Assembly (NCBI RefSeq): GCF_038003525.1
Contig: NZ_JBBOPI010000001.1
Coordinates: forward strand, 363,001-427,000
Source: Solibacillus sp. FSL H8-0538
Lineage (GTDB): Bacteria > Bacillota > Bacilli > Bacillales_A > Planococcaceae
Length of the DNA: 64,000 bases
Direction of reading: 5' to 3'
Both the position numbers and the translations under genes were made by a program. Below the pieces are notes generated by a model. It made no database searches and was not told where the DNA came from. It saw only the letters and a program-made list of their open reading frames with translations. This document shows, in pieces, positions 1 to 64,000 of the stretch (positions within the stretch are counted from its first letter, which is position 1; each line of letters begins with the position of its first letter).

Positions 1-99
1 ATAATGAAAGTTCGGAAAGAATTCATCTCGCGGCTATGTGGGTGTTGTGGTAGCATAGAAATATTATTGGAATGTTTTTGGGAAGGTGGCTTGAGAGAC

Positions 100-963
100 G
101 TGAATGTATTACCATACATATTTGTGTTACTCGCTGCGATGCTATGGGGAACGGTAGGCACGACGCAAACCTTTTTACAAGAAGGGGTGTCACCGTTTGC
201 GGTAGCTGGTGTACGTTCTGGAATAGGTGGAGGCTTGCTACTACTAACGGTAATTTTTATGCGGAAAATTAATTTACGGGACTGGTCGTGGAAGTGGACG
301 ATTTTAGCGGCGCTCGCAATCGCGCTATTCCAGTGCTTATTTTTTACATCCGTCCGTTTTACAGGCGTGGCAGTTGGAACAGTGGTGACGATCGGGAGTT
401 CACCGGTTTTTGCAGGTGTCATTGAGTGGCTTATCTGGAAAGTAAGGCCTACGCGCGTGTGGGGTATTGCGACGCTGCTTGCGATTGTAGGATGTGTGCT
501 ACTATTTGTGAATCGCGGCGGTGCAGTTGTGGATCCAGTGGGCGTGCTGCTCGCATTATGTGCAGGCATTATGTTCGCGCTGTATACGAATGTGAGTAAG
601 CAGTTGATGGCGAAGGAAGAAACGCTACCAGCTGTGGCGATGACATTCTCTTTATGTGCATTATTTTTATTACCACTTGCTGCGCGCGGGGGATTTGGCT
701 GGGTAGCTGAGCCACAAAATTTATGGCCTATGCTCTTTATGGGAGTCGTAGCAACGAGTGTGGCATACTTGTTGTTTTTAGCAAGTTTGAAAAAAATTAG
801 TTCGTCGGCTGCGGTGACATTGAGTTTAGCGGAACCGTTAACGGCAGCACTGCTCGGCGTCTTTTTAATCGGGGAATATTTAAGTGCAACATCATGGGTC
901 GGAGTCGCTCTATTATTAGGTGGTATTATCGTATTAACATTTGGAAGTCGGAGAGCCACTTAA
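100..963 (+). CDS. EamA/DMT family transporter
   Basis: Drug/metabolite-transporter superfamily permease with two EamA repeats and about ten hydrophobic helices, placed in the cytoplasmic membrane. The first repeat opens with LLAAMLWGTVGTTQTFLQ and the second repeat covers the C-terminal half (EPLTAALLGVFLIGEYL is the typical end). The substrate cannot be read from sequence; relatives export amino acids or metabolites. The frame is open from base 4, but the residues before position 100 are not transporter-like, and GGAAGGTGG at 81-89 is well spaced for the GTG at 100, giving 287 residues, normal for the family. A TTG at 91 is too close to that site. The stop codon sits in the loop of a terminator. 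Confidence 0.85.
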   Translation: MNVLPYIFVLLAAMLWGTVGTTQTFLQEGVSPFAVAGVRSGIGGGLLLLTVIFMRKINLRDWSWKWTILAALAIALFQCLFFTSVRFTGVAVGTVVTIGSSPVFAGVIEWLIWKVRPTRVWGIATLLAIVGCVLLFVNRGGAVVDPVGVLLALCAGIMFALYTNVSKQLMAKEETLPAVAMTFSLCALFLLPLAARGGFGWVAEPQNLWPMLFMGVVATSVAYLLFLASLKKISSSAAVTLSLAEPLTAALLGVFLIGEYLSATSWVGVALLLGGIIVLTFGSRRAT

Positions 964-983
964 TTGAGTGGCTTTTTGTTTTG
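954..983 (+). terminator. Rho-independent terminator of the DMT gene
   Basis: AGCCACT (954-960) pairs with AGTGGCT (967-973) around a 6-base loop, followed by TTTTTGTTTTG. The gene's stop codon TAA lies in the loop. Confidence 0.8.
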
Positions 984-1004
984 CTTTTGTAGTTAGAATG
1001 TGAT

Positions 1005-1165
1005 CTAAATAGGTGGAGAACCGCATTAAACTAAGGGTTCTCCGCTCATAAAAAGGCCAAGCGCACTAAAATAAGAGTTGACCTCACTTAAGGAATGCTA
1101 AGTAATCTAAACAGCACGCGATGAGCTCTTAACTAGTAGCTATCCGCACATAAACAATCAAATCT
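1005..1165. repeat. Degenerate CGCACTAAA-type intergenic repeats
   Basis: Non-coding stretch between the DMT terminator and the response regulator. It holds diverged copies of a short motif close to CCGCACTAAAA (examples: CCGCATTAAAC, GCGCACTAAAATAAG, CCGCACATAAAC) at irregular spacing. The same motif recurs near 4.4, 25.3 and 30 kb. No conserved spacers, so not CRISPR. Confidence 0.45.
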
Positions 1166-1251
1166 TAAGAATTTCTTCAGAATTATCCTAGGTGAATGTT
1201 CATTTTTACCAGTTAATATTAAGTTATAAGAAAAAGTAGTGAGGTGAGTGT

Positions 1252-1938
1252 ATGACGAAGCTTACGGTATTAGTGACGGATGATGATCAGGACATTCGTG
1301 ACGGAATTGAAATTTATTTAAAGAACGAGGGTTACAACGTGTTAAAAGCGGCGGACGGTGTGGAGGCATTGGCGCTACTGGAAAAACATGAGGTACATTT
1401 AATTATTTTAGACATTATGATGCCGAAGATGGATGGCATTACAGCAACGTTTAAAATTCGTGAGTCACGCAATATCCCGATTTTGATGCTGAGCGCGAAG
1501 GTAGAAAATACAGATAAAATTCACGGACTGTCGGTTGGCGCAGATGATTATATTACAAAACCATTTCATCCACTCGAACTCATGGCGCGTGTGAAATCCC
1601 AGCTCAGACGTTACGTTGATTTAGGGACATACGAGGAGCAAACTACAGTAGTAACCGGCTTAGAACTTGATGCCGCAGCACGCGAAATCCGAGTAGACGG
1701 GGAGCCGGTGAAGCTAACGCCGATAGAATACAAAATTACGGAGCTTCTTTTAAAAAATGCAGGACGCGTGTTTTCTATCCGTGATATTTACGAGATGGTG
1801 TGGAATGAGGAAGCATACAACGCCGAAAATATTGTCGCTGTGCACATCCGTAAAATCCGTGAAAAAATCGAAGCCGACCCAAAAAATCCCCGCTATTTAA
1901 AAGTGGTATGGGGACTTGGTTACAAAATTGAAAAATAA
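1252..1938 (+). CDS. OmpR/PhoB-family response regulator
   Basis: Two-component response regulator of 228 residues. The N-terminal receiver domain has the acidic cluster at Asp10-Asp12, the phospho-acceptor Asp54 in LIILDIMMPKMDG, and the conserved KPF near the domain end. The C-terminal half is a winged-helix DNA-binding domain of the Trans_reg_C type ending VWGLGYKIEK. The start is supported by GTGAGGTGAG upstream. It is followed by an overlapping 44-residue microprotein and then by the histidine kinase, so all three should be one operon. VanR-like by general appearance; the target genes are not visible. Confidence 0.9.
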   Translation: MTKLTVLVTDDDQDIRDGIEIYLKNEGYNVLKAADGVEALALLEKHEVHLIILDIMMPKMDGITATFKIRESRNIPILMLSAKVENTDKIHGLSVGADDYITKPFHPLELMARVKSQLRRYVDLGTYEEQTTVVTGLELDAAAREIRVDGEPVKLTPIEYKITELLLKNAGRVFSIRDIYEMVWNEEAYNAENIVAVHIRKIREKIEADPKNPRYLKVVWGLGYKIEK

Positions 1939-2062
1939 ACTAGCAACAGCATGCGGCATTATCAGCGCCGTAATTGGTGTCATACTAATCGGGAATTATA
2001 CATGGCGCTATATTGACAGTCGGTTTGCGGATACGTTTCAGCTATTATTAAAATTATTTTAG
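1928..2062 (+). CDS. Small single-pass membrane protein between regulator and kinase
   Basis: A 44-codon frame starting at TTG (1928) that overlaps the end of the response regulator by 11 bases and stops at TAG just before the kinase's ribosome binding site (AGGAGGT at 2061-2067). The product begins MKNKLATACGII and has one hydrophobic stretch (about residues 8-25) followed by a short tail with aromatic and charged residues. The tight fit between the two genes, the overlap (translational coupling) and the membrane-protein composition argue for a real gene. It could be an accessory or signal-modulating subunit of the kinase. The weak start codon and absent strong ribosome binding site keep confidence moderate. 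Confidence 0.5.
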   Translation: MKNKLATACGIISAVIGVILIGNYTWRYIDSRFADTFQLLLKLF

Positions 2063-2074
2063 GAGGTTTGTTGA

Positions 2075-4288
2075 ATGAAAATTACTAGCAAGCTACTCCT
2101 CACGCTTTTTCTTATATTTTGGACTGTGTTTGCGACTCTTTGTTTTTTGTTTGAAAGCTCCGAGTATGTAGGGAAAACTTATTTTGAGTCAGAGTATTTT
2201 GAACAAAATCATTACGAGTTTCTTGATGGACTAAGACGGTATGAATTAAATACTTTTGATGCAGAAGAATCCAAAAAAAGTATAACTGTAACAGAGGAAG
2301 AAATCGATTATTACCGTAATTACTATGGTACGTTGGCAGAACAAGTAACAATTATTAAGCAACAGTATGCAGATGATATTGACGAAAATAAATCTACGTA
2401 TGATGAAGAAACAACCACTATTCTAGAAGAAGAGCGAGACCGTAAAATTGCTGAAGTGAGAGCGAATTTTGAAGATGATTCGGTCGTTGAGGCAAAAATC
2501 CGTGCCATTAAAGAAAAGGCTCTAGATAACTTTGCGACTTCTTGGAAACAAGAGAAGAATAACTTTAAAAACAATTATAGTTATTTTGCTTATGATTTTA
2601 CGAATGTAGATACGGGCCAAAACTATTCTTCAGGCGACGTGAAGGAAGCATCGGTATATAAGCAAACATTTGGTCAAAATAAGAAATTATTTGATGTGGA
2701 TGAAGAAAGATATATTTATGTGAGTGAATATTCGGAAGAAATCGGTTTGCTTTATGATTCGTTTAAAGTAAATACAGTGGGTGCTCAGTTCAGCGGCACA
2801 ATTACAATACCAAAATCATTAATGAAGCGTGCTGATTTTGCAGAAAATTATGAGGCATTTACGATTTCGAAAATGATATACTACATTGTTTGGGCAACAG
2901 GGGCTCTTACGTTATTGGGGCTATTGTTCTTTGCAAAGCCAAAACTCTCTTCATTTCATGTGTTGCCAGCAGTACGTCAGGTGTTTACAAAATGGCCGAT
3001 AGATACGCGCGTTGTAGTTGTGGGCATATTTATATTTTTCACAGTTGCGTTTTTAGACGGCTTCACGGATACGATACATGCAATGGGGTATTATTACGAG
3101 CATTATTTAGATATTATGAATTTGATTGAGCTTGCAGTGCTCGTTGTACTAAGCTATATAGTCTTCAGTGCACTAATTATTAGTGCGGTTTGGCTGTATG
3201 AGGATGTTCGTTCGCTTGAGCAGTTAACACAGCAATTACAACAGACGATTACGTATAAAATCTGGGAAGCGGCAACGGGGATGTTTTTAATTCGTTCAAT
3301 CGGCGTACAGTCACTCGCAATGATTATTGTGTTCTTCCTTGCAGGGTTGGGCTTGGCGGGTGTGCTACTGGCACCGGAACTGTTATTAATATATATACCA
3401 CTTTTTGTATTAGTTTTAATTCCAACACTGTTTGTCTTCATGCGTCGAATGGGCTACCTAACTCGTATAATGATGCAGACGAAGGATATGGCAGAGGGGC
3501 GTTTAACGAGCAACATAGAAGTAAAAGGCAAGTCGCCGTTTGCGGATCTCGCGCGTAATTTAAATGATTTGCGTGATGGCGTAAGTAATTCAATGACAGA
3601 ACAGGCGAAAAGTGAGCGTATGAAAACTGAGCTTATTACTAATGTGAGCCATGATTTGCGCACACCGCTAACGTCGATTATTACGTATACAGATTTATTG
3701 AAAAATCCGGATTTAGATGCAGAGGAGCGCGCGAAATATATTGGGATTTTGGATAAAAAATCGGCGCGTCTCAAAACATTAATAGAAGATTTATTTGAAG
3801 TATCAAAAATGGCGAGTGGCAATATAGAGCTCGTGAAGCAGCGTGTTGATTTAGCACAGCTTCTGCAGCAGGCAATCGGAGAGCACGGAGAAGATTATAC
3901 AGCAGCGGGACTAGATTTACGTGTGACAATTAGCGAACAACCAATTTTCGCGTATGTGGATGGCCAAAAATGGTGGCGCGTAGTGGATAATTTAATTATT
4001 AATGCACGTAAATATTCATTACCGGGCACACGGGTTTACGTGAATTTGAAGGTAACTGGCAATGAGGCCGAATTCACCGTGAAAAATGTAGCGAAGTACG
4101 AGCTCAATGAAGACGCAACGGAATTAGTCGAGCGCTTCAAACGTGCCGATACATCGCGCCATACGGAAGGCTCTGGACTCGGGCTTGCTATAGCGCAGTC
4201 GATTGTCGATTTACACGGCGGCCGGATGAATATTTCGGTAGACGGTGATTTATTTAAAGTGTGTGTTGTTATTAATATTGCTTATTAG
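2075..4288 (+). CDS. Membrane sensor histidine kinase
   Basis: 737-residue kinase partner of the upstream regulator. One N-terminal membrane helix is followed by an extracytoplasmic region of about 240 residues rich in charged coiled-coil sequence (roughly residues 30-265). Several further helices follow between about 270 and 465, then a HAMP-like linker (MAEGRLTSNIEVKG). The HisKA domain has the phosphoacceptor His526 in NVSHDLRTPLTS. The HATPase domain ends with the G2 box GSGLGLAIAQS from residue 699. The N-box NLIINARKYS is intact, so the enzyme should be active. Longer and with more helices than a standard two-helix kinase; the sensed signal is unknown. Confidence 0.88.
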   Translation: MKITSKLLLTLFLIFWTVFATLCFLFESSEYVGKTYFESEYFEQNHYEFLDGLRRYELNTFDAEESKKSITVTEEEIDYYRNYYGTLAEQVTIIKQQYADDIDENKSTYDEETTTILEEERDRKIAEVRANFEDDSVVEAKIRAIKEKALDNFATSWKQEKNNFKNNYSYFAYDFTNVDTGQNYSSGDVKEASVYKQTFGQNKKLFDVDEERYIYVSEYSEEIGLLYDSFKVNTVGAQFSGTITIPKSLMKRADFAENYEAFTISKMIYYIVWATGALTLLGLLFFAKPKLSSFHVLPAVRQVFTKWPIDTRVVVVGIFIFFTVAFLDGFTDTIHAMGYYYEHYLDIMNLIELAVLVVLSYIVFSALIISAVWLYEDVRSLEQLTQQLQQTITYKIWEAATGMFLIRSIGVQSLAMIIVFFLAGLGLAGVLLAPELLLIYIPLFVLVLIPTLFVFMRRMGYLTRIMMQTKDMAEGRLTSNIEVKGKSPFADLARNLNDLRDGVSNSMTEQAKSERMKTELITNVSHDLRTPLTSIITYTDLLKNPDLDAEERAKYIGILDKKSARLKTLIEDLFEVSKMASGNIELVKQRVDLAQLLQQAIGEHGEDYTAAGLDLRVTISEQPIFAYVDGQKWWRVVDNLIINARKYSLPGTRVYVNLKVTGNEAEFTVKNVAKYELNEDATELVERFKRADTSRHTEGSGLGLAIAQSIVDLHGGRMNISVDGDLFKVCVVINIAY

Positions 4289-4296
4289 GATGAGGG

Positions 4297-4327
4297 GTCC
4301 CGCAGTGTATGCGGGGCTTTTTGTTTT
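4297..4327 (+). terminator. Terminator after the histidine kinase
   Basis: GTCCCGCA (4297-4304) pairs with TGCGGGGC (4310-4317, one G-T pair), followed by TTTTTGTTTTG. Confidence 0.8.
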
Positions 4328-4330
4328 GGG

Positions 4331-4500
4331 CGTTGTTGGTGAACGCACTAACTGGGAGTGTGAACGAACGAACTTCGTGTGGTAACGAACCAACGTGCCC
4401 CCTGAACGAACAAACAGCATACGCGAACGCCCCAACTTGCCTCTTGAACGAACCAAGTCGATGCGAACGCGAACGCACTAACTTCGGGTGTGAATGAACC
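4331..4500. repeat. Tandem-like GAACGAACCAAC repeats
   Basis: About eight diverged copies of a unit close to GTGAACGAACCAACT at roughly 15-25 base intervals, between the kinase terminator and a convergent gene. Copies end in ACGCACTAAC, ACGAACAAAC or ACGAACCAAG. Read on the reverse strand, the units encode a meaningless LVRS-type repetition, which I attribute to the DNA repeat. A matching block occurs near 29.9-30.05 kb. Confidence 0.6.
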
Positions 4501-4521
4501 CCCCTCACCCCCCATTCCCAA

Positions 4522-4827
4522 TCACCTCTTATTCGCTGCAATGATCACCCATGTACTCCCAATGATAACAACAACTCCAAACAATATCCCAACCCATTCA
4601 CCGATAAATTCCAATCCAAACGGCAGCAAAATCGCTAAGCCGCCTACTATGTACATAAAAAGACCGACTGTACGGGCTAAAAGTTGTTTGTCACCTTTAA
4701 AAGTGGAGGCATTGAAGCCTGATATTAAATGTAAGTATTCCTTCTTCCAAATGAGCCAGCCAAGTCCGATTGAACCGAGCCCGACTAAAAAACAAACAAT
4801 AAATCCGGCAATGATTTCAGCGTCCAT
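4522..4827 (-). CDS. DUF3784-like small membrane protein
   Basis: 101-residue membrane protein starting MDAEIIAGFIVCF, with three hydrophobic helices. The motif DKQLLARTVGLFMYIVG between helices 1 and 2 is typical of the DUF3784 family. The ATG at 4827 has GGGAGTG upstream and gives a family-sized protein; the frame continues upstream but without a better start. Function unknown. It ends beside the repeat block and is divergent from the metallophosphoesterase gene. Confidence 0.7.
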   Translation of the reverse strand: MDAEIIAGFIVCFLVGLGSIGLGWLIWKKEYLHLISGFNASTFKGDKQLLARTVGLFMYIVGGLAILLPFGLEFIGEWVGILFGVVVIIGSTWVIIAANKR

Positions 4828-4924
4828 TACTAACACTCCCTTTACAAATATAGTAAAATAGCAAGCAACTACTATTATATACATAAAAAACAACTAGAAA
4901 GATTCATAATGAGGGAGGTATGCG

Positions 4925-5998
4925 ATGAAAGCGTTACTTGGAATAATGGCGATTGCTGTTTATGGAGGCATTACTTATTATATTGGCTGGAATTTAAAGA
5001 CTTGGATGCAATCACTTGATATATATCGTTGGCCGTTAGTATTTTGGCTTTTACTATTTGTGATTTCATTAGGCTTTATAATTGGTAAGCTACATCCGCT
5101 ACTGACACCGGTTTATGTGCTAGGGAATTATTGGATGTTTGTTTTTCAGTATGGCATTGCGCTTTGCATTATTGCGAATTTACTTGTGAAGTTTACGCCG
5201 CTGACGACAAAATTTGCAGGGGCGGGTGTGCTGGTTACGCTAGTGATGCTATTGGCTGTTGGTACGTATAATGCATATTCACCAGTTGTGCGCGAATTAG
5301 CCATTCAAATTAATAAACCGGGGGAGGATATGCGGATTGTTGTCGCCTCGGATTTACATTTAGGCATTCTTTCAAATAAGCGCCATTTGCAAAATTTCGT
5401 GGACCTTTCGAATATAGCGAAACCGGACCTTGTACTACTCGCAGGGGATCTGATTGACGATGACCCGATGCGCTTTATTAATAAGGGAATGGGTGATGTC
5501 ATGAAGCAACTGACCACAACATATGGTGTATACGGGGTGCTCGGTAATCATGAATATTACGGAGGAGAGATTCCGCGTTTAAAGCAAGCGATGTTAGATG
5601 CCAATGTCCAAATTTTAATGGATGAAACCATTTCTGTTGAAAATCGTTTTATCATTACAGGACGAGAAGACCGGACGAATAAAAATCGGCTCCCGTTACA
5701 AGCTCTGGCACCAGAAAGCAAGGATTTACCTTGGATTGTGATGGACCACACACCGGAAGACATACAAACGCCAGCAACTTTAGGTGCAGATTTCCATTTA
5801 TCGGGGCATACGCACAAAGGGCAAATGTGGCCGAATCATCTAATTACACAGAAAATCTTTGAACTTGATTATGGTTATAATTTAAAAGAGGCAATGCATG
5901 CGCTCGTGTCTAGTGGCTTTGGTTTTTGGGGACCGCCAACGCGCATTGGAAGTCGTTCAGAACTTTGGGTTGTAGACGTTCAATTTACAAACATATAG
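4925..5998 (+). CDS. Membrane-anchored metallophosphoesterase
   Basis: 357 residues. The N-terminal ~120 residues form four hydrophobic helices. The rest is a calcineurin-like phosphoesterase domain with the metal-binding signatures ASDLHLG, LLAGDLIDDD, GVLGNHEYY, MDHTP and LSGHTHKGQ, all with the expected Asp/His/Asn ligands. YkuE/YaeI-type relatives act on phospholipid head groups or related phosphoesters at the membrane; the actual substrate is not visible. Start supported by GAGGGAGG a few bases before the ATG. Confidence 0.88.
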   Translation: MKALLGIMAIAVYGGITYYIGWNLKTWMQSLDIYRWPLVFWLLLFVISLGFIIGKLHPLLTPVYVLGNYWMFVFQYGIALCIIANLLVKFTPLTTKFAGAGVLVTLVMLLAVGTYNAYSPVVRELAIQINKPGEDMRIVVASDLHLGILSNKRHLQNFVDLSNIAKPDLVLLAGDLIDDDPMRFINKGMGDVMKQLTTTYGVYGVLGNHEYYGGEIPRLKQAMLDANVQILMDETISVENRFIITGREDRTNKNRLPLQALAPESKDLPWIVMDHTPEDIQTPATLGADFHLSGHTHKGQMWPNHLITQKIFELDYGYNLKEAMHALVSSGFGFWGPPTRIGSRSELWVVDVQFTNI

Positions 5999-6047
5999 AG
6001 TTGCTGTATTGTAATTGAGTATTTAACTTATTTGAGGAGATTTAATT

Positions 6048-6872
6048 ATGGAATGGATAGAATTATTTAAAGCAATGATCCTCGGCTTTGTTGAGGGAAT
6101 GACAGAGTTTGCACCTGTTTCATCAACAGGTCATATGATTATTGTCGATGATATGTGGCTCAAAACAGAGGAATTTTTAGGTTCGGGCTCGGCGAATACG
6201 TTTAAAATCGTCATCCAGCTCGGCTCGATTTTAGCGGTCGTATTTGTGATGTGGAAGCGCATGTTAAGCTTAGTTGGCCTGTATAAAATCGAAGGTCAAA
6301 CTGCAGGTCGTTTTAATCTTGGACATGTCATTATGGGGATTATTCCTGCAGGTGTGTTCGGCGTATTATTCGAAGATATGATTGATGAGTATCTGTTCGG
6401 CATTGAAACGGTAATTATTGGTTTAATTATCGGAGCATTCTTCATGATTATTGCAGATAAATTCGGTCCGAAAAAACCGGCGATTACATCACTTGATGAA
6501 ATTTCTTATACAAAAGCATTAAAAATCGGATTAATTCAGTGTTTATCGTTATGGCCAGGATTTTCACGTTCGGGTTCAACGATTTCTGGTGGGGTACTGC
6601 TAGGTTTAGATCATAAAACTGCAGCGGACTTCACATTCATCATGGCTGTGCCGATTATGGCAGGGGCAAGTGGCCTGTCATTACTGAAGCACTGGGATGA
6701 AATTAATGCAGACCACTTCTGGTTTTATGTAGTCGGCTTCGTGAGTGCGTTTGTGTTTGCACTCATTTCGATTAAGTTCTTCTTAAAACTAATTTCAAAA
6801 GTAAAATTAACGCCATTTGCGATTTACCGAATTTTATTGGCACTTGTATTAATTGTCATTTTAGCATTTTAA
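6048..6872 (+). CDS. uppP: Undecaprenyl-diphosphatase
   Basis: 274-residue polytopic membrane enzyme (BacA/UppP family) that dephosphorylates undecaprenyl diphosphate to recycle the lipid carrier for peptidoglycan and teichoic acid synthesis; often gives low-level bacitracin resistance. The two family motifs are intact: EGMTEFAPVSSTGHM near the N-terminus and PGFSRSGSTISGG around residue 170. Length is normal. Ribosome binding site GAGGAG precedes the ATG, and a strong terminator follows directly. Confidence 0.95.
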   Translation: MEWIELFKAMILGFVEGMTEFAPVSSTGHMIIVDDMWLKTEEFLGSGSANTFKIVIQLGSILAVVFVMWKRMLSLVGLYKIEGQTAGRFNLGHVIMGIIPAGVFGVLFEDMIDEYLFGIETVIIGLIIGAFFMIIADKFGPKKPAITSLDEISYTKALKIGLIQCLSLWPGFSRSGSTISGGVLLGLDHKTAADFTFIMAVPIMAGASGLSLLKHWDEINADHFWFYVVGFVSAFVFALISIKFFLKLISKVKLTPFAIYRILLALVLIVILAF

Positions 6873-6876
6873 AAAA

Positions 6877-6912
6877 AAGACAAAATCCATCGTGGATTTT
6901 GTCTTTTTTTTT
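6877..6912 (+). terminator. Terminator after uppP
   Basis: AAGACAAAATCCA (6877-6889) pairs with TGGATTTTGTCTT around a 3-base loop, with runs of A before and T after; it should work in both directions. Confidence 0.9.
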
Positions 6913-6936
6913 AAAATGTAAGAAAATATACACTTG

Positions 6937-6961
6937 TAAACTACTATATACTCCCCTATAT
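6937..6961 (+). promoter_or_regulatory. Possible SigD-type promoter of hemAT
   Basis: TAAA (6937-6940), a 13-base gap, then CCCTATAT (6954-6961), 6 of 8 matches to the flagellar/chemotaxis sigma consensus GCCGATAT that follows TAAA after about 15 bases. The short spacing and mismatches make this weak; it is noted because the next gene is a chemotaxis receptor. Confidence 0.25.
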
Positions 6962-7018
6962 TGTAAATATACGTTAAGTAATATGTGACAATTTAACTAA
7001 ATTGTGGAGAGTGATGAT

Positions 7019-8311
7019 GTGTTCTCATTTAAAAAGAAACAGCAAAAACGCTCGATTCCATCTGGAAATTTTTCGGATGTTGGAATATTTATTACAGATA
7101 AAGACCGTTTATTACAGCTAGAGATTATTGGCTTAACGAAAGAAGACTTACAGTTAATTCGTCGTATAAAGCCACTGGTAGAAGTTCGGATTCGTGAGGT
7201 TGTAGAAGGGTTTTATGGAACCATTGAGGCAGTGCCACACTTCCGAAGTATTATTAGCAAGTATAGTACGTCCGAGCGTCTGCGCCAAACATTACGCCAC
7301 CACATTGTTGAAATGATGGAAGGGCGCATTGATAATACGTATTTAGAAAAGCGTCGTCGTGTTTCCATGATGCATGTTCATATTGGTTTAACGACGAAGT
7401 GGTATTTAGCAGCTTTCCAAAAGCTTGAAAGTACGATTCGTAGTATAGTATTTGATATGAATTTAGAAAAAGTTGAGGCTGAAAAAATTATTGAGGCCAT
7501 AAGTAAAATTTGTAATTTTGAACAGCAAATCGTGCTTGAGGAATATGAAAAAGTATCGGCTCAGCAAGTAACTGAAAAGCAAAATCAAGTGAAAATGGAA
7601 GTAAAGGAAGTCATCGGTAGCATTTCTAAAACGTTAGAAGTACAGTCGCAGGATACGAATGAGGCTGTGTTGGAACTTGTCGCGAGCACAAAAAATGTGA
7701 ATACGCATTTACGTAATAGCATTAATGACGCGGCGGGTACGAAACATGCGTCTGAGGAGGGTTATCAACAAATGCTGTTATTAAGCAAGCAAACAGCTGA
7801 AATTAACGAAAAAACCGTTGAGATGACGAAAATGGTCGCGGCCCTTGATTCTTCCTCATCAGAAATCCATGCGGTTATTGAAATTGTCAAAAGCATTGCG
7901 GGTCAAACAAATTTACTCGCATTGAACTCAGCAATTGAAGCAGCGCGTGCGGGTGAGCATGGGAAAGGCTTTGCAGTCGTAGCAGATGAGGTTCGCAAAT
8001 TAGCGGATCAAACGAAGTCATCCGTTGAGCAAATTGCTTCGTTAATTGGCGTATCTAGTAATGTGACGTCACAAGTAATTGGTTCCATTCATCATATTCA
8101 AGCGCTTGTGCATGATGGCATGGCCCAAAATGAACAGTCATTAGCATCATTTGAAAAAATTTCAGTTGCAGTTGATGCAACGATTTCTGATTTCCGCAAT
8201 GCTGGTCAGCAAGTGGAGGAGTTGTCATCCATCGTCGAGACAATAGGCGAATCGACAGAGCGCTTAGAAGATGCGGCAACAAAACTAGAAGAAACAATTG
8301 CTTCTTTTTAA
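7019..8311 (+). CDS. hemAT: HemAT-like globin-coupled chemotaxis transducer
   Basis: Soluble methyl-accepting chemotaxis protein of 430 residues. The N-terminal ~180 residues are a globin-coupled sensor domain ([18 protein letters not shown], with a candidate proximal His in [17 protein letters not shown]). The C-terminal half is an MCP signalling domain with the hairpin tip motif [29 protein letters not shown]. In HemAT-type proteins heme-bound oxygen controls CheA for aerotaxis. The GTG at 7019 has GGAG at 7007-7010 as ribosome binding site; a GTG at 7004 is in frame but has none. No transmembrane segment, as expected. Confidence 0.9.
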
Positions 8312-8376
8312 TATTAGGTAGACCTATCCCACTCAAAAATGAAGGTGAGATAATGTCTTTTAGTATATAGTGAAGA

Positions 8377-8412
8377 AAACCGTGTGAGCATTTAACGCTC
8401 ACACGGTTTTTT
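8377..8412. terminator. Bidirectional terminator
   Basis: AAAACCGTGTGAGC pairs with GCTCACACGGTTTT around a short AT-rich loop between the convergent hemAT and AIM24-type genes. Confidence 0.88.
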
Positions 8413-8415
8413 GCA

Positions 8416-9213
8416 TTACTTATTAAATAAATCGAATAACCCGCCGATGCCGCCTTCACCTGAAGACTTGCCGCCGCCGCCTTGAGAAATTGGTGCAGCT
8501 GCGAAGACACGGCTAGCTAAACGACTGAATGGTAAAGATTGAATCCATACTGTGCCGGGGCCTTGCAGTGTTGCGAAGAATAAACCTTCACCGCCGAATA
8601 ATGCTGTTTTCACGCCGCCAACTGCTTGAATATCGTAATTTACGTTTGATGTCATCGCCACTAAACAGCCCGTATCAACGCGTAATGTTTCTCCAGGTTG
8701 TAATCGGCGCTCGTGAATTGTTCCGCCGGCATGAATAAATGCCATGCCGTCACCCTCAAGCTTTTGCATGATGAAGCCTTCACCACCGAAGAAGCCTGTC
8801 CCAAGTTTACGCTGGAATTCCACGCCAACTGAAACGCCCTTCGCTGCAGCTAGGAACGCATCTTTTTGACAAATAATTTTGCCGCCCATTTGACTTAAAT
8901 CCATAGGAATGATTTTCCCAGGGTACGGTGATGCAAAATAAACGCGACGCTTGCCCATCCCTTCATTTGTGAACGTTGTCATGAATAAGCTTTCACCGGT
9001 AATTAAACGTTTTCCTGCACCCATCAATTTGCCCATGATACCGCCGCCTGAATTGCCAGAGCCATCCCCAAACACTGTTTCCATACGAATATTATCTTCC
9101 ATCATCATTAAACTGCCCGCTTCGGCGACAACGGTTTCTTTCGGATCTAATTCTACTTCTACAAACTGCATGTCATCGCCGAATAGTTTGTAATCAATTT
9201 CGTGATTGTTCAT
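8416..9213 (-). CDS. AIM24/TIGR00266-family protein
   Basis: 265-residue soluble protein starting [24 protein letters not shown]. It has the family pattern of a beta-rich fold with glycine-rich turns ([38 protein letters not shown]) and a flexible Gly/Ser-rich tail. Members are widespread in bacteria and related to mitochondrial Aim24; biochemical role unknown. The start has AGGAGG upstream. It is monocistronic, with a shared terminator downstream. Confidence 0.85.
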
Positions 9214-9390
9214 TAATAAATTCCTCCTAAAAAAATGTGGTTAATGTTATGTACGTAGAAATAAGGTAAAAGTTTCATCGTTACTGACTAAATTCAAATT
9301 AATTGAAATAGAAAAAAAAGGAATAAAGTAGAATTTGTCGAATAATTAAACAGTATAAGTTGTTTTTTGAAAAGTATAGGGGGAGACGTA

Positions 9391-10866
9391 ATGGAAATTA
9401 AAAATTTTATCGGTGGTCGTTGGGCTGATAAGCAGAAGTTACAAACGATGCCCGTTATGAATCCGGCAAATGGCGAACAGCTTGGAACAGTGCCGCTTTC
9501 GACAAAGGTGGAAGTAGATGAGGCAGTGCAACAAGCGAAGAATGCACAAAAGGAATGGGCACTCACTCCTGCGCCAAAACGTGCGGACTATTTATATGAA
9601 ATTGCGTTTAAATTAAAGGAAAAGAAAGAGCATTTAGCACAAACGTTGACGCGTGAAATGGGTAAGGTTATTGAGGAAGCGCGCGGCGAAGTTCAGGAAG
9701 GCATTGATATGGCACTCTATATGGCAGCGGAAGGAAGACGTCTGTTTGGGGAAACGGTCCCTTCTGAGCTCGCCAATAAATTTGCGATGAGCGTACGTGC
9801 TCCGATTGGGGTTGTGGGTCTCATCACGCCTTGGAATTTTCCCATTGCGATTGCGACGTGGAAGGCTTTTCCGGCGCTCGTTGCAGGGAATACATTCATC
9901 TGGAAGCCCTCAAATGAAACGCCGTTTATGGCTTACGAAATGGCCAAGATTTTCGAGGAAGTTGGCCTACCAAAAGGTGTAGCAAATATTGTATTTGGTA
10001 CGGGCCCGACTATTGGGACAGCGATGGTTGAGCATCCTGATATTCGGGTCATTTCGTTTACGGGCTCTACTTCGACAGGGAGTAAGGTTGCGGAGCTTGG
10101 AGGCAGGCATTTAAAGAAAATTTCACTTGAAATGGGCGGCAAAAATGCAGTCATTGTCATGGAGGATGCCGACATTGAGCTTGCAGTTGAGGGGATTTTA
10201 TGGAGTGCGTTTGGTACGGCTGGTCAGCGCTGTACCGCTTGCAGTCGCGTTATTGTGCATAAGGACGTGAAGGAAGTGCTCCAACAAAAGCTACTCGCTG
10301 CAACAACAACTTTAACAATTGGAGATGGCCTTGATCCAGCGACAAAGGTTGGTCCAGTTATTAATCGTGCTGCGCTTGAAAAAATCAATCATTATGTGCA
10401 GCTTGGGCGTCAGGAAGGGGCAACTCTTTTAACGGGTGGTCGAATTTTAAGTGAGGCACCGTTTGACAAAGGCTTCTATTTTGAGCCGACGATTTTTACG
10501 GATGTGCACGCGGAGATGATTATCGCGCAGGAGGAAATTTTCGGACCGGTCATTAGTATTATTGAAGTGGCCGATTTGGATGAGGCAATTGAGGTTAATA
10601 ATAGTGTGAAATTTGGCTTGTCGAGTTCTATTTTCTCACAAGATGTTAATACGATATTTAAAGCGCAAGCACGCCTTGATACAGGCATTGTGTACGTCAA
10701 TGCTGGGACAACGGGGGCAGAAATTCATCTGCCTTTCGGTGGTACGAAGGGGACAGGAAATGGTCACCGCGATTCCGGTCAGGCAGCACTAGATGTATAT
10801 ACAGAGTGGAAAAGTATTTACGTTGATTACAGCGGCAAGCTTCAGCGAGCTCAAATTGATACGTAA
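9391..10866 (+). CDS. NAD(P)-dependent aldehyde dehydrogenase
   Basis: 491-residue ALDH-superfamily enzyme starting MEIKNFIGGRW after GGGGGAG. The catalytic Cys281 lies in GTAGQRCTACSRV and the general-base Glu247 in SLEMGGKNAV; the oxyanion Asn is in ITPWNFPIAI. It oxidises an aldehyde to the acid. The downstream saccharopine-dehydrogenase-type and acyl-CoA dehydrogenase genes suggest 2-aminoadipate semialdehyde as substrate (lysine degradation), but this is inferred from context. Close relatives also oxidise other semialdehydes. First gene of a three-gene operon. Confidence 0.88.
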   Translation: MEIKNFIGGRWADKQKLQTMPVMNPANGEQLGTVPLSTKVEVDEAVQQAKNAQKEWALTPAPKRADYLYEIAFKLKEKKEHLAQTLTREMGKVIEEARGEVQEGIDMALYMAAEGRRLFGETVPSELANKFAMSVRAPIGVVGLITPWNFPIAIATWKAFPALVAGNTFIWKPSNETPFMAYEMAKIFEEVGLPKGVANIVFGTGPTIGTAMVEHPDIRVISFTGSTSTGSKVAELGGRHLKKISLEMGGKNAVIVMEDADIELAVEGILWSAFGTAGQRCTACSRVIVHKDVKEVLQQKLLAATTTLTIGDGLDPATKVGPVINRAALEKINHYVQLGRQEGATLLTGGRILSEAPFDKGFYFEPTIFTDVHAEMIIAQEEIFGPVISIIEVADLDEAIEVNNSVKFGLSSSIFSQDVNTIFKAQARLDTGIVYVNAGTTGAEIHLPFGGTKGTGNGHRDSGQAALDVYTEWKSIYVDYSGKLQRAQIDT

Positions 10867-11003
10867 GAAAACTGTATGCGAGTCCATTTTTATTCGCGCG
10901 GCAACCGTTGATTAATCGGCGTATTGCCAACCAAAAGGGGCTTTTAGGGTATGGCGCGAATGCCTGGACAATTTTTAATAAACTAGACAAAGGGGATGTT
11001 TAC

Positions 11004-12176
11004 ATGAAAGTAGTCGTTCTAGGTGCAGGCTTAATGGGGAAAGAGGTTGCACGTGATTTAGTTGCAAGTCCGTCTGTGGAAAGCGTATTTTTAGCAGATT
11101 TGAATGTGGAGCTTGCGGAGCAGTTCGTGGCAACATTAAATACAGATAAAGTTGAAGTAGTTAAACTAAATGCAGAATGTGAAAAGGATCTACGTGCAGT
11201 TATTGCCAAAGGGGATGTTGCGGTAAATGCGTTATTTTATGCATTTAATGAACGTGTGGCAAGAGCGGCGATTGATGCGGGGGTACATGCTGTTGATTTA
11301 GGTGGTCATATTGGTGGCATAACGGAAACGATTTTACAGCTAAATGAAGAAGCAGTTAAAAACAATGTGACAATTATTCCAGACTTAGGCGTAGCACCGG
11401 GGATGGTCAATATTTTAACAGGCTACGGGGCATCGAAATTAGAGAAATTGGAATCTATTAAACTTTTTGTAGGGGGGATTCCAACAGAGCCAAAGCCACC
11501 GCTTCATTACACACGCGTCTTTTCGTTAGACGGTGTATTTGATCATTACACAGAGCCATCAAAAATGATTACGAAAGGGAAACTAACAGAAGTGCCGTCA
11601 CTTACAGGGATTGAGCCGATTTATTTTGATCAATTTGGTGTACTTGAAGCATTTTATACATCTGGTGGCATTTCTACGCTTTATAAAACCTACCCGGACG
11701 TCAAAACGCTTGAATATAAAACAATTCGCTATAAAGGTCATGCGGAAAAGTTTAAGCTACTCGCTGATCTTGGCTTTTTAAGTAAGGATAATTTTGTAGA
11801 AGTAGGCGGTCAGCAAGTAAGTGTGCGTGATGTGGCACGTGAGGCGCTGAAGAAAAAATTAGATTTAGGTAAAAAAGTGGATGCGGTGCTATTGCGTGCC
11901 ATCATTGCAGGTGAAAAATCTCAGGAACAAATTACGTATGAATACGAAATGGTGATAAAGAAAGATGTGGAAGCAAATGTAACGGCGATGGCGCGGGCAA
12001 CAGCGAATACAATTTCTGTCGTAGCACAAATGATTGGCAATGGAGTGATTACAAACCGCGGTGTACATGCGCCAGAAACGGTTGTACCGGGTAGAGAATT
12101 TATAGAAGAAATGGTGAAGCGCGGAGTCGTCATTAAAGAAATTTCACACCGTTCATCAATGATTGTGAAATGGTAG
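11004..12176 (+). CDS. Saccharopine dehydrogenase-family protein
   Basis: 390 residues starting MKVVVLGAGLMGKEVARDL, a Rossmann nucleotide-binding motif (GAGLMG), followed by the saccharopine dehydrogenase-type C-terminal domain (GVAPGMVNILTGYG is characteristic). The ATG at 11004 follows AAAGGGG; frame upstream of it overlaps non-conserved sequence. Saccharopine dehydrogenase forms or cleaves the lysine-glutamate adduct during lysine breakdown. This single-domain form could act alone, or could be a related reductase such as a lysine 6-dehydrogenase, which has a similar fold and makes the semialdehyde directly. Same operon as the ALDH and acyl-CoA dehydrogenase genes. Confidence 0.82.
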   Translation: MKVVVLGAGLMGKEVARDLVASPSVESVFLADLNVELAEQFVATLNTDKVEVVKLNAECEKDLRAVIAKGDVAVNALFYAFNERVARAAIDAGVHAVDLGGHIGGITETILQLNEEAVKNNVTIIPDLGVAPGMVNILTGYGASKLEKLESIKLFVGGIPTEPKPPLHYTRVFSLDGVFDHYTEPSKMITKGKLTEVPSLTGIEPIYFDQFGVLEAFYTSGGISTLYKTYPDVKTLEYKTIRYKGHAEKFKLLADLGFLSKDNFVEVGGQQVSVRDVAREALKKKLDLGKKVDAVLLRAIIAGEKSQEQITYEYEMVIKKDVEANVTAMARATANTISVVAQMIGNGVITNRGVHAPETVVPGREFIEEMVKRGVVIKEISHRSSMIVKW

Positions 12177-12186
12177 GAGTGATGAG

Positions 12187-13377
12187 ATGAACTTTGATTT
12201 TACACAAGAGCAGCAGCTTTTAAGAAAAACAGTTCGTCAATTTGTCGATGCAGAAATACTGCCTTTTATAGCCGAATGGGATGCTACTGGTGGCTTTGAT
12301 GCGCGTATATGGAAGCGGCTAGCAGAGCTCGGTCTCATGGGAGTATGCGTACCTGAGAAATACGGTGGCGTGGGTATGGATTATAATAGCTTAGCGATTG
12401 TGTGCGAGGAATTAGAGCGCGGTGATACAGCTTTTCGTACCGCTGTTTCCGTGCACACTGGCCTCAATAGTATGACGCTCATGCAGTGGGGTAGTAACGC
12501 ACAGAAGGAAAAATATTTAGTTCCACAAGCGCGCGGTGAAAAAATTGGCGCGTTCGGTTTAACTGAGCCAGGTGCGGGTTCGGATGTGGCGGCGATGAGC
12601 TCAGTGGCAGTGCGTGACGGTGATTTTTATGTGTTACGCGGGCAGAAAACATGGATTTCTCTATGTGATGTGGCAGATCATTTTATTGTGTTTGCGTACA
12701 CGGATAAAGCGAAGAAGCATCACGGGATTTCGGCATTTATTGTAGAACGCACATGGGAAGGCTTTTCATCGAAGGCGATTAAGGGAAAATACGGTATTCG
12801 AGCAGGAAATACCGGCGAATTATTTTTTGATGAAGTGCGCATTCCAGTGGAAAATCGTCTTGGTGAAGAGGGCGATGGCTTTAAAATTGCGATGTCTGCG
12901 CTCGATAACGGGCGCTTTACTGTAGCAGCAGGTGCAGTTGGTCTTATTCAAGCATGTATTGAAGCAAGTGTGCAATATTGTGAGAGCCGTGAAACATTTG
13001 GCAAGCCGATTGGGGAGCATCAGCTTGTCGGTCAAATGCTCGCTAAAATGGAGGCCGGGTATGAGATGAGCCGCCTACTTGTGTACCGCGTCGGGGAACT
13101 GAAAAATAAAGGGGTGCGTAATACGCGCGAAACCTCGATGGCAAAATGGCAAGCTTGCGATTTCGCGAACCGTGCTGCTGATGATGCGGTACAAATTCAC
13201 GGCGCTTATGGTTATTCGGATGATTATCCCGTTGCCCGTTATTTGCGTAACTCGAAAGCGCCGGTCATTTACGAAGGCACTCGTGAAATCCATACGATTA
13301 TGCAGGCAGACTATGTGTTAGGCCGACGCGCGGATAAGCGACTCACGCATATGCTACCAAGCTGGCCATTTGAATAG
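12187..13377 (+). CDS. Acyl-CoA dehydrogenase (possibly glutaryl-CoA type)
   Basis: 396-residue FAD-dependent acyl-CoA dehydrogenase starting 10 bases after the previous stop. Family motifs: FGLTEPGAGSDVAAM (FAD/substrate loop), QTWISL-like strand, and the C-terminal YEGTREIHTIMQADYVLGRR. The Glu in YEGT is where glutaryl-CoA and isovaleryl-type enzymes differ or keep their base. In this operon a glutaryl-CoA dehydrogenase role (end of the saccharopine/2-aminoadipate route) is plausible; a short-chain acyl-CoA dehydrogenase is the alternative. Confidence 0.85.
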   Translation: MNFDFTQEQQLLRKTVRQFVDAEILPFIAEWDATGGFDARIWKRLAELGLMGVCVPEKYGGVGMDYNSLAIVCEELERGDTAFRTAVSVHTGLNSMTLMQWGSNAQKEKYLVPQARGEKIGAFGLTEPGAGSDVAAMSSVAVRDGDFYVLRGQKTWISLCDVADHFIVFAYTDKAKKHHGISAFIVERTWEGFSSKAIKGKYGIRAGNTGELFFDEVRIPVENRLGEEGDGFKIAMSALDNGRFTVAAGAVGLIQACIEASVQYCESRETFGKPIGEHQLVGQMLAKMEAGYEMSRLLVYRVGELKNKGVRNTRETSMAKWQACDFANRAADDAVQIHGAYGYSDDYPVARYLRNSKAPVIYEGTREIHTIMQADYVLGRRADKRLTHMLPSWPFE

Positions 13378-13387
13378 CTTTTTACTA

Positions 13388-13417
13388 CGAGGGGAATGCG
13401 GATTCCTCTCGTTTTTT
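13388..13417 (+). terminator. Terminator of the lysine-type operon
   Basis: CGAGGGGAAT (13388-13397) pairs with ATTCCTCTCG (13402-13411) around GCGG, followed by six T. Confidence 0.9.
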
Positions 13418-13420
13418 ATT

Positions 13421-13545
13421 GTTAAGGGAATCGTGAAATTTCCCCTTGTGAATAACGATCAAATAAGTACATGTGGCGTCTAGGAAAAAGCGCCAGTCAT
13501 TCGAGGTCGCGGTCTGTCCTCAGGCGAAGGCAAAGAGTGGTGCAA
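13421..13545. repeat. Partial copy of a Bacillaceae-type fold-back repeat
   Basis: Aligns with 42771-42895: both contain GTTAAGG, then a similar AT-rich stretch, then CGTCTAGG, AAAGCGCCAG, TCGAGGTCGCGGTCTGTCCT and GGCGAAGGCAAAGAG. This copy lacks the 3' inverted arm seen in the second copy. The rest of the 13378-13689 gap is AT-rich sequence with no gene that I can support. Confidence 0.65.
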
Positions 13546-13689
13546 GCAAAAGCAGTAATCTAGCTAGTGTATCAATCAATCTCCTAACTAAAAAAACAAA
13601 CCAAAAATTACCGTTAAATACTGTAACTTTTTCCAGTTTCCGCAGTCTAATAAACAAAAGCTGGAGTAAACGAGGAGGAATTAAATTAA

Positions 13690-15825
13690 ATGAAGAAGAG
13701 CAAATTATACGCAGGTGGGCTTATACTAGCCATGCTCAGTTTAGTTATTGGCTCGTATTTTATGTTCAATAAAGAAATTAAAGCGTATGCCACGTCAACA
13801 GTGTTTGTAGATCAGGCGTATCATGTATCATTTTCAGGTGCGTTAAAAGAGGCGAGCATTACAGATGGCTCGATTTTTGTTGTAGATAAGGACGGCAAGC
13901 AGGTAGAGGCAGAGTTCATTCTAAATGATGCACGCAATATGTTGGCGGTACATGGCTTATCTGTTGGGGACTATACGGTGCATGTGAAAAAGAGCGCTTC
14001 TACTTCACGTACGGTTTTTAAAAGGGATAAAACCTTCGATGTAAAAGTGGTGGAGCAGCTGGAGGCAATCACTTCAGTAGATGATTTAACAACGTATTTT
14101 CAGGCTTTATTAAATACCGAAAACGTTTCTCCCACAACAGAATCAAAGGAAGAGTCATCAAATTCAGTTTCATCGGACCAGTCGGCAGAGAGTAGTACGG
14201 GTAGTGGGCGACATTCAGGGACGAATAATCAAGTAGAGGATATTGAAGAAGGGGATATTGTTGTAACGGATGGTCAGTTTATTTATTCGATTATGGATAA
14301 TTATTTAGTCATAACGGACGCGAAGGACCCATCGGAAATGAAGGTTGTTAAAAAGCAAAAGCTTGGGAATGATATTTATCCCACGCAGCTAATGTTGCAC
14401 GACAAAAAGCTAATTGTGACGTATTACGGGTATGAAGAAAAAAAACTAGCAACTGGTCACTATGACGGCAAATCAATTGTGAAATTTGCGATTTTTGATG
14501 TGAAAGATGCAAAAAATCCAAAGCTCGTTCGTGAAATTGGGCAAGACGGATCGATTGTGGGTATTCGTAAATACGGTGACGTGCTCTATATGATTACGAG
14601 CCAAACGCCGAATTACTGGATAATGCGCGAGAAGAACATGGACATTGATTTGCGCCCGGCTATTTATGACAGCGCAGCATCTACTAGCTCGCAACCGTTA
14701 CCACTTGAAAAAATTCAGATTTTACCGGGTAGCACGGAGCCAAACTTCTTAATTGTGTCAGCATTTGATTTATCGAATGCCGAGCAGGGAAAGGTTCAAA
14801 CGGAAAGTTATTTAGGTAGTAGCGGTCAGTTATATATGTCGACTAATGCTATTTATGTAACTGCAACAATGTATAATCCAATGTTTACGACGCGCATGAT
14901 GGATACCGCAATGATGCCGTCTTCAATGGATACACAAGTTTATAAATTCTCGATTAATAAAACGACGATTGAAATGACCGCAAAAACGACAATTAAAGGG
15001 TTAATATTAAATCAGTTTTCAATGGATGAGTACGATGGTTATTTCCGCGTGGCAACGACAGAAGGTCATGGATGGGGCAACACGGCGGATTCTAAAAACC
15101 ACTTGTTTATTTTTGATAAGGATTTAAAGCAAGTCGGGGAATTAACAAATCTAGCGCGCGGCGAACGAATTTATTCCGCTCGGTTTATGGGGGATAAAGC
15201 TTATATTGTGACATTTAAGGAAGTCGATCCGCTATTTGTAATTGATGTAGCGAACCCAGCAGCACCAAAAGTACTCGGTGAATTAAAAATTCCGGGCTTT
15301 AGCAATTATTTACACCCGATAGATGATAAACACTTGCTCGGTATTGGCTATGATACGGAAGTGAAAATCGATGACTATTCGAAGCAGCCACTGATTTTAA
15401 CGAAAGGCATGAAGGTGAGTTTATTTGATGTAACGGATTTAGCCAACCCGGTGGAGCAGGATTCAGTCATTATTGGTGGGCGCGGTACGTATTCAGATGT
15501 GCAGCATGATCATAAGGCGCTATTCCGCGATGTGGAAAACGGCTATTACGGCTTCCCGATTACCATTTATGAGAATCAGGGCAAGGACAATAGTATTTAC
15601 AAAGGAACAGGTGCTCAAATTTATAAAGTGTCTGTAGCTGATGGCATCAAGCTAGTTGGGGATTTAGTGCAACCGGCTGCAAAAGGTGAGCAGTATGAGG
15701 ATTGGTATAATCTTGTGCAGCGCATGGTCTATATTGATGACGCACTTTACACAGTATCACGTGCACAAATTAGTAGTTATAATATAGAAACATTTAAACC
15801 CATTTCAAGTGTGAAGATTCAATAA
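13690..15825 (+). CDS. Secreted or anchored beta-propeller protein
   Basis: 711 residues starting MKKSKLYAGGLILAMLSLVIG, an N-terminal signal/anchor helix. It is followed by an Ig-like segment (about residues 35-115), a Ser-rich linker (about 150-180), and a large C-terminal domain beginning VEDIEEGDIVVTDGQFIYSI that matches the Beta_propel (PF09826) family seen in Bacillus extracellular proteins. Probably displayed outside the membrane; no enzymatic motif. Strong ribosome binding site GAGGAGG upstream, terminator downstream, apparently a single-gene unit. Confidence 0.8.
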   Translation: MKKSKLYAGGLILAMLSLVIGSYFMFNKEIKAYATSTVFVDQAYHVSFSGALKEASITDGSIFVVDKDGKQVEAEFILNDARNMLAVHGLSVGDYTVHVKKSASTSRTVFKRDKTFDVKVVEQLEAITSVDDLTTYFQALLNTENVSPTTESKEESSNSVSSDQSAESSTGSGRHSGTNNQVEDIEEGDIVVTDGQFIYSIMDNYLVITDAKDPSEMKVVKKQKLGNDIYPTQLMLHDKKLIVTYYGYEEKKLATGHYDGKSIVKFAIFDVKDAKNPKLVREIGQDGSIVGIRKYGDVLYMITSQTPNYWIMREKNMDIDLRPAIYDSAASTSSQPLPLEKIQILPGSTEPNFLIVSAFDLSNAEQGKVQTESYLGSSGQLYMSTNAIYVTATMYNPMFTTRMMDTAMMPSSMDTQVYKFSINKTTIEMTAKTTIKGLILNQFSMDEYDGYFRVATTEGHGWGNTADSKNHLFIFDKDLKQVGELTNLARGERIYSARFMGDKAYIVTFKEVDPLFVIDVANPAAPKVLGELKIPGFSNYLHPIDDKHLLGIGYDTEVKIDDYSKQPLILTKGMKVSLFDVTDLANPVEQDSVIIGGRGTYSDVQHDHKALFRDVENGYYGFPITIYENQGKDNSIYKGTGAQIYKVSVADGIKLVGDLVQPAAKGEQYEDWYNLVQRMVYIDDALYTVSRAQISSYNIETFKPISSVKIQ

Positions 15826-15826
15826 C

Positions 15827-15863
15827 AAAAGCGTTTCGTCCAGAAATAGGGCGAAACGCTTTT
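15827..15863 (+). terminator. Terminator after the beta-propeller gene
   Basis: AAAAGCGTTTCG (15827-15838) pairs with CGAAACGCTTTT (15852-15863). Confidence 0.85.
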
Positions 15864-15885
15864 CGTTGGTGGATAAGAAAGTATA

Positions 15886-15916
15886 ACCTTACCATCCACA
15901 TAAGTAAGGGCATCAA
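15886..15916 (+). repeat. Fragment of the CTCGCCC hairpin repeat
   Basis: CCATCCACATAAGTAAGG followed by GCATCAA matches the outer part of the dispersed hairpin repeat described at 37.8 and 39.2 kb, without the hairpin core. Its GCATCAA supplies the TGA stop codon of the deacetylase gene on the reverse strand. Confidence 0.5.
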
Positions 15917-17319
15917 TTATAAGGTAATATTTCTGAAACAGTGACGAATTCATAGCCTGTATTTTGCAAATAAATCAGTATTTCTTCTAAGCCGTCTGCT
16001 GTTGATTGGTGAATATCGTGCATTAATATGATGGCATTATTATGCATGTTGTTTTGTATGATCGGTAGAAGCTTCGTTGCATCACGGTGCTTCCAGTCGA
16101 GTGTATCAATCGTCCAGTTCACAGACGGAATCGGAATCAGTTCCTTAATACGCTCATTTGTGGCACCATATGGAGGACGGAATAAAGTAGGTGCGACACC
16201 GAGTATATTCGTAATGGCTTTTTCAGTTGTCTTGTATTCGTGTAGCACTTGTTTCGATGTTAAATTCGGTAAAACAGGGTGGTTCCACGTATGGTTGCCA
16301 ATTTCATGCTCTTTTGCCTGAATTTCTTTTACGATATCAGGATAATATTGGACGCGGCTACCAAGCATAAAGAATGTTGCCTTCGCATTGTATTTTTCTA
16401 GCAAACTTAAAATTTGCTTCGTAACCTTTGGGTGTGGGCCGTCATCAAATGTGAGGGCGACGCGTTTTTTCGTTGCATCACCGGCATGTGGAATAGTCGT
16501 CTCCTCGGCAGCCATTTGAATTTGGAATTCAGAGGCTAACAACGGATTTATAAATGATAACGATACTTTCACAACGGGTATGCCTGCAGATCCATCTGCA
16601 ATTTCGCCTTTGTCAAAGTAAATAATGAGCGAATCATCTTTTAAGGCAAAGCGCTTGAATAGGCGCCATTTTGGTTCAGTTGCTGCAGTGAGCTGCTCCT
16701 GTGAAACGAGTCCTTGCAGCTCAGGCTTTTTCATGATTTCTGAGCGGATGTGAGCAGCAAACGTTTCTAGGCTTTTTAAATCTTTATTTAATAACGTTCG
16801 AATATCGAGCATTTCTCCTGTTTCATTATTTAAGAAAAACGTTTCAATGGATGTATCGTAGTCCGTACTGTTTAAGGAAGTATTTTTTGTAAAGACAAAT
16901 GAATAATAATGTTCATCATATTGATACGTTTCAAAACTTATATTGAGTTCACCAGGCAACGGAGCTTTTGGATTTGCATTGTTTTGTAGACGCATCGCAT
17001 TTATGTAACGTTCTTTTGATAATTGAATGTATGTAGTTACTGCTTCGTTAAATGAATCGAAATTCGTTAATGGGTACTGAAGTGCAAATGGCATCTCCTT
17101 ATCATTAGAAATGTCTGTCGCAATGCGGACACCGGGGAAGGCTGAATCTTCTTCGGTTAAATCTGAGCTCGATTCCTTTTCAGAAGCGCTCGTTTTTTGA
17201 AACTTAAAATCGTCTGTTATAATTGCAAAAAACACAATAACTGCAATTAACGCGATTATGGAACTAATGAGTGTTATGTCAATCCAAGGCCCACGTTTTC
17301 TTCGAGGATTGTTTTCCAT
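15913..17319 (-). CDS. pdaC: PdaC-like peptidoglycan deacetylase
   Basis: 468-residue membrane-anchored polysaccharide deacetylase. After a short basic tail (MENNPRRKRGPW) comes one transmembrane helix, a DUF4163/DUF3298 (RsiV-like) region (about 75-260), and a C-terminal NodB domain with metal and catalytic motifs TFDDGPHP, HTWNHP and RPPYGATN. Length and domain order match B. subtilis PdaC, which deacetylates MurNAc in peptidoglycan and affects lysozyme resistance. The ATG at 17319 has AAAGGGG about ten bases upstream; a longer frame exists but lacks this. Its stop codon lies in a repeat fragment. Confidence 0.85.
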   Translation of the reverse strand: MENNPRRKRGPWIDITLISSIIALIAVIVFFAIITDDFKFQKTSASEKESSSDLTEEDSAFPGVRIATDISNDKEMPFALQYPLTNFDSFNEAVTTYIQLSKERYINAMRLQNNANPKAPLPGELNISFETYQYDEHYYSFVFTKNTSLNSTDYDTSIETFFLNNETGEMLDIRTLLNKDLKSLETFAAHIRSEIMKKPELQGLVSQEQLTAATEPKWRLFKRFALKDDSLIIYFDKGEIADGSAGIPVVKVSLSFINPLLASEFQIQMAAEETTIPHAGDATKKRVALTFDDGPHPKVTKQILSLLEKYNAKATFFMLGSRVQYYPDIVKEIQAKEHEIGNHTWNHPVLPNLTSKQVLHEYKTTEKAITNILGVAPTLFRPPYGATNERIKELIPIPSVNWTIDTLDWKHRDATKLLPIIQNNMHNNAIILMHDIHQSTADGLEEILIYLQNTGYEFVTVSEILPYN

Positions 17320-17448
17320 GCTGTATGCGCCCCTTTCTGTGTTAAAATATTCATAAAAAATTGCAAGCACAGGCATCCAAAAATGTTGAGTTTTTAACGT
17401 CAGTTCAGTTAATATGAGCAGAGAGTCTAAGGAGGTTTCCTATAATTC

Positions 17449-18198
17449 ATGATAAACAATGAACAAAACGAGATGGCCATCGACTGCTTTCTATTAGCAG
17501 GCCGAATAATGATGGAAAGCGGAGCCGAAACGTATCGAGTGGAGGATACAATGCTTCGTATGGCGCGTTCGCAAAATTTGGGCGATGCGCAAAGCTACGT
17601 GACACCAACTGGTATTATTTTTTCGTTAGGAAAAACTCAGCCTACTCGAATCACATCGATTTCACTACGTATCACGGATTTACACCGCATAGTGCTCGTT
17701 AACAACGTTTCTCGGAAGCTTACATCTAAAATGATAACATTAGAACAAGCGTATGACGAGTTAAAGCAGATTGAAAAAACGAATTATTTTTTGCCTATAA
17801 TAATACAAGTTTTAGCAGCCTCCATCGCAAGTAGTTGCTTTTTACTATTGTTTAACGGTATGTGGACGGATATTCCTGCAGCGTTTGTAGCCGGGGGAGT
17901 AGGGCTATATGTTGTTACGATTATACATGAAATGACACGTGTAAAGTTTTTCTCGGAATTTTTAGCGGCACTTGTCGTCGGCACGATCGCCTATACAGCC
18001 GTGAATTTTGGAATTGGCACGGAAATTGACAAAATTATTATCGCTTCTGTTATGCCACTAGTACCAGGACTGCTCATTACGAATGCTGTCCGAGATTTAA
18101 TGGCAGGACATTTCACAGCAGGTATGGCAAAAGGGGCAGAGGCGTTTTTAACAGCATTTGCAATTGGTTCGGGTATTGCACTTGTTTTATCATTTTAG
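17449..18198 (+). CDS. Threonine/serine exporter, N-terminal-domain subunit
   Basis: 249 residues with the ThrE N-terminal domain (DUF1212/YjjP-like). A soluble segment contains ESGAETYRVEDTMLRMA (family signature), followed by about five hydrophobic helices ending in LVPGLLITNAVRDLMAGH. It forms a split exporter with the next gene, 15 bases downstream. In Corynebacterium ThrE exports threonine and serine; the substrate here is inferred from the family. Start supported by AAGGAGG. Confidence 0.85.
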   Translation: MINNEQNEMAIDCFLLAGRIMMESGAETYRVEDTMLRMARSQNLGDAQSYVTPTGIIFSLGKTQPTRITSISLRITDLHRIVLVNNVSRKLTSKMITLEQAYDELKQIEKTNYFLPIIIQVLAASIASSCFLLLFNGMWTDIPAAFVAGGVGLYVVTIIHEMTRVKFFSEFLAALVVGTIAYTAVNFGIGTEIDKIIIASVMPLVPGLLITNAVRDLMAGHFTAGMAKGAEAFLTAFAIGSGIALVLSF

Positions 18199-18213
18199 TG
18201 GAGGCATCAAGTA

Positions 18214-18693
18214 ATGGATTATTTACTTCAGGCACTTTTAAGCTTTCTAGCAACCGCCTGCTTCGGTGTCGTCTTTAATGCACCAACGAAAGCAATTCCG
18301 TACTGCGGTTTTGTCGGTGCGGTTGGTTGGATGGTTTATTATGTATTATTTGAGTATGGGTTAGAAGAGGTACAGGCGTCCTTTCTTGGTGCCTTTATTG
18401 TAGCGATTATCGCGCATTTATTTGCACGTCGCTATATGATGCCGATGATTGTGTTTAGTGTTTCGGGGATTATCCCGCTTGTTCCAGGGGGGATTGCGTA
18501 CAATACGATGCGTAATATTGTAGAACTTGATTATATTACGGGTTTGCAGAACGGCATGCGTGCATTTATGATTTCAGGTGCCATTGCGATGGGACTTGTT
18601 TTTGCAGAAGTTATTATGCAGCTCTTGTTCCGATTTATGCGTAAAGGAAAAACGTCGATGCAATCATTTGTGAAAGCGAAAAGACCAAGATAA
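18214..18693 (+). CDS. Threonine/serine exporter, C-terminal-domain subunit
   Basis: 159-residue membrane protein of the ThrE C-terminal domain (DUF3815/YjjB-like) with about four helices. It shows the motif SGIIPLVPGGIAYNTMRNI, which mirrors the partner's VPGLLI motif. It should be co-translated and co-function with the upstream subunit. Followed by a strong terminator. Confidence 0.85.
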   Translation: MDYLLQALLSFLATACFGVVFNAPTKAIPYCGFVGAVGWMVYYVLFEYGLEEVQASFLGAFIVAIIAHLFARRYMMPMIVFSVSGIIPLVPGGIAYNTMRNIVELDYITGLQNGMRAFMISGAIAMGLVFAEVIMQLLFRFMRKGKTSMQSFVKAKRPR

Positions 18694-18697
18694 TAAG

Positions 18698-18740
18698 AAG
18701 GCTCTCCCTTAGTTTGTATGCTAAAGGAGAGCCTTTCATT
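18698..18740. terminator. Bidirectional terminator
   Basis: AAGGCTCTCC pairs with GGAGAGCCTT around a loop with a further inner pairing (CTTAG/CTAAAG) between convergent genes. Confidence 0.85.
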
Positions 18741-18768
18741 TGTTTGTAATTAAAAAAGTAATCCTTTC

Positions 18769-20793
18769 TTACTTTTTCATTTTATATAGGGATCCGATTT
18801 CTTTTTCAGAAACGGGCTTGCTAATGAAGTAGCCTTGAACCGCGTCACAGCCATAGCTTGCAAGGAGCTGCCGTTGTTCGGTAGTTTCAACACCTTCTGC
18901 TACAACGGTTAAGTTCATTGATTTCCCGAACTGTACCATACCGTGCATGAGTTGTTGGGATTTCTCTGATTTTAACAGTGAGTTCGTAAATGTTTGGTCA
19001 ATCTTTAAAATTTGGATTGGTAGTAATTGCATATAGCGGAACGATGCATAGCCAGTACCGAAATCATCTAGCGCAAAGATGATTCCTTTATTTTCAAGAG
19101 CGCGCATTTGCTTAATGATGGATGTTTCCGCTTCTGCTTCCAAGGCAAATTTCTCAGTAATTTCAATTTGTAGTAAATTTGCTGGACAGCCTGTGCGTTC
19201 GAGCGTTTCTAAAATAGATTTCGCCATATTTTTATCGCGGAACTCTCGTACAGATGAGTTTATACTCACTTTTAAATCAATGCCCGCATCACGCCAAGCA
19301 AGTGCCTGTTCACATGCTTTTTCGATCATGAACGACCCGATATTGTTAATTAAGCCCGTTTCTTCGGCGATTGGAATTAATTCATCGGGCGAAACGACTC
19401 CGATAACCTCGTCATCCCAACGTACTAGTGCCTCAACTGCTGTAATTTTTCCTGTGTTTAAATCTAATTGGGGCTGATAAAGAACCTTTAGATTTTTTTG
19501 ATCCAGTGCAAGTAGTAGTCGTTTTTCTACAATTGATTTTCGGTTTAACGCTTGATGCGTTGCTTTTGATAGTGAAACAATGCTATCGCCACCAGCTTGG
19601 CGCACCGTGTTAATTGTAGCGAGCGAGGCCTTCATCATTTGTGAGAATGTTGATTGATCTTCAGGGAAGCGCGTAATGCCACCACTAATAGAAATTGGCA
19701 CAGCAATATTGCCGTTATAAATCGGATGCTGCTGTAAATAATGAAGGAAACCCTGTGTAAACCACTCCGGAAGAGGCGTAATGACAACGAATTCATTTTC
19801 GTTAATACGCGCCATTGTACTATCCTGGAAATACATTTTTAAACGCTTAGTAAATTCAAGAATTAAATTATTGCCAGCGTTGTCATCGTGTAAGTCTTTA
19901 ATTGTATAAAACTTATCGATACTCATATAAACGAACGAGAAATGGCGGCCATCTGCAGTCATTTCAGTAATTACCTGCTCGAGGCGGTGCGCATTCATTA
20001 AACCTGTTTCCGTATCAATGTAGGCGATTTTCTCAAGCTGAAGCTGGATCATTTTATCTTTAGTAATATCCTTTTCAATAAGCAGGAAACGTGTATTTTC
20101 TGAATTTTGGCTAATCGTCGGGATAGCTGTCAAGTAAACCCAGTAAGGCTGTTCATCCTTCGTAAGTTTTTCGACCTCACCTTGCCAAATTTGCCCGTTA
20201 TTTAAAGTTTTCCAAATGTTTTTAACAATTTTTACGCTGCTCTCTTTACTTGGGAATAGCTGCCAGATGGTTTTGCCTAGAACACGCTTTGGCGTCCAGT
20301 GACTTGCCTTTAGAAATTGCTGATTGCTATTAATAATGAAACCTTCATTGTCTAGTGTCACCATCATAAACGAAGAGTGGATTCCATTCATTAAGTCCAT
20401 TAAAAGCTGTTGCTGATCATCCAATGTACGGATTAATCCAGTTGGTAGACAAAGAATGTATACTGCTGCCTCATTATTAAAAATCCCAGGTTTTGTAATA
20501 ATGGAGACGTCGATTAGCTGTTCGTTTTTCGCTAAAACTTGTATATGGTCAAATCGTAGCGTTTGTGTACTTTGTACAATCGTGTGCCATATACCTTCTC
20601 TTACTGGTGAAAATAACGTATCGGTAATGGATTTTTCAGAGGACGATGTAAAATTTGCTGTTGTGTAGCCAAATAATTGTGTATTTGATTCATTCCAATC
20701 CACTACATGTCCATGTAAATTAACAATAAAAGATGGGAAAGGAGCTAAATTCAATAATTCGCTATTCGGATTGTAAATTTGTTCTTTAGTCAT
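18769..20793 (-). CDS. PAS-PAS-GGDEF(degenerate)-EAL cyclic-di-GMP phosphodiesterase
   Basis: 674-residue soluble signalling protein. Two PAS domains (about 15-110 and 135-245) precede a GGDEF-like domain. The active-site GGDEF motif of that domain reads INENEF (in ARINENEFVVI), so cyclase activity is unlikely. The EAL domain looks catalytic: EALVRW, EITE, LDDFGTGYASF, KIDQTF, AEGVET and QGYFISKP are all present. Predicted role: hydrolysis of c-di-GMP under control of PAS-sensed signals, with the GGDEF domain perhaps binding GTP. No membrane helices; monocistronic. Confidence 0.85.
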   Translation of the reverse strand: MTKEQIYNPNSELLNLAPFPSFIVNLHGHVVDWNESNTQLFGYTTANFTSSSEKSITDTLFSPVREGIWHTIVQSTQTLRFDHIQVLAKNEQLIDVSIITKPGIFNNEAAVYILCLPTGLIRTLDDQQQLLMDLMNGIHSSFMMVTLDNEGFIINSNQQFLKASHWTPKRVLGKTIWQLFPSKESSVKIVKNIWKTLNNGQIWQGEVEKLTKDEQPYWVYLTAIPTISQNSENTRFLLIEKDITKDKMIQLQLEKIAYIDTETGLMNAHRLEQVITEMTADGRHFSFVYMSIDKFYTIKDLHDDNAGNNLILEFTKRLKMYFQDSTMARINENEFVVITPLPEWFTQGFLHYLQQHPIYNGNIAVPISISGGITRFPEDQSTFSQMMKASLATINTVRQAGGDSIVSLSKATHQALNRKSIVEKRLLLALDQKNLKVLYQPQLDLNTGKITAVEALVRWDDEVIGVVSPDELIPIAEETGLINNIGSFMIEKACEQALAWRDAGIDLKVSINSSVREFRDKNMAKSILETLERTGCPANLLQIEITEKFALEAEAETSIIKQMRALENKGIIFALDDFGTGYASFRYMQLLPIQILKIDQTFTNSLLKSEKSQQLMHGMVQFGKSMNLTVVAEGVETTEQRQLLASYGCDAVQGYFISKPVSEKEIGSLYKMKK

Positions 20794-21630
20794 GAATTTC
20801 GTCTCCTCAATTCGTAGATATATACTATTATTATAAATAAACTACGTCAGTTAGTCATTAGTATTATGATGGTAATATTTTGATAGGCAATAGTTCTAGA
20901 ATAATGCTACTTTTAAACTAGGTGAATTACAAAAAAATATAAAAAAACAATAAAATGGATATTCAGTGTGTTAAATAACAATGTTGTTTAAAAATTAGAT
21001 TTCATTATGAATAAATAGATGCCAAATACCGATTCAAACAATAAATTAGTGCCATGTCAATAATTTTAATTTATTCAAAGAAAAATACATAGTTTAGAGA
21101 TTAGACATTTCCAATTAGATTTAACAGATTATTCGGAATTTATAGTAGTAAATTTTACTGATTTGCTACTAGATCCACTGGAACTATCAACTAGAAATAA
21201 CTCCTCCTAAAGGGATTTTTTGAAAGTAAGTGAGAAAGGTTTCTACAAGGTATTATTAACCAAACTTACTAGAAAAATAAAGTGGGTAATAATAACTTAG
21301 TAAGAAAAAGGAAATTAAAATCTATAACTTCATCCCCATTTTGGATTTGTTTAAGAGAGAAATAATTTTATTGATTAAAGAAAATAAGTGGTAATTAGAG
21401 AAAAAATGTGAATAGTAAAAGGGGCGGGATGGACAGTTTTATTTAATAACAATACTGAAATTAATAGCATATAAATACTAACTGTTTCATAAATGTGGCG
21501 AAATTGTTAACTTTCGAATGGTCGGGTCATGTTTAAGGGGGGGCACTGAAATAGCCAGATTGTCAACCTTAGTGCTGACGGTTGTTCGTTCTAATACACG
21601 GGAAATTATGTCATAATAGAAATCAATTTA
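20794..21630. other. Gene-free AT-rich region
   Basis: About 840 bases of very AT-rich sequence between divergent genes. No frame with a credible start, ribosome binding site and composition was found on either strand. It should hold the promoters of the EAL-domain gene and the ABC exporter operon. No structured RNA that I recognise. Confidence 0.4.
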
Positions 21631-21647
21631 TATTCGGAAACCGAATA
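21631..21647. promoter_or_regulatory. Inverted repeat upstream of the ABC exporter operon
   Basis: TATTCGG-AAA-CCGAATA, a perfect 7-bp inverted repeat ending four bases before the GGGGGTG ribosome binding site. The position suits a repressor operator or a 5' hairpin limiting translation; no adjacent regulator gene is present. Confidence 0.4.
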
Positions 21648-21664
21648 ATTTAGGGGGTGCCTTA

Positions 21665-23395
21665 GTGAAAACAGTATTTAACTATGTAAAGCCGTATAGA
21701 TGGCCTGTATGTATTGCGATATGTTTAATGTTGTTTGAGTTATTTGTGGAGCTGATTCAGCCGTTAATTATGGCTAAAATTATAGATGAAGGAATACTAC
21801 TTGGGAATGCAGATGCAGTGTGGCATTACGGGTTAATGATGTTCGGCCTGTCTATTGTTTCTTTATTGGCGGGGATTACGAATTCTTATTTTTCTTCCCA
21901 TGTAGCACAGAGCTTCGGCTTTGATTTACGCAATGCGCTATTTAGTAAAATCCAGTCATTTTCCATGGCGACCTATTTGCGTTTTCCAACATCTGGGCTC
22001 ATTACGCGTCTAACAAGCGATATTTCACAGGTGCAAAATGTACTCTTTATGAGCTTACGAATAATGTTGAGGGCACCGCTATCGGTTATTGGTAGTATTG
22101 TCATGGCATTTGTCGTCAATGCAAAAATGGCGCTTTTTTTATTAATCGGTGCCCCGATTTTAGTAATCTTCCTCGCTTTCATGGTAGTGAAGGGCGTGAA
22201 GTATTTTAGCTTGGTGCAAACGCGTCTGGACCGTGTGAACCGGGTACTTCAGGAAAGCTTGCAGGCGATACGTTTAGTGAAGGCGTATATGCGGAGTACA
22301 TATGAAGCGAGCCGTTTTGATAAAGTGGCAAGCTCACTCAAACTAGATACGGTCAAGGCGCTGCGGGTGATGGAGTTGATCATGCCCGTGCTACTACTCA
22401 TTATGAATTTAAGTTTACTTGCGGTGCTATGGTTCGGCAGTCAAGAAATTGGCAAGGGCAATGCGCAAGTGGGCGATCTTGTCGCGGTTGTGAACTATGC
22501 GATGCGGGTGACGGGAATGTTTTCGATGTTTGCTTTTATTATCATTGCTTTTTCTCGTGCGAAAGCATCGGCGGATCGTGTGGAGGAAGTGCTGCTTGTG
22601 GAGGATGGAATTGAGGTGTTAAAAACTCATGAGGTAGTAGCTACAAAAGATACTGCTTCAATTGGCACGCTTCGTTTTGACCATGTTTCCTTCTATTATA
22701 ATGACGGTGTACCGGTGCTTCAGGATGTTTCGTTTACGGTGGCAGCGGGTGAAAAGCTAGCCATTATGGGGGCGACAGGTGCCGGGAAATCGACATTACT
22801 TAGCTTAATTCCACGCTTTTATGAGGCGACGGAGGGCGATATATTCGTGAATGGTCGCAACGTGCAGAGCTGGGCTTTAGATGATCTGCGTGCCAGTGTT
22901 GGCTTTGTGCCGCAGCAATCAACGTTGTTCACAGGTTCGATTTATGAAAATCTGAGCTGGGGTAAGGAGGGCGCTGTGTTAGAGGAAGTGCAGGCTGCTG
23001 CTGGACAGGCACAAATTCACGATGCAGTGGAAAGCTTCCCGAATGCGTACGAAACGCGCGTTGGCCAAAAAGGTGTAAATTTATCTGGTGGGCAAAAGCA
23101 GCGTCTCTCGATTGCACGGGCACTTCTACGCAATGCGCAACTACTAATTTTAGATGATAGTACGAGTGCACTTGATGTGAAAACGGAGGCTGCGCTTTGG
23201 GAAGCGTTAGAGTATGAGCGCGCGACGATGCTAATCGTCACACAAAAAATTGGGACAGCACGCGGTGCGGACAAAATTTTATTACTCAATGAAGGACGCG
23301 TTGTTGCTTTTGGCACACATACCGAATTAATTCGTACGAGTATGCTTTATCAAAAAATTGCGCAGTCGCAGCAGGAGGGGGAGGCAAACGGATGA
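21665..23395 (+). CDS. Heterodimeric ABC exporter, subunit with degenerate site
   Basis: 576 residues: six membrane helices (1-310) and an ATP-binding domain with Walker A GATGAGKST (about residue 370) and signature LSGGQKQRLS. The catalytic Glu after Walker B is Asp (LLILDDSTSALD) and the switch His is Gln (MLIVTQKIG). This is the pattern of the inactive nucleotide site in heterodimeric multidrug exporters (BmrCD, LmrCD, TM287/288). Start is GTG after GGGGGTG. The stop overlaps the next gene's ATG by four bases, so the two subunits are coupled. Confidence 0.88.
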   Translation: MKTVFNYVKPYRWPVCIAICLMLFELFVELIQPLIMAKIIDEGILLGNADAVWHYGLMMFGLSIVSLLAGITNSYFSSHVAQSFGFDLRNALFSKIQSFSMATYLRFPTSGLITRLTSDISQVQNVLFMSLRIMLRAPLSVIGSIVMAFVVNAKMALFLLIGAPILVIFLAFMVVKGVKYFSLVQTRLDRVNRVLQESLQAIRLVKAYMRSTYEASRFDKVASSLKLDTVKALRVMELIMPVLLLIMNLSLLAVLWFGSQEIGKGNAQVGDLVAVVNYAMRVTGMFSMFAFIIIAFSRAKASADRVEEVLLVEDGIEVLKTHEVVATKDTASIGTLRFDHVSFYYNDGVPVLQDVSFTVAAGEKLAIMGATGAGKSTLLSLIPRFYEATEGDIFVNGRNVQSWALDDLRASVGFVPQQSTLFTGSIYENLSWGKEGAVLEEVQAAAGQAQIHDAVESFPNAYETRVGQKGVNLSGGQKQRLSIARALLRNAQLLILDDSTSALDVKTEAALWEALEYERATMLIVTQKIGTARGADKILLLNEGRVVAFGTHTELIRTSMLYQKIAQSQQEGEANG

Positions 23396-25218
23396 AATTT
23401 TTTGAAAAACCTTTTGGCTACGAGCGCATTTTAATGAAGGAAGATTTACAAAAGCGAACGAAAAAGAAAAAAGGACCTCGTGCCAGTGACTGGAAGGCGA
23501 CACTTGACCGCATTTGGAAAATTGTTGATGAGCAGCGGGCATTACTTGTGTTCGTGCTTGTAATGGTAGTGGTTAGCTCGGTGCTCGCACTAGTCGGGCC
23601 GTTTTTAATTGGTCAGATTATTGATCAATATGTTGTGCCAAAGCGTTACGGGGACATGTTGCCAATGCTTGCAGGGTTGATTGGGGTATATATTGTATTG
23701 TCCATTTCATTATTTCTGCAAAATTACTGGATGATTGGCATTGCCCAGCAGACGATTTACCGAATGCGAACGGGCCTGTTTAGTCATTTACTGCGCCTGC
23801 CGGTGACGTTTTTTGATAAGCGACAGCACGGTGAGTTGATGAGCCGCGCGACAAATGATATTGAAGCAGTCAGCTCCACACTAAATAGTGCGTTTATTCA
23901 AGTGTTCTCCAGTGTGTTGACGCTTGTCGGGACACTGGTTGTCATGCTGTATTTAAGCCCATTACTGACGTTGCTGACGATGAGTATTATTCCGCTGATG
24001 TTTCTGGCGATGCGCTGGATTACAAATCGAACGGGTAAATTATTTAAAGAACAACAAGCCGCGGTTGGTGCACTGAACGGCATGATTGAAGAGACAATTT
24101 CCGGGCAGCGTGTGGTGAAGGCATTTTCGCAGGAGGAACGAGTAAAGGCAGAGTTCTTAGAAAAAAGTGAGCGCTTGCGTACGACTGGATTTTGGGCACT
24201 TTCTTACTCTGGTTACATCCCAAAAGTGATGAATGCGCTCAATAATATGAGCTTTGCGATTGTCGCAGGGATTGGCGGCTTGCTCGCACTAAACGGCCAC
24301 GTGACAATAGGTACGATCGTTATTTTCACCGAATATGCTCGCCAGTTTACGCGTCCGCTCAATGATTTGGCGAACCAATTTAATACGGTGCTGTCTGCAA
24401 TTGCTGGTGCTGAGCGCGTGTTTGCAATACTGGACGAGGCACAGGAAGTGGACACAGGAAAAGTGCCGATGACGCATGAACTTCGTGGTGCTGTAGAGTT
24501 CCAAAATGTTTCATTTAAATATGAACTCGCAGAAGAAGAGCTAACGTTGGATGGAGTGAGTTTTCGCGTCGCACCTGGCCAAACTGCCGCACTCGTTGGC
24601 GCAACAGGAGCGGGCAAGACGACGATTATGCAGGTGCTCGCAAGGTTTTATGATGTGGCGGGTGGCTCCGTGCGCTTTGATGATGTGGACGTGCGTGATA
24701 TACCGCGCGAAACACTTCGTAGTCAAATGGCATTCGTCCTGCAAGATCCTTTTTTATTTGAGGCGAGCGTGTATGACAATATTCGGTACGGGGCATTGGA
24801 TGCGAGTGATGAGGAGATTGTGGCAGCTGCCAAAAAAGCGAATGCGCATGAGTTTATTATGAAGCTTCCAAAAGGCTATGATACCGTGCTGACCGCTGAT
24901 GGCGCCGAAATTTCACAAGGGCAAAAGCAACTGCTGTCGATTGCACGAGCGCTAGTAGCCGATCCGGTTATTTTATTGTTGGACGAGGCGACGAGCAGTA
25001 TTGATACCGTGACGGAAATGAAAATCCAAGAAGCGTTAGAGGTGCTCATGGCTGGACGCACAAGCTTTGTCATCGCACATCGATTGAATACAGTACGTGG
25101 GGCGGATCTTGTATTTGTCATGCAAAAGGGACGGCTTGTGGAGGCAGGTCCTCAGGCAGAACTTCTTGCACGTGGAGGGATTTATGCAAGCATGCTGAAG
25201 GCGGGGATTGAGGAATAG
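23392..25218 (+). CDS. Heterodimeric ABC exporter, catalytic subunit
   Basis: 608 residues with a basic N-terminal extension (RTKKKKGPR), six membrane helices (about 50-350) and an ATPase domain. Walker A is GATGAGKTT; Walker B and catalytic Glu are canonical (LLLDEATSSID) and the switch His is present (SFVIAHRLN). The signature is the variant ISQGQKQ. Together with the upstream subunit this gives one normal and one degenerate ATP site. Likely drug or lipid export; the substrate is unknown. Confidence 0.88.
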   Translation: MKFFEKPFGYERILMKEDLQKRTKKKKGPRASDWKATLDRIWKIVDEQRALLVFVLVMVVVSSVLALVGPFLIGQIIDQYVVPKRYGDMLPMLAGLIGVYIVLSISLFLQNYWMIGIAQQTIYRMRTGLFSHLLRLPVTFFDKRQHGELMSRATNDIEAVSSTLNSAFIQVFSSVLTLVGTLVVMLYLSPLLTLLTMSIIPLMFLAMRWITNRTGKLFKEQQAAVGALNGMIEETISGQRVVKAFSQEERVKAEFLEKSERLRTTGFWALSYSGYIPKVMNALNNMSFAIVAGIGGLLALNGHVTIGTIVIFTEYARQFTRPLNDLANQFNTVLSAIAGAERVFAILDEAQEVDTGKVPMTHELRGAVEFQNVSFKYELAEEELTLDGVSFRVAPGQTAALVGATGAGKTTIMQVLARFYDVAGGSVRFDDVDVRDIPRETLRSQMAFVLQDPFLFEASVYDNIRYGALDASDEEIVAAAKKANAHEFIMKLPKGYDTVLTADGAEISQGQKQLLSIARALVADPVILLLDEATSSIDTVTEMKIQEALEVLMAGRTSFVIAHRLNTVRGADLVFVMQKGRLVEAGPQAELLARGGIYASMLKAGIEE

Positions 25219-25224
25219 ATGAGA

Positions 25225-25290
25225 ACGTTCAGAAGCCGTTTATAGCAAGGCGCGTTCACCTCTCAAATTAGTGCGTTTACAATTTCTCTT
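25225..25290. repeat. Diverged CGCACTAAA-type repeats
   Basis: Contains GCGCGTTCAC and AATTAGTGCGTTTAC, reverse-orientation versions of the GTGAACGCACTAA repeat seen near 4.4 and 30 kb. Confidence 0.35.
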
Positions 25291-25364
25291 TATTCAACAG
25301 TTGCGGCATCCTAAAACCTCCTCTAAAATAAGGACATAATTTAATTTGAAGTGGAGTATTATAC

Positions 25365-26237
25365 ATGAATTTTTCAATAATTACTGTGTCATTTCCGATT
25401 GATGAGGAAACTCATGCGGAAATTAATACGTTATGTAGAGAGGCGGCGACAACAGACGGCAGTTGCTATAACATAGTGTTGAATTTGCCGTTTGCCAAAA
25501 GCTATGAAACGAAGGGTTTTTATGTACTCGCTTATGATGATGACAAGGATCAGCTTGTAGGGGCGGCAAGTGCTGTTGATATAATGGGGCTCAACACCTA
25601 TGAATGGTCAATTTTAGTGGCACCGATGTATCGACAGCTCGGGATTGGGGATGTACTGCTAAATGTGTTGCGTGAAGGCATGGAGGTGCGCGGTGCAGAA
25701 GGCGAGCTTGCATTAGCTGTTGAAGGCAAAACATACGCGCGTGAATTTTTAGAACGCCGCGGCTATATGTATAGCTTTTCTGAGGCGACGCTTGAAGCGA
25801 AGGCGGAAGTAATGACGCCTCGTATGGATTTAGAGATTCGCCCGTTCCAGTCCAAGGATACGGAGGAACTAGTTGATATTTTTAGTGAAGCATTCGGCGA
25901 TATGCGTGATGAATCTTTGGATTTAATTACGTATAATACGACGACGGCTGGGCTCATTTTATGGGTAGCGGAACTGGATGGTAAGGTTGTTGGTAGTGTC
26001 ACATCGCGCAAGGAAGGCGAAGTACAGTGGGTTACGGCGCTTGCGGTGCATCCAAAGTTTGAGGGGCGCGGTATCGGCTCCGGTTTACTAATGTGGATCA
26101 AGGATGTAGCACTGCGCGGCGGAGAGAAAACGATTTTACTCGACGTCGAAGTGGAAAATGATCGCGCTCTCGCTGTTTACGAAAAAGCAGGTTTTATGAA
26201 ATCCTCACAAATTGATTATTTTGTTTATGTAGGATAA
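25365..26237 (+). CDS. GNAT-family N-acetyltransferase (two domains)
   Basis: 290 residues with two GNAT-like halves. The C-terminal half (about 155-290) has the clear acetyl-CoA motif ALAVHPKFEGRGIGSGLLMW; the N-terminal half (about 40-140) has a weaker VAPMYRQLGIGDVLL motif. Such tandem GNATs act on small molecules or antibiotics in some relatives; no acceptor can be named here. Monocistronic, terminator downstream. Confidence 0.8.
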   Translation: MNFSIITVSFPIDEETHAEINTLCREAATTDGSCYNIVLNLPFAKSYETKGFYVLAYDDDKDQLVGAASAVDIMGLNTYEWSILVAPMYRQLGIGDVLLNVLREGMEVRGAEGELALAVEGKTYAREFLERRGYMYSFSEATLEAKAEVMTPRMDLEIRPFQSKDTEELVDIFSEAFGDMRDESLDLITYNTTTAGLILWVAELDGKVVGSVTSRKEGEVQWVTALAVHPKFEGRGIGSGLLMWIKDVALRGGEKTILLDVEVENDRALAVYEKAGFMKSSQIDYFVYVG

Positions 26238-26249
26238 ATTTTAATTGAA

Positions 26250-26296
26250 AAAGCAAGGGGAATCGTAACACCTGATTTCCCTTGCTTTCTTTTGTT
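26250..26296 (+). terminator. Terminator after the GNAT gene
   Basis: AAAGCAAGGGGAATC pairs with GATTTCCCTTGCTTT (one G-T pair), followed by CTTTTGTTT. Confidence 0.85.
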
Positions 26297-26519
26297 TCAT
26301 TTTAAACCACATGCAATAGTGACAGTTTATTTGAATAAATGGTGGGAATTTTGTTGAGTGGGCAAGCATTCCAATCAAAGGGAAATGCCGTCAGTTCAAG
26401 AACAATAGCTCAAGCTAGGTACATGGTTTCCGCTTCACAATTAGGGAACTCTACTACTGCTTTTTGTCGCATAAATGTGGCGGGGTACTCATACAATTAT
26501 ACAAAGAGGAGGAGGAATT

Positions 26520-26654
26520 ATGCGTTTACCTGCATTGCCAAAGGATGATGACAAGAAACAAGAGAAACGATCGAGTTGGGAAGTACTCCGAGAAGCAGTG
26601 GGAAAAAAAGTACCGCTTAAGAAGCCATTTTTTAAAATACCGAAACGTAAATAA
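26520..26654 (+). CDS. Small basic protein, 44 residues
   Basis: Begins MRLPALPKDDDKKQEKRSS and ends KKPFFKIPKRK. A very strong ribosome binding site (AGAGGAGGAGG) lies five bases before the ATG and a clean terminator follows at once, so it has all the marks of an expressed small gene. It is highly charged, about one third Lys/Arg, with a possible short amphipathic helix (SWEVLREAVGKKV). I do not recognise the family. Possible nucleic-acid-binding or membrane-peripheral peptide. Confidence 0.6.
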   Translation: MRLPALPKDDDKKQEKRSSWEVLREAVGKKVPLKKPFFKIPKRK

Positions 26655-26689
26655 AACAGCGTCCCGTTACTCTAGGGCGCTGTTTTTTT
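26653..26689 (+). terminator. Terminator of the small basic protein gene
   Basis: AAAACAGCGTCCC pairs with GGGCGCTGTTTT (one T-G pair), followed by T residues. Confidence 0.85.
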
Positions 26690-26698
26690 ATGAGGTTA

Positions 26699-26744
26699 AG
26701 AAAAGACATCACCTCGCCGTTTTTGGACGAGTTGTGTCTTTCTA
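26699..26744 (+). repeat. CTCGCCC hairpin repeat, copy 1
   Basis: AAAAGACATCACCTCGCC, a T-rich loop, then GGACGAGTTGTGTCTTTCT. Member of the dispersed hairpin family (other full copies near 32.0, 37.8, 39.2, 39.55 and 45.4 kb). Confidence 0.7.
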
Positions 26745-26771
26745 AATGTCGGAGAGCGGCTAACTGGAATA

Positions 26772-29012
26772 TTAGTTTGGTATTTCTTCTAGTAAAAAGG
26801 TCTCTTTACTCGGCCCAATTAAATACAATTCATGCATCGCACGCGTTAACGCTACATACAGCAGCTTGCGGTCAATGGCATGGTCAAAAAATGGAATATA
26901 GAAGGCAGCTATCATAACCGCATCAAACTCCAGTCCTTTCGCGAGATGACTCGGTACGACAAGCAGTTTTTCCTGATCAATACCAGAGTTCTCGTTTAAA
27001 ATCTGCGCAGGGAAATCCGCAGTTTGTAATGCTTGAACAAAGGTTTTTGCTTCATCCGTTGTTTTACAAATAAGTGCGATTGAGCGGTGGCCATGTGATT
27101 GTATTGTGCGATACGTTTTTACAATTATTTCTGGATTAAAACTTTCACAGTATAAAAATTGCGGCAGGATGCCATGACGTACAACGGGTTCAACAAGCGG
27201 CAAATTGTCGTCCATTTTTTCGAGAATACGGTTAGCCACTTCCATAATTTCGATTGTTGTACGATAGCTTTTTTGCAGTGTAGCATACGTTGCGCGTGGG
27301 AATAATTCGAGCACTGGCGCCCATTCTGTAAGAGAACGGTAGCTATGAATTCCTTGCGCCAAATCGCCAACCATTGTGAACATATCCGTATCTAGGCCAG
27401 CTTTCAGTGCTGCAAGCTGGAACAAGCTATAATCCTGCACCTCATCAATGAACACGACGCGCATTTTCCATTTGTCATCAATGCCTTTCATTTTCGCATG
27501 TAAATAATAAAGTGCGGCTAAATCTTCTAATGCCCATAACTCTTTATGATGTGCCAGCGTAAATTGTTCGATTTCGTCAAGTGTCCATTCTGGTGCCAGT
27601 TCGTTAAGTAGCGTACGGTTTGTTACAATATCACGATAACATTTTTTGATTTTTGCTTTCTGGAATTTCCGCATGTACACAGTGGCGGTTGATTTGACTT
27701 CTTGCTTGATTTTTGGAATGCGCTCGTCTCGCTCATCGATGAATTTTGTCACAATGCGGCGGCGGTTTTCATCGTTGCGAATACCGTTTAATGCACGACC
27801 AATTGCTTCTTCATAACGATTGTTGAGTGCGCTCAGTACTGCTTTTGTTTTGCGTTTCACCTCAGTTTGAACAACTTTTTTAATCCGGTCGAGGCGTTTT
27901 TCAATCGGCATATACGCAAATTCAATAAGGAAAAGCTTTTGTAAATGGCTACCCCGTAGGATGCGATATTTTTCGATAAACACATCGTCGAAGAGAGCGG
28001 CAAGCTTGTGTTCATGTACGTGTAGATAACGATCCATCATGATTTGGTACTGCCGGGAGCCTTTTATTTGTGAAATATTAAACTGAGATAGTATGGCACT
28101 TTTACTAGCGATAATTTGTTCGAGCTGTTCATTTGGATTTTGCAGCTTAAGTTTAATACTCGTTGCATTTTGTACGTATTCGGCATACGTCGTTTGGCAT
28201 ATTTTATCAACGCCAAGTTCTGGTAACACATCACCAATATACTCAATAAATAAATTATTTGGCGCTAAAATCATGAGCTGCTCTGCTTTAAAATGCTCGC
28301 CCATCGTATAAAGGAAGTATGATATTCGGTGAAGCGCAATCGTCGTTTTCCCGGAACCCGCAGCGCCTTGGACAAGGATTGGCTGGCGTAGATGAGCACG
28401 AATAATTTCATTTTGCTCCTTTTGGATTGTGGACACAATTTCAGTTAAACGTACATCCGCCTTGCCTGAAAGCGCGTCCTGTAAGAGCTCATCGGTCGTT
28501 GTTAAATCTACATCCTGGAAACTAAGCAGTGTTGCCTGCTCGATTTTATATTGGCGCTTTGCAAATAGGTGACCCGTCAGTTCCTCATCGCGCACCTGGT
28601 ACGTCAAATCGCCAAGCCGCCCGTCATAATACACGTTCGCAACAGGAGATCGCCAGTCGACAATGATCGGTTCATGGGTTTCATTATGAAAGAGCGATGT
28701 TTTTCCGATATAAAGAAATTCCTCTTCCTCGCCTTCACGCTGGAAATGGATACGCGCGAAGTAAGGCTTTTGACGAACAGCCTCAAGCCCTTCTTTTTGG
28801 TTGCGGGCCATCTCAAAAAATCTTGAGTTCGTCAATATATTTAAATAACTATCACTTGAATCAATATATTCTAAATTGGCCATCGCCGTTCGAATATTGT
28901 CCTGTGCCGACTGTAAATCACGTTGCGCACTCAGTAAAATTTCTTCCATATAGTGCGTCGTTTCGTGCAAATGGTCGACCTCTTTTTGAAAATCAGGGTG
29001 CTCCTCAATCAT
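26772..29012 (-). CDS. helD: HelD-like UvrD-family ATPase (RNA polymerase recycling)
   Basis: 746-residue SF1 helicase-like protein. An N-terminal coiled-coil arm (FQKEVDHLHETTHYMEEIL) precedes the Walker A motif GAAGSGKTTIALHR (about residue 220). Motif II is FIDEVQDYS, the QGIHSYRSLTEW region resembles motif III, and LYVALTRAMHELYL is motif VI. The size and long N-terminal arm fit HelD, which frees stalled RNA polymerase from DNA in Bacilli rather than unwinding DNA. The ATG at 29012 has GGGAGG upstream and is preferred over an upstream in-frame ATG. Monocistronic. Confidence 0.82.
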   Translation of the reverse strand: MIEEHPDFQKEVDHLHETTHYMEEILLSAQRDLQSAQDNIRTAMANLEYIDSSDSYLNILTNSRFFEMARNQKEGLEAVRQKPYFARIHFQREGEEEEFLYIGKTSLFHNETHEPIIVDWRSPVANVYYDGRLGDLTYQVRDEELTGHLFAKRQYKIEQATLLSFQDVDLTTTDELLQDALSGKADVRLTEIVSTIQKEQNEIIRAHLRQPILVQGAAGSGKTTIALHRISYFLYTMGEHFKAEQLMILAPNNLFIEYIGDVLPELGVDKICQTTYAEYVQNATSIKLKLQNPNEQLEQIIASKSAILSQFNISQIKGSRQYQIMMDRYLHVHEHKLAALFDDVFIEKYRILRGSHLQKLFLIEFAYMPIEKRLDRIKKVVQTEVKRKTKAVLSALNNRYEEAIGRALNGIRNDENRRRIVTKFIDERDERIPKIKQEVKSTATVYMRKFQKAKIKKCYRDIVTNRTLLNELAPEWTLDEIEQFTLAHHKELWALEDLAALYYLHAKMKGIDDKWKMRVVFIDEVQDYSLFQLAALKAGLDTDMFTMVGDLAQGIHSYRSLTEWAPVLELFPRATYATLQKSYRTTIEIMEVANRILEKMDDNLPLVEPVVRHGILPQFLYCESFNPEIIVKTYRTIQSHGHRSIALICKTTDEAKTFVQALQTADFPAQILNENSGIDQEKLLVVPSHLAKGLEFDAVMIAAFYIPFFDHAIDRKLLYVALTRAMHELYLIGPSKETFLLEEIPN

Positions 29013-29169
29013 TGTCTTTCCTCCCATCACCTGTTAAGTTAGGATTTTATACTACTAGAGTTTTCCATCTGATTCAAGGAATGACGTAATTTTCATTTTG
29101 AATTATTTGTAATTTTTTTTCGTATCCTCATAATAAGAGAAAAGAAGACTCGATAGGAGATGTTATTGT

Positions 29170-29880
29170 ATGAAAATATATGCGCATAGAGGATACTCTG
29201 GTCGTTATCCTGAAAATACATTAGCGGCGTTTAAGGCGGCAGCACGTTTACCAATTCACGGTGTGGAGTTGGATGTGCACGTAACGGCAGATCAGGAGCT
29301 CGTCGTCATTCATGATGAAGCGATCAATCGCACATCTAGTGGGCGCGGTCTTGTAAAGGATATGACGTTGCAACAGCTGCGTGCATTTGATTATGGTGCG
29401 TGGTTTCATGAGGATTTCGCGGGGGAGGTAATTCCAACACTCGCGCAAGTGCTCGACGTATTTTCAGGCACTCCCCATCAGGTTAATATTGAGCTGAAAT
29501 CGGATGTATTTGTGTATGCAGGTTTGGAGCAGCTCGTGTTGCGTGAAGTGGAAGCGCATAAAATGACAGAGCGGGTAGTCATTTCTTCTTTTGATCATGA
29601 GGCGGTGCAGCGTGTTGGGATGCTTGCTCCACATGTAGAGAATGCGGCATTGTTTTCTACAATAGTATTGGACGTTGCTGAATATGTGAAATCGATTCCA
29701 GCAAAGGCAATTCATGTGTCATATCATTATGCACTACGAAAGCCAGTGCGCGAGGCGATTAATGCCGGGTGTGTTATACGTGTGTATACGGTGAACACGT
29801 TACAAAGACTAAATATTCTGCGCGAAATCGGAGTGGATGCTATTTTTACCGATGAACCGGAAAAAATGCTGAGTGAGTAG
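29170..29880 (+). CDS. Glycerophosphodiester phosphodiesterase
   Basis: 236-residue GDPD-family enzyme with the catalytic motifs HRGYSGRYPENTLAAF at the N-terminus, ELDVHVTADQELVVIHD, and NIELKSD. It hydrolyses glycerophosphodiesters to glycerol-3-phosphate and an alcohol. No signal peptide, so it is cytoplasmic like YhdW/UgpQ types. Start supported by TAGGAGATG. A repeat block follows in place of an obvious terminator. Confidence 0.9.
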   Translation: MKIYAHRGYSGRYPENTLAAFKAAARLPIHGVELDVHVTADQELVVIHDEAINRTSSGRGLVKDMTLQQLRAFDYGAWFHEDFAGEVIPTLAQVLDVFSGTPHQVNIELKSDVFVYAGLEQLVLREVEAHKMTERVVISSFDHEAVQRVGMLAPHVENAALFSTIVLDVAEYVKSIPAKAIHVSYHYALRKPVREAINAGCVIRVYTVNTLQRLNILREIGVDAIFTDEPEKMLSE

Positions 29881-29897
29881 GAGCGTATTAAAGGGGA

Positions 29898-30045
29898 AGG
29901 GGTGTGAACGAACCAAGTGACATGCTGAACGAACGGACTTGTAGTGTGAACGAACCAACTCGTGCCGCGAACGAACTAACATTTGTGAACGAACCAACTC
30001 ACCATGTGAACGCACTAAACCAGACGCTATCCGCACTAAAATCAG
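29898..30045. repeat. GAACGAACCAAC repeat block, second site
   Basis: Six to eight units close to GTGAACGAACCAACT / GTGAACGCACTAAA between convergent genes, with the same consensus as at 4331-4500. The last units merge into CCGCACTAAAATC, the form seen at 1005-1165, which links the two motif versions. Confidence 0.6.
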
Positions 30046-30144
30046 CCCGCATCCCAACCTGAAACCCCAAAAAAACACTCATCCAACCCCCAACCAATCA
30101 AAAACCCGCCTCCATCTAAATAACAGATAAAGGGGGGCCAAAAA

Positions 30145-31167
30145 TCACCACTTTGCAATATGTTCTTCGATGCAGCCGAGCATTTGCTGGATATGTAGCA
30201 CAGTGCCGTCCTCCAAAGAAATTTTACCATTATAGTAACCGATCATTTGATGGACTTCGGAGCGGATGAGCTTGGCGTTCGTTTCGGCAATGCGTTCGAA
30301 AAAGGGTGTGAACGTTAATGAAACATTGTCGCTGAATTTTGATGTGACGGTCCAAGGTTTCATGAAATTCCAACGGTCATAAGTAAAAATGACGTCCTCA
30401 TGAATTTTCGTCATGGTCCCGTTAATGAATACAGCATTTTCGGTCATGCCGGTGCCGTCTGTCCATTGTCCGCCGAAATTCAGTCCGATGCGCCGCCCGC
30501 GAATGCGCTGCGAGGCCATACCCCAATTCCATGTTGCTTCGCGTGGCCATACACCGCGGCCATAATCCAAGACGGCGAAGCAATCTTCTTCATTAAATGT
30601 AAAGCGGCGGTCGCCAATTGTGACATGGCCGGAAGTTGGCAAAGTATGGTGCTTCGCTGTGAACTGGAATGTTTGGCGATTCCACGGGATGACGACGTTT
30701 AACGAATCATCATCTTTTGGATGGTGAATTGTTAACTCTGCATGTAAACGATCACCGTCAAAATTAGGCGAAATGACGGTTAACTGCGTGTTTCCGTTAA
30801 AATAAGTAATTTGGATGGATAATTCACTATTAGCAAACGTTACTGTCTCTAGCACCTGTGTGGGCATCTTTATTTTCGTGCCGAGTGGAATGGTGATTGT
30901 TTTCTCGAAATAGCGTTGCGTTTCGTATTCAAGGAAATAGACAAAGCAAACGGCCGCATAGTCTAGATGGCTGATTGTTGCAGAAAATAAAATATCCTCG
31001 CCGTACACACACCAGTAGTTCCACTTTTTTTTACGTAAAAAGTGGCCAGTTAAATTACAATCAATGATCGGCTTGCGTGCAAAACCAATTGCTTCCGGAT
31101 TTAAATTCCCTTTTTTATCACATAGTGGTGTGAGCTGAACAATCTCTCTTTCTGCATGCTGCTTCAT
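30145..31167 (-). CDS. DUF2804-family protein
   Basis: 340 residues starting MKQHAEREIVQLTPLCDKKG. Typical DUF2804 features include the opening ARKPIIDCNLTGHFLRKKKWNYWCVYGED and the late WNWGMASQRIRGRRIGLNFGGQWTDG. Predicted beta-rich, cytoplasmic, no known catalytic residues; function unknown. Ribosome binding site GGAGGGG is visible just upstream of the ATG. Confidence 0.8.
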   Translation of the reverse strand: MKQHAEREIVQLTPLCDKKGNLNPEAIGFARKPIIDCNLTGHFLRKKKWNYWCVYGEDILFSATISHLDYAAVCFVYFLEYETQRYFEKTITIPLGTKIKMPTQVLETVTFANSELSIQITYFNGNTQLTVISPNFDGDRLHAELTIHHPKDDDSLNVVIPWNRQTFQFTAKHHTLPTSGHVTIGDRRFTFNEEDCFAVLDYGRGVWPREATWNWGMASQRIRGRRIGLNFGGQWTDGTGMTENAVFINGTMTKIHEDVIFTYDRWNFMKPWTVTSKFSDNVSLTFTPFFERIAETNAKLIRSEVHQMIGYYNGKISLEDGTVLHIQQMLGCIEEHIAKW

Positions 31168-31331
31168 CTAAAACCCCTCCGTTACTAAACAATTTCTATT
31201 GCTCTTATTGTAGCAAAAAAATGTGGATATCGGGTCCTTCTTGCTTTGGATTTGTGTGAAGGTCATGGCAAGCTGTACATACTAGAAAATTTATCAACAT
31301 ATTATGAGAAAAGATAGAGGAAATAGAAAGG

Positions 31332-31842
31332 ATGATAGAAAATTACAACCTTTTATAATCGAGAAGCTGCTGTTGAGTATGCGAAGCGGTGGTGGGACGG
31401 ACAGAATCCACGCTTTCCGACATTTGAAGTGGATTGTACAAATTTTATATCACAATGTTTATATGCAGGTGGGGCACCTATGCGCGGGATGCCGAACAGA
31501 GGGCAGGGCTGGTGGTTGACTGGGCCTAATGAGCAGTGGAGCTATAGCTGGTCGGTGGCGCATTCACTTAGATGGTATTTAGAAACGTCAAAAAGAGGTT
31601 TGACTGCAACACGTGTCGGGACGCCTGGCGAGCTATCAATTGGCGATGTGATTTTGTATGATTTTCAAGGGAACGGGCGCGTTGATCATAGTACGATTGT
31701 GACAAGTATTCAAAACGGCGTCCCATATGTTCACGCCCACACTTCGAATAGTGAAAATCGTCTGTATAGCTATACCGATTCAACCGCCTACACTCCGCAA
31801 ATTCAGTATTTTTATTTTAAGATAAGTAATGTATTCCAGTAA
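31332..31842 (+). CDS. Amidase-domain protein with apparent N-terminal frameshift
   Basis: The frame up to 31842 encodes a putative amidase (Amidase_6, PF12671-like) domain: YNREAAVEYAKRWW, then VDCTNFISQCLYAGG with the candidate catalytic Cys, and GRVDHSTIVTSI with the His. This frame reaches back only to TAG at 31336-31338 and has no ATG, GTG or TTG before the conserved part. Candidate starts in the other frames (31332, 31304) join it only across a one-base shift in the T run at 31351-31354. Either a pseudogene, a sequencing error, or a slippage site. No signal peptide is seen. Similar domains in Bacilli occur in sporulation or cell-wall proteins. Confidence 0.6.
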
Positions 31843-32026
31843 TTACAATTGTTTATATACCGATATAACATAACGTTCGCATATAAAGGTCAAAATTGTA
31901 TTAATTCTAGCGGAATCAAGTATATTTTAAATCCTTACAATTTATGATATGGTTGAAAGCAGTTAGTTGGAATTGAGAGAAATAATCGTAGCAAAATTTT
32001 ATATGGTTAAGAAAGTACTCTTTTCT

Positions 32027-32083
32027 TATCGACATATTAAATGGCATCATCTCGGTTTTTTTACGAGATGTGACTTTCTAATT
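32027..32083 (+). repeat. CTCGCCC hairpin repeat, diverged copy 2
   Basis: GGCATCATCTCG, T-rich loop, CGAGATGTGACTTTCT. It sits directly upstream of the nitroreductase ribosome binding site and could influence its leader RNA. Confidence 0.5.
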
Positions 32084-32104
32084 TTCTTAAGGGGCGAAAT
32101 AACA

Positions 32105-32677
32105 ATGAATGAACAATCATTATCTGTAAGAGACGCAGTTATCCAAAGACGTTCAATTAAAAAATTTAACGGCCAACCAGTAGACCGTGAAGATTTACTG
32201 AAAATTATTGATGATGCAGTGTGGGCACCGAATCATGGTAACCGCGAGCCTTGGCGTTTAGTCGTTGCTGGTGGCGAGGAGCTAGAGAAGGTGTTTGTAT
32301 TATTACGTGATTTAGCCGTGCCGAAATGGCAGGAGCTTTCAACAGAAGCGCTTGCGGCACAAATGCAAAAATTCACATTAGCTGGTGGTTATGCATTTAT
32401 GATCGTACCAGAAGATCCGCGTCAAAAAGAGCGTTTAGAAGATTATGCTGCGGCTTCAAGCTTCCTGCAAAATATGCAACTGCTTGCGTGGGATAAAGGC
32501 ATTGGGTCATGCTGGAAAACACCTGGCTTCCTAGACGCACCGAAATTCCGTGAAGCACTAAACGTACAACCAGGCGAACGCGTTATTGCGATGCTACAAG
32601 TTGGCTATTTTGACGAATTACCAAAAGGAAAACAGCGCAAAACATCAACGGATATCGTAACAATCTTCGGCGAATAA
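32105..32677 (+). CDS. Nitroreductase-family flavoprotein
   Basis: 190-residue FMN-dependent oxidoreductase (YdjA/RutE-like size). Family signatures are RRSIKKFNGQPV at the N-terminus, WAPNHGNREPWRLVV, and the late GIGSCWKTPGFL segment. These enzymes reduce nitro groups or enals with NAD(P)H; the natural substrate is unknown. The ATG at 32105 has AAGGGG upstream; in-frame sequence further upstream runs through the hairpin repeat and is not part of the protein. Confidence 0.85.
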   Translation: MNEQSLSVRDAVIQRRSIKKFNGQPVDREDLLKIIDDAVWAPNHGNREPWRLVVAGGEELEKVFVLLRDLAVPKWQELSTEALAAQMQKFTLAGGYAFMIVPEDPRQKERLEDYAAASSFLQNMQLLAWDKGIGSCWKTPGFLDAPKFREALNVQPGERVIAMLQVGYFDELPKGKQRKTSTDIVTIFGE

Positions 32678-32697
32678 TAATAAAGATTTTCTATAAA

Positions 32698-32732
32698 TGA
32701 AGGAATCGGCGTAATGTCGGTTCTTTTTTGTG
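32698..32732 (+). terminator. Probable terminator after the nitroreductase gene
   Basis: GAATCG pairs with CGGTTC (one T-G pair) around an 8-base loop, followed by TTTTTTG. Confidence 0.45.
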
Positions 32733-32896
32733 CGTAATTGTGGGGTGTCAGTCACTTCAATTTTTTTTTTGTACAGCTACTTTTTCGACAAATGTTGCAA
32801 TATAGTGTATAAACAAATCTTTGTGAAAACAGTTGGCGATGGCGATGCGGTTTTTTGTGTAATACGGAATGTATTTAATAAAAACGGAGGTGACTT

Positions 32897-33241
32897 ATGG
32901 AAATCATGGTGTGGATTTTACAAGTTATACTCGGCGCAGCGTTTTTAATGGCTGGGCTAGGCAAACTAGCTGGTTCTAAAATGCATAAAGACTCGTTTAC
33001 TCACTGGCGATTACCTCAATGGTTCCGCTTAGTGACAGGTGGAGTAGAGGGAATTGCGGGGGCTTTACTAATCGCAGGTTTTTGGCAAGGAGATTGGATA
33101 GTGTACGGTGCAATCATGACTGCGGCAGTGGGTGTCGGAGGGGTTGCGACACATGTTCGAGTAAAGGATCCTATGAAAGCTACAATTCCGATTGCGGTTC
33201 TTGGTATTTTAGGACTTATTTTAACTTATTTAGTTTATTGA
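32897..33241 (+). CDS. DoxX-family membrane protein
   Basis: 114 residues, four hydrophobic helices, with the DoxX start ILQVILGAAFLMAGLGKLAGS and a charged loop (HKDSFTHWRLPQWFR). DoxX-like proteins are small quinone- or redox-associated membrane proteins of uncertain function. Ribosome binding site GGAGGTGA precedes the ATG. Confidence 0.82.
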   Translation: MEIMVWILQVILGAAFLMAGLGKLAGSKMHKDSFTHWRLPQWFRLVTGGVEGIAGALLIAGFWQGDWIVYGAIMTAAVGVGGVATHVRVKDPMKATIPIAVLGILGLILTYLVY

Positions 33242-33256
33242 AAGCATGCATATTCG

Positions 33257-33296
33257 AAAGAGGGATGATCCGTATGTTGGATCATCCCTCTTTTTT
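33257..33296. terminator. Bidirectional terminator
   Basis: AAAGAGGGATGATCC pairs perfectly with GGATCATCCCTCTTT around GTATGTT, between convergent DoxX and LysE genes. Confidence 0.92.
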
Positions 33297-33299
33297 ACG

Positions 33300-33917
33300 T
33301 TATTTTGAAAACGCAATACTCACACCAATAACTGCATAAATAGCGCCTTCGATTTTCGTTAAATGATTTGAAATTGTGCGATTTTTTGATAGTAGTTTGC
33401 CAATACGACCTGCGAGTAAACTGACCGCACTGAAAATTACAAACGCCTGCACTAAGAAAATAAAGCCAAGCACCAGCATTTGCTCCGGAATATTTGCTGT
33501 TCCGCGGACAAACTGTGGCAATAACGCTAAAAAGAACAGCGACACTTTCGGGTTTAGAATGTTCATAATGATGCCCTTTTTATAAAGCTTGCCGTATGCA
33601 ATCGTAGGTTTCTCCCCGAACTGAACACTACTTCCAGGTGCACGAATTGCCCCAATTGCAAGGTAAATTAAATACGCAGCTCCGGCAAATTTGACGATTG
33701 TAAAAATTGTTGCCGAGCTATAAACAATTGCCGAAATCCCAACAACTGCCGCAGTAATATGTACAAGTAAACCGGTGCACAAACCAAGTGCAGTCGTTAC
33801 TCCAGCACGCGCGTTTTGAGAAATGCTCTGCGCTATCACAAATAAAATATCTGGCCCCGGCATAACCGTCAGCAAAATTGCTGTACCTAAAAAAGAGAGT
33901 AGTACGACAATATCCAT
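33300..33917 (-). CDS. LysE-family amino-acid exporter
   Basis: 205-residue LysE/RhtB transporter with six hydrophobic helices. It has the N-terminal signature MPGPDILFVIAQSISQNARAG and a conserved KKGIIMNILNPKVSLFFLALLPQF. Exports amino acids or related compounds; the substrate cannot be assigned. Ribosome binding site AGGAAG upstream. It lies 48 bases after the MerR-type regulator gene on the same strand, with a hairpin between. Confidence 0.88.
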   Translation of the reverse strand: MDIVVLLSFLGTAILLTVMPGPDILFVIAQSISQNARAGVTTALGLCTGLLVHITAAVVGISAIVYSSATIFTIVKFAGAAYLIYLAIGAIRAPGSSVQFGEKPTIAYGKLYKKGIIMNILNPKVSLFFLALLPQFVRGTANIPEQMLVLGFIFLVQAFVIFSAVSLLAGRIGKLLSKNRTISNHLTKIEGAIYAVIGVSIAFSK

Positions 33918-33947
33918 TTCAACACTTCCTTTAAGTTTGCGATAGAA

Positions 33948-33975
33948 AAAGTGTAAAGGGCGCTTTTACACTTTG
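33948..33975 (-). terminator. Terminator of the MerR-type regulator gene
   Basis: On the reverse strand AAAGTGTAAA pairs with TTTACACTTT, followed by TTC. The gene's stop codon lies in the first arm. Confidence 0.65.
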
Positions 33976-34916
33976 TGAGTACCAAATATAATCTCTAAAT
34001 CATTCGTTAATGTAATGTGCTGCAGTACTGCATGCTCCAGCGCACCAGCGCCACCTAAATAAAACTGAATTTGCGGATTTACCGCGGCGAACTGATCCAG
34101 CTCTTTAATTTCAGATACATGCTCTTCAAATGGTGTATTTGTAGATGCCGTTAGTAGCACAATGCTTGGTTTTTTTAACTTCACCGTCGCTTGAATGGCA
34201 GATGGTGCTGGAGAGGGGCCAAGCATTATCGTACGGTAACCGCGCAACATACATCGGATAAGCAAAATGTGCATTGGAACTTCGTGACGCTCGCCCGGTA
34301 AGCAGCTTCCTAAAATAAGTGGGGCGCTGTCTGAAATAGGAATGGTTCTGCGTAAGTTCACTAAAAAATCACGCACAGCTAAGCTCGATATTGCCTCCTG
34401 ATATTCCCCCCACACGCCTTCATACCATAAGTCCCCAACACGACATAAAAATGGCGTAATAATTTGCTTCAACAGCGTTTCTACCCCCATAGTGAGCTGA
34501 GCCTGCTGTAGCACATTCACTATGGCGCCATCTTTTCCACTAGCTCCTAATGTAATAAGCTGATCAACGAACGCTTGCGCAGTTGGATTCTGTGCAGATG
34601 GCTGTGCAAAGTTTGCCGTTTGAACGGCGTATGACTCAATCGGATTCGATAGGATAGCGTCACTCATTGTCTCTTGGCTCGCTTGCTGGGATTTGATAAT
34701 TTCAGCGGCGTGCTTCGGTGAATGGCCCGCATCTGTAAGACGTTTAATATCCTGTAAAATTGCCACTTCATTATATGAATAAATGCGATAACCATTGTCT
34801 AAGCGGCAAGGGGCAATAATTTGATAACGATCTTCCCATTTACGGATGAGCTGCTTTGATACCCCCACCATATCGGCCACCTGCTGAATTGAATAAGTTA
34901 TTTGTTCGTTTTTCAT
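33966..34916 (-). CDS. MerR-family regulator with CarH/LitR-like B12-binding domain
   Basis: 316 residues. The N-terminal MerR helix-turn-helix (YSIQQVADMVGVSKQLIRKWEDRY, residues 8-75) is followed by a four-helix cap (about 110-190) and a cobalamin-binding Rossmann-like domain (about 198-316). In CarH/LitR photoreceptors adenosylcobalamin is held by a Wx9EH motif and an ExH motif. Here Trp164 and Glu174 fit Wx9E, but the His is Ala175 (GDLWYEGVWGEYQEA); His211 in PGERHEVP fits ExH. It may thus bind B12 without the upper His ligand. Tandem 11-bp repeats 120 bases upstream look like its operator. Confidence 0.82.
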   Translation of the reverse strand: MKNEQITYSIQQVADMVGVSKQLIRKWEDRYQIIAPCRLDNGYRIYSYNEVAILQDIKRLTDAGHSPKHAAEIIKSQQASQETMSDAILSNPIESYAVQTANFAQPSAQNPTAQAFVDQLITLGASGKDGAIVNVLQQAQLTMGVETLLKQIITPFLCRVGDLWYEGVWGEYQEAISSLAVRDFLVNLRRTIPISDSAPLILGSCLPGERHEVPMHILLIRCMLRGYRTIMLGPSPAPSAIQATVKLKKPSIVLLTASTNTPFEEHVSEIKELDQFAAVNPQIQFYLGGAGALEHAVLQHITLTNDLEIIFGTHKV

Positions 34917-35024
34917 TAAAATCGACCTCGATTAAATTTGATTTCACCGGCGTTCCAGTAATATCGCTTATCCATACAGTATCACTATGTAGTGCAAGAG
35001 TGAAACAAGAAATTTAAAATTTTA

Positions 35025-35067
35025 TTGATAAACGTTGTGCAGTGGTTGTATAATGTTTGTATAATGT
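35025..35067 (+). promoter_or_regulatory. Promoter overlapped by three tandem 11-bp repeats
   Basis: A near-consensus promoter: TTGATA (35025-35030), 18-base spacer, TATAAT (35049-35054). Overlapping it are three head-to-tail 11-mers: TTGTGCAGTGG (35035-35045, 7 of 11), TTGTATAATGT (35046-35056) and TTGTATAATGT (35057-35067, identical). A related TTGTACAATGT lies at 35185-35195. As I recall, CarH binds three tandem 11-bp repeats over its promoter, so this is a good operator candidate for the adjacent MerR-B12 regulator. Transcription would run toward the MMPL gene through a ~440-base leader in which I see no convincing gene. Confidence 0.55.
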
Positions 35068-35354
35068 AGGTGGTGTTCTTTGCATTGTAATCTGCTATTC
35101 CTTGTAATATATAGTAGTGTTTTCATAAAAAAGCAATTTGTAATCCGTTTTGTAAGATGATCCAACGTTCTCAATTACTAAAAGTTGTACAATGTTTGGT
35201 CAATTAGAATTACGGATGGTAAATAGATGCGGTGAATTTGTAGATAGTCTATCTGGATTTCTAAATCATTCTGTATAATTTCTAAAAGTAACTGATAAAA
35301 TCATAAAATAAGACTCACCACCAAAAGTTGGGGATGACAACTAGAGTAGGATGA

Positions 35355-35435
35355 TTGTTGATTGGACGGAGCTTAGTGAGGGAAGCGGCTCATCGAACGC
35401 CCTTTGGAAAGCGTCCAGCCAGAACGTAAATGAAC
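35355..35435. repeat. Degenerate copy of a Bacillaceae dispersed repeat
   Basis: Contains GTTGATTGGACGGAG, AGCGGCTCATCGAACGCC and GGAAAGCGTCCAGCC with AACGTAAATGA, resembling a GC-richer palindromic repeat that I recall from many Bacillaceae intergenic regions. Identification is from memory. Confidence 0.4.
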
Positions 35436-35507
35436 TCCAAGTTATGTTGTTGAACGTAAAATTTCTAAATAGCTCAAAAAATAAGCAAAAAGAAAAGAGG
35501 ATAACTT

Positions 35508-37721
35508 ATGAAAAAGCATCCACTTGAAAAATGGGGGGATCTTGTTGGTGGAAAGCGCTCACGTTGGATTACGCTAGCATTATGGCTTGTGATTGTTGGT
35601 GTTTTAGCTGCCGTATTCCCGCAAGTGAGTAGCGTGGAAAATTTCGCAGGGGACGATTTACCTGAAGAAATGATGTCGCGCGAAGCAAGTGCACTTATAA
35701 AAGAACAATTCCCTTCAGATTCTGGAATTCCGTTACTCATCGTGTGGTATAAGGAAGCAGGACTTGAAATAGCCGATTTACAAGGTATACAAAGCTTGTA
35801 CAGTAAGTTAGCTGAAAATCCGTTAGACGGACAAACGACACTTCCTCCACTAGGTCAATTACCAACAGAGGCACTGCTCGGCTCGGTTTCTGATAACGGT
35901 AAATCCATTGTAACGCCTGTGTTTTTCTCCACAGAGACGAACACGGAAACATTACAAGAAAACCTAGAAAAAATTTCCGGAATTACAGAAGCAGAAATCG
36001 GTGAAAATCCGTATACAACGGGTTTAGAAGGGGAAGAGTTACGTGCACGCTTCTCCGGTCCAGTCGGCATTGCCATTGATGCGACAGCTCTATTCAGTGA
36101 AGCTGACGTGAAATTAATGACTGCGACAGTCGTCCTTATTTTAGTGCTACTGATTGTATTATACCGTTCACCATTACTTGCAGTTATTCCTATATTAGTA
36201 GTAGGGGTTGCGTTCCTTGCGGTGAGTCCGCTCCTTGGTTGGTTTGCAGAAAATGGGTGGATTAGTAAGGATGCGCAGGCGGTTGCAATTATGACGGTTC
36301 TGCTATTTGGGGCAGGCACGGACTATTGCTTATTTTTAATTACGCGCTACCGTGATGTATTATTGGAAGAGGAAAATAGATTTCTAGCAATTAGCCGTGC
36401 ATTAAAAGAATCTGCTGGTGCCATCGCCATGAGTGCGCTGACGGTTGTTATCGGTTTAGCAACGCTTGGTTTAGCGAACTACGGGGCGTTTCAACGCTTT
36501 GCGGTGCCGTTTAGCTTCGGTGTTTTATTAACAGGCGTGGCCGTGCTAACGCTACTACCGGCAATACTAGCAATTTTAGGTCGTGCTGCATTTTGGCCAT
36601 TCATCCCGCGAACAGTGGACATGGAGAAAAAGCGCGCGCGTGAAACGAATAAGCTTTACAAGGAGCCGAAAGAAAACCACCGCTTCATGCGCAAAGTGGG
36701 AAACTTCGCAACAGGTAAGCCGTGGATTGTTATTATTATTACAGGGGCAATTTTAATTGGGCTGGCAGTTGTGTCAACGCAAATTAAATACAATTATGAT
36801 TTACTGTCTTCATTCCCAGAGGATATGCCGTCGCGTGAAGGGTTCGCGCTCATTGAGGAGAACTTTACCCCGGGTGAGCTTGCGCCTGTTCAAGTTTTAG
36901 TTAATACGAATGGTGCTACTATGGATGTGAAGGCTGATCTTGAAGCGCTGCCATACGTAGGTTTGGTGAAAGAAGTGCGGGTTGGTGCAGTAGATGCAAA
37001 TATTCAACTGTACGAGGTAGATTTAAATAAAAACCCATACTCAAATGAGGCAATGGATGATTTAGGAGATATGAAAGAGCAAGTTCCATCTATTTTGACA
37101 GCGGCTGGTTTAGAAGATGCGGAGGACAATTACTGGCTTGGCGGAGAGACGAGTGCACAACTTGATACAAAAGATGTACAAAGTCGTGATGAAAATGTCA
37201 TTCAGCCGGTGATGATCGTCATCATTCTGCTTGTCTTACTTGTCTATTTACGCGCAGTCGTTACATCGTTGCAATTAATGGTTACAGTTGTCGTGTCATT
37301 CTTTGCGGCACTTGGCGCGGGCTGGCTTATCCTGACGATGTTCTTTGGAGCGGAATCAATCGCAAGCTCCATCCCGCTGTATGCATTCGTATTTATTATT
37401 GCACTTGGCAATGATTATAATATATTTATGATCTCAGACATTTGGAATAATCGTCAAAAAGGCCAGGGACATAAAGAGTCCATTGCAGGCGGCGTTGCTT
37501 CTACTGGAGCCGTTATTACATCAGCTGGACTTATTTTAGCCGGAACATTTGCGGTACTTGCAACACTGCCAATCCAACTACTCGTTCAGTTCGGTGTCGT
37601 CACAGCAGTCGGCGTATTACTCGACACATTCATCGTACGCCCACTACTTGTACCAGCAATTATCACTGTATTTGGACGTTGGTCTTACTGGCCAGGCAAG
37701 CTGTTTAAGAAGGATTTATAA
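35508..37721 (+). CDS. MMPL/RND-family transporter
   Basis: 737-residue membrane transporter with two repeats, each of one helix, a large extracytoplasmic loop and five helices. Signatures: LLFGAGTDYCLFLITRYRD in repeat 1 and FIIALGNDYNIFMISDIWN in repeat 2, carrying the Asp-Tyr pair of the MMPL proton relay. YdfJ-like by size. It may export lipids or toxic compounds. Its upstream region carries the candidate CarH-like operator, suggesting control by the divergent MerR-type regulator. Ribosome binding site AAGAGG. Confidence 0.88.
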   Translation: MKKHPLEKWGDLVGGKRSRWITLALWLVIVGVLAAVFPQVSSVENFAGDDLPEEMMSREASALIKEQFPSDSGIPLLIVWYKEAGLEIADLQGIQSLYSKLAENPLDGQTTLPPLGQLPTEALLGSVSDNGKSIVTPVFFSTETNTETLQENLEKISGITEAEIGENPYTTGLEGEELRARFSGPVGIAIDATALFSEADVKLMTATVVLILVLLIVLYRSPLLAVIPILVVGVAFLAVSPLLGWFAENGWISKDAQAVAIMTVLLFGAGTDYCLFLITRYRDVLLEEENRFLAISRALKESAGAIAMSALTVVIGLATLGLANYGAFQRFAVPFSFGVLLTGVAVLTLLPAILAILGRAAFWPFIPRTVDMEKKRARETNKLYKEPKENHRFMRKVGNFATGKPWIVIIITGAILIGLAVVSTQIKYNYDLLSSFPEDMPSREGFALIEENFTPGELAPVQVLVNTNGATMDVKADLEALPYVGLVKEVRVGAVDANIQLYEVDLNKNPYSNEAMDDLGDMKEQVPSILTAAGLEDAEDNYWLGGETSAQLDTKDVQSRDENVIQPVMIVIILLVLLVYLRAVVTSLQLMVTVVVSFFAALGAGWLILTMFFGAESIASSIPLYAFVFIIALGNDYNIFMISDIWNNRQKGQGHKESIAGGVASTGAVITSAGLILAGTFAVLATLPIQLLVQFGVVTAVGVLLDTFIVRPLLVPAIITVFGRWSYWPGKLFKKDL

Positions 37722-37785
37722 GAAAATGGAGTGCATCTGCTTATAGCGGGTGCACTTTTTAGTGGATAAAAAAAATATCTTTCCC

Positions 37786-37842
37786 ATGTGCATAAGTAAA
37801 GACATCAACTCGCCCTATTTTGGGCGAGTTGTGTTTTTCTAA
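37786..37842 (+). repeat. CTCGCCC hairpin repeat, copy 3 (best conserved)
   Basis: CATGTGCATAAGTAAAGACATC, then AACTCGCCC-TATTTT-GGGCGAGTT and GTGTTTTTCT. Core arms of 9 bp are perfect. The rest of 37722-38016 holds no supported gene. Confidence 0.75.
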
Positions 37843-38016
37843 AGAAGATTTCTCTACTAGAAAAAAACAAGTTCTACTCAAACTTATTAGTTTAATTATT
37901 GATAATTTAATGCTAAACTATCCAATGTTAAAAAATTTGAAAATGATGAATGTGAGCATGATGTATATTTGTAAATACATAACTCTTTCGTCGCTTATTG
38001 TAGGAGGAATTTCTTT

Positions 38017-38829
38017 ATGAAACGTGTAGAAAATAAAGTAGCACTAATTACGGGTGGCGCATCTGGAATTGGTTTATCAGCTGCAACATTATTAGCAAAA
38101 GAAGGCGCAAAAGTTGTTATTGCGGACTTTAATATTGAAGGTGCAAAAGAAGTCGCAGAGTCTTTAGTAAAAGAAGGCTATGAAGCAGCAGCAGTATTCC
38201 TTGATGCAGGTGATGCAAAATCTATCGAAGAAGCAGTTGCATTTACTGTTGAGCAATTTGGTACTCTAACAGTTCTATTTAATAACGTTGGTGGAACTAA
38301 TTTACGTAAAGATTTAGATGTTTTAAACATCGATTTAGATGAGTGGGACCGTCTTGTGAACATGAACTTAAAATCAGTATTACTTGGTAGCCGTTTTGCT
38401 ATCCCTCACATGCAAAAAGCTGGTGGAGGTTCGATTATTAACACGGCTTCAATGGCTGCTTTTGCAAGTGACCAAACACGTACAGCGTATGGTGCAACAA
38501 AAGCGGGCGTTGCAAATATGACTAAAAGTATTGCTACTCAATACGGGAAAGATAAAATCCGTTGTAATGCAATCGCACCAGGCCTTATTTTAACACCTGC
38601 TGCCAAGGCTAATATTCCACAAGGTATGCTAGATATTTATTCTAAATTCAATGCTCTACCATACCACGGTGAAGCAGATGATATCGGTCATGCCGTTGTA
38701 TTCTTAGCCTCTGATGAATCTAAGTTCATGACAGGTCAAACACTTCAAATTGAAGGTGGCCATTACCTTGCTAACCCAACAATTGCAGATACAAATATTT
38801 GGATAGCAGCTCAACAAAATAAAGCTTAA
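38017..38829 (+). CDS. Short-chain dehydrogenase/reductase
   Basis: 270-residue classical SDR. NAD-binding TGGASGIG near residue 15, NNVGG strand motif, catalytic Ser in NTASMAAFASD, and YGATK active site (Tyr/Lys). Asp in VVIADFN at the end of beta-2 suggests NAD(H) preference. Substrate unknown; relatives include 3-hydroxyacyl and secondary-alcohol dehydrogenases. TAGGAGGAAT precedes the ATG. Confidence 0.88.
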   Translation: MKRVENKVALITGGASGIGLSAATLLAKEGAKVVIADFNIEGAKEVAESLVKEGYEAAAVFLDAGDAKSIEEAVAFTVEQFGTLTVLFNNVGGTNLRKDLDVLNIDLDEWDRLVNMNLKSVLLGSRFAIPHMQKAGGGSIINTASMAAFASDQTRTAYGATKAGVANMTKSIATQYGKDKIRCNAIAPGLILTPAAKANIPQGMLDIYSKFNALPYHGEADDIGHAVVFLASDESKFMTGQTLQIEGGHYLANPTIADTNIWIAAQQNKA

Positions 38830-39160
38830 TAAACAATTTCTATGCTTGTTAACCGTGTGAAAAGCTTTGATTAATGTATTTTCACATAATGTCACTTTTT
38901 TATAGGATGTTGTACGATGAGCTCAGTCTGGTAAATCTATAATTGCTTATCAAACACTTGTAGCACAATCTTCTTGCCTTAGTACTTTCTTTACTAGTAG
39001 AAAGCATTAATTCCGTTATAGGAAATCATGTTAGAGGCATTGACGTTCACAAGCGTATATTTGATCCGATAAGAATCTCTTATTTTCTCAGTTGATAGCT
39101 GGAATAAGGGGTTCTTTTTTTTAACTAAATTACCTATTTATGTATAGTATTACTGGGATG

Positions 39161-39233
39161 AAAAAGATACAACTCGCTCAAAAGAGGGCGAGTTGTGTCC
39201 TTACTTATGTGGATGGGAAAGCAATGCTTACTT
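39161..39233 (-). repeat. CTCGCCC hairpin repeat, copy 4
   Basis: Reverse orientation: CTTTCCCATCCACATAAGTAAGGACAC, AACTCGCCC, CTCTTTT, GAGCGAGTT. This copy shows the longest left flank and defines the full element of about 70 bases. Confidence 0.75.
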
Positions 39234-39237
39234 TTCC

Positions 39238-39446
39238 AACAAAAAACCCGGAAATAAGATTCCGGGTTTGATTACCACTTACATTTATTCCTCCATGACA
39301 CGCTGCCTCGCTTCCGCTTGGATCTTAAGATTTACCTAAGACAACCGTACGTTAGCTTTGTTCAGTAATGACGGTCCTTCAGAGCTATTGTTCATTCGCA
39401 CTCATCGGGTTAACCCTCCAAGTCATATTGGATTTAAAGTGAAATC
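39238..39446 (-). ncRNA. Candidate structured RNA with its own terminator
   Basis: On the reverse strand, about 200 bases of non-coding, GC-richer sequence sit in an AT-rich 1-kb gap. They end in a strong terminator (AAACCCGGAA-TCTTAT-TTCCGGGTTT then TTTTG). A -10-like TATACT lies at 39453-39458, about 7 bases before the proposed 5' end, with only a weak -35. Internal pairings include GGGTTAACCC and ACCGT/ACGGT enclosing CATTACTGAACAAAGCTA. I do not recognise it as a known riboswitch, 6S, SRP or T-box RNA. No ORF follows it on this strand for over 400 bases, so a trans-acting RNA is likelier than a leader. A relic of a mobile element is the alternative. Confidence 0.4.
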
Positions 39447-39531
39447 TTTAATAGTATAGATCAAATATTATTTTTCATACATATTATTTTTTGTGAAAAC
39501 AGATTTTACTTTTATGCTATTTGGAGTAAAT

Positions 39532-39580
39532 AAAAAAGACACACCTCGCCCAAAATAGGGAGAGGTGATGTCCTTTCTTA
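39532..39580 (-). repeat. CTCGCCC hairpin repeat, copy 5
   Basis: Reverse orientation: AAGAAAGGACATCACCTCTCCCTATTTTGGGCGAGGTGTGTC. Same orientation as copy 4; the two flank the candidate RNA as direct repeats. Confidence 0.7.
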
Positions 39581-39876
39581 GCCACTAAAATAGGGGGATT
39601 CTAGAAATTTTAATTCCCAAGAGCCGCCAGTATTTAAACAAGGAGACTAAATGTTATATTGTACTAACGCCACAGGTTAGTTGAATAACAGCAAGTGTTG
39701 CGATACGTAAATAGTGAAGTATAGTCTTTATATTATGCAACGAGCTCCCTGTTGAAACTGGTATTAACTCCTAGCGTTTTTTCTGTGTTTCTTTTATTAC
39801 TAAAATAAATTATAATTGTTAAGAAAATTCAAATGGTTTACAGTTAGACAGTAAAACACCTTAAGGAGAAAAGATA
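39581..39876. other. Gene-free leader region of the desaturase gene
   Basis: AT-rich sequence before the acyl-ACP desaturase. It contains AAGGAGACTAA followed by a nine-codon frame MLYCTNATG (39651-39680) whose last bases form CTAAC-GCCACAG-GTTAG. This may be chance. No other gene is visible. Confidence 0.3.
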
Positions 39877-40773
39877 ATGTTAAATTCAGATTTGGATATC
39901 CGTTTAGAACCGCGCATTAAAGAATTATATGAATTGCATAAGGAACGCTCTGCAAATATTGATTGGAGCTATCACGAATTTATACCATGGGACAAGGCTA
40001 TGTCCTTTAAACGAGTTCCTTGGGATGAGAGTCAAGTAACACTTCCGGAAGGTGTAATTATTGCGATAGAAACAGCATTACTTACCGAAGTAAATTTACC
40101 TTGGTATACGTCGCATTTAGATTATACATTTAAAAATTCAATGGAAGTAATAAATGATTTCGTTCACACGTGGACTGCTGAAGAAGACCAGCACTCTAGC
40201 TTGCTTGAAACGTATTTATTGGTGACACGAAACGTAAATCCGAAAAGATTGCATGAATTAAGAAAACGAGTTGTTGAAAACGGATGGTTCCCAGACTTTA
40301 CTAACCCACTAGCAACAATGGCCTATACGTCATTACAAGAATTAGGTACACTCGTTTTTTATAATAATGTAGCAAAAATAGCAGGCCAGTACGACAAAGA
40401 TTTAGCAACATTACTTCGACGTTTAGCGAAAGATGAGGCACTTCATTATGCATTCTATCGCGACACAGTGAAGGCACATCTTGAACTTGATCCAAACTTC
40501 ATTGTATTTTTTGAAAGTGTAATTATTAATTTCTCTATGCCAGGCGCAGTTATGCCAGACTTTAACGAGAGAATGAAAACGATTGCAATAAATACAAATT
40601 ATGGACCACTGCAATACTTTGACCAAGTATTAGATGTAGTTGTTAAATACTGGGATATCGCTAACTTACAGCCTACTACTGAAGAGGCCAAACAATCACA
40701 AGCGAATATCTTGAAATATCACGGGCGTCTACAAAGAATTAAAGACCGTCAACTAGAAAAAAATAAAAAGTAG
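39877..40773 (+). CDS. Soluble acyl-ACP desaturase-like diiron protein
   Basis: 298 residues of the stearoyl-ACP desaturase (ferritin-like diiron) family. Iron ligands can be placed: Glu in AIETALLTE, EExxH in TAEEDQHS, a further Glu in SLQELGTL, and DExxH in KDEALHYAF. These enzymes insert a double bond into ACP- or CoA-bound fatty acids using oxygen and ferredoxin. Plants and actinobacteria are the classic hosts; Bacilli more often use membrane Des enzymes. Ribosome binding site AAGGAG. Likely co-transcribed with the following small CxxC protein, 22 bases on. Confidence 0.82.
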   Translation: MLNSDLDIRLEPRIKELYELHKERSANIDWSYHEFIPWDKAMSFKRVPWDESQVTLPEGVIIAIETALLTEVNLPWYTSHLDYTFKNSMEVINDFVHTWTAEEDQHSSLLETYLLVTRNVNPKRLHELRKRVVENGWFPDFTNPLATMAYTSLQELGTLVFYNNVAKIAGQYDKDLATLLRRLAKDEALHYAFYRDTVKAHLELDPNFIVFFESVIINFSMPGAVMPDFNERMKTIAINTNYGPLQYFDQVLDVVVKYWDIANLQPTTEEAKQSQANILKYHGRLQRIKDRQLEKNKK

Positions 40774-40795
40774 TTGTATGAAAGGGTTTTTTATT

Positions 40796-41050
40796 ATGAA
40801 AACAACTTGCGAATTATGTGAAAAAGAAACGATAAATAAAGTAAGTTATTTAGAACTTGAAACGTGGGAATTTGATTTTTCAAAAAATGAAAAAAAAGAT
40901 TTCCACACGATTTGTTTTGAATGCTTTGATAAACATACGAATAATTTTATTGACAAAGAAATGGATCTTGATTTGAGAAAAAAACGATCTCTTTTGGTGA
41001 ATAAAGAGATTCAAGAAGAAATTGAAGCTATTCTTGAAATCGAAAATTAA
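40796..41050 (+). CDS. Small protein with two CxxC motifs
   Basis: 84 residues starting MKTTCELCEKETINKVSY. CELC near the N-terminus and CFEC (about residue 40) could together bind one zinc. The C-terminal half is charged and helical (IQEEIEAILEIEN). The start at 40796 has GAAAGGG ten bases upstream; an ATG at 40778 is in frame but poorly placed. I do not recognise the family. Its position right after the desaturase gene hints at a partner role (redox or regulatory), without direct proof. Confidence 0.6.
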   Translation: MKTTCELCEKETINKVSYLELETWEFDFSKNEKKDFHTICFECFDKHTNNFIDKEMDLDLRKKRSLLVNKEIQEEIEAILEIEN

Positions 41051-41661
41051 TTTCGTAACTATATTTATTGGGCCTAAGTTGACCGCATATGAGCAAAAAA
41101 ATCATCTAGGTTCCAATGATGTTAGCACGTTAAAGTTCGATATGACTTGGTGATATTTGGGTAATTTTTGAGGGGCAGAGGGACCGATTTTGAAAAGCAA
41201 GATCGCCTCCTTCCTTTTGCCTATAAGTATGGCTAGTAGAAAACTACCGAATAAGAGAATAAATGTGCAAGGGTATATTAGAAGTTGTGAAGAATTCTAA
41301 TAAAGCTAACGAGGGCTATAGTTGAAACTTCGAATTTAAAACCCAAAAATGAGCAGACTTGATTTATTTAAAATTCAAGTCTGTTTTTGTTTGCGCTTTT
41401 TTGAATCTCACAGGTTATTTAGTGTGTTATCCGTGTTTTCCATAAAGCCGGTGCACATTTTTCGTGAGATATGAAAGTATAATTTTGAGCATATAAGCAT
41501 AAGAGAGAACATCTCCTTCCTTTGATGCGTAAGTCTTTCTAATGGTGGAAATAATTAGTTTGAGCACTTTACTCTTTTGTGTTTGACGCTTACTTGGTGA
41601 TTCCATACAATGAAATCAGATAGCAGTGCGGTCAAATATTTACTTGAAAAGAGGAGATTAT
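41051..41661. other. Gene-free region
   Basis: About 600 bases with no supported gene. It contains the terminator at 41354-41389 and two weak, decayed stretches reminiscent of the hairpin repeat (AGAACATCTCC... GTCTTTCTAA near 41505-41545). Confidence 0.35.
41354..41389 (+). terminator. Terminator in the gap after the CxxC gene
   Basis: CAGACTTGA (41354-41362) pairs with TCAAGTCTG (41375-41383), followed by TTTTTG. It lies 300 bases past the nearest stop codon, so it may end a long 3' UTR or an unannotated RNA. Confidence 0.6.
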
Positions 41662-42696
41662 TTGACAAAAGAAGCTGTACTGAGTATTCCATTACCACGT
41701 CTAATGGATTTGAAAATTGATTATGCGTTTAAGCAATTGTTTGGCACAGAGAAAAATAAAGATATTACAGTACTATTTTTAAACGCGGTTTTGAAGCGAA
41801 CAGGTCGCAATACGATTCAAGATATTACCTTCCATAACACCGAAGTGGGCGGCGAATATTTTGAAGATAAGCAATCCAGGCTTGATTTGCTCGTTGTGAC
41901 ACAAGCTGATGAATGGATAAATGTAGAAATTCAGTTTACTAATCAGTTTGATATGGTAAAACGGTCATTATATTATTGGTCAAAAGTGTATGCAAGTCCA
42001 TTAGAAAAAGGACAGGGATACAGTGCACTCAAACCAGTAATAGCAGTGAATATTTTAAATTTCAACTTACTGCCAAAAACAGATCTTTTTCACACGACCT
42101 ATCATTTAATGGAGGATGAGGAAAAGACAAAGCTAACAGATGTGATGGAGATTCATTTTATCAAAATTCCTAAGCTCCTTCGTGATTGGAAAAAGAAAAA
42201 ACTTGATCCTTGGAATGACTTACTCGCACGCTGGCTTTTGCTTTTAGGAATGGTGGATCATCGTAATAAAAAGATAAAGGTGTATGAAGATATTTATAAA
42301 GAACTGGAGGGAATTGCGATGAAAGATGAACCATTACAAGAAGCATTTTCAATATGGCAACAGCTGAGTCTATCGAAAGAACATTATTTAGCTTACGAAG
42401 GTCGACTTAGACGTATCCAAGATGAAGCGGCAGCAATCGCCGAGGCTAAGCAACGAGAGGAAGAAGCGGCAGCGAGGGCATTAGAAACAGGTCTGCAAAA
42501 AGGTCTGCAAAAAGGTCTGGAACAAGGTCTGGAACAAGGTCTGGAACAGGGTCTGCAACAAGGATTTGAACAGGGCCAATCAATAATTGTTCAGCATTTG
42601 TTCGCACAAAAATTTACGGTGGAAGAAATTGTTAAATTAACGGGACTTTCCGAAGAATATGTGATGAATATTCAGAAGCAATCCGACAAGAAATAA
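41662..42696 (+). CDS. Rpn-type PD-(D/E)XK nuclease / putative transposase
   Basis: 344 residues starting at TTG after AGAGGAGA. The N-terminal domain (LMDLKIDYAFKQLFGTEKNKDI, then QSRLDLLVVTQADEWINVEIQFTNQ) carries the Asp and ExQ of the PD-(D/E)XK fold used by Rpn/PF12784 proteins, linked to recombination-promoting nuclease activity. Near the C-terminus is a 12-bp DNA repeat (about 42489-42580) encoding repeated GLQKG/GLEQG units, then a helical tail (VEEIVKLTGLSEEYV) typical of the family. Copy number of the repeat may vary between strains. Confidence 0.82.
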   Translation: MTKEAVLSIPLPRLMDLKIDYAFKQLFGTEKNKDITVLFLNAVLKRTGRNTIQDITFHNTEVGGEYFEDKQSRLDLLVVTQADEWINVEIQFTNQFDMVKRSLYYWSKVYASPLEKGQGYSALKPVIAVNILNFNLLPKTDLFHTTYHLMEDEEKTKLTDVMEIHFIKIPKLLRDWKKKKLDPWNDLLARWLLLLGMVDHRNKKIKVYEDIYKELEGIAMKDEPLQEAFSIWQQLSLSKEHYLAYEGRLRRIQDEAAAIAEAKQREEEAAARALETGLQKGLQKGLEQGLEQGLEQGLQQGFEQGQSIIVQHLFAQKFTVEEIVKLTGLSEEYVMNIQKQSDKK

Positions 42697-42770
42697 TAAT
42701 CTTTCATCTAAGGAATCAAAATCCGAGGACTATCCCAATGTAGTAAACGCCACTATATTGGGATTTTTTG

Positions 42771-42951
42771 CTGTTAAGGAAATTATAAAATGTCGCCATG
42801 TGGATAACATTCAAAAAAGTAAATGCAACGTCTAGGCTAAAGCGCCAGCCCCTCGAGGTCGCGGTCTGTCCTCGGGCGAAGGCAAAGAGCGCCTTCACTT
42901 CGGACTCGCAAGCAGCTTGTAGGGGCTAAGCAGGCGCTTTAGCTCTTTTGT
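42771..42951. repeat. Bacillaceae-type fold-back repeat, full copy
   Basis: AAAGCGCCAGCCCCT (about 42839-42853) is complementary to AGGGGCTAAGCAGGCGCTTT (about 42921-42940), giving a long imperfect hairpin. The outer left part matches 13421-13545 base for base over long stretches. It fills most of the gap between the Rpn and VanZ genes. Confidence 0.7.
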
Positions 42952-43016
42952 TCTGCCCGCAACTATCACAGCCTATACTTCGTTCTATTCTATAAAGAAA
43001 ATAAGTAGGTGAGATT

Positions 43017-43601
43017 GTGATTACTGCATTTTTGAGCAGTATGATGTTTTATATGGTATGTACGTTTCCTTTGTATATCGTTGCGCGAGTGGTGTATGTG
43101 AAGTGGCGCCGAGTGCACTTAAATCTTGTCCGGGAACTGCTACTCGCACTTTTTTCCCTCTATGCGATTGCCATTAGCTCGCAAACAATTATTCCGCACT
43201 GGTCGATTGGCGTAGATAGTGAAACAGGCAAACTGTTTGTGGATATGCATTTGCGCCAGTATAAAAGCTATAATTTCGTGCCATTTTCGACGATTGAGAT
43301 GTACTTTGTTGGCGTAGGGGATACGGCAAGCCAGTGGAGCCTGATTTCTGTGTATAACTTAGCAGGAAACGTGATATTATTCGTACCAATTGGACTATTT
43401 GTACCACTTCTTTGGCAGCGTTGGCGCACATGGCTGGGAATACTCATGGTCGCGATTGCGGTGCCTTTTTTTATAGAATTTATTCAATATTTTATTGGCA
43501 GAAGCTCGGACGTAGACGATTTAATCTTAAACGCAGTCGGCATTATGTGGGGGTATTTTGTGTACAAGCTGTTCGCTGCGATTCTATCGATTAAAAGGTG
43601 A
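43017..43601 (+). CDS. VanZ-like membrane protein
   Basis: 194 residues, about five hydrophobic helices, GTG start after TAGGTGAG. The VanZ signature is seen in NLAGNVILFVPIGLFVPLLW and FIEFIQYFIGRSSDVDDLILNAVG. VanZ-like proteins can raise teicoplanin or lipoglycopeptide tolerance; most chromosomal homologues have no defined role. Confidence 0.85.
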   Translation: MITAFLSSMMFYMVCTFPLYIVARVVYVKWRRVHLNLVRELLLALFSLYAIAISSQTIIPHWSIGVDSETGKLFVDMHLRQYKSYNFVPFSTIEMYFVGVGDTASQWSLISVYNLAGNVILFVPIGLFVPLLWQRWRTWLGILMVAIAVPFFIEFIQYFIGRSSDVDDLILNAVGIMWGYFVYKLFAAILSIKR

Positions 43602-43713
43602 GAAAAGAAACTGAAAATCCCACTAAAATCTATTATTCTCCGATGACACTACAGCATGATATAATGGAAAAAAATTCAATTGTATAGATAGTAGAGTTCA
43701 TTGGGGTGATGAA

Positions 43714-44556
43714 ATGGTAGCGAAGAAAGCTATTTATGCGGTGTACGGACCGGAATTTAAGGGAATTGTGCGAGCGCATAAGGAATACAAGGAAAAGGTA
43801 AATGGTAAAAAGAAAACATTCGGCAAAAAATGTGGCTCGGTGGAGGAGGCCCAGCACTGGCTCGATTCATTTAGCGACACTTTGAAAAAAATGGCTCACA
43901 AAGCTGAAAAAATAGAGGGCTACTATGCCGTGCATGGTCCACAATTCAAAGGAGTCGTTACGACATTAACGAAATTTAAAAGCCGCATGACTGGTCAAAA
44001 AAATACATTTGGAAAGAAATTTACAAGTGATGCAGAAGCACAGTATTGGCTCGATAATTTTGTAGGTCCAGTCAAAAAAATATCACCTCCACCCCAACCA
44101 GTTGTAGCCGAGCCAACCGTAAAAAATGTTACACTCCACCACATTCCGCCAACGCAAGAAGTGGTCATTTATATTGATGGTGGCTTTAAAGATGGTATTG
44201 GAAAATACGGAATTGTGGCCTATTCACCGAAAAAAAGCGACCGTATTTATCAAGATTTTGGCTTTGTTTATGATCAACAGTTTAATAATTTGAAAAATAC
44301 TGGGGCAGAATTAATGGCGTGCTTACGTGCATTGGAATGGGCATTTTCTAATGGTATGAAGACCGTGCATATCATTTATGACTATGAGGGGGTAGCCGAT
44401 CATTTGGCGAAGGCACAGTCCAATTCGGCAATGCACTTATATCAAAATATGATTGCGGGTTTCCAACAACATTTGTACATTCACTTCCTCCATGTGCGCC
44501 ATGGCAACAAGGAATTTCACAAGCAAGCGCATAATTTGACGCAGCTTTCATTATAA
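43714..44556 (+). CDS. RNase H-family protein with two viroplasmin domains
   Basis: 280 residues. Two N-terminal viroplasmin-like modules (YAVYGPEFKGIV...FGKKCGSVEEAQHWLDSF and YAVHGPQFKGVV...AQYWLDNF) probably bind RNA-DNA hybrids. The RNase H domain has Asp in VVIYIDGGF, Glu in NTGAELMA and Asp in IIYDYEGV. The position of the fourth carboxylate has His (KQAHNLTQ), as in some RNases HI that use other residues there. Similar in plan to B. subtilis YpeP/YpdQ-type and eukaryotic RNase H1. Activity plausible but not certain. Confidence 0.8.
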   Translation: MVAKKAIYAVYGPEFKGIVRAHKEYKEKVNGKKKTFGKKCGSVEEAQHWLDSFSDTLKKMAHKAEKIEGYYAVHGPQFKGVVTTLTKFKSRMTGQKNTFGKKFTSDAEAQYWLDNFVGPVKKISPPPQPVVAEPTVKNVTLHHIPPTQEVVIYIDGGFKDGIGKYGIVAYSPKKSDRIYQDFGFVYDQQFNNLKNTGAELMACLRALEWAFSNGMKTVHIIYDYEGVADHLAKAQSNSAMHLYQNMIAGFQQHLYIHFLHVRHGNKEFHKQAHNLTQLSL

Positions 44557-44681
44557 AGGATGGGTACTTTAGGGTGACCGGCTCACACTGTTATAGGGGA
44601 TGATTACTATTTTACTTTGGGTGAAACTTTTTTATGGGTGATCTCGTATAAATTAATATCCAAAAAGAGGGGGACTTGTAC

Positions 44682-45296
44682 ATGTTTAAAAAATTTGCTT
44701 CAGATGCGCTTGGTTTATCGGATATTGGCGTGGTCGTTCCGAAATCGGATTTTGATAAAACCGATGCCGACGATTTTATTTTCAATGAAATGGATGAGGA
44801 AATTTACTTCCTTATCAAAACAAAAGCGGATGAGTACTGCTTTACAAATTTTGCGCTGATTCACGTGGACGGGGCGAATGCGATTAGTAAAAAACGGATG
44901 CTACGCCGCTATGATTATGAGTATCACACAATTGATCAGGTGCTACTTGAAACAGCGGGAACGATTGACTTAGATGTTGAAATCAAGTTCACGATTGGCA
45001 ATATCCCGATGTCGATTGATATTCACAAAAAACATTTAACGGAAATTAAAGATTTATATAAAGCGTTACATGCGATTTCACTTAAACAAAAATCGAATGC
45101 ATTTAGCATGGATTCGGCGAAACAAAGCTTAACCTTGGCGGCAAGTGCGTTAGGGCGTATTGGCAATGATGCCATTTCACCTGCCGCAAGTTTCAAGGAA
45201 ATCACGAGCTTTTCTCACCGCTGGATGATGGATCAAAAATCGGAGTTTGTGAAAAAAGATTTCGGCGATGTGTTTGAGAAATATATAAATAACTAA
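44682..45296 (+). CDS. PH-domain protein (YvbH-like)
   Basis: 204 residues starting MFKKFASDALGLSDIGVVV after AGAGGGGG. The N-terminal ~125 residues match the bacterial PH domain (bPH_1) with FTNFALIHVDGANAISKKRMLRRYDY. The C-terminal part (ASFKEITSFSHRWMMDQKSEF) matches the YvbH-type oligomerisation extension. Cytoplasmic, function unknown. Terminator follows. Confidence 0.82.
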   Translation: MFKKFASDALGLSDIGVVVPKSDFDKTDADDFIFNEMDEEIYFLIKTKADEYCFTNFALIHVDGANAISKKRMLRRYDYEYHTIDQVLLETAGTIDLDVEIKFTIGNIPMSIDIHKKHLTEIKDLYKALHAISLKQKSNAFSMDSAKQSLTLAASALGRIGNDAISPAASFKEITSFSHRWMMDQKSEFVKKDFGDVFEKYINN

Positions 45297-45306
45297 TGAA
45301 ATAAAA

Positions 45307-45346
45307 GAAACCACTCAAATCGCAATTTTTGAGTGGTTTCTTTTTT
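45307..45346 (+). terminator. Terminator after the PH-domain gene
   Basis: GAAACCACTCAAA (45307-45319) pairs with TTTGAGTGGTTTC (45328-45340), then TTTTTT. Confidence 0.9.
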
Positions 45347-45348
45347 GA

Positions 45349-45403
45349 TAGATAAGTAAGGACATCATCTCGCCCTACTTTGAGGCGAGAGTGATCTTCC
45401 TAA
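45349..45403 (+). repeat. CTCGCCC hairpin repeat, copy 6
   Basis: GATAAGTAAGGACATCATCTCGCC, CTACTTTGA, GGCGAGAGTGATCTTCCT. Lies between a terminator and a convergent gene. Confidence 0.65.
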
Positions 45404-45422
45404 ATTGGTGTGTATTGCATGA

Positions 45423-46319
45423 TTATTTATGCTGTTCATATTGCAGTTGAGAAGGACTACTTTTCCGTTTAAAAGTTGGCTTCACTTCTGCAAATAGTAT
45501 AGCGACGAAAATTAAAATACACCCTATAATCATACGCCCTGTTAAAATTTCATGTAAAATGATTACCGAAAAAATTGTCCCAAATAATGATTCTGTGGAC
45601 AAAATAATGGCCGACTTTGTAGGATTTGCATATTGCATCCCGATGTTTTGACAGACATAAGCAACCGCTGTAGAAAACACGGCCAAATACACAATTGCGT
45701 ATATGCCTTCGTTTGATACCGTTGTTGGGATCTCACCTAAAATGATTACCGCAAAGACGCCTAATAACGAAGCAGTGAAAAATTGTACGATGGTTAATGC
45801 CAGTGCATCTTCTGTTTTTACGAAAACATTTGTGTAAAAAATATCAAATGCGAAACCAACTGCACATAATAATGAAAACACATCGCCAATATTGATCGTC
45901 ATCGAACCTTGTAGTGACAAGAAAGCAATGCCGATAAAAGCCATAATTGCTGCAATCATTTCAAAGCGGTCAATTTTTCGTTTATAAATTACATAAGCAA
46001 TTATAGGAACGATCATCACATTAACCGCAGTTAAAAATGCGTTTTTCGATGGCGTCGTATATTCGAGCCCCATTGTTTGAAGAGCAAAGGCAATAAATAA
46101 AATTGTCCCGAGCACAGCACCCTTCCACAAAACGGATTTGTTAATTAGCTTCAATTTTTTATAGAAAATTAAACTTAAAATAATTGTTGCTAATATAAAT
46201 CGACCTGCCATTAACTGAAAAACGGTTAAATGATTGAGCCCAATGTCCATCCCAATAAATCCGCTTCCCCACATAATGGCGGTAATAAGCATTAAAATCT
46301 CACCAGTATATTTCTTCAT
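45423..46319 (-). CDS. EamA/DMT family transporter
   Basis: 298 residues, ten hydrophobic helices in two EamA repeats (MLITAIMWGSGFIGMDIGL at the start; STESLFGTIFSVIILHEILTGR in the second repeat). Likely metabolite exporter, substrate unknown. GAGAAGG precedes the ATG. Not closely similar to the DMT protein at the start of the window. Confidence 0.87.
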   Translation of the reverse strand: MKKYTGEILMLITAIMWGSGFIGMDIGLNHLTVFQLMAGRFILATIILSLIFYKKLKLINKSVLWKGAVLGTILFIAFALQTMGLEYTTPSKNAFLTAVNVMIVPIIAYVIYKRKIDRFEMIAAIMAFIGIAFLSLQGSMTINIGDVFSLLCAVGFAFDIFYTNVFVKTEDALALTIVQFFTASLLGVFAVIILGEIPTTVSNEGIYAIVYLAVFSTAVAYVCQNIGMQYANPTKSAIILSTESLFGTIFSVIILHEILTGRMIIGCILIFVAILFAEVKPTFKRKSSPSQLQYEQHK

Positions 46320-46806
46320 CTTACGCCTTCTCTCTATGGCCCTGAAAATAAATTGAATAAATTAACAATACTCAAAAAAGAAGTAAAAATAAAGTGTATT
46401 TTAATAATTTCTTTTGGTTGTTTATGCAAACGCTATATTACTGCGCCTTTCTAGAATCTTTCTAATGAAGAAAATGGGGTGAATATAAACAGTGGGAATG
46501 TAAAATGTGATCTATTACGTTAGAGAACTGATCAATCGACTGCTGAAATCGCTCAATTAATTTCACCTGCATCATATCAAGCAATTCGTTTACGTACATG
46601 CGCGGCAAAACCTATGCGGTTTATTTCGCCATAACCGTAGAATAAGCTCAAGCCCTACACCTACAGATTCACAGCGCACCCCTCCAAAATAGAAAAGTAC
46701 TTACCGATAGATAGCACGTTTATTATTTCCGGCGCATCCGGGCGTATTTGATGTTATGTGAGTTGTAGGAATTTCTTTGATGTATAGGGGAAGGGGAGGA
46801 ATGGAA
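46320..46806. other. Intergenic region with decayed coding traces
   Basis: No intact gene. On the reverse strand, fragments look protein-like: LFYGYGEINRIGFAAHVRKR, and an overlapping frame at 46462-46599 that starts MYVNELLDMMQVKLIERF (45 codons, weak ribosome binding site). Its YVNELL start recurs in the pseudogene at 48.1 kb. Probably remains of a degraded gene; the 45-codon frame could be a real small gene but I would not rely on it. Confidence 0.3.
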
Positions 46807-46838
46807 AAAGCAAAGCCGCTTGTGAAGGGCTTTGCTTT
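46807..46838 (-). terminator. Terminator of the enoyl-CoA hydratase unit
   Basis: AAAGCAAAGCC and GGCTTTGCTTT pair around CGCTTGTGAAG-type loop sequence; on the reverse strand it is followed by a T run. Confidence 0.8.
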
Positions 46839-46944
46839 AATAGGCCAAAGTTCTTCACGCAGTAACGAAAATTACTTATATTTGTTATTGATGAATCCTT
46901 GAATATATTCCTTTTTCAAAAATTTAGACTCACTAATCATAATA

Positions 46945-47634
46945 TCACCAATATCTAGATGCAACTGAGGCATTCACAAGCTTTTTTGTATTCCGAGTCG
47001 CTGGATTGCCTCGTTTTCTCAACTTCTGAATGATTTGCTCGACTTCTTCATTCATGCTGTCAGCGGCGACGACTTTATTGATGAAACCGATGTTATAGCA
47101 AGCTTCTGCCGAAACATCATCACCTAGCATTATTAATTCTTTCGCCTTTACTACACCTACTTCTTTTACTAATTTCGGTGTGCAGCTCCAAGTTAAAAAG
47201 ATGTCTATATCTCTTTCTGGAAGGTTTAGTACAGAACATTCAGTCATGAGACGGAAATCCGTTGTCATCATTATGGCGATACCCGTACCATAAGAAGAAC
47301 CGTGAAGTGCCGAAATCGTAATTTGTTCTAACCTTTCAAGCTTATTCATCATTTCTTGACCGATAATTTGCATATGGCTTAACTGCTCAGAGTTCGGAGT
47401 TTTTCCATGTAGATGTTCCAATTGTTCAACGAAATCTGCGCCTGGAGAAAAGATTTTTCCACGGTTCGTAAAGACGACGAATTTAATTTCGTTTGTATCT
47501 CTTAGTAAATCTGCTAATTGGATTATTTCCTGGATCATCACAGAATTTACAGTATGAGCTTTGTTTTTACAATTTAATGTAACGGTTAACACGTCAGTAT
47601 TTTTTTCGAGAAACAATGTTTGAAAATGTTGCAT
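46945..47634 (-). CDS. Enoyl-CoA hydratase/isomerase-family protein, C-terminus frameshifted
   Basis: 229-residue crotonase-fold protein with the oxyanion-hole region GKIFSPGADFVEQL and ALHGSSYGTGIAIMMTTDFRL. The usual catalytic Glu region reads NLPERDIDIFLT, less typical. The protein stops at SVASRYW, but the next frame continues at once as LDIGDIMISESKFLKKEYIQGF up to a TAA at 46872-46874, which is what a family C-terminus should look like and would restore about 253 residues. So a one-base frameshift near 46,960 has removed the last helix, which normally helps trimer packing. Possibly a decaying gene or a sequence error. AAAGGAG precedes the ATG. Confidence 0.72.
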   Translation of the reverse strand: MQHFQTLFLEKNTDVLTVTLNCKNKAHTVNSVMIQEIIQLADLLRDTNEIKFVVFTNRGKIFSPGADFVEQLEHLHGKTPNSEQLSHMQIIGQEMMNKLERLEQITISALHGSSYGTGIAIMMTTDFRLMTECSVLNLPERDIDIFLTWSCTPKLVKEVGVVKAKELIMLGDDVSAEACYNIGFINKVVAADSMNEEVEQIIQKLRKRGNPATRNTKKLVNASVASRYW

Positions 47635-47636
47635 AC

Positions 47637-48170
47637 TTACGCAACTCCTTTAATGTACATAAATGACTTGTGGTTACTAGTAATTTTTTCGAATACAGGT
47701 GTTTTCGCCATTGATTTCTCTAAAGTACCTGGTCCATACCAAGTAACTCTTGGCGTAACGCGTGCCTCTTGTTTCAACGCTTTGCACATTTTTTTTCTAA
47801 ATTTGATTAAGTATTCGCATCTGTATTTGGAACATATTTCATTTTAACGAGTAAAGACGGCTCAACTTGAGGACAAGCTTGTTTTAAAACAATGCGCATT
47901 TCGCCGTTTACGTCAGGCGTTAAGTTAGCGAGGGCTCTTTTTGGTGAGTCATGATCCGTTGGCAATGTATGAACGCTTCAATGCATGGTATATGTTGCGC
48001 CAAAACATCAATATGTTTAAACTTTTGCTGCTAAAATCAGGAGTTATTGTAGCAATAGTTGATTTACTTATGTATGTTTGGCGCGCGGTATTGCATAATA
48101 TCGTCATTGTTCATTGTGTTCAACAATTCATTTACATAGCGTATTTTTCTCACAGGAACATTTCCTTAAA
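47637..48170 (-). pseudogene. Remnant of a CoA-ligase-like gene
   Basis: Reverse-strand sequence with protein-like segments in changing frames: YVNELLNTMNNDDIMQY, then LANLTPDVNGEMRIVLKQA ... KMKYVPNTDANT, then (next frame) ARVTPRVTWYGPGTLEKS up to a stop at 47637-47639. Stops and shifts between the segments show a broken gene. The last two pieces resemble the C-terminal domain of phenylacetate-CoA-ligase-type AMP-forming enzymes, a low-confidence guess. It would have been the gene upstream of the enoyl-CoA hydratase, which overlaps its end. Confidence 0.5.
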
Positions 48171-48782
48171 TTATGGAATCCACGTCTGAATTCGTTTTCT
48201 TAAAAGTGTTTGCATATCCTGCACATCATAAAATCCGATAATAAATAAAGTACTTTGCTGGATCGTAAAGCCAACAATATCCCAAGCGATTGTTCGCACG
48301 TCCATCGTTAAATGCAATAGTCCATCATCGGTCCCTTTTTGCAAAATAGACTCATATATAGATGCATAATTTTGATAGGAATCTCTTAATACTTTTCTCA
48401 CATCGGATTCATCTACTTCAGAAATTGCCTGGTAATAGACTTTTAGTTCTTTTTGGAATTGCTCCATATTATTGAAATAAGCCCATAAACTTTTTTCAAT
48501 CGTCACAATGTAATCATCTTTCGTTTGTAAATTCTCAGGTTGGAAAAACTCCCTTGTAAAAAATTTAACAATCGTTTGTTCACTAGTCGTAATAAGAATC
48601 TCTTGAAACAGCTCACTCTTTGATTTGAAAAACTTATAAATCATTGGATCCGTAATCCCAGCTCTTTCCGCAATATCGGATACTTTAGCTACCCGATAAT
48701 TAGACTCTGAAAAAACATCAATCGCAGCACGTATAATCATTCGTTTTCTTTTTTCAGCAGGAATCCTTTTTTCAGTAAGCAT
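48171..48782 (-). CDS. TetR/AcrR-family regulator
   Basis: 203 residues. The N-terminal helix-turn-helix is clear (RMIIRAAIDVFSESNYRVAKVSDIAERAGITDPMIYKFFKSKSELF); the ligand-binding helical domain follows. Its neighbours are remnants of acyl-CoA metabolism genes, so a FadR-like role sensing acyl-CoA is plausible. A 16-bp perfect palindrome lies 37 bases upstream of the start and fits autoregulation. Confidence 0.87.
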   Translation of the reverse strand: MLTEKRIPAEKRKRMIIRAAIDVFSESNYRVAKVSDIAERAGITDPMIYKFFKSKSELFQEILITTSEQTIVKFFTREFFQPENLQTKDDYIVTIEKSLWAYFNNMEQFQKELKVYYQAISEVDESDVRKVLRDSYQNYASIYESILQKGTDDGLLHLTMDVRTIAWDIVGFTIQQSTLFIIGFYDVQDMQTLLRKRIQTWIP

Positions 48783-48819
48783 GATCGAATCCTTTCTAGT
48801 GAGATGTAATAATAGGTTA

Positions 48820-48835
48820 GTTAGTAGCTACTAAC
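48820..48835. promoter_or_regulatory. Palindromic operator candidate of the TetR regulator
   Basis: GTTAGTAGCTACTAAC is a perfect 16-bp palindrome, within the expected promoter region of the TetR gene. Size and symmetry fit a TetR-dimer operator. Confidence 0.6.
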
Positions 48836-49024
48836 TTATTTGAATATTTAAATTTTATTGAAAGTTAAAACTCATGTCAATCTATATATTTTTTGTATGT
48901 AATGAAATTGCTAGTTATTTCATTAGTAACTTCCATTATACTGGTATCCTGTTTTTGGCATTAAGGAGTTCTAGGTGAGTCTAGTATTGTATGGGGAAAG
49001 AAGAGAGGGGATGGAATGAAATGA

Positions 49025-49058
49025 AAAAACAAAGCCTCTGGGTAGGGGCTTTGCTTTG
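49025..49058 (-). terminator. Terminator of the methyltransferase gene
   Basis: On the reverse strand CAAAGCC pairs with GGCTTTG, with a loop of CCTACCCAGA-type sequence, followed by TTTTTT. Confidence 0.8.
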
Positions 49059-49061
49059 TTA

Positions 49062-50291
49062 CTAAAACAAATTCAACTTCTGTGTGTTTTCAATTTGTCT
49101 TGCTTGAATCGCATTAACAGCCCATTCCGCAATCGGTGTGGCTACTGCTTTTGCAAGTAACACGGTAACGGCATTGCCGATTTGTTTGTATTGCTTATCT
49201 AGACGGTTATTTTCTTGCACGCTCATATTTCCGCCATCACTGAATTCATACCAATCCGGGAACGTTTGGATACGGGCAATTTCTTTTACAGACAGGCGGC
49301 GATGATTTTCTGCCCCATCTGGGAAAATCCATTGATCCTTGTCCACTTTTTGCATTGGCAGTCCAGCTGGATATAGGGGAGCCTGACGCCCGGATGCTTG
49401 AATCGTAAAACTTTGTTCATCCCAACATTTTTTACGGTTACGGGACATATAAATACTTGAATACGAACCAGTAAAGTAAGGACCTGGCGCCTCTTCTAAA
49501 TCACCGATCGCATCACGTAGCGTAACAAATGGAAATAATGCAGTGCCATGCGTCGGCTTCGGATACTTATATTTAAAGGATAAATCATTGCGAACACCAA
49601 CGATAAAAACACGTTCGCGCAGTTGAGGAACGCCGTAATCCCGACTATTCAATAGCTTATATTGAACGCTATATCCAGCAGCTGCAAAGTCCTTCGTAAT
49701 TTGACGAATCACTTGACCCTTACCAAGCGTCAGCATACCCTTCACATTTTCGGCAACAAACACAGCTGGCTTTGCTTGTGTAATGCAGCGAATAAAATGG
49801 ATATACAGGAAGTTACGCTCATCATCAACTAAACGGGGGCCCGCCTCACTAAATCCAGGACATGGAAACCCACCAACGACTAAATCCGCTTTGGGAAAGT
49901 TTCGCACTTTGCGAATATCAATGCCATGCTGAAAATTATGATTAGGGAAGTTGCGGCTATACGATTCATTCGCCTCGACAAATAAATCATTCGTATAAAT
50001 CGTATGGAAAATACTTTGCCCACGCACCTCATCGAATGCTTCCTTAGATTGAAATGCCTCCATCGCTGCTTCTTCACCAATAACCGCAGCTAGACCGGCA
50101 AGCTCGAAGCCCAAGTCTAGCCCCCCACAGCCGGTAAAGAGGCTTATTACATTAAACTTTTCTGGCATTCCCAATATATTTCTATTGTCCTCGAGTCGTA
50201 TGATTTTACGGTTATGTTCATTCTCTATTTTCTTGTGTAATATATCCCGAATACTTGAATGTTCATCATATATTTCTTTTGTCCGTACCAT
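49062..50291 (-). CDS. C5 cytosine DNA methyltransferase (island border)
   Basis: 409 residues. Motif I VISLFTGCGGLDLGFELAG starts at about residue 48; motif IV GGFPCPGFS carries the catalytic Cys; motif VI is AENVKG; motif VIII is QLRERVFIVG; the late motif is QIGNAVTVLLAKAV. It has an N-terminal extension of ~45 residues. The PCPGF variant differs from the common PPCQGF. Base composition is like the chromosome, unlike the AT-rich island genes beside it. It probably belongs to the same older locus as the McrB-like gene at the far side. Confidence 0.9.
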   Translation of the reverse strand: MVRTKEIYDEHSSIRDILHKKIENEHNRKIIRLEDNRNILGMPEKFNVISLFTGCGGLDLGFELAGLAAVIGEEAAMEAFQSKEAFDEVRGQSIFHTIYTNDLFVEANESYSRNFPNHNFQHGIDIRKVRNFPKADLVVGGFPCPGFSEAGPRLVDDERNFLYIHFIRCITQAKPAVFVAENVKGMLTLGKGQVIRQITKDFAAAGYSVQYKLLNSRDYGVPQLRERVFIVGVRNDLSFKYKYPKPTHGTALFPFVTLRDAIGDLEEAPGPYFTGSYSSIYMSRNRKKCWDEQSFTIQASGRQAPLYPAGLPMQKVDKDQWIFPDGAENHRRLSVKEIARIQTFPDWYEFSDGGNMSVQENNRLDKQYKQIGNAVTVLLAKAVATPIAEWAVNAIQARQIENTQKLNLF

Positions 50292-50466
50292 GTTGAATGC
50301 ACCTTCTATTGTAGATTAGTCGGTACATTCTAGCACGGAATATGGGGGGAAGTCGGCCAGTTGAAAGGGCCAATATTAGGTGTGTATGGATAGTAAAATG
50401 GCCACTTTAAGGCAGTAATAAGAGAATATTCTCAAATAAAGTATGACTCTTTAAATGATATTAAAA

Positions 50467-50958
50467 TTACTTGGACACGGAAAAGTCCACGAAATATACA
50501 CTATCTGACAAAAGAGATATGCTTATATAATCACGCCCGTAAGCATCTAAGTCAGCCTTTCTAACAGTAGCTGTAGGAGAAAGCCCTAGTCTTTTTCTAA
50601 TATATACACCTATTAAATTTTTATTTTGAAAAGTTGAGATCTGCTTAGGATAATCAGTTCCTCTAAACGATTGGGAACCTTCAAATAGAGCTTCCATTCG
50701 TGTACCATCATCCCAAACCAGTTCTACTGGGTGATTTTGTATTTGTAGTCTTCCAATTGAAGTACTTAAATCCATACTTACTTGTTTTGGAGGAAACAAT
50801 TTTGGATGATTTTTAATATGTGATTTTCTAATAGGAATGTATGTATCACCTGGATTTGTATTCCCTTTACTATTACCCCAATTCAATCCGCTTTTACTTT
50901 GTACCTCATTTGTTTTAGGGTCATATAATTCCAAATTACATTGATTTATAAGTATCAA
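50467..50958 (-). CDS. B3-like DNA-binding domain protein (NgoFVII C-terminal type)
   Basis: 163 residues, AT-rich gene. The pattern QSKSGLNWGN...YIPIRKSHIKNHPKLFPPK...LVWDDGTRMEALFEG...IRKRLGL...DAYGRDYIS...YFVDFS resembles the C-terminal, B3-like target-recognition domain of NgoFVII-type restriction enzymes. The phospholipase D-type nuclease half is absent: the frame starts directly with this domain. It may be a stand-alone specificity subunit for the restriction genes nearby, or a truncated enzyme. Family assignment is from memory of the motif. Confidence 0.6.
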   Translation of the reverse strand: MILINQCNLELYDPKTNEVQSKSGLNWGNSKGNTNPGDTYIPIRKSHIKNHPKLFPPKQVSMDLSTSIGRLQIQNHPVELVWDDGTRMEALFEGSQSFRGTDYPKQISTFQNKNLIGVYIRKRLGLSPTATVRKADLDAYGRDYISISLLSDSVYFVDFSVSK

Positions 50959-51236
50959 TAGAATCTTCCTCCTTCTAAATTATATAAATAAAATTTACCA
51001 TAATTTATATAAATAGGTCATTGTATTACTCTATTAATTCACTATTAAAACTAAAAATGCAAGTATAAAACTAATTGTTTGTTAAGCCATGAGTAGAAGT
51101 ATAAAATTATATAAATATGTTAGAAATTTTTGATTGAGGATATGTTAAAATTTTAACCTGTGGATATAAATTTAACATACGTTTATATAGAGAAAAATAA
51201 CTAAATATATTTAGAATTAATTGGAGTGGAGTAACA

Positions 51237-52310
51237 TTGAGTAACAAAAAACCGACTGTCATAGATATGTTCTGTGGCTGCGGAGGACTTTCTAGAGGTT
51301 TTATGGATGCAGGATATGAAGTTTTGCTTGGAATAGATAATAATGATCATGCTTTAAAAACATTTAAAGAAAATCATGGTGATGCAGTTGCCATGAATGG
51401 AGATCTTTTTCAAGGATCAACAATTTTACAGATGGCAGATCTAACTAATAATAAAAATGTTGATTTAATTATCGGAGGACCACCATGCCAAGGCTTTTCA
51501 CTTACAGGTAAGCGTGAAGAGAATGACGAAAGAAACTCGTTGTTTCAAGCAATGGTTAACGCCGTAGCATTTTTTCAACCAAAAGCTTTTGTGTTAGAAA
51601 ATGTGCCGGGTCTTGGGACTTTATATAAAGGAAAAGCTAAGGAAGAAATCTATAAGGAATTTTCAAAACTAGGCTATACTATTACGGATAAAATTTTATT
51701 TGCGCCAGATTATGGAGTGCCGCAAATAAGAAAACGTTTATTCTTTGTAGGATTAAAAAATGGAGAAGTGTTTGAGTTTCCGGAACCCTTAGTAACTTCA
51801 GATAAATATGTTGGATGTGAAGCAGCTATAGGAGATTTACATGACTTTACAGATGATTTGGGATCAGATATTGCGGAGTATAAGAAACCTGCTACAACAC
51901 CGTATCAAAAGAAAATGAGAAATAATACGGATAAATTATTCAATCATGTTGGTACAAAACATACTGATCTTGTAATAGATGTAATTTCACAAGTACCTGA
52001 AGGTGGAAATCACAAAGATTTACCCCCAGGTGTTGGCGAGAGTCGTAAATTTAATGAAGCTTGGACACGTTACCATAGTCAAAAACCTTCAAAAACAATA
52101 GATACAGGACATAGAAATCACTTTCATTATAAATATCACAGAGTACCATCTGTTCGTGAAAATGCTCGTCTACAGTCATTTCCAGACGATTTTGTATTCT
52201 ATGGGAATAAGACACAACAATATAAACAGGTCGGAAATGCAGTGCCCCCATTATTAGGCTACGTATTAGGCAAACAGCTAGAGAAGTATTTAACAGATGG
52301 TGAGAACTGA
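51237..52310 (+). CDS. C5 cytosine DNA methyltransferase 1 of the cassette
   Basis: 357 residues, TTG start after GGAGTGGAG. Motif I TVIDMFCGCGGLSRGF, catalytic GGPPCQGFS, FVLENVPG, QIRKRLFFVG and the final QVGNAVPPLLGYVLG are all present, so it should be active. First gene of the AT-rich operon; its stop overlaps the next methyltransferase start by one base. A methyltransferase pair is typical of systems with an asymmetric target, one enzyme per strand. Confidence 0.92.
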   Translation: MSNKKPTVIDMFCGCGGLSRGFMDAGYEVLLGIDNNDHALKTFKENHGDAVAMNGDLFQGSTILQMADLTNNKNVDLIIGGPPCQGFSLTGKREENDERNSLFQAMVNAVAFFQPKAFVLENVPGLGTLYKGKAKEEIYKEFSKLGYTITDKILFAPDYGVPQIRKRLFFVGLKNGEVFEFPEPLVTSDKYVGCEAAIGDLHDFTDDLGSDIAEYKKPATTPYQKKMRNNTDKLFNHVGTKHTDLVIDVISQVPEGGNHKDLPPGVGESRKFNEAWTRYHSQKPSKTIDTGHRNHFHYKYHRVPSVRENARLQSFPDDFVFYGNKTQQYKQVGNAVPPLLGYVLGKQLEKYLTDGEN

Positions 52311-53530
52311 TGAAGACATATAATTTTATTGATATTTTTGCTGGTTGTGGGGGACTTTCAGAAGGGTTTAAGAAGAATGGTGCATTTAATATGCTTGCGG
52401 CTGTAGAATGGGAGAAACCACAAGTTGAAAATTTAATTAACCGTTTATCTACAAAATGGGGGTATTCTGATGCCACAGAAAAAGTAATGCGTTTTGATAT
52501 TCAACGCACTGAGGAACTTTTCAACGGATGGGACAATGACCACGAGTATGGAGCACATAATGGTTTAGATAAACTTGTAGGTGAAAGAACAGTGGATTTA
52601 ATTATTGGTGGGCCGCCATGTCAAGCTTACTCAATGGCAGGACGAATTCGCGATAATAAAGGTATGAGAGAAGACTATAGGAACTATTTATTTGAAAGTT
52701 ATTTGTCAGTAGTTCGACGTTATCAGCCTAAACTATTTGTTTTTGAGAATGTACCTGGAATGCTAAGCGCTAGACCAGGTGGACAGCAATATGTTACAGA
52801 TCTTATAAGAAAAGATATTGAAGCATCAGGGTACAGTATTATTAATGATTTAAAAGGATTTGCACAATTAGACTTATCTGAGTATGGTGTACCTCAAAAG
52901 AGAAAACGAGTAATTATTATTGGATTAAGAAATGATTTATTTCTTAATGCGCAAGAAGTTTTGGAAGAATTTTATAAAGTAGGTTTACCAAAATATAAAG
53001 AACAAACAAAGACAGTGAAAGATGCAATAAAAGATTTACCTAAGCTGTATCCTCTAACGAAAATAACAAAAGTAAAGGGTAAAAAGTACTCGCATACAAT
53101 TCATAATAATGAGGGCGTATACAATCACATTCCTAGATATCATAGTGAGCGAGATATTGAAATATTTCAGTTATTAACTTTGGATATTGAAAAAGGTGAG
53201 TATAAATATACTTCAAGTGAAGAGTTAAAAAAACTTTATACCCAAATGACAGGTAAAGTGTCTAATGTGCATAAGTATCATGTGCTTAGATGGGAGAATC
53301 CGAGTAACACGATCCCAGCCCATTTGTATAAGGATGGACTAAGACATATCCATCCTGACTCAAATCAAGCCCGTAGTATTACAGTTAGAGAAGCGGCCAG
53401 ATTACAAACATTTGATGATGATTATGAGTTTATTTCAAGTGCAGGAGATAACTATAAAATGATTGGGAATGCGGTTCCGCCTAGATTTTCAGAGAAATTA
53501 GCGGAAGCGTTAATTCCTATTTTAAATTAA
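52310..53530 (+). CDS. C5 cytosine DNA methyltransferase 2 of the cassette
   Basis: 406 residues. Motif I FIDIFAGCGGLSEGF, catalytic GGPPCQAYS, FVFENVPGML, QKRKRVIIIG and MIGNAVPPRFSEKL. It is not a duplicate of the upstream enzyme: the target-recognition region is longer and different. Translationally coupled to it. Strong terminator downstream. Confidence 0.92.
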   Translation: MKTYNFIDIFAGCGGLSEGFKKNGAFNMLAAVEWEKPQVENLINRLSTKWGYSDATEKVMRFDIQRTEELFNGWDNDHEYGAHNGLDKLVGERTVDLIIGGPPCQAYSMAGRIRDNKGMREDYRNYLFESYLSVVRRYQPKLFVFENVPGMLSARPGGQQYVTDLIRKDIEASGYSIINDLKGFAQLDLSEYGVPQKRKRVIIIGLRNDLFLNAQEVLEEFYKVGLPKYKEQTKTVKDAIKDLPKLYPLTKITKVKGKKYSHTIHNNEGVYNHIPRYHSERDIEIFQLLTLDIEKGEYKYTSSEELKKLYTQMTGKVSNVHKYHVLRWENPSNTIPAHLYKDGLRHIHPDSNQARSITVREAARLQTFDDDYEFISSAGDNYKMIGNAVPPRFSEKLAEALIPILN

Positions 53531-53536
53531 TTAGTA

Positions 53537-53580
53537 AAAGGCTAGAGGAAATTATTCAAATTTCCTTTAGCCCTTTTTTA
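53537..53580. terminator. Bidirectional terminator
   Basis: GGCTAGAGGAAATT pairs with AATTTCCTTTAGCC (one G-T pair) with A-rich and T-rich flanks between convergent genes. Confidence 0.9.
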
Positions 53581-53604
53581 TGTGAATATTTCTTGGAATA
53601 AAAT

Positions 53605-54582
53605 CTATAGTCTTCCAGAGGATAAAAATAGACCATAAACATTTTCACGATGATATTTAATATTGGATTTATCGGGCTTAAAAAAATCATTTTCAGGTGT
53701 TTTAATTTTTACACCATTTAGAGAAGTTAAATACTCGTTCTCAACCTTTTCATGTACCATAATAGTAAATTCATCACTTAGTGTGAAAAATCCTTTGTCA
53801 AAGGCCCAGTGAATATCTCTACTCAATGGAATTCCATTGTTAGGTATATAGGATCCACCATGACTTTTAGGTCTAATATGTGCTGTTTCTAAGTTATTAA
53901 AAGCTCCATATTTTATAACGTTTCCAGTAATAGCACAAACCCCTCCATAACCAGTCATAACAAAATCTCTAAATGATATAGCATTAAACAAATCTTCTAG
54001 ATTATTTGATGATTCTTGAGCTTTCTTTGCGACGGTATTATCAATAACGGGACTTAAATTTCCGTTTTTTAGGAATGAGTTAATTTTTTTGTCAGTTTCA
54101 CTCAACTGTTCTTCGTGTATGGCATGTTCTCCTCGAATATTGGATTGAGTAATAATGTCGCAATATTTGTTATATAATGGATCATTTGCCTTTACTAAAT
54201 CCAAAAAAAATACGGACTGAATGCCTTCTTCAACAGGAATTTCCTCTTTTTTTAAAATTACAATATCATTACTAGAAAATAGGTATAAATTGTCTTCTAA
54301 TGCGTTATTCAAATATATTCTGTACTCATTACGAGTACCATCATGATATGCATCATTATGATATATATAATTGCAATAAATTTTTGCTGGTCTACTTAAG
54401 TAAAGTGGAACTATAGGTAAAAGAAATGAATCATTTTTAACGGTTTTTGAGAGATACGGAAAAAAAGAAAGTACATTTTCATTCTTAGAAATATAAATAT
54501 ATCTACCTCTTGATGGTATAGGTTTAGATGGAGTAACGCTACCTAATTCTTGATGCCCAAGTTTTTTTAAATAATAAGTCAT
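53605..54582 (-). CDS. HNH endonuclease
   Basis: 325 residues. The C-terminal third has an HNH domain: the CAITG segment (single Cys of the usual pair), LETAHIRPKSHGGSYIPNNGIPLSRDIHWAFDKG, with the His, Asn and His of the beta-beta-alpha-metal motif. The N-terminal ~190 residues have no recognised domain and may recognise DNA. ATG at 54582 has AGGAGTGG at the right distance; a GTG at 54594 lies inside that site. Placed on the opposite strand between methyltransferases and the GHKL-Z1 genes, it is a good candidate for the restriction partner of the two methyltransferases. Confidence 0.82.
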   Translation of the reverse strand: MTYYLKKLGHQELGSVTPSKPIPSRGRYIYISKNENVLSFFPYLSKTVKNDSFLLPIVPLYLSRPAKIYCNYIYHNDAYHDGTRNEYRIYLNNALEDNLYLFSSNDIVILKKEEIPVEEGIQSVFFLDLVKANDPLYNKYCDIITQSNIRGEHAIHEEQLSETDKKINSFLKNGNLSPVIDNTVAKKAQESSNNLEDLFNAISFRDFVMTGYGGVCAITGNVIKYGAFNNLETAHIRPKSHGGSYIPNNGIPLSRDIHWAFDKGFFTLSDEFTIMVHEKVENEYLTSLNGVKIKTPENDFFKPDKSNIKYHRENVYGLFLSSGRL

Positions 54583-54699
54583 AGAAATTTCCACTCCTAT
54601 AATAATTCAAATATATTATATTATTAAATTATACTATACAATTAGCCTAAAGATATTTCTTTAATTTAGTAATAATATAAATTTTGTAGGTGAATATGT

Positions 54700-56118
54700 A
54701 TGGAAGTTGAAATTGTGAATCCAGTTGTAGGTAACTTTATTAAGTCATTGCGAGATATAGGTTATATTTTTGAAGTTGCGGTAGCGGATATATTAGACAA
54801 CAGTATTACTGCTGGGGCGGAGAACATCAAAATTTTGTGTTTGCCGGAACCAGAAATAAATTTCTCAATACTAGATGATGGTTGGGGCATGGAGGAAGAA
54901 GATCTAATAAATGCGATGCGATTAGCGACGCATGATCCAGACAGAACTCGAGATCCGAATGATCTAGGTAAGTTTGGTTTAGGGTTAAAAACTGCATCTT
55001 TTTCACAATGTCGAAAACTTACTGTGTTATCTAAAAGGAATGAGACTATCTCTATTAAACAGTGGGATTTGGATTATATTTCTGAGAAGAATGAGTGGTT
55101 ATTAATAACTCCTGAAGTTGAGGTTTTTGAAAATCACCCACTATTTTCTGAATTTAAAAATTTGGAATATGGCACATTAGTAATCTGGGAGAACATAGAT
55201 TCGTTCAAAGCAGAAGATATCCCTGTACGTGTCGAAGAATTACATCATCATCTTTCATTGGTATTCCATTATTTTTTAGAGGGTAAAGTTCCAAAACGCA
55301 AACGTCTTAATATATTCATTAATGGGGCAAATGTAGAGGCCTTTAATCCATTTAATCCAAATCATAAAGCAACGCAAGAATTTCAAGAAGAAAAAATTTA
55401 CTTCAATAACTATAAAATAAATATTCAGCCATATATCCTGCCACATCACTCTAAGTTATCTCAGAAGGAATTTGATCGTTATGCTACTGCAGAAGGATAT
55501 ACAAAATCACAGGGATTTTATCTTTATCGTGGATATCGATTATTGATTTATGGTACTTGGTGGGGGCTGCATAAGATGAATGATACCCACAGGCTAGTAA
55601 GAATAAAAATTGAGATTCCGTCGAATAAAGATTCTGAATGGGGAATTGATATAAAAAAATCTACTGCCCGTCCAGTACCAGAGCTACGAAAAGATTTAAA
55701 AAGAATTATTCAACAGGTTACTACTAAAGGTTCTAGGCCCTATACAGGTCGAGGAAAACGAATGACTACAAGTAGTACTATTCATTTCTGGGACCAAATA
55801 GCAGATAACGATCAAATTCGATTTGTTATCAACGAAAAACATCCACTTTTAGATCAGCTACAAGTTGATTTAAATGAGCAACAACAAAATCTTTTAAAAA
55901 TCTTTTTGAAAAGTTTAGAAGGTTACTTGCCAATTGATACGATTGTGGCACAGATTCATGCTAATCCCCATAAGGTGAAACAAGAGGCAACAATTGAAGA
56001 AATTGATTTGAGCCAATTGGTTCAAAACTTGAAAGCAAAGGGGCTTAGTAAAGAAGAAATTCAAGAACTATTAAGTACAGAAATTTTCAGTGGTGAGAAT
56101 GCGGGGTTGCTTAAATGA
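54700..56118 (+). CDS. MORC/MutL-like GHKL ATPase (Mza-type)
   Basis: 472 residues. A Bergerat ATP-binding fold lies at the N-terminus: N-box VADILDNSITAGA, G1 DDGWGM, G2 GKFGLGLKTASFSQC. The usual catalytic Glu of the N-box is Asp30; Asn34 is kept. An S5-like middle region and a C-terminal helical tail (LVQNLKAKGLSKEEIQELLS) follow. Such ATPases occur in restriction-type operons with Z1 ATPases and are the likely ancestors of eukaryotic MORC proteins. ATP-driven clamp or loop formation on DNA is expected. The stop overlaps the Z1 gene's start by four bases. Confidence 0.87.
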   Translation: MEVEIVNPVVGNFIKSLRDIGYIFEVAVADILDNSITAGAENIKILCLPEPEINFSILDDGWGMEEEDLINAMRLATHDPDRTRDPNDLGKFGLGLKTASFSQCRKLTVLSKRNETISIKQWDLDYISEKNEWLLITPEVEVFENHPLFSEFKNLEYGTLVIWENIDSFKAEDIPVRVEELHHHLSLVFHYFLEGKVPKRKRLNIFINGANVEAFNPFNPNHKATQEFQEEKIYFNNYKINIQPYILPHHSKLSQKEFDRYATAEGYTKSQGFYLYRGYRLLIYGTWWGLHKMNDTHRLVRIKIEIPSNKDSEWGIDIKKSTARPVPELRKDLKRIIQQVTTKGSRPYTGRGKRMTTSSTIHFWDQIADNDQIRFVINEKHPLLDQLQVDLNEQQQNLLKIFLKSLEGYLPIDTIVAQIHANPHKVKQEATIEEIDLSQLVQNLKAKGLSKEEIQELLSTEIFSGENAGLLK

Positions 56119-58868
56119 AGGTAAACGAAACCTATCAAGGTATATATAGAGCTATTGTTAATGTATTACAGCATAAAAAAGGTGCGCTTGAATCGGATGA
56201 AATAAGTAACAGTATCCGTAAATGGAGAGATAATGTTGAGAAATTTGGATGGGATTTTTTAAATGCATTTGGTATAGATGACATAACGCCACTTGATGAA
56301 AAAGATTGGAGGGCTTTACAGGAAGAATTAGAATCAAATTTCATTGTGCGAATTGAAAAAGGCATTTTAGTTCAAAGTAAAGAGTCACGCAATCGAGATT
56401 TGACATGGTGGAGTGGTAAAAAGAAATTAGTGAATGAAAACTACTATTTCAATAATTATCAAACTTATATGCAAAATAGTTTACCTAAAAATGTATTGGA
56501 TATAACAGATGAAGACACAGCTGTAGTAATGAATAATCTAGCAGATCCAGAAGGAAATCCATTTTCGATTAAGGGGATGGTTGTAGGTCATGTACAGTCC
56601 GGCAAAACAGGAAATTACGCTGCTCTAATTTGTAAAGCAGCAGACGCTGGATACCGATTTATTGTGGTCATAGCGGGTGGGCAAAATAATTTACGTGACC
56701 AAACACAGAAAAGGTTACAGGAATCTTTTATTGGAGTAAATGCCAAAGGTGTAGGAAGTTTAGCTGGATTTAGACCTGATAAAATGCCAGATTGTTTAAC
56801 TAGTGAAACCAGTGATTTCAAAAAAGAAATTGCTCAGGGACGTCAAACTACAAATTTTGAAAATATGCAATTACCCATATTAGTTGTGATTAAAAAGCAT
56901 ACAAAAACACTTGATAGATTATTAGAGTGGCTAGATAAGTATCCAAATCAGATTGATAAGCCAATGCTAGTTATTGATGACGAATCGGACTATGCATCAA
57001 TTAATACTAAGGATGAAAATAATCCTACTGTAATTAACAAAAAGATTCGTTTATTATTACGAAAGTTTACGAAAAGTGCATATGTGGCATATACAGCAAC
57101 ACCATTTGCTAATATTTTTATCGATCATGCAGCTAAAAGTGAACAATTTGGGGATGATTTATTCCCACGGGATTTTATTTATGCTTTAAGTCCGCCAGAT
57201 AACTACTTTGGGGCACAGGTAATTTTTAATGAAGAAGATAGTGAAGACAGTGAAGAAATTAAAAGTAAATATGTAGTTCATGTGCCAAATGATGAAGTTA
57301 TATTAGATTTAGACTTTGATAAAGAAGAACAATCCTATGAAGAAGCACTTGCATTGAATGCTAGTTTTTTAATTCGACATAAATCTGATTACATTGTAGA
57401 AGAATTACCACCTTCTTTATTAGAAGCGGTACGGGTGTTCGTCTTAAACGTAGGGATTCGTAATTTAAGAGGTCAATTTAAACATAATAGTATGCTTATC
57501 CATATTACAAGATTCACTAGCATCCATATGGATATTAAATCTTTAGTAAAGGAATATCATGACAATCTGAAGCGAGCTTTAAAGACATACGGTAAACTTC
57601 CAATTGATATGCATCGAAGCAAAAGTATTTTGGATATAAAAGATACTTTCAATAAAGTTTTGGGAGATATTGAATTTTCTTTTGAGGAAGTATTATTGAG
57701 TGTTTGTGATTCAATCGAAAGTATTCAGGTCATTGATGTTCATCAAAAAATGAAATTACCCCTACAATACAGAGATGATAGTCAAACTAATGCAATTGTA
57801 ATAGGCGGATTAAGTTTAGCAAGAGGATTCACATTAGAAGGATTAAGTGTTAGTTATTTCCTTCGTACAACAATATATTATGATACTTTAATGCAAATGG
57901 GACGTTGGTTTGGTTATAGAATGGGCTACCAAGATTTATGCAGAGTGTATATGACAGAAAGTATGCATCGGAATTTCGCTCATATTAATAATGCAACTAA
58001 AGATTTAATGAAAAAGTTAAAAGTTATGGAGTACGAAAAACGTACACCAGAGGAATTTGGATTAGCTGTCCAAACACATCCAGATAGTATTTTACAGGTC
58101 ACAGCTCGTAATAAATCTAAGTTTACAGAAGAAATGTATTTAAGTATGGATTTAAAAGGCCAACTTAAAGAAACTCGTTATATTAGTAATAAAGAAAAAG
58201 ACATTACAATAAATGAAGAGTTAGCTAAAAAATTTATAGGAAACTTATATAATAATCTTGAATATGAGAGAAAAACTGCCGGATTAGTTTGGCGTGAAGT
58301 CAATAATGAATTAATTGAGCAATTTATAAGACAGTATAAATTCTATGCACAGGATTTATTAGGATTACGAACGAGGTTCCCGATTGCATTTATTCGAGAG
58401 TTTATAAATGATTATGAAGGTAAATGGGATATTGTAATTAATAATGGTGAATGTGAAGAAATCGAAATTGAGGATGGCATTAAGATTGGTGTTAATAGAC
58501 AAAAAAGGACAGTCGATTTAGTAGAAGGTTGTTTTAAAACTAAAAAAAGTCAATTAGCACGGGGTAACGCAGAGTCAATTATGTTTGATAATGATTTAAA
58601 AAAAGAGAAACCAGAGAAAATGCGTGAAAATCTAAATAATCCTTTGTTGTTTGTTCACTTTTTAACTTTAAATGTAGAGGATAAAATTACAAAAAAAATA
58701 TTGACTAAGGATGTTATTGGATTAAGTTTTAGCTTCAATAATGATGGCGCATTAAATACAGATTTAGTTAAAGTAAAAATTAATAGTGTTTACATAAAAC
58801 AAATAGAAGATGCGATAAAAAATGTTGATTTTGATGAAGAATATGATGAGGTGTATGAAGATGAGTAA
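56115..58868 (+). CDS. Z1-domain superfamily II ATPase
   Basis: 917 residues. Walker A GHVQSGKTGNYAALI (about residue 157), Walker B MLVIDDESDYAS, YTATPFANIFID (motif III-like), GGLSLARGFTLEGLSVSYF and QMGRWFGYRMGY (motif VI-like) define the Z1 family, a helicase-like protein confined largely to defence operons. It probably translocates on or remodels DNA with the GHKL partner. The end overlaps the next gene by eight bases. All motor motifs are intact. Confidence 0.92.
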   Translation: MKVNETYQGIYRAIVNVLQHKKGALESDEISNSIRKWRDNVEKFGWDFLNAFGIDDITPLDEKDWRALQEELESNFIVRIEKGILVQSKESRNRDLTWWSGKKKLVNENYYFNNYQTYMQNSLPKNVLDITDEDTAVVMNNLADPEGNPFSIKGMVVGHVQSGKTGNYAALICKAADAGYRFIVVIAGGQNNLRDQTQKRLQESFIGVNAKGVGSLAGFRPDKMPDCLTSETSDFKKEIAQGRQTTNFENMQLPILVVIKKHTKTLDRLLEWLDKYPNQIDKPMLVIDDESDYASINTKDENNPTVINKKIRLLLRKFTKSAYVAYTATPFANIFIDHAAKSEQFGDDLFPRDFIYALSPPDNYFGAQVIFNEEDSEDSEEIKSKYVVHVPNDEVILDLDFDKEEQSYEEALALNASFLIRHKSDYIVEELPPSLLEAVRVFVLNVGIRNLRGQFKHNSMLIHITRFTSIHMDIKSLVKEYHDNLKRALKTYGKLPIDMHRSKSILDIKDTFNKVLGDIEFSFEEVLLSVCDSIESIQVIDVHQKMKLPLQYRDDSQTNAIVIGGLSLARGFTLEGLSVSYFLRTTIYYDTLMQMGRWFGYRMGYQDLCRVYMTESMHRNFAHINNATKDLMKKLKVMEYEKRTPEEFGLAVQTHPDSILQVTARNKSKFTEEMYLSMDLKGQLKETRYISNKEKDITINEELAKKFIGNLYNNLEYERKTAGLVWREVNNELIEQFIRQYKFYAQDLLGLRTRFPIAFIREFINDYEGKWDIVINNGECEEIEIEDGIKIGVNRQKRTVDLVEGCFKTKKSQLARGNAESIMFDNDLKKEKPEKMRENLNNPLLFVHFLTLNVEDKITKKILTKDVIGLSFSFNNDGALNTDLVKVKINSVYIKQIEDAIKNVDFDEEYDEVYEDE

Positions 58869-59790
58869 TCCATGGGAGAAACTAACACCATTGACACAAA
58901 ATCGTGTTAAAAATATTCATCAACATGTGATTCATTGGGTTGCTGATGCTAATAATAGAGTGGGTTTAATGATCCAGTGTAAAGAAAGTTCGTTCACAGA
59001 AGATCACCTTATTAAGTTAAAAGGTATTCAAGTAGAATTGGATAAAACAAGCTCACCTAATAAATTAATATTAATTTTGAATGATAAAAGTGATTTGGAA
59101 ATCTTTGAAGTGCTATGTAAAGACTTGATTTCTGTTGCAGCGGCTAATGAAAATGATCAAGATATGATTTCGAAAATGGCACAAAGACTATTACGTTGGA
59201 AAAAGCTGCTACAACAAGATTTGAAAAATTCTTTCTCGCCTCAAAAGCAAATGGGGTTATTTGGAGAGCTGACTTTTATACAAACGGTTTTAAAAGATAA
59301 AATAGGTTTAGAAGAATCTATTAAAAATTGGAATGGACCAAAATTCGAGAAACAAGATTTTGTTTTAGAAAATTCAGCTGCTGAGGTAAAAACTTATAAA
59401 ACATCGAATGAAAAAGTAGTTGAAATTTCTTCAAAAGAGCAACTATATACACCCAAAGAAAACTTATTTTTAGCCGCATTTTCTTTATCAGAAAATAGAG
59501 CAGGATATACAGTAAAAGATCTTGTGAATGATATTTCTGAGAATGCGAAAGATCCATTAATACAAGAACTGTTTATGAATAAAATAGAAGCATATGGTTT
59601 TTTCCCAGAGTTAGTCAAAGAACCATTGATTAGTTTTATAGTTGATGATTCAACCTATTATAAAATTGAATCAGAGTTTCCTAGAATTATTCCTGGAGAT
59701 TTGTCTCAAGGAATTCAGCGCTTAAAATATACAATTGATTTAACATCTTGTAACGCTTTTGAAGTTGAAAAAGAGGAAATGGAATTTTGA
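58861..59790 (+). CDS. PD-(D/E)XK motif protein (DUF4420-like)
   Basis: 309 residues starting MSNPWEKLTPLTQNRVK; GAGGTG lies upstream inside the Z1 gene. Nuclease-type residues: Glu in MGLFGELTFI, Asp in KQDFV, and the Glu-x-Lys of SAAEVKTYK. This is the expected PD-(D/E)XK layout and suggests that it cuts DNA as the effector of the system. The position between Z1 and AIPR is the standard one. Confidence 0.83.
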   Translation: MSNPWEKLTPLTQNRVKNIHQHVIHWVADANNRVGLMIQCKESSFTEDHLIKLKGIQVELDKTSSPNKLILILNDKSDLEIFEVLCKDLISVAAANENDQDMISKMAQRLLRWKKLLQQDLKNSFSPQKQMGLFGELTFIQTVLKDKIGLEESIKNWNGPKFEKQDFVLENSAAEVKTYKTSNEKVVEISSKEQLYTPKENLFLAAFSLSENRAGYTVKDLVNDISENAKDPLIQELFMNKIEAYGFFPELVKEPLISFIVDDSTYYKIESEFPRIIPGDLSQGIQRLKYTIDLTSCNAFEVEKEEMEF

Positions 59791-59804
59791 TTAGGGGGTA
59801 AATC

Positions 59805-61850
59805 ATGTTTACAATAAAGGATTTCCATCAAGATTTTTTACAATCTATTTTGTCAGATACAGAAAGCCGAGGATTATTAAAACCTCAATCATTTTTCGAA
59901 CTTTTTTGTCAAGACTTAGTAGATGTCGGAGATTTGTCAAAAAATTATACAGCGGCATCCTATTACAAAACTGGAGTAGAAGTTTATGGCTATGATTATG
60001 ATGAAGAACGTAAATTATTTACACTAATTAACTTTCAGTTTTTCCAATCAGATGAAATAACTACCCTAAATAGACAACAAATACAAACAAAGTTTAATAG
60101 ATTAAAAAAATTTATAGTTGAAGTGAAAAACGGTCTTCATTTAGATTTAGAAGAAACATCAGATGGTTATGAATTAGCCTTTAAACTGTTCCATGAACTA
60201 AAAGCTGGGCATATAGAAAAGTTTCGATTAATGGTTTTGACAGATGGAAATGTTACAAGAACTATTTCTGAAATACCATCAGAATCTATTGATGATATAG
60301 GATATGATTACCGAGTTATAGATATTAATTATTTATATAAAATTTATGCTTCTCAAATGGACGGTGCTTCATATGAGATTGACACAAAAATTCCATGTTT
60401 GCCAATTAACAATGATTCGGATGATTATCAAGCCTATTTATCAATATTAAATGGTGAACAATTATATGAAATCTACGATGAATACGGCCAAAAGTTATTA
60501 GAACAAAATGTAAGGACATTCCTGCAATTTAAGGGCGGAGTTAACAAGGGAATTAAAAATACAATTGAAAACAGACCAGAGTTATTTTTTGCATATAACA
60601 ATGGAATTACAGCAACGGCAACATCGGTAGAATATGAAAATGGTTTTATTACTAAGTTAGTTGATTTTCAAATTGTTAATGGTGGTCAAACTACTTCTGC
60701 TATATACGCTGCCAAAAAGAATTCTAAATTGGATATTTCAAAGGTAAAAGTACAAATGAAATTATCTGTGGTTAAGGAGATTGAAAATAAAGGTCAGTTT
60801 GTTTCAAAAGTATCTGAGTATGCAAATACACAAAATAAGGTCAACAAATCGGATTTCTTTTCTAATAGTCCTTTCCATAAAGAAATGAAAGACTATTCAA
60901 AACGTATTTGGGCTGCCGCAAGTGGTGGGTCTCAATTAAGAACACACTGGTATTATGAGCGCGTGCGTGGAGAATATTTAAATGAACAGGCATATTTAAC
61001 AACAGCTAAAAAGAAACAGTTTGTAATTGAACATCCTAAAAAACAGCTAATTGATAAAACATTACTAGCTAAAAGTGAAAATACATGGTTAAAGAAACCT
61101 TGGATTGTTTCTAAAGGTGCACAGTATAGTTTCGCAGAGTTTGCTGAACAAACTACGGAGAAATTAGAAAAAGATGCTTTAGCTATTACAGAAAGCTATT
61201 TTAAAGAATCAATAGCACGTATTATTTTATTTAAAGCTACTGAAAATATAATTTCTAAAGCAGATTGGTATGAAAATGCTTATCGTGCGCAAACAGTTAC
61301 TTATGCAATAGCTTATTTGGCGCATCTATGTGAAAATCAAAAACTATATCTTAACTTCCTTAAAATTTGGGAAGAGCAAATAATCTCTACAGAGTTAATA
61401 GAAATTATGAAGGCTATAACAAGAGAAGTTTATGAACTTTTAATGGACCCACCTGGTGGATTTAAAAACGTAGGTGAATGGTGTAAAAAAGAGCAATGTT
61501 GGCATGTTGTAAAAAATGCTGATATGGATATTGTATTGCCAAAGAAACTCGTAAATACAAAACAAGAAACTCAATATGTCCAAAGAGAAGAAAGAGAGAC
61601 TAAAAAAGTAGATAAAGGTATCGAACTTCAAACTTTTGTAGTAACTATGAATTTTGAAAACTGGATGGATTTATTTGCTTATTATAGTAGACCTGAGAAT
61701 AGAAGAGACCTTTCAGTAACACAAAGGGACATTTTGATGAAATATACAGAAGGAAAAATTGCATTTCCATCTGAAAAACAATGCAAAATATTATATGATG
61801 TGTATCAAAAAGCCAGTGAAGTTGGTTGGGAACCAGGAATAAGAGTGTGA
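59805..61850 (+). CDS. AIPR-family (abortive infection phage resistance) protein
   Basis: 681 residues, AGGGGG before the ATG. The AIPR core is clear: FLQFKGGVNKGIKNTI...RPELFFAYNNGITATATSV...FQIVNGGQTTSAIY. The family is found in abortive-infection and restriction loci; molecular activity is not established. The N-terminal ~200 residues (with possible nuclease-like character) and the C-terminal helical part are less conserved. Last gene of the coupled run; a weak terminator follows. Confidence 0.88.
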   Translation: MFTIKDFHQDFLQSILSDTESRGLLKPQSFFELFCQDLVDVGDLSKNYTAASYYKTGVEVYGYDYDEERKLFTLINFQFFQSDEITTLNRQQIQTKFNRLKKFIVEVKNGLHLDLEETSDGYELAFKLFHELKAGHIEKFRLMVLTDGNVTRTISEIPSESIDDIGYDYRVIDINYLYKIYASQMDGASYEIDTKIPCLPINNDSDDYQAYLSILNGEQLYEIYDEYGQKLLEQNVRTFLQFKGGVNKGIKNTIENRPELFFAYNNGITATATSVEYENGFITKLVDFQIVNGGQTTSAIYAAKKNSKLDISKVKVQMKLSVVKEIENKGQFVSKVSEYANTQNKVNKSDFFSNSPFHKEMKDYSKRIWAAASGGSQLRTHWYYERVRGEYLNEQAYLTTAKKKQFVIEHPKKQLIDKTLLAKSENTWLKKPWIVSKGAQYSFAEFAEQTTEKLEKDALAITESYFKESIARIILFKATENIISKADWYENAYRAQTVTYAIAYLAHLCENQKLYLNFLKIWEEQIISTELIEIMKAITREVYELLMDPPGGFKNVGEWCKKEQCWHVVKNADMDIVLPKKLVNTKQETQYVQREERETKKVDKGIELQTFVVTMNFENWMDLFAYYSRPENRRDLSVTQRDILMKYTEGKIAFPSEKQCKILYDVYQKASEVGWEPGIRV

Positions 61851-61852
61851 AA

Positions 61853-61887
61853 ATAAAGCTGCTAAAATATTTGGCGGCTTTTTAATT
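61853..61887 (+). terminator. Probable terminator of the Mza-like operon
   Basis: AAAGCTGC and GGCGGCTTT form an imperfect hairpin over TAAAATATTT, followed by TTAATTT. Confidence 0.5.
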
Positions 61888-61919
61888 TATATTATAGATG
61901 GCTAGAAAGGGGGATCTAA

Positions 61920-63734
61920 ATGCGGAAAAAAGCATTTGCAGACTGGTTAACCAGTATTGGGTTATCTACAGTAACTATAGGAAATTATCTCAGAGGTATA
62001 AGGTACACGGAGGAAAAATTTTCTCATTTAAGTGTTGATGGATATTTGAATGTATACGAATTAAATGATGCGGCAAAATTAGATAGAATCCTTCAAAACG
62101 AAAGTTTTAGAGATTATGATAAAAAAGGCAACCGTATGTGTAGTTCCGGTCTAAAAAAATACCAAGAATTTTTAATAAGCACAAACTTATCGAATAGTGA
62201 GGAAGGAATTATGCCGAGTAACTTGGAAGATGTAGTCCTTATCAAAATAAATAAATCATACAAAGCAAATATGACACCAGAAGAATTATATAAAGCAACA
62301 AGTGTTAGCTGGGTAGCATCTTTCGAAAAGACAGATAAGCGTGATATCAAACATTATTGTGCAATTTATCAAAATAAAATTATTGAAGTATACGATTTTT
62401 TAGGATCGGAAGAAGAAATTCCAAAGAGAACGCCTTCACGTTTTATTTTACATGGAAATGTTGCTGACGAAAAAATTCGCCAGAAACTAATGTACCTAGA
62501 TGTTAGTTCTATACATAAAGGTTCAGGTAATCCGATCAAATATACAAGTCTAGATACTTTACTACAACTAAAAGAAAATCCAGATGCTTTATTACCCAAT
62601 CCAATGGAGGATGAAGATGAGTTTAATGAGGAAATATCAGTACAACAGATCCCTTCATCGGACCTAATCCCACACATTCACCAATACATCACTTCAAAAG
62701 GCTTCAACTATTCCCTATCCAACATCAAAAACCTCTACCTTTCCCTACGCAGCAAACCATTCGTCATCATTTCCGGTATTTCCGGGACGGGGAAGACGAA
62801 GATTGTGCAGTTGTTTGCGGAGAGCGTTGGGGCGACGGAGGAGAATGAGCAGTTTAAGTTGATTCCGGTGCGTCCGGATTGGAGTGATAGTTCGGAGTTG
62901 CTTGGGTATACGGATATTAAAGGGGAGTTTGTGGAAGGGCCGATGACAAAGTTGGTGAAGCATGCACTAGCCTATTCAGATCACCCACATTTCTTATTAC
63001 TTGATGAGATGAATTTGGCACGTGTGGAATATTATTTCAGTGATGTACTGAGTATCATGGAAAGTCGTAGAAAAGTGGATGACGAATTTACTTCATCCAC
63101 ACTAATAGAACTTCAGGAAGGTGAGAAGTTAACTTTACCAGGCAATGTGTACATAATAGGTACTGTCAACATGGACGAGACAACGCATCCTTTTAGTAAA
63201 AAGGTGTTAGACCGTGCAAATACAATTGAATTCAATGAAATCAATTTATCGGATTTCGGCTTTTTAACAAGCGCAGAAAACGTCGAGCCTGTACAACTTG
63301 CAAATAGCTCACTACAAGCAGACTATATTCAGTTAAAAGATGCGATTGTAGGCCACGAAGACATTGTGCGGGAAGTATCCACAGAACTTGAAAAAATTAA
63401 TGCTATTTTACAAGTTACAAATGCACAAGTAGGCTACCGCGTTCGCGATGAAATTTGTTTTTATATGATTCACAATCAAGAAGGAAGCTTGCTTGATAAA
63501 AATATTGCCTTGGATTTCTGTTATATGCAGAAAATTTTACCCCGTATTTCAGGTACTGGGGAAAGTGTTGAGAAAGTGCTAGCACAGTTGTACAAGTTCC
63601 TGACAGACCGGGAGTACTCGCGCGGGGAGTATATTGATTTTGACCGAGAGAACTATCCACAAAGCGTGAAAAAAGTAGTGGATATGTTAAGGAGGTTAAA
63701 GGAGGATGGCTTCACGTCTTTCTGGGTCTCGTAA
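61920..63734 (+). CDS. McrB-like AAA ATPase with N-terminal specificity half (chimeric)
   Basis: 604 residues. An N-terminal helical domain (FADWLTSIGLSTVTIGNYL) precedes a PUA/EVE-like region (VVLIKINKSYKANMTPEELY ... HYCAIYQNKIIEVYDF). The McrB-type AAA motor follows: Walker A GISGTGKTK (about 285), Walker B FLLLDEMNLARVEYYF, sensor GTVNMDETTHPFS. McrB proteins are GTP- or ATP-driven restriction motors that recognise modified or specific DNA through the N-terminus. The first ~245 codons are AT-rich like the cassette; from about base 62,655 the composition turns to chromosome-like GC, suggesting a recombinant gene. AAAGGGGGA precedes the ATG. Confidence 0.85.
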   Translation: MRKKAFADWLTSIGLSTVTIGNYLRGIRYTEEKFSHLSVDGYLNVYELNDAAKLDRILQNESFRDYDKKGNRMCSSGLKKYQEFLISTNLSNSEEGIMPSNLEDVVLIKINKSYKANMTPEELYKATSVSWVASFEKTDKRDIKHYCAIYQNKIIEVYDFLGSEEEIPKRTPSRFILHGNVADEKIRQKLMYLDVSSIHKGSGNPIKYTSLDTLLQLKENPDALLPNPMEDEDEFNEEISVQQIPSSDLIPHIHQYITSKGFNYSLSNIKNLYLSLRSKPFVIISGISGTGKTKIVQLFAESVGATEENEQFKLIPVRPDWSDSSELLGYTDIKGEFVEGPMTKLVKHALAYSDHPHFLLLDEMNLARVEYYFSDVLSIMESRRKVDDEFTSSTLIELQEGEKLTLPGNVYIIGTVNMDETTHPFSKKVLDRANTIEFNEINLSDFGFLTSAENVEPVQLANSSLQADYIQLKDAIVGHEDIVREVSTELEKINAILQVTNAQVGYRVRDEICFYMIHNQEGSLLDKNIALDFCYMQKILPRISGTGESVEKVLAQLYKFLTDREYSRGEYIDFDRENYPQSVKKVVDMLRRLKEDGFTSFWVS

Positions 63735-64000
63735 AGATATTGAGCTAGTGGTCATTGAGCATGATGCATTTACACTCATCATGAAAGGGAAGCTTGATTA
63801 TTCCAAGCATATTGCGCAGAGTGAGGATACGTTTATGCGTTTTCGTGCAAAAAGCGAGCAGCCTGTGCAGGTGAAGGTATATGATGCCCTGCAAGGTGAG
63901 CTTGTGGATTATGACGAGCAAAAGCTGTATCCGATTTTCTTTGAGAACGGCTATTATGAAGTCATTATTTTACCGAACAACAGTGAAAAGAAGCTGACGT
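63706..64000 (+). CDS. Partial gene, probable McrC-like or DUF2357-type restriction partner
   Basis: The first 98 residues of a gene cut by the window end, starting MASRLSGSRKDIELVVIEHD after two GGAGG-type sites. It overlaps the McrB-like gene by 29 bases, so the pair is coupled. The visible part is beta-rich (FRAKSEQPVQVKVYDALQGELVDYDEQKLYPIFF) without a catalytic motif. Partners in this position in McrBC- and LlaJI-like systems carry a C-terminal PD-(D/E)XK nuclease, expected beyond the window. Confidence 0.65.
   Translation, partial: MASRLSGSRKDIELVVIEHDAFTLIMKGKLDYSKHIAQSEDTFMRFRAKSEQPVQVKVYDALQGELVDYDEQKLYPIFFENGYYEVIILPNNSEKKLT

What the first reader, a model, noticed from the sequence alone, without database searches (positions are those of the whole stretch)
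61920..63734. Abrupt composition switch inside the McrB-like gene: chimeric specificity half and motor half
The first ~735 bases are AT-rich, like the cassette. From about 62,655 the sequence becomes C-rich (to ~62,760), then G-rich and chromosome-like, just before the Walker A motif. The protein frame stays intact. This looks like recombination that joined an incoming recognition half to a resident AAA motor, a direct view of specificity swapping in a restriction system.
Basis: partly seen in the sequence, partly recalled or inferred. Interest (0 to 1): 0.72.

Follow-up and report, generated by a model that had tools for sequence, protein, structure and literature searches.

The report
Swappable reader on a restriction motor
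This bacterial defence gene joins an exchangeable DNA-reading front half to a conserved motor half, and just inside the junction lies a 330-base stretch of very odd base composition; a weaker form of its first part recurs in most relatives, so it is not simply where 'foreign' DNA meets 'host' DNA.

Summary
The switch is real, but it is not a step from cassette-like to chromosome-like DNA. It is a local patch: third codon positions are A/C-rich over 62,631-62,774 and G/T-rich over 62,775-62,963, then ordinary. Its C>G stretch is the most extreme of ~353,000 coding windows sampled from this genome.

Module exchange is well supported. Relatives with motors 86-93% identical carry unrelated N-termini, and DNA homology starts ~70-120 nt before Walker A, about where the window switches.

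'Resident motor' is doubtful: the motor is sporadic (13 of 261 genomes) and elsewhere also follows Mza genes.

Unexpectedly, the C-rich arm recurs family-wide (27 of 30 clusters), while the G-rich arm is strong only in some members. Flips are stronger where readers were recently swapped (p about 0.01-0.03, exploratory). I favour a recombination-linked scar; a Rho-utilisation-like element is the main rival. The cause is unproven.

The parts
61920..63734 (+). mcrB-like gene, 604 aa: N-terminal reader module fused to an AAA+ GTPase-type motor
   Evidence: ORF; PF07728 AAA_5 E 1.2e-6; phmmer match to solved E. coli McrB 6hz4 E 1e-6
61920..62195 (+). N1, residues 1-92: all-helical subdomain, function unknown
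   Evidence: AlphaFold2 helices H2-12 to H72-92, pLDDT 83-92; Pfam Phage_int_SAM_5 / KilA-N only at E 0.05, below cut-off
62220..62585 (+). N2, residues 101-222: likely modified-base reader with some YTH/PUA-like resemblance
   Evidence: Foldseek best hits 5hmC-specific endonuclease PD-T4-3 (E 2e-4 to 4e-4, probability 1.00, TM only 0.33-0.36), then YTH domains (E >= 0.017); no Pfam hit
62595..62654 (+). Predicted disordered linker between reader and motor, residues 226-245
   Evidence: pLDDT below 50 over 226-244
62631..62774 (+). A/C arm of the patch (C-rich, G- and T-poor third positions); family-wide part begins near 62,660
   Evidence: segmentation; most extreme C>G coding window in the genome sample; family profile; 27 of 30 clusters positive
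62655..63731 (+). AAA/McrB motor module; its left edge is the recurrent exchange junction
   Evidence: tblastn matches in most homologues with other N-parts start near residues 228-253; homology of swapped pairs starts -71 to -123 nt before Walker A in most cases
62775..62798 (+). Walker A, GISGTGKT (residues 286-293); the C-to-G switch lies here
   Evidence: sequence; GISGTGKT in 97 of 101 homologues; segmentation
62775..62963 (+). G/T arm of the patch; strong here and in a subset of relatives, not family-wide
   Evidence: segmentation; cluster test n.s.; zG 3.7-4.7 in L105/L106, 4.2 in L006, 2.5 in L003
63168..63179 (+). NMDE: NxD form of the McrB GTPase signature
   Evidence: NxDE in all 101 homologues; NxD branch described in PMC11090510
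63706..64000 (+). Start of mcrC (628 aa, runs to position equivalent 65,592, past the window)
   Evidence: L082:2706-4592: DUF2357 E 2.9e-74 and PDDEXK_7 E 6.8e-50
54700..61850 (+). AT-rich upstream cassette related to MzaB-MzaE (GHKL ATPase, Z1, DUF4420 PD-(D/E)XK, AIPR)
   Evidence: PADLOC and Pfam; NCBIfam Mza models hit with strong E-values but far below their equivalog cut-offs

Best explanation
The gene is an McrB-type GTPase motor (NxD branch) with an exchangeable N-terminal reader. Shown: in this family the motor plus mcrC is a conserved block of about 3.5 kb that carries different N-terminal modules; the junction recurs about 100 nt before Walker A, and reader and motor genealogies conflict. 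Also shown: just inside the junction the motor's leading DNA carries a C/A-rich arm family-wide, followed in some members by a G/T-rich arm; the window is the extreme case. Inferred: modules are exchanged by homologous recombination in the conserved motor start, with the other end outside the gene. Inferred, less sure: the mirror-image patch is a by-product of this exchange, i.e. strand-asymmetric repair or conversion around breaks or invasions near the P-loop, laid down at exchanges and later eroded.
For: Different N-termini on 86-93% identical motors. Homology block from about -100 nt to about +3.4 kb in most swapped pairs. L052/L053 keep 93%-identical DNA upstream while the DNA between is replaced; L052 there carries a second McrB/McrC-like pair and a different reader. 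Switch at the P-loop in many homologues (29% of McrB-type sites above z 3, 2% of 89 other Walker A sites). Left arm in 27 of 30 clusters, p ~1e-6; control offsets null. Bias in 4-fold, Y- and R-ending codons. Left and right arms correlate, rho 0.47. Swapped clades flip more: 2.18 vs 0.34, p 0.011.
Against: The right arm is not significant family-wide, so a symmetric process is not general. The swap-flip association is exploratory: 20 clades, significant at identity thresholds 0.78-0.86, not at 0.72-0.75. Sequences are not independent, so the rho 0.47 overstates the evidence. Polarised changes show no continuing drive towards A/C in the left arm (43 to, 50 away), which needs episodic deposition. 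I know of no bacterial repair process with exactly this strand bias; biased gene conversion as described (AT to GC) predicts G and C up on both sides, whereas A rises and G falls in the left arm. L002/L004 are swapped but show no flip.
Confidence: 0.55

Rival explanations
1. The C-rich, G-poor arm is an intragenic Rho-utilisation (Rut)-like element under weak compositional selection, giving conditional transcription termination before the motor and mcrC. The G/T arm is incidental or helps pausing.
For: Most extreme C>G coding window in the genome sample; homologues at median 97th percentile. Left arm family-wide, right arm not. Synonymous turnover normal, which a composition-only signal allows. 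In B. subtilis, Rut sites show C>G and U>G bias, low structure, and can be intragenic (PMC12350095).
Against: T is depleted too, while B. subtilis Rut motifs are U/C-rich. Arms correlate with each other and with swapping. The bias is absent or reversed in some clades. In the window the arm is predicted to pair with the G/T arm. No terminator activity tested.
Confidence: 0.25
2. One reading: an AT-rich incoming recognition half was joined to a resident chromosomal motor, and the composition step is the seam.
For: N part and Mza genes GC 0.30-0.35, distal motor and mcrC 0.39-0.42, genome 0.386. Switch coincides with the module junction.
Against: The patch is neither donor-like nor host-like. The GC step is in 91% of homologues, window at 81st percentile. 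The motor is sporadic, 13 of 261 order genomes, and lies downstream of Mza genes in L005, L016, L023, L024, L025, L028, L041 and L062.
Confidence: 0.2
3. The patch reflects selection on codon choice or mRNA structure for translating the motor start.
For: C-ending and A-ending codons rise in the left arm across codon classes.
Against: C also rises in 4-fold codons, where C is not the usual optimal ending in low-GC Bacilli (general knowledge). Folding is no stronger than within-arm synonymous shuffles, mean z -0.11 over 20 sequences. Other Walker A genes lack it. No lowered synonymous change.
Confidence: 0.1

Closest known systems
McrBC type IV restriction (E. coli McrB/McrC; census in PMC11090510)
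   Same: AAA+ McrB motor with N-terminal specificity module, followed by McrC with DUF2357 and PD-(D/E)xK nuclease
   Different: Signature is NxD, not NxxD. Reader has no Pfam family. Activity untested.
Methyltransferase-associated NxD branch of McrB GTPases (PMC11090510, left there for a later paper)
   Same: NxDE motif in all 101 homologues; C-5 methyltransferase-like ORFs upstream in the window (by motif)
   Different: No tree against that paper's set was made. No coiled-coil fusion, unlike CoCoNuTs proper.
Target-recognition-domain exchange in Type I HsdS and domain movement (PMC3077401, abstract seen)
   Same: Recognition modules exchange against conserved sequence
   Different: Different protein family; the junction-linked composition patch is, as far as I know, not described there.
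Mza system (MutL-Z1-AIPR, PADLOC/NCBIfam)
   Same: Genes upstream match MzaB-E
   Different: Scores far below equivalog cut-offs; related cassette, not a confirmed member.
Rho-utilisation sites of B. subtilis (PMC12350095)
   Same: C>G bias, can be intragenic
   Different: T-poor; not tested for Rho binding.

Membership tests
McrBC type IV restriction system | McrB-type AAA+ domain with Walker A, Walker B and McrB signature | tested here: met
   AAA_5; PDB McrB hits E 1e-6; GISGTGKT, LLLDEMN and NMDE in the sequence. Signature is the NxD variant.
McrBC type IV restriction system | Adjacent McrC with DUF2357 and PD-(D/E)xK nuclease | tested here: met
   PF09823 E 2.9e-74, PF04411 E 6.8e-50
McrBC type IV restriction system | N-terminal module that binds modified DNA | tested here: inconclusive
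   Structural resemblance to 5hmC nuclease PD-T4-3 and weakly to YTH, TM 0.36 or less; binding not testable
McrBC type IV restriction system | GTP-driven, modification-dependent cleavage | not testable with these tools
   needs biochemistry
CoCoNuT | Long coiled-coil fused to an NxD McrB | tested here: not met
   N part is a helical domain plus an alpha/beta domain and linker; McrC keeps its nuclease domain
Mza | MzaB, C, D and E equivalogs | tested here: not met
   Homologous but well below NCBIfam equivalog cut-offs
GC-biased gene conversion tract | AT-to-GC enrichment irrespective of strand | tested here: not met
   Left arm: A up, G down
Rho-utilisation site | C>G bias | tested here: met
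Rho-utilisation site | Rho binding and Rho-dependent termination | not testable with these tools
   needs experiment

The most novel reading that the evidence does not exclude
Exchange of recognition modules leaves a strand-switched base-composition scar (A/C-rich, then G/T-rich, centred on the P-loop) at a recurrent junction, so past specificity swaps in McrB genes could be read and ranked from sequence alone, and an unknown strand-biased repair or conversion process acts there.
Probability: 0.3. Interest if true: 0.75.

Novelty: new variant of a known kind. Interest (0 to 1): 0.5.

Why it matters
Reader exchange in McrB systems is expected from their domain diversity; here it is mapped to one recurrent junction with near before-and-after pairs and conflicting trees. 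A junction-linked, strand-switched composition signal in saturated homologues is unexpected. If tied to exchange it would offer a sequence marker of specificity swapping and a handle on how such swaps happen; if it is a Rut-like element it would point to built-in transcriptional control of a nuclease.

Tried and rejected
Paralogue as conversion donor: none in the genome. A general property of P-loop genes: no, 2% of 89 others above z 3. RNA hairpin: folding not beyond composition (one earlier run timed out; one search used a faulty strand check and is replaced). Codon optimality alone: C rises in 4-fold codons too. Synonymous constraint: not lower in the arm. Ongoing mutational drive: polarised changes do not show it. 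DSB or homing-endonuclease scar with indels: only L013 shows an odd P-loop, no insert pattern seen. The NERD-UvrD helicase as a second case: only 7 loci scored, too few. Phage or plasmid origin: only distant hits, below 60% identity.

Full report
OBSERVATION. The ORF 61,920-63,734 is intact. Residues 241-280 end mostly in C or A, residues 281-345 mostly in G or T, and later codons are ordinary. Segmentation gives an A/C arm at 62,631-62,774 and a G/T arm at 62,775-62,963, LLR 40.5 against a null maximum of 12.1. The flip tops 1.4 Mb of related DNA apart from an apparent N-run artefact and 953 ORFs after amino-acid control. Its C>G stretch ranks first among about 353,000 coding windows from a sample of this genome.

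GENE AND SURROUNDINGS. The C-terminal part is an McrB motor with the NxD signature, overlapped by mcrC with DUF2357 and PD-(D/E)xK domains. The N-part model (mean pLDDT 77) has a helical domain, an alpha/beta domain and a disordered linker ending at residue 245. The alpha/beta domain resembles the 5hmC-specific nuclease PD-T4-3 and, weakly, YTH domains, so a modified-base reader is likely but not shown. Upstream lie Mza-like genes and ORFs that look like C-5 methyltransferases (by motif).

MODULE EXCHANGE. The motor is found at 49-69% identity in many Bacilli, usually followed by mcrC, with N-parts from about 100 to 660 residues. Pairs with 86-93% identical motors have no detectable N-part similarity: L016/L026, L018/L040, L052/L053, L007/L011, L017/L030, L061/L063. 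Their DNA homology begins 71-123 nt before Walker A and in most pairs ends near +3.4 kb, about the end of mcrC; L018/L040 and L008/L018 continue to about +5.1 kb. L052 and L053 are at the same locus: 93%-identical DNA upstream, different DNA between, and the shared block again from -97 nt. The intervening stretch in L052 includes a second McrB/McrC-like pair. For the window's own reader, L106 groups with the window by reader but with L003 and L141 by motor; reader data reject the motor grouping (p 1.9e-4), motor data reject one clade of all reader-sharing sequences (p 1.7e-15), while AAA data alone do not firmly reject the group window+L002+L105+L106 (p 0.07, in the smaller set). These groups were partly chosen after seeing the trees, so the p-values are indicative. 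Exchange among these relatives is nevertheless well supported. Whether the window gene is itself the product of a recent exchange is not resolved.

WHAT THE COMPOSITION MEANS. The GC difference between N part and distal motor is family-wide: 91% of 99 homologues, mean +4.1 points, window +6.9 (81st percentile). It may mean that N modules are replaced more often and keep AT-rich composition; that is inference. The patch is something else. Averaged over 86 homologues, C and A rise while G and T fall from about 33 codons before Walker A, with no signal further upstream. By clusters at 72% motor identity the left arm is positive in 27 of 30, p about 1e-6, and control offsets in the same genes are null; the right arm is not significant. 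Synonymous sites are saturated between the window and these relatives, so shared ancestry of the bases does not explain it.

CAUSE. No extra RNA folding, no lowered synonymous divergence. Left and right arms correlate, and clades with exchanged N modules have stronger flips (2.18 vs 0.34; p 0.011; robust at thresholds 0.78-0.86 only). The thresholds were examined after the data were seen, so this is a lead. Polarised changes show erosion or balance, not drive. I therefore favour an episodic, recombination-linked scar and rank a Rut-like element next (PMC12350095). Neither is proven.

LIMITS. One genome in the genus, so no close before/after pair for the window. Homologues were found by similarity to the window's motor. 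Homologue statistics share ancestry and host composition. The genome background is a 0.5 Mb sample including the window.

Noticed in passing
L013:8001-9080: Weizmannia acidilactici McrB homologue reads GIPEQEKQK where nearly all others have GISGTGKTK; looks like two compensating 1-nt indels that destroy Walker A, or an assembly error.
   Followed up: no
L038:193-2127, L042, L056: A NERD-UvrD-type helicase near McrBC shows a similar amino-to-keto flip close to the motif SSKGLDF (z 6.2, 4.7, 4.2); seven loci scored, too few to judge.
   Followed up: partly
window 4200-4550 and 30000-30150; L082:9282-9696: Dispersed arrays of a short GAACGAAC-like repeat in apparently noncoding DNA of this genome; they cause other strong keto/amino flips in the window.
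   Followed up: no
window 49062-50291 (-), 51237-52310 (+), 52310-53530 (+): Three ORFs with C-5 cytosine methyltransferase-like motifs beside the Mza-like genes and an HNH ORF (53605-54594); MzaB also hits the BbrUII/HgiDII restriction model weakly.
   Followed up: no
L052:2973-7055: A second, different McrB/McrC-like pair sits inside the stretch that differs between L052 and L053, upstream of the first system.
   Followed up: partly
L025: Record titled Pseudomonas sp. ISL-84 carries a typical Bacillus-type McrBC locus; probably mislabelled or contaminated.
   Followed up: no
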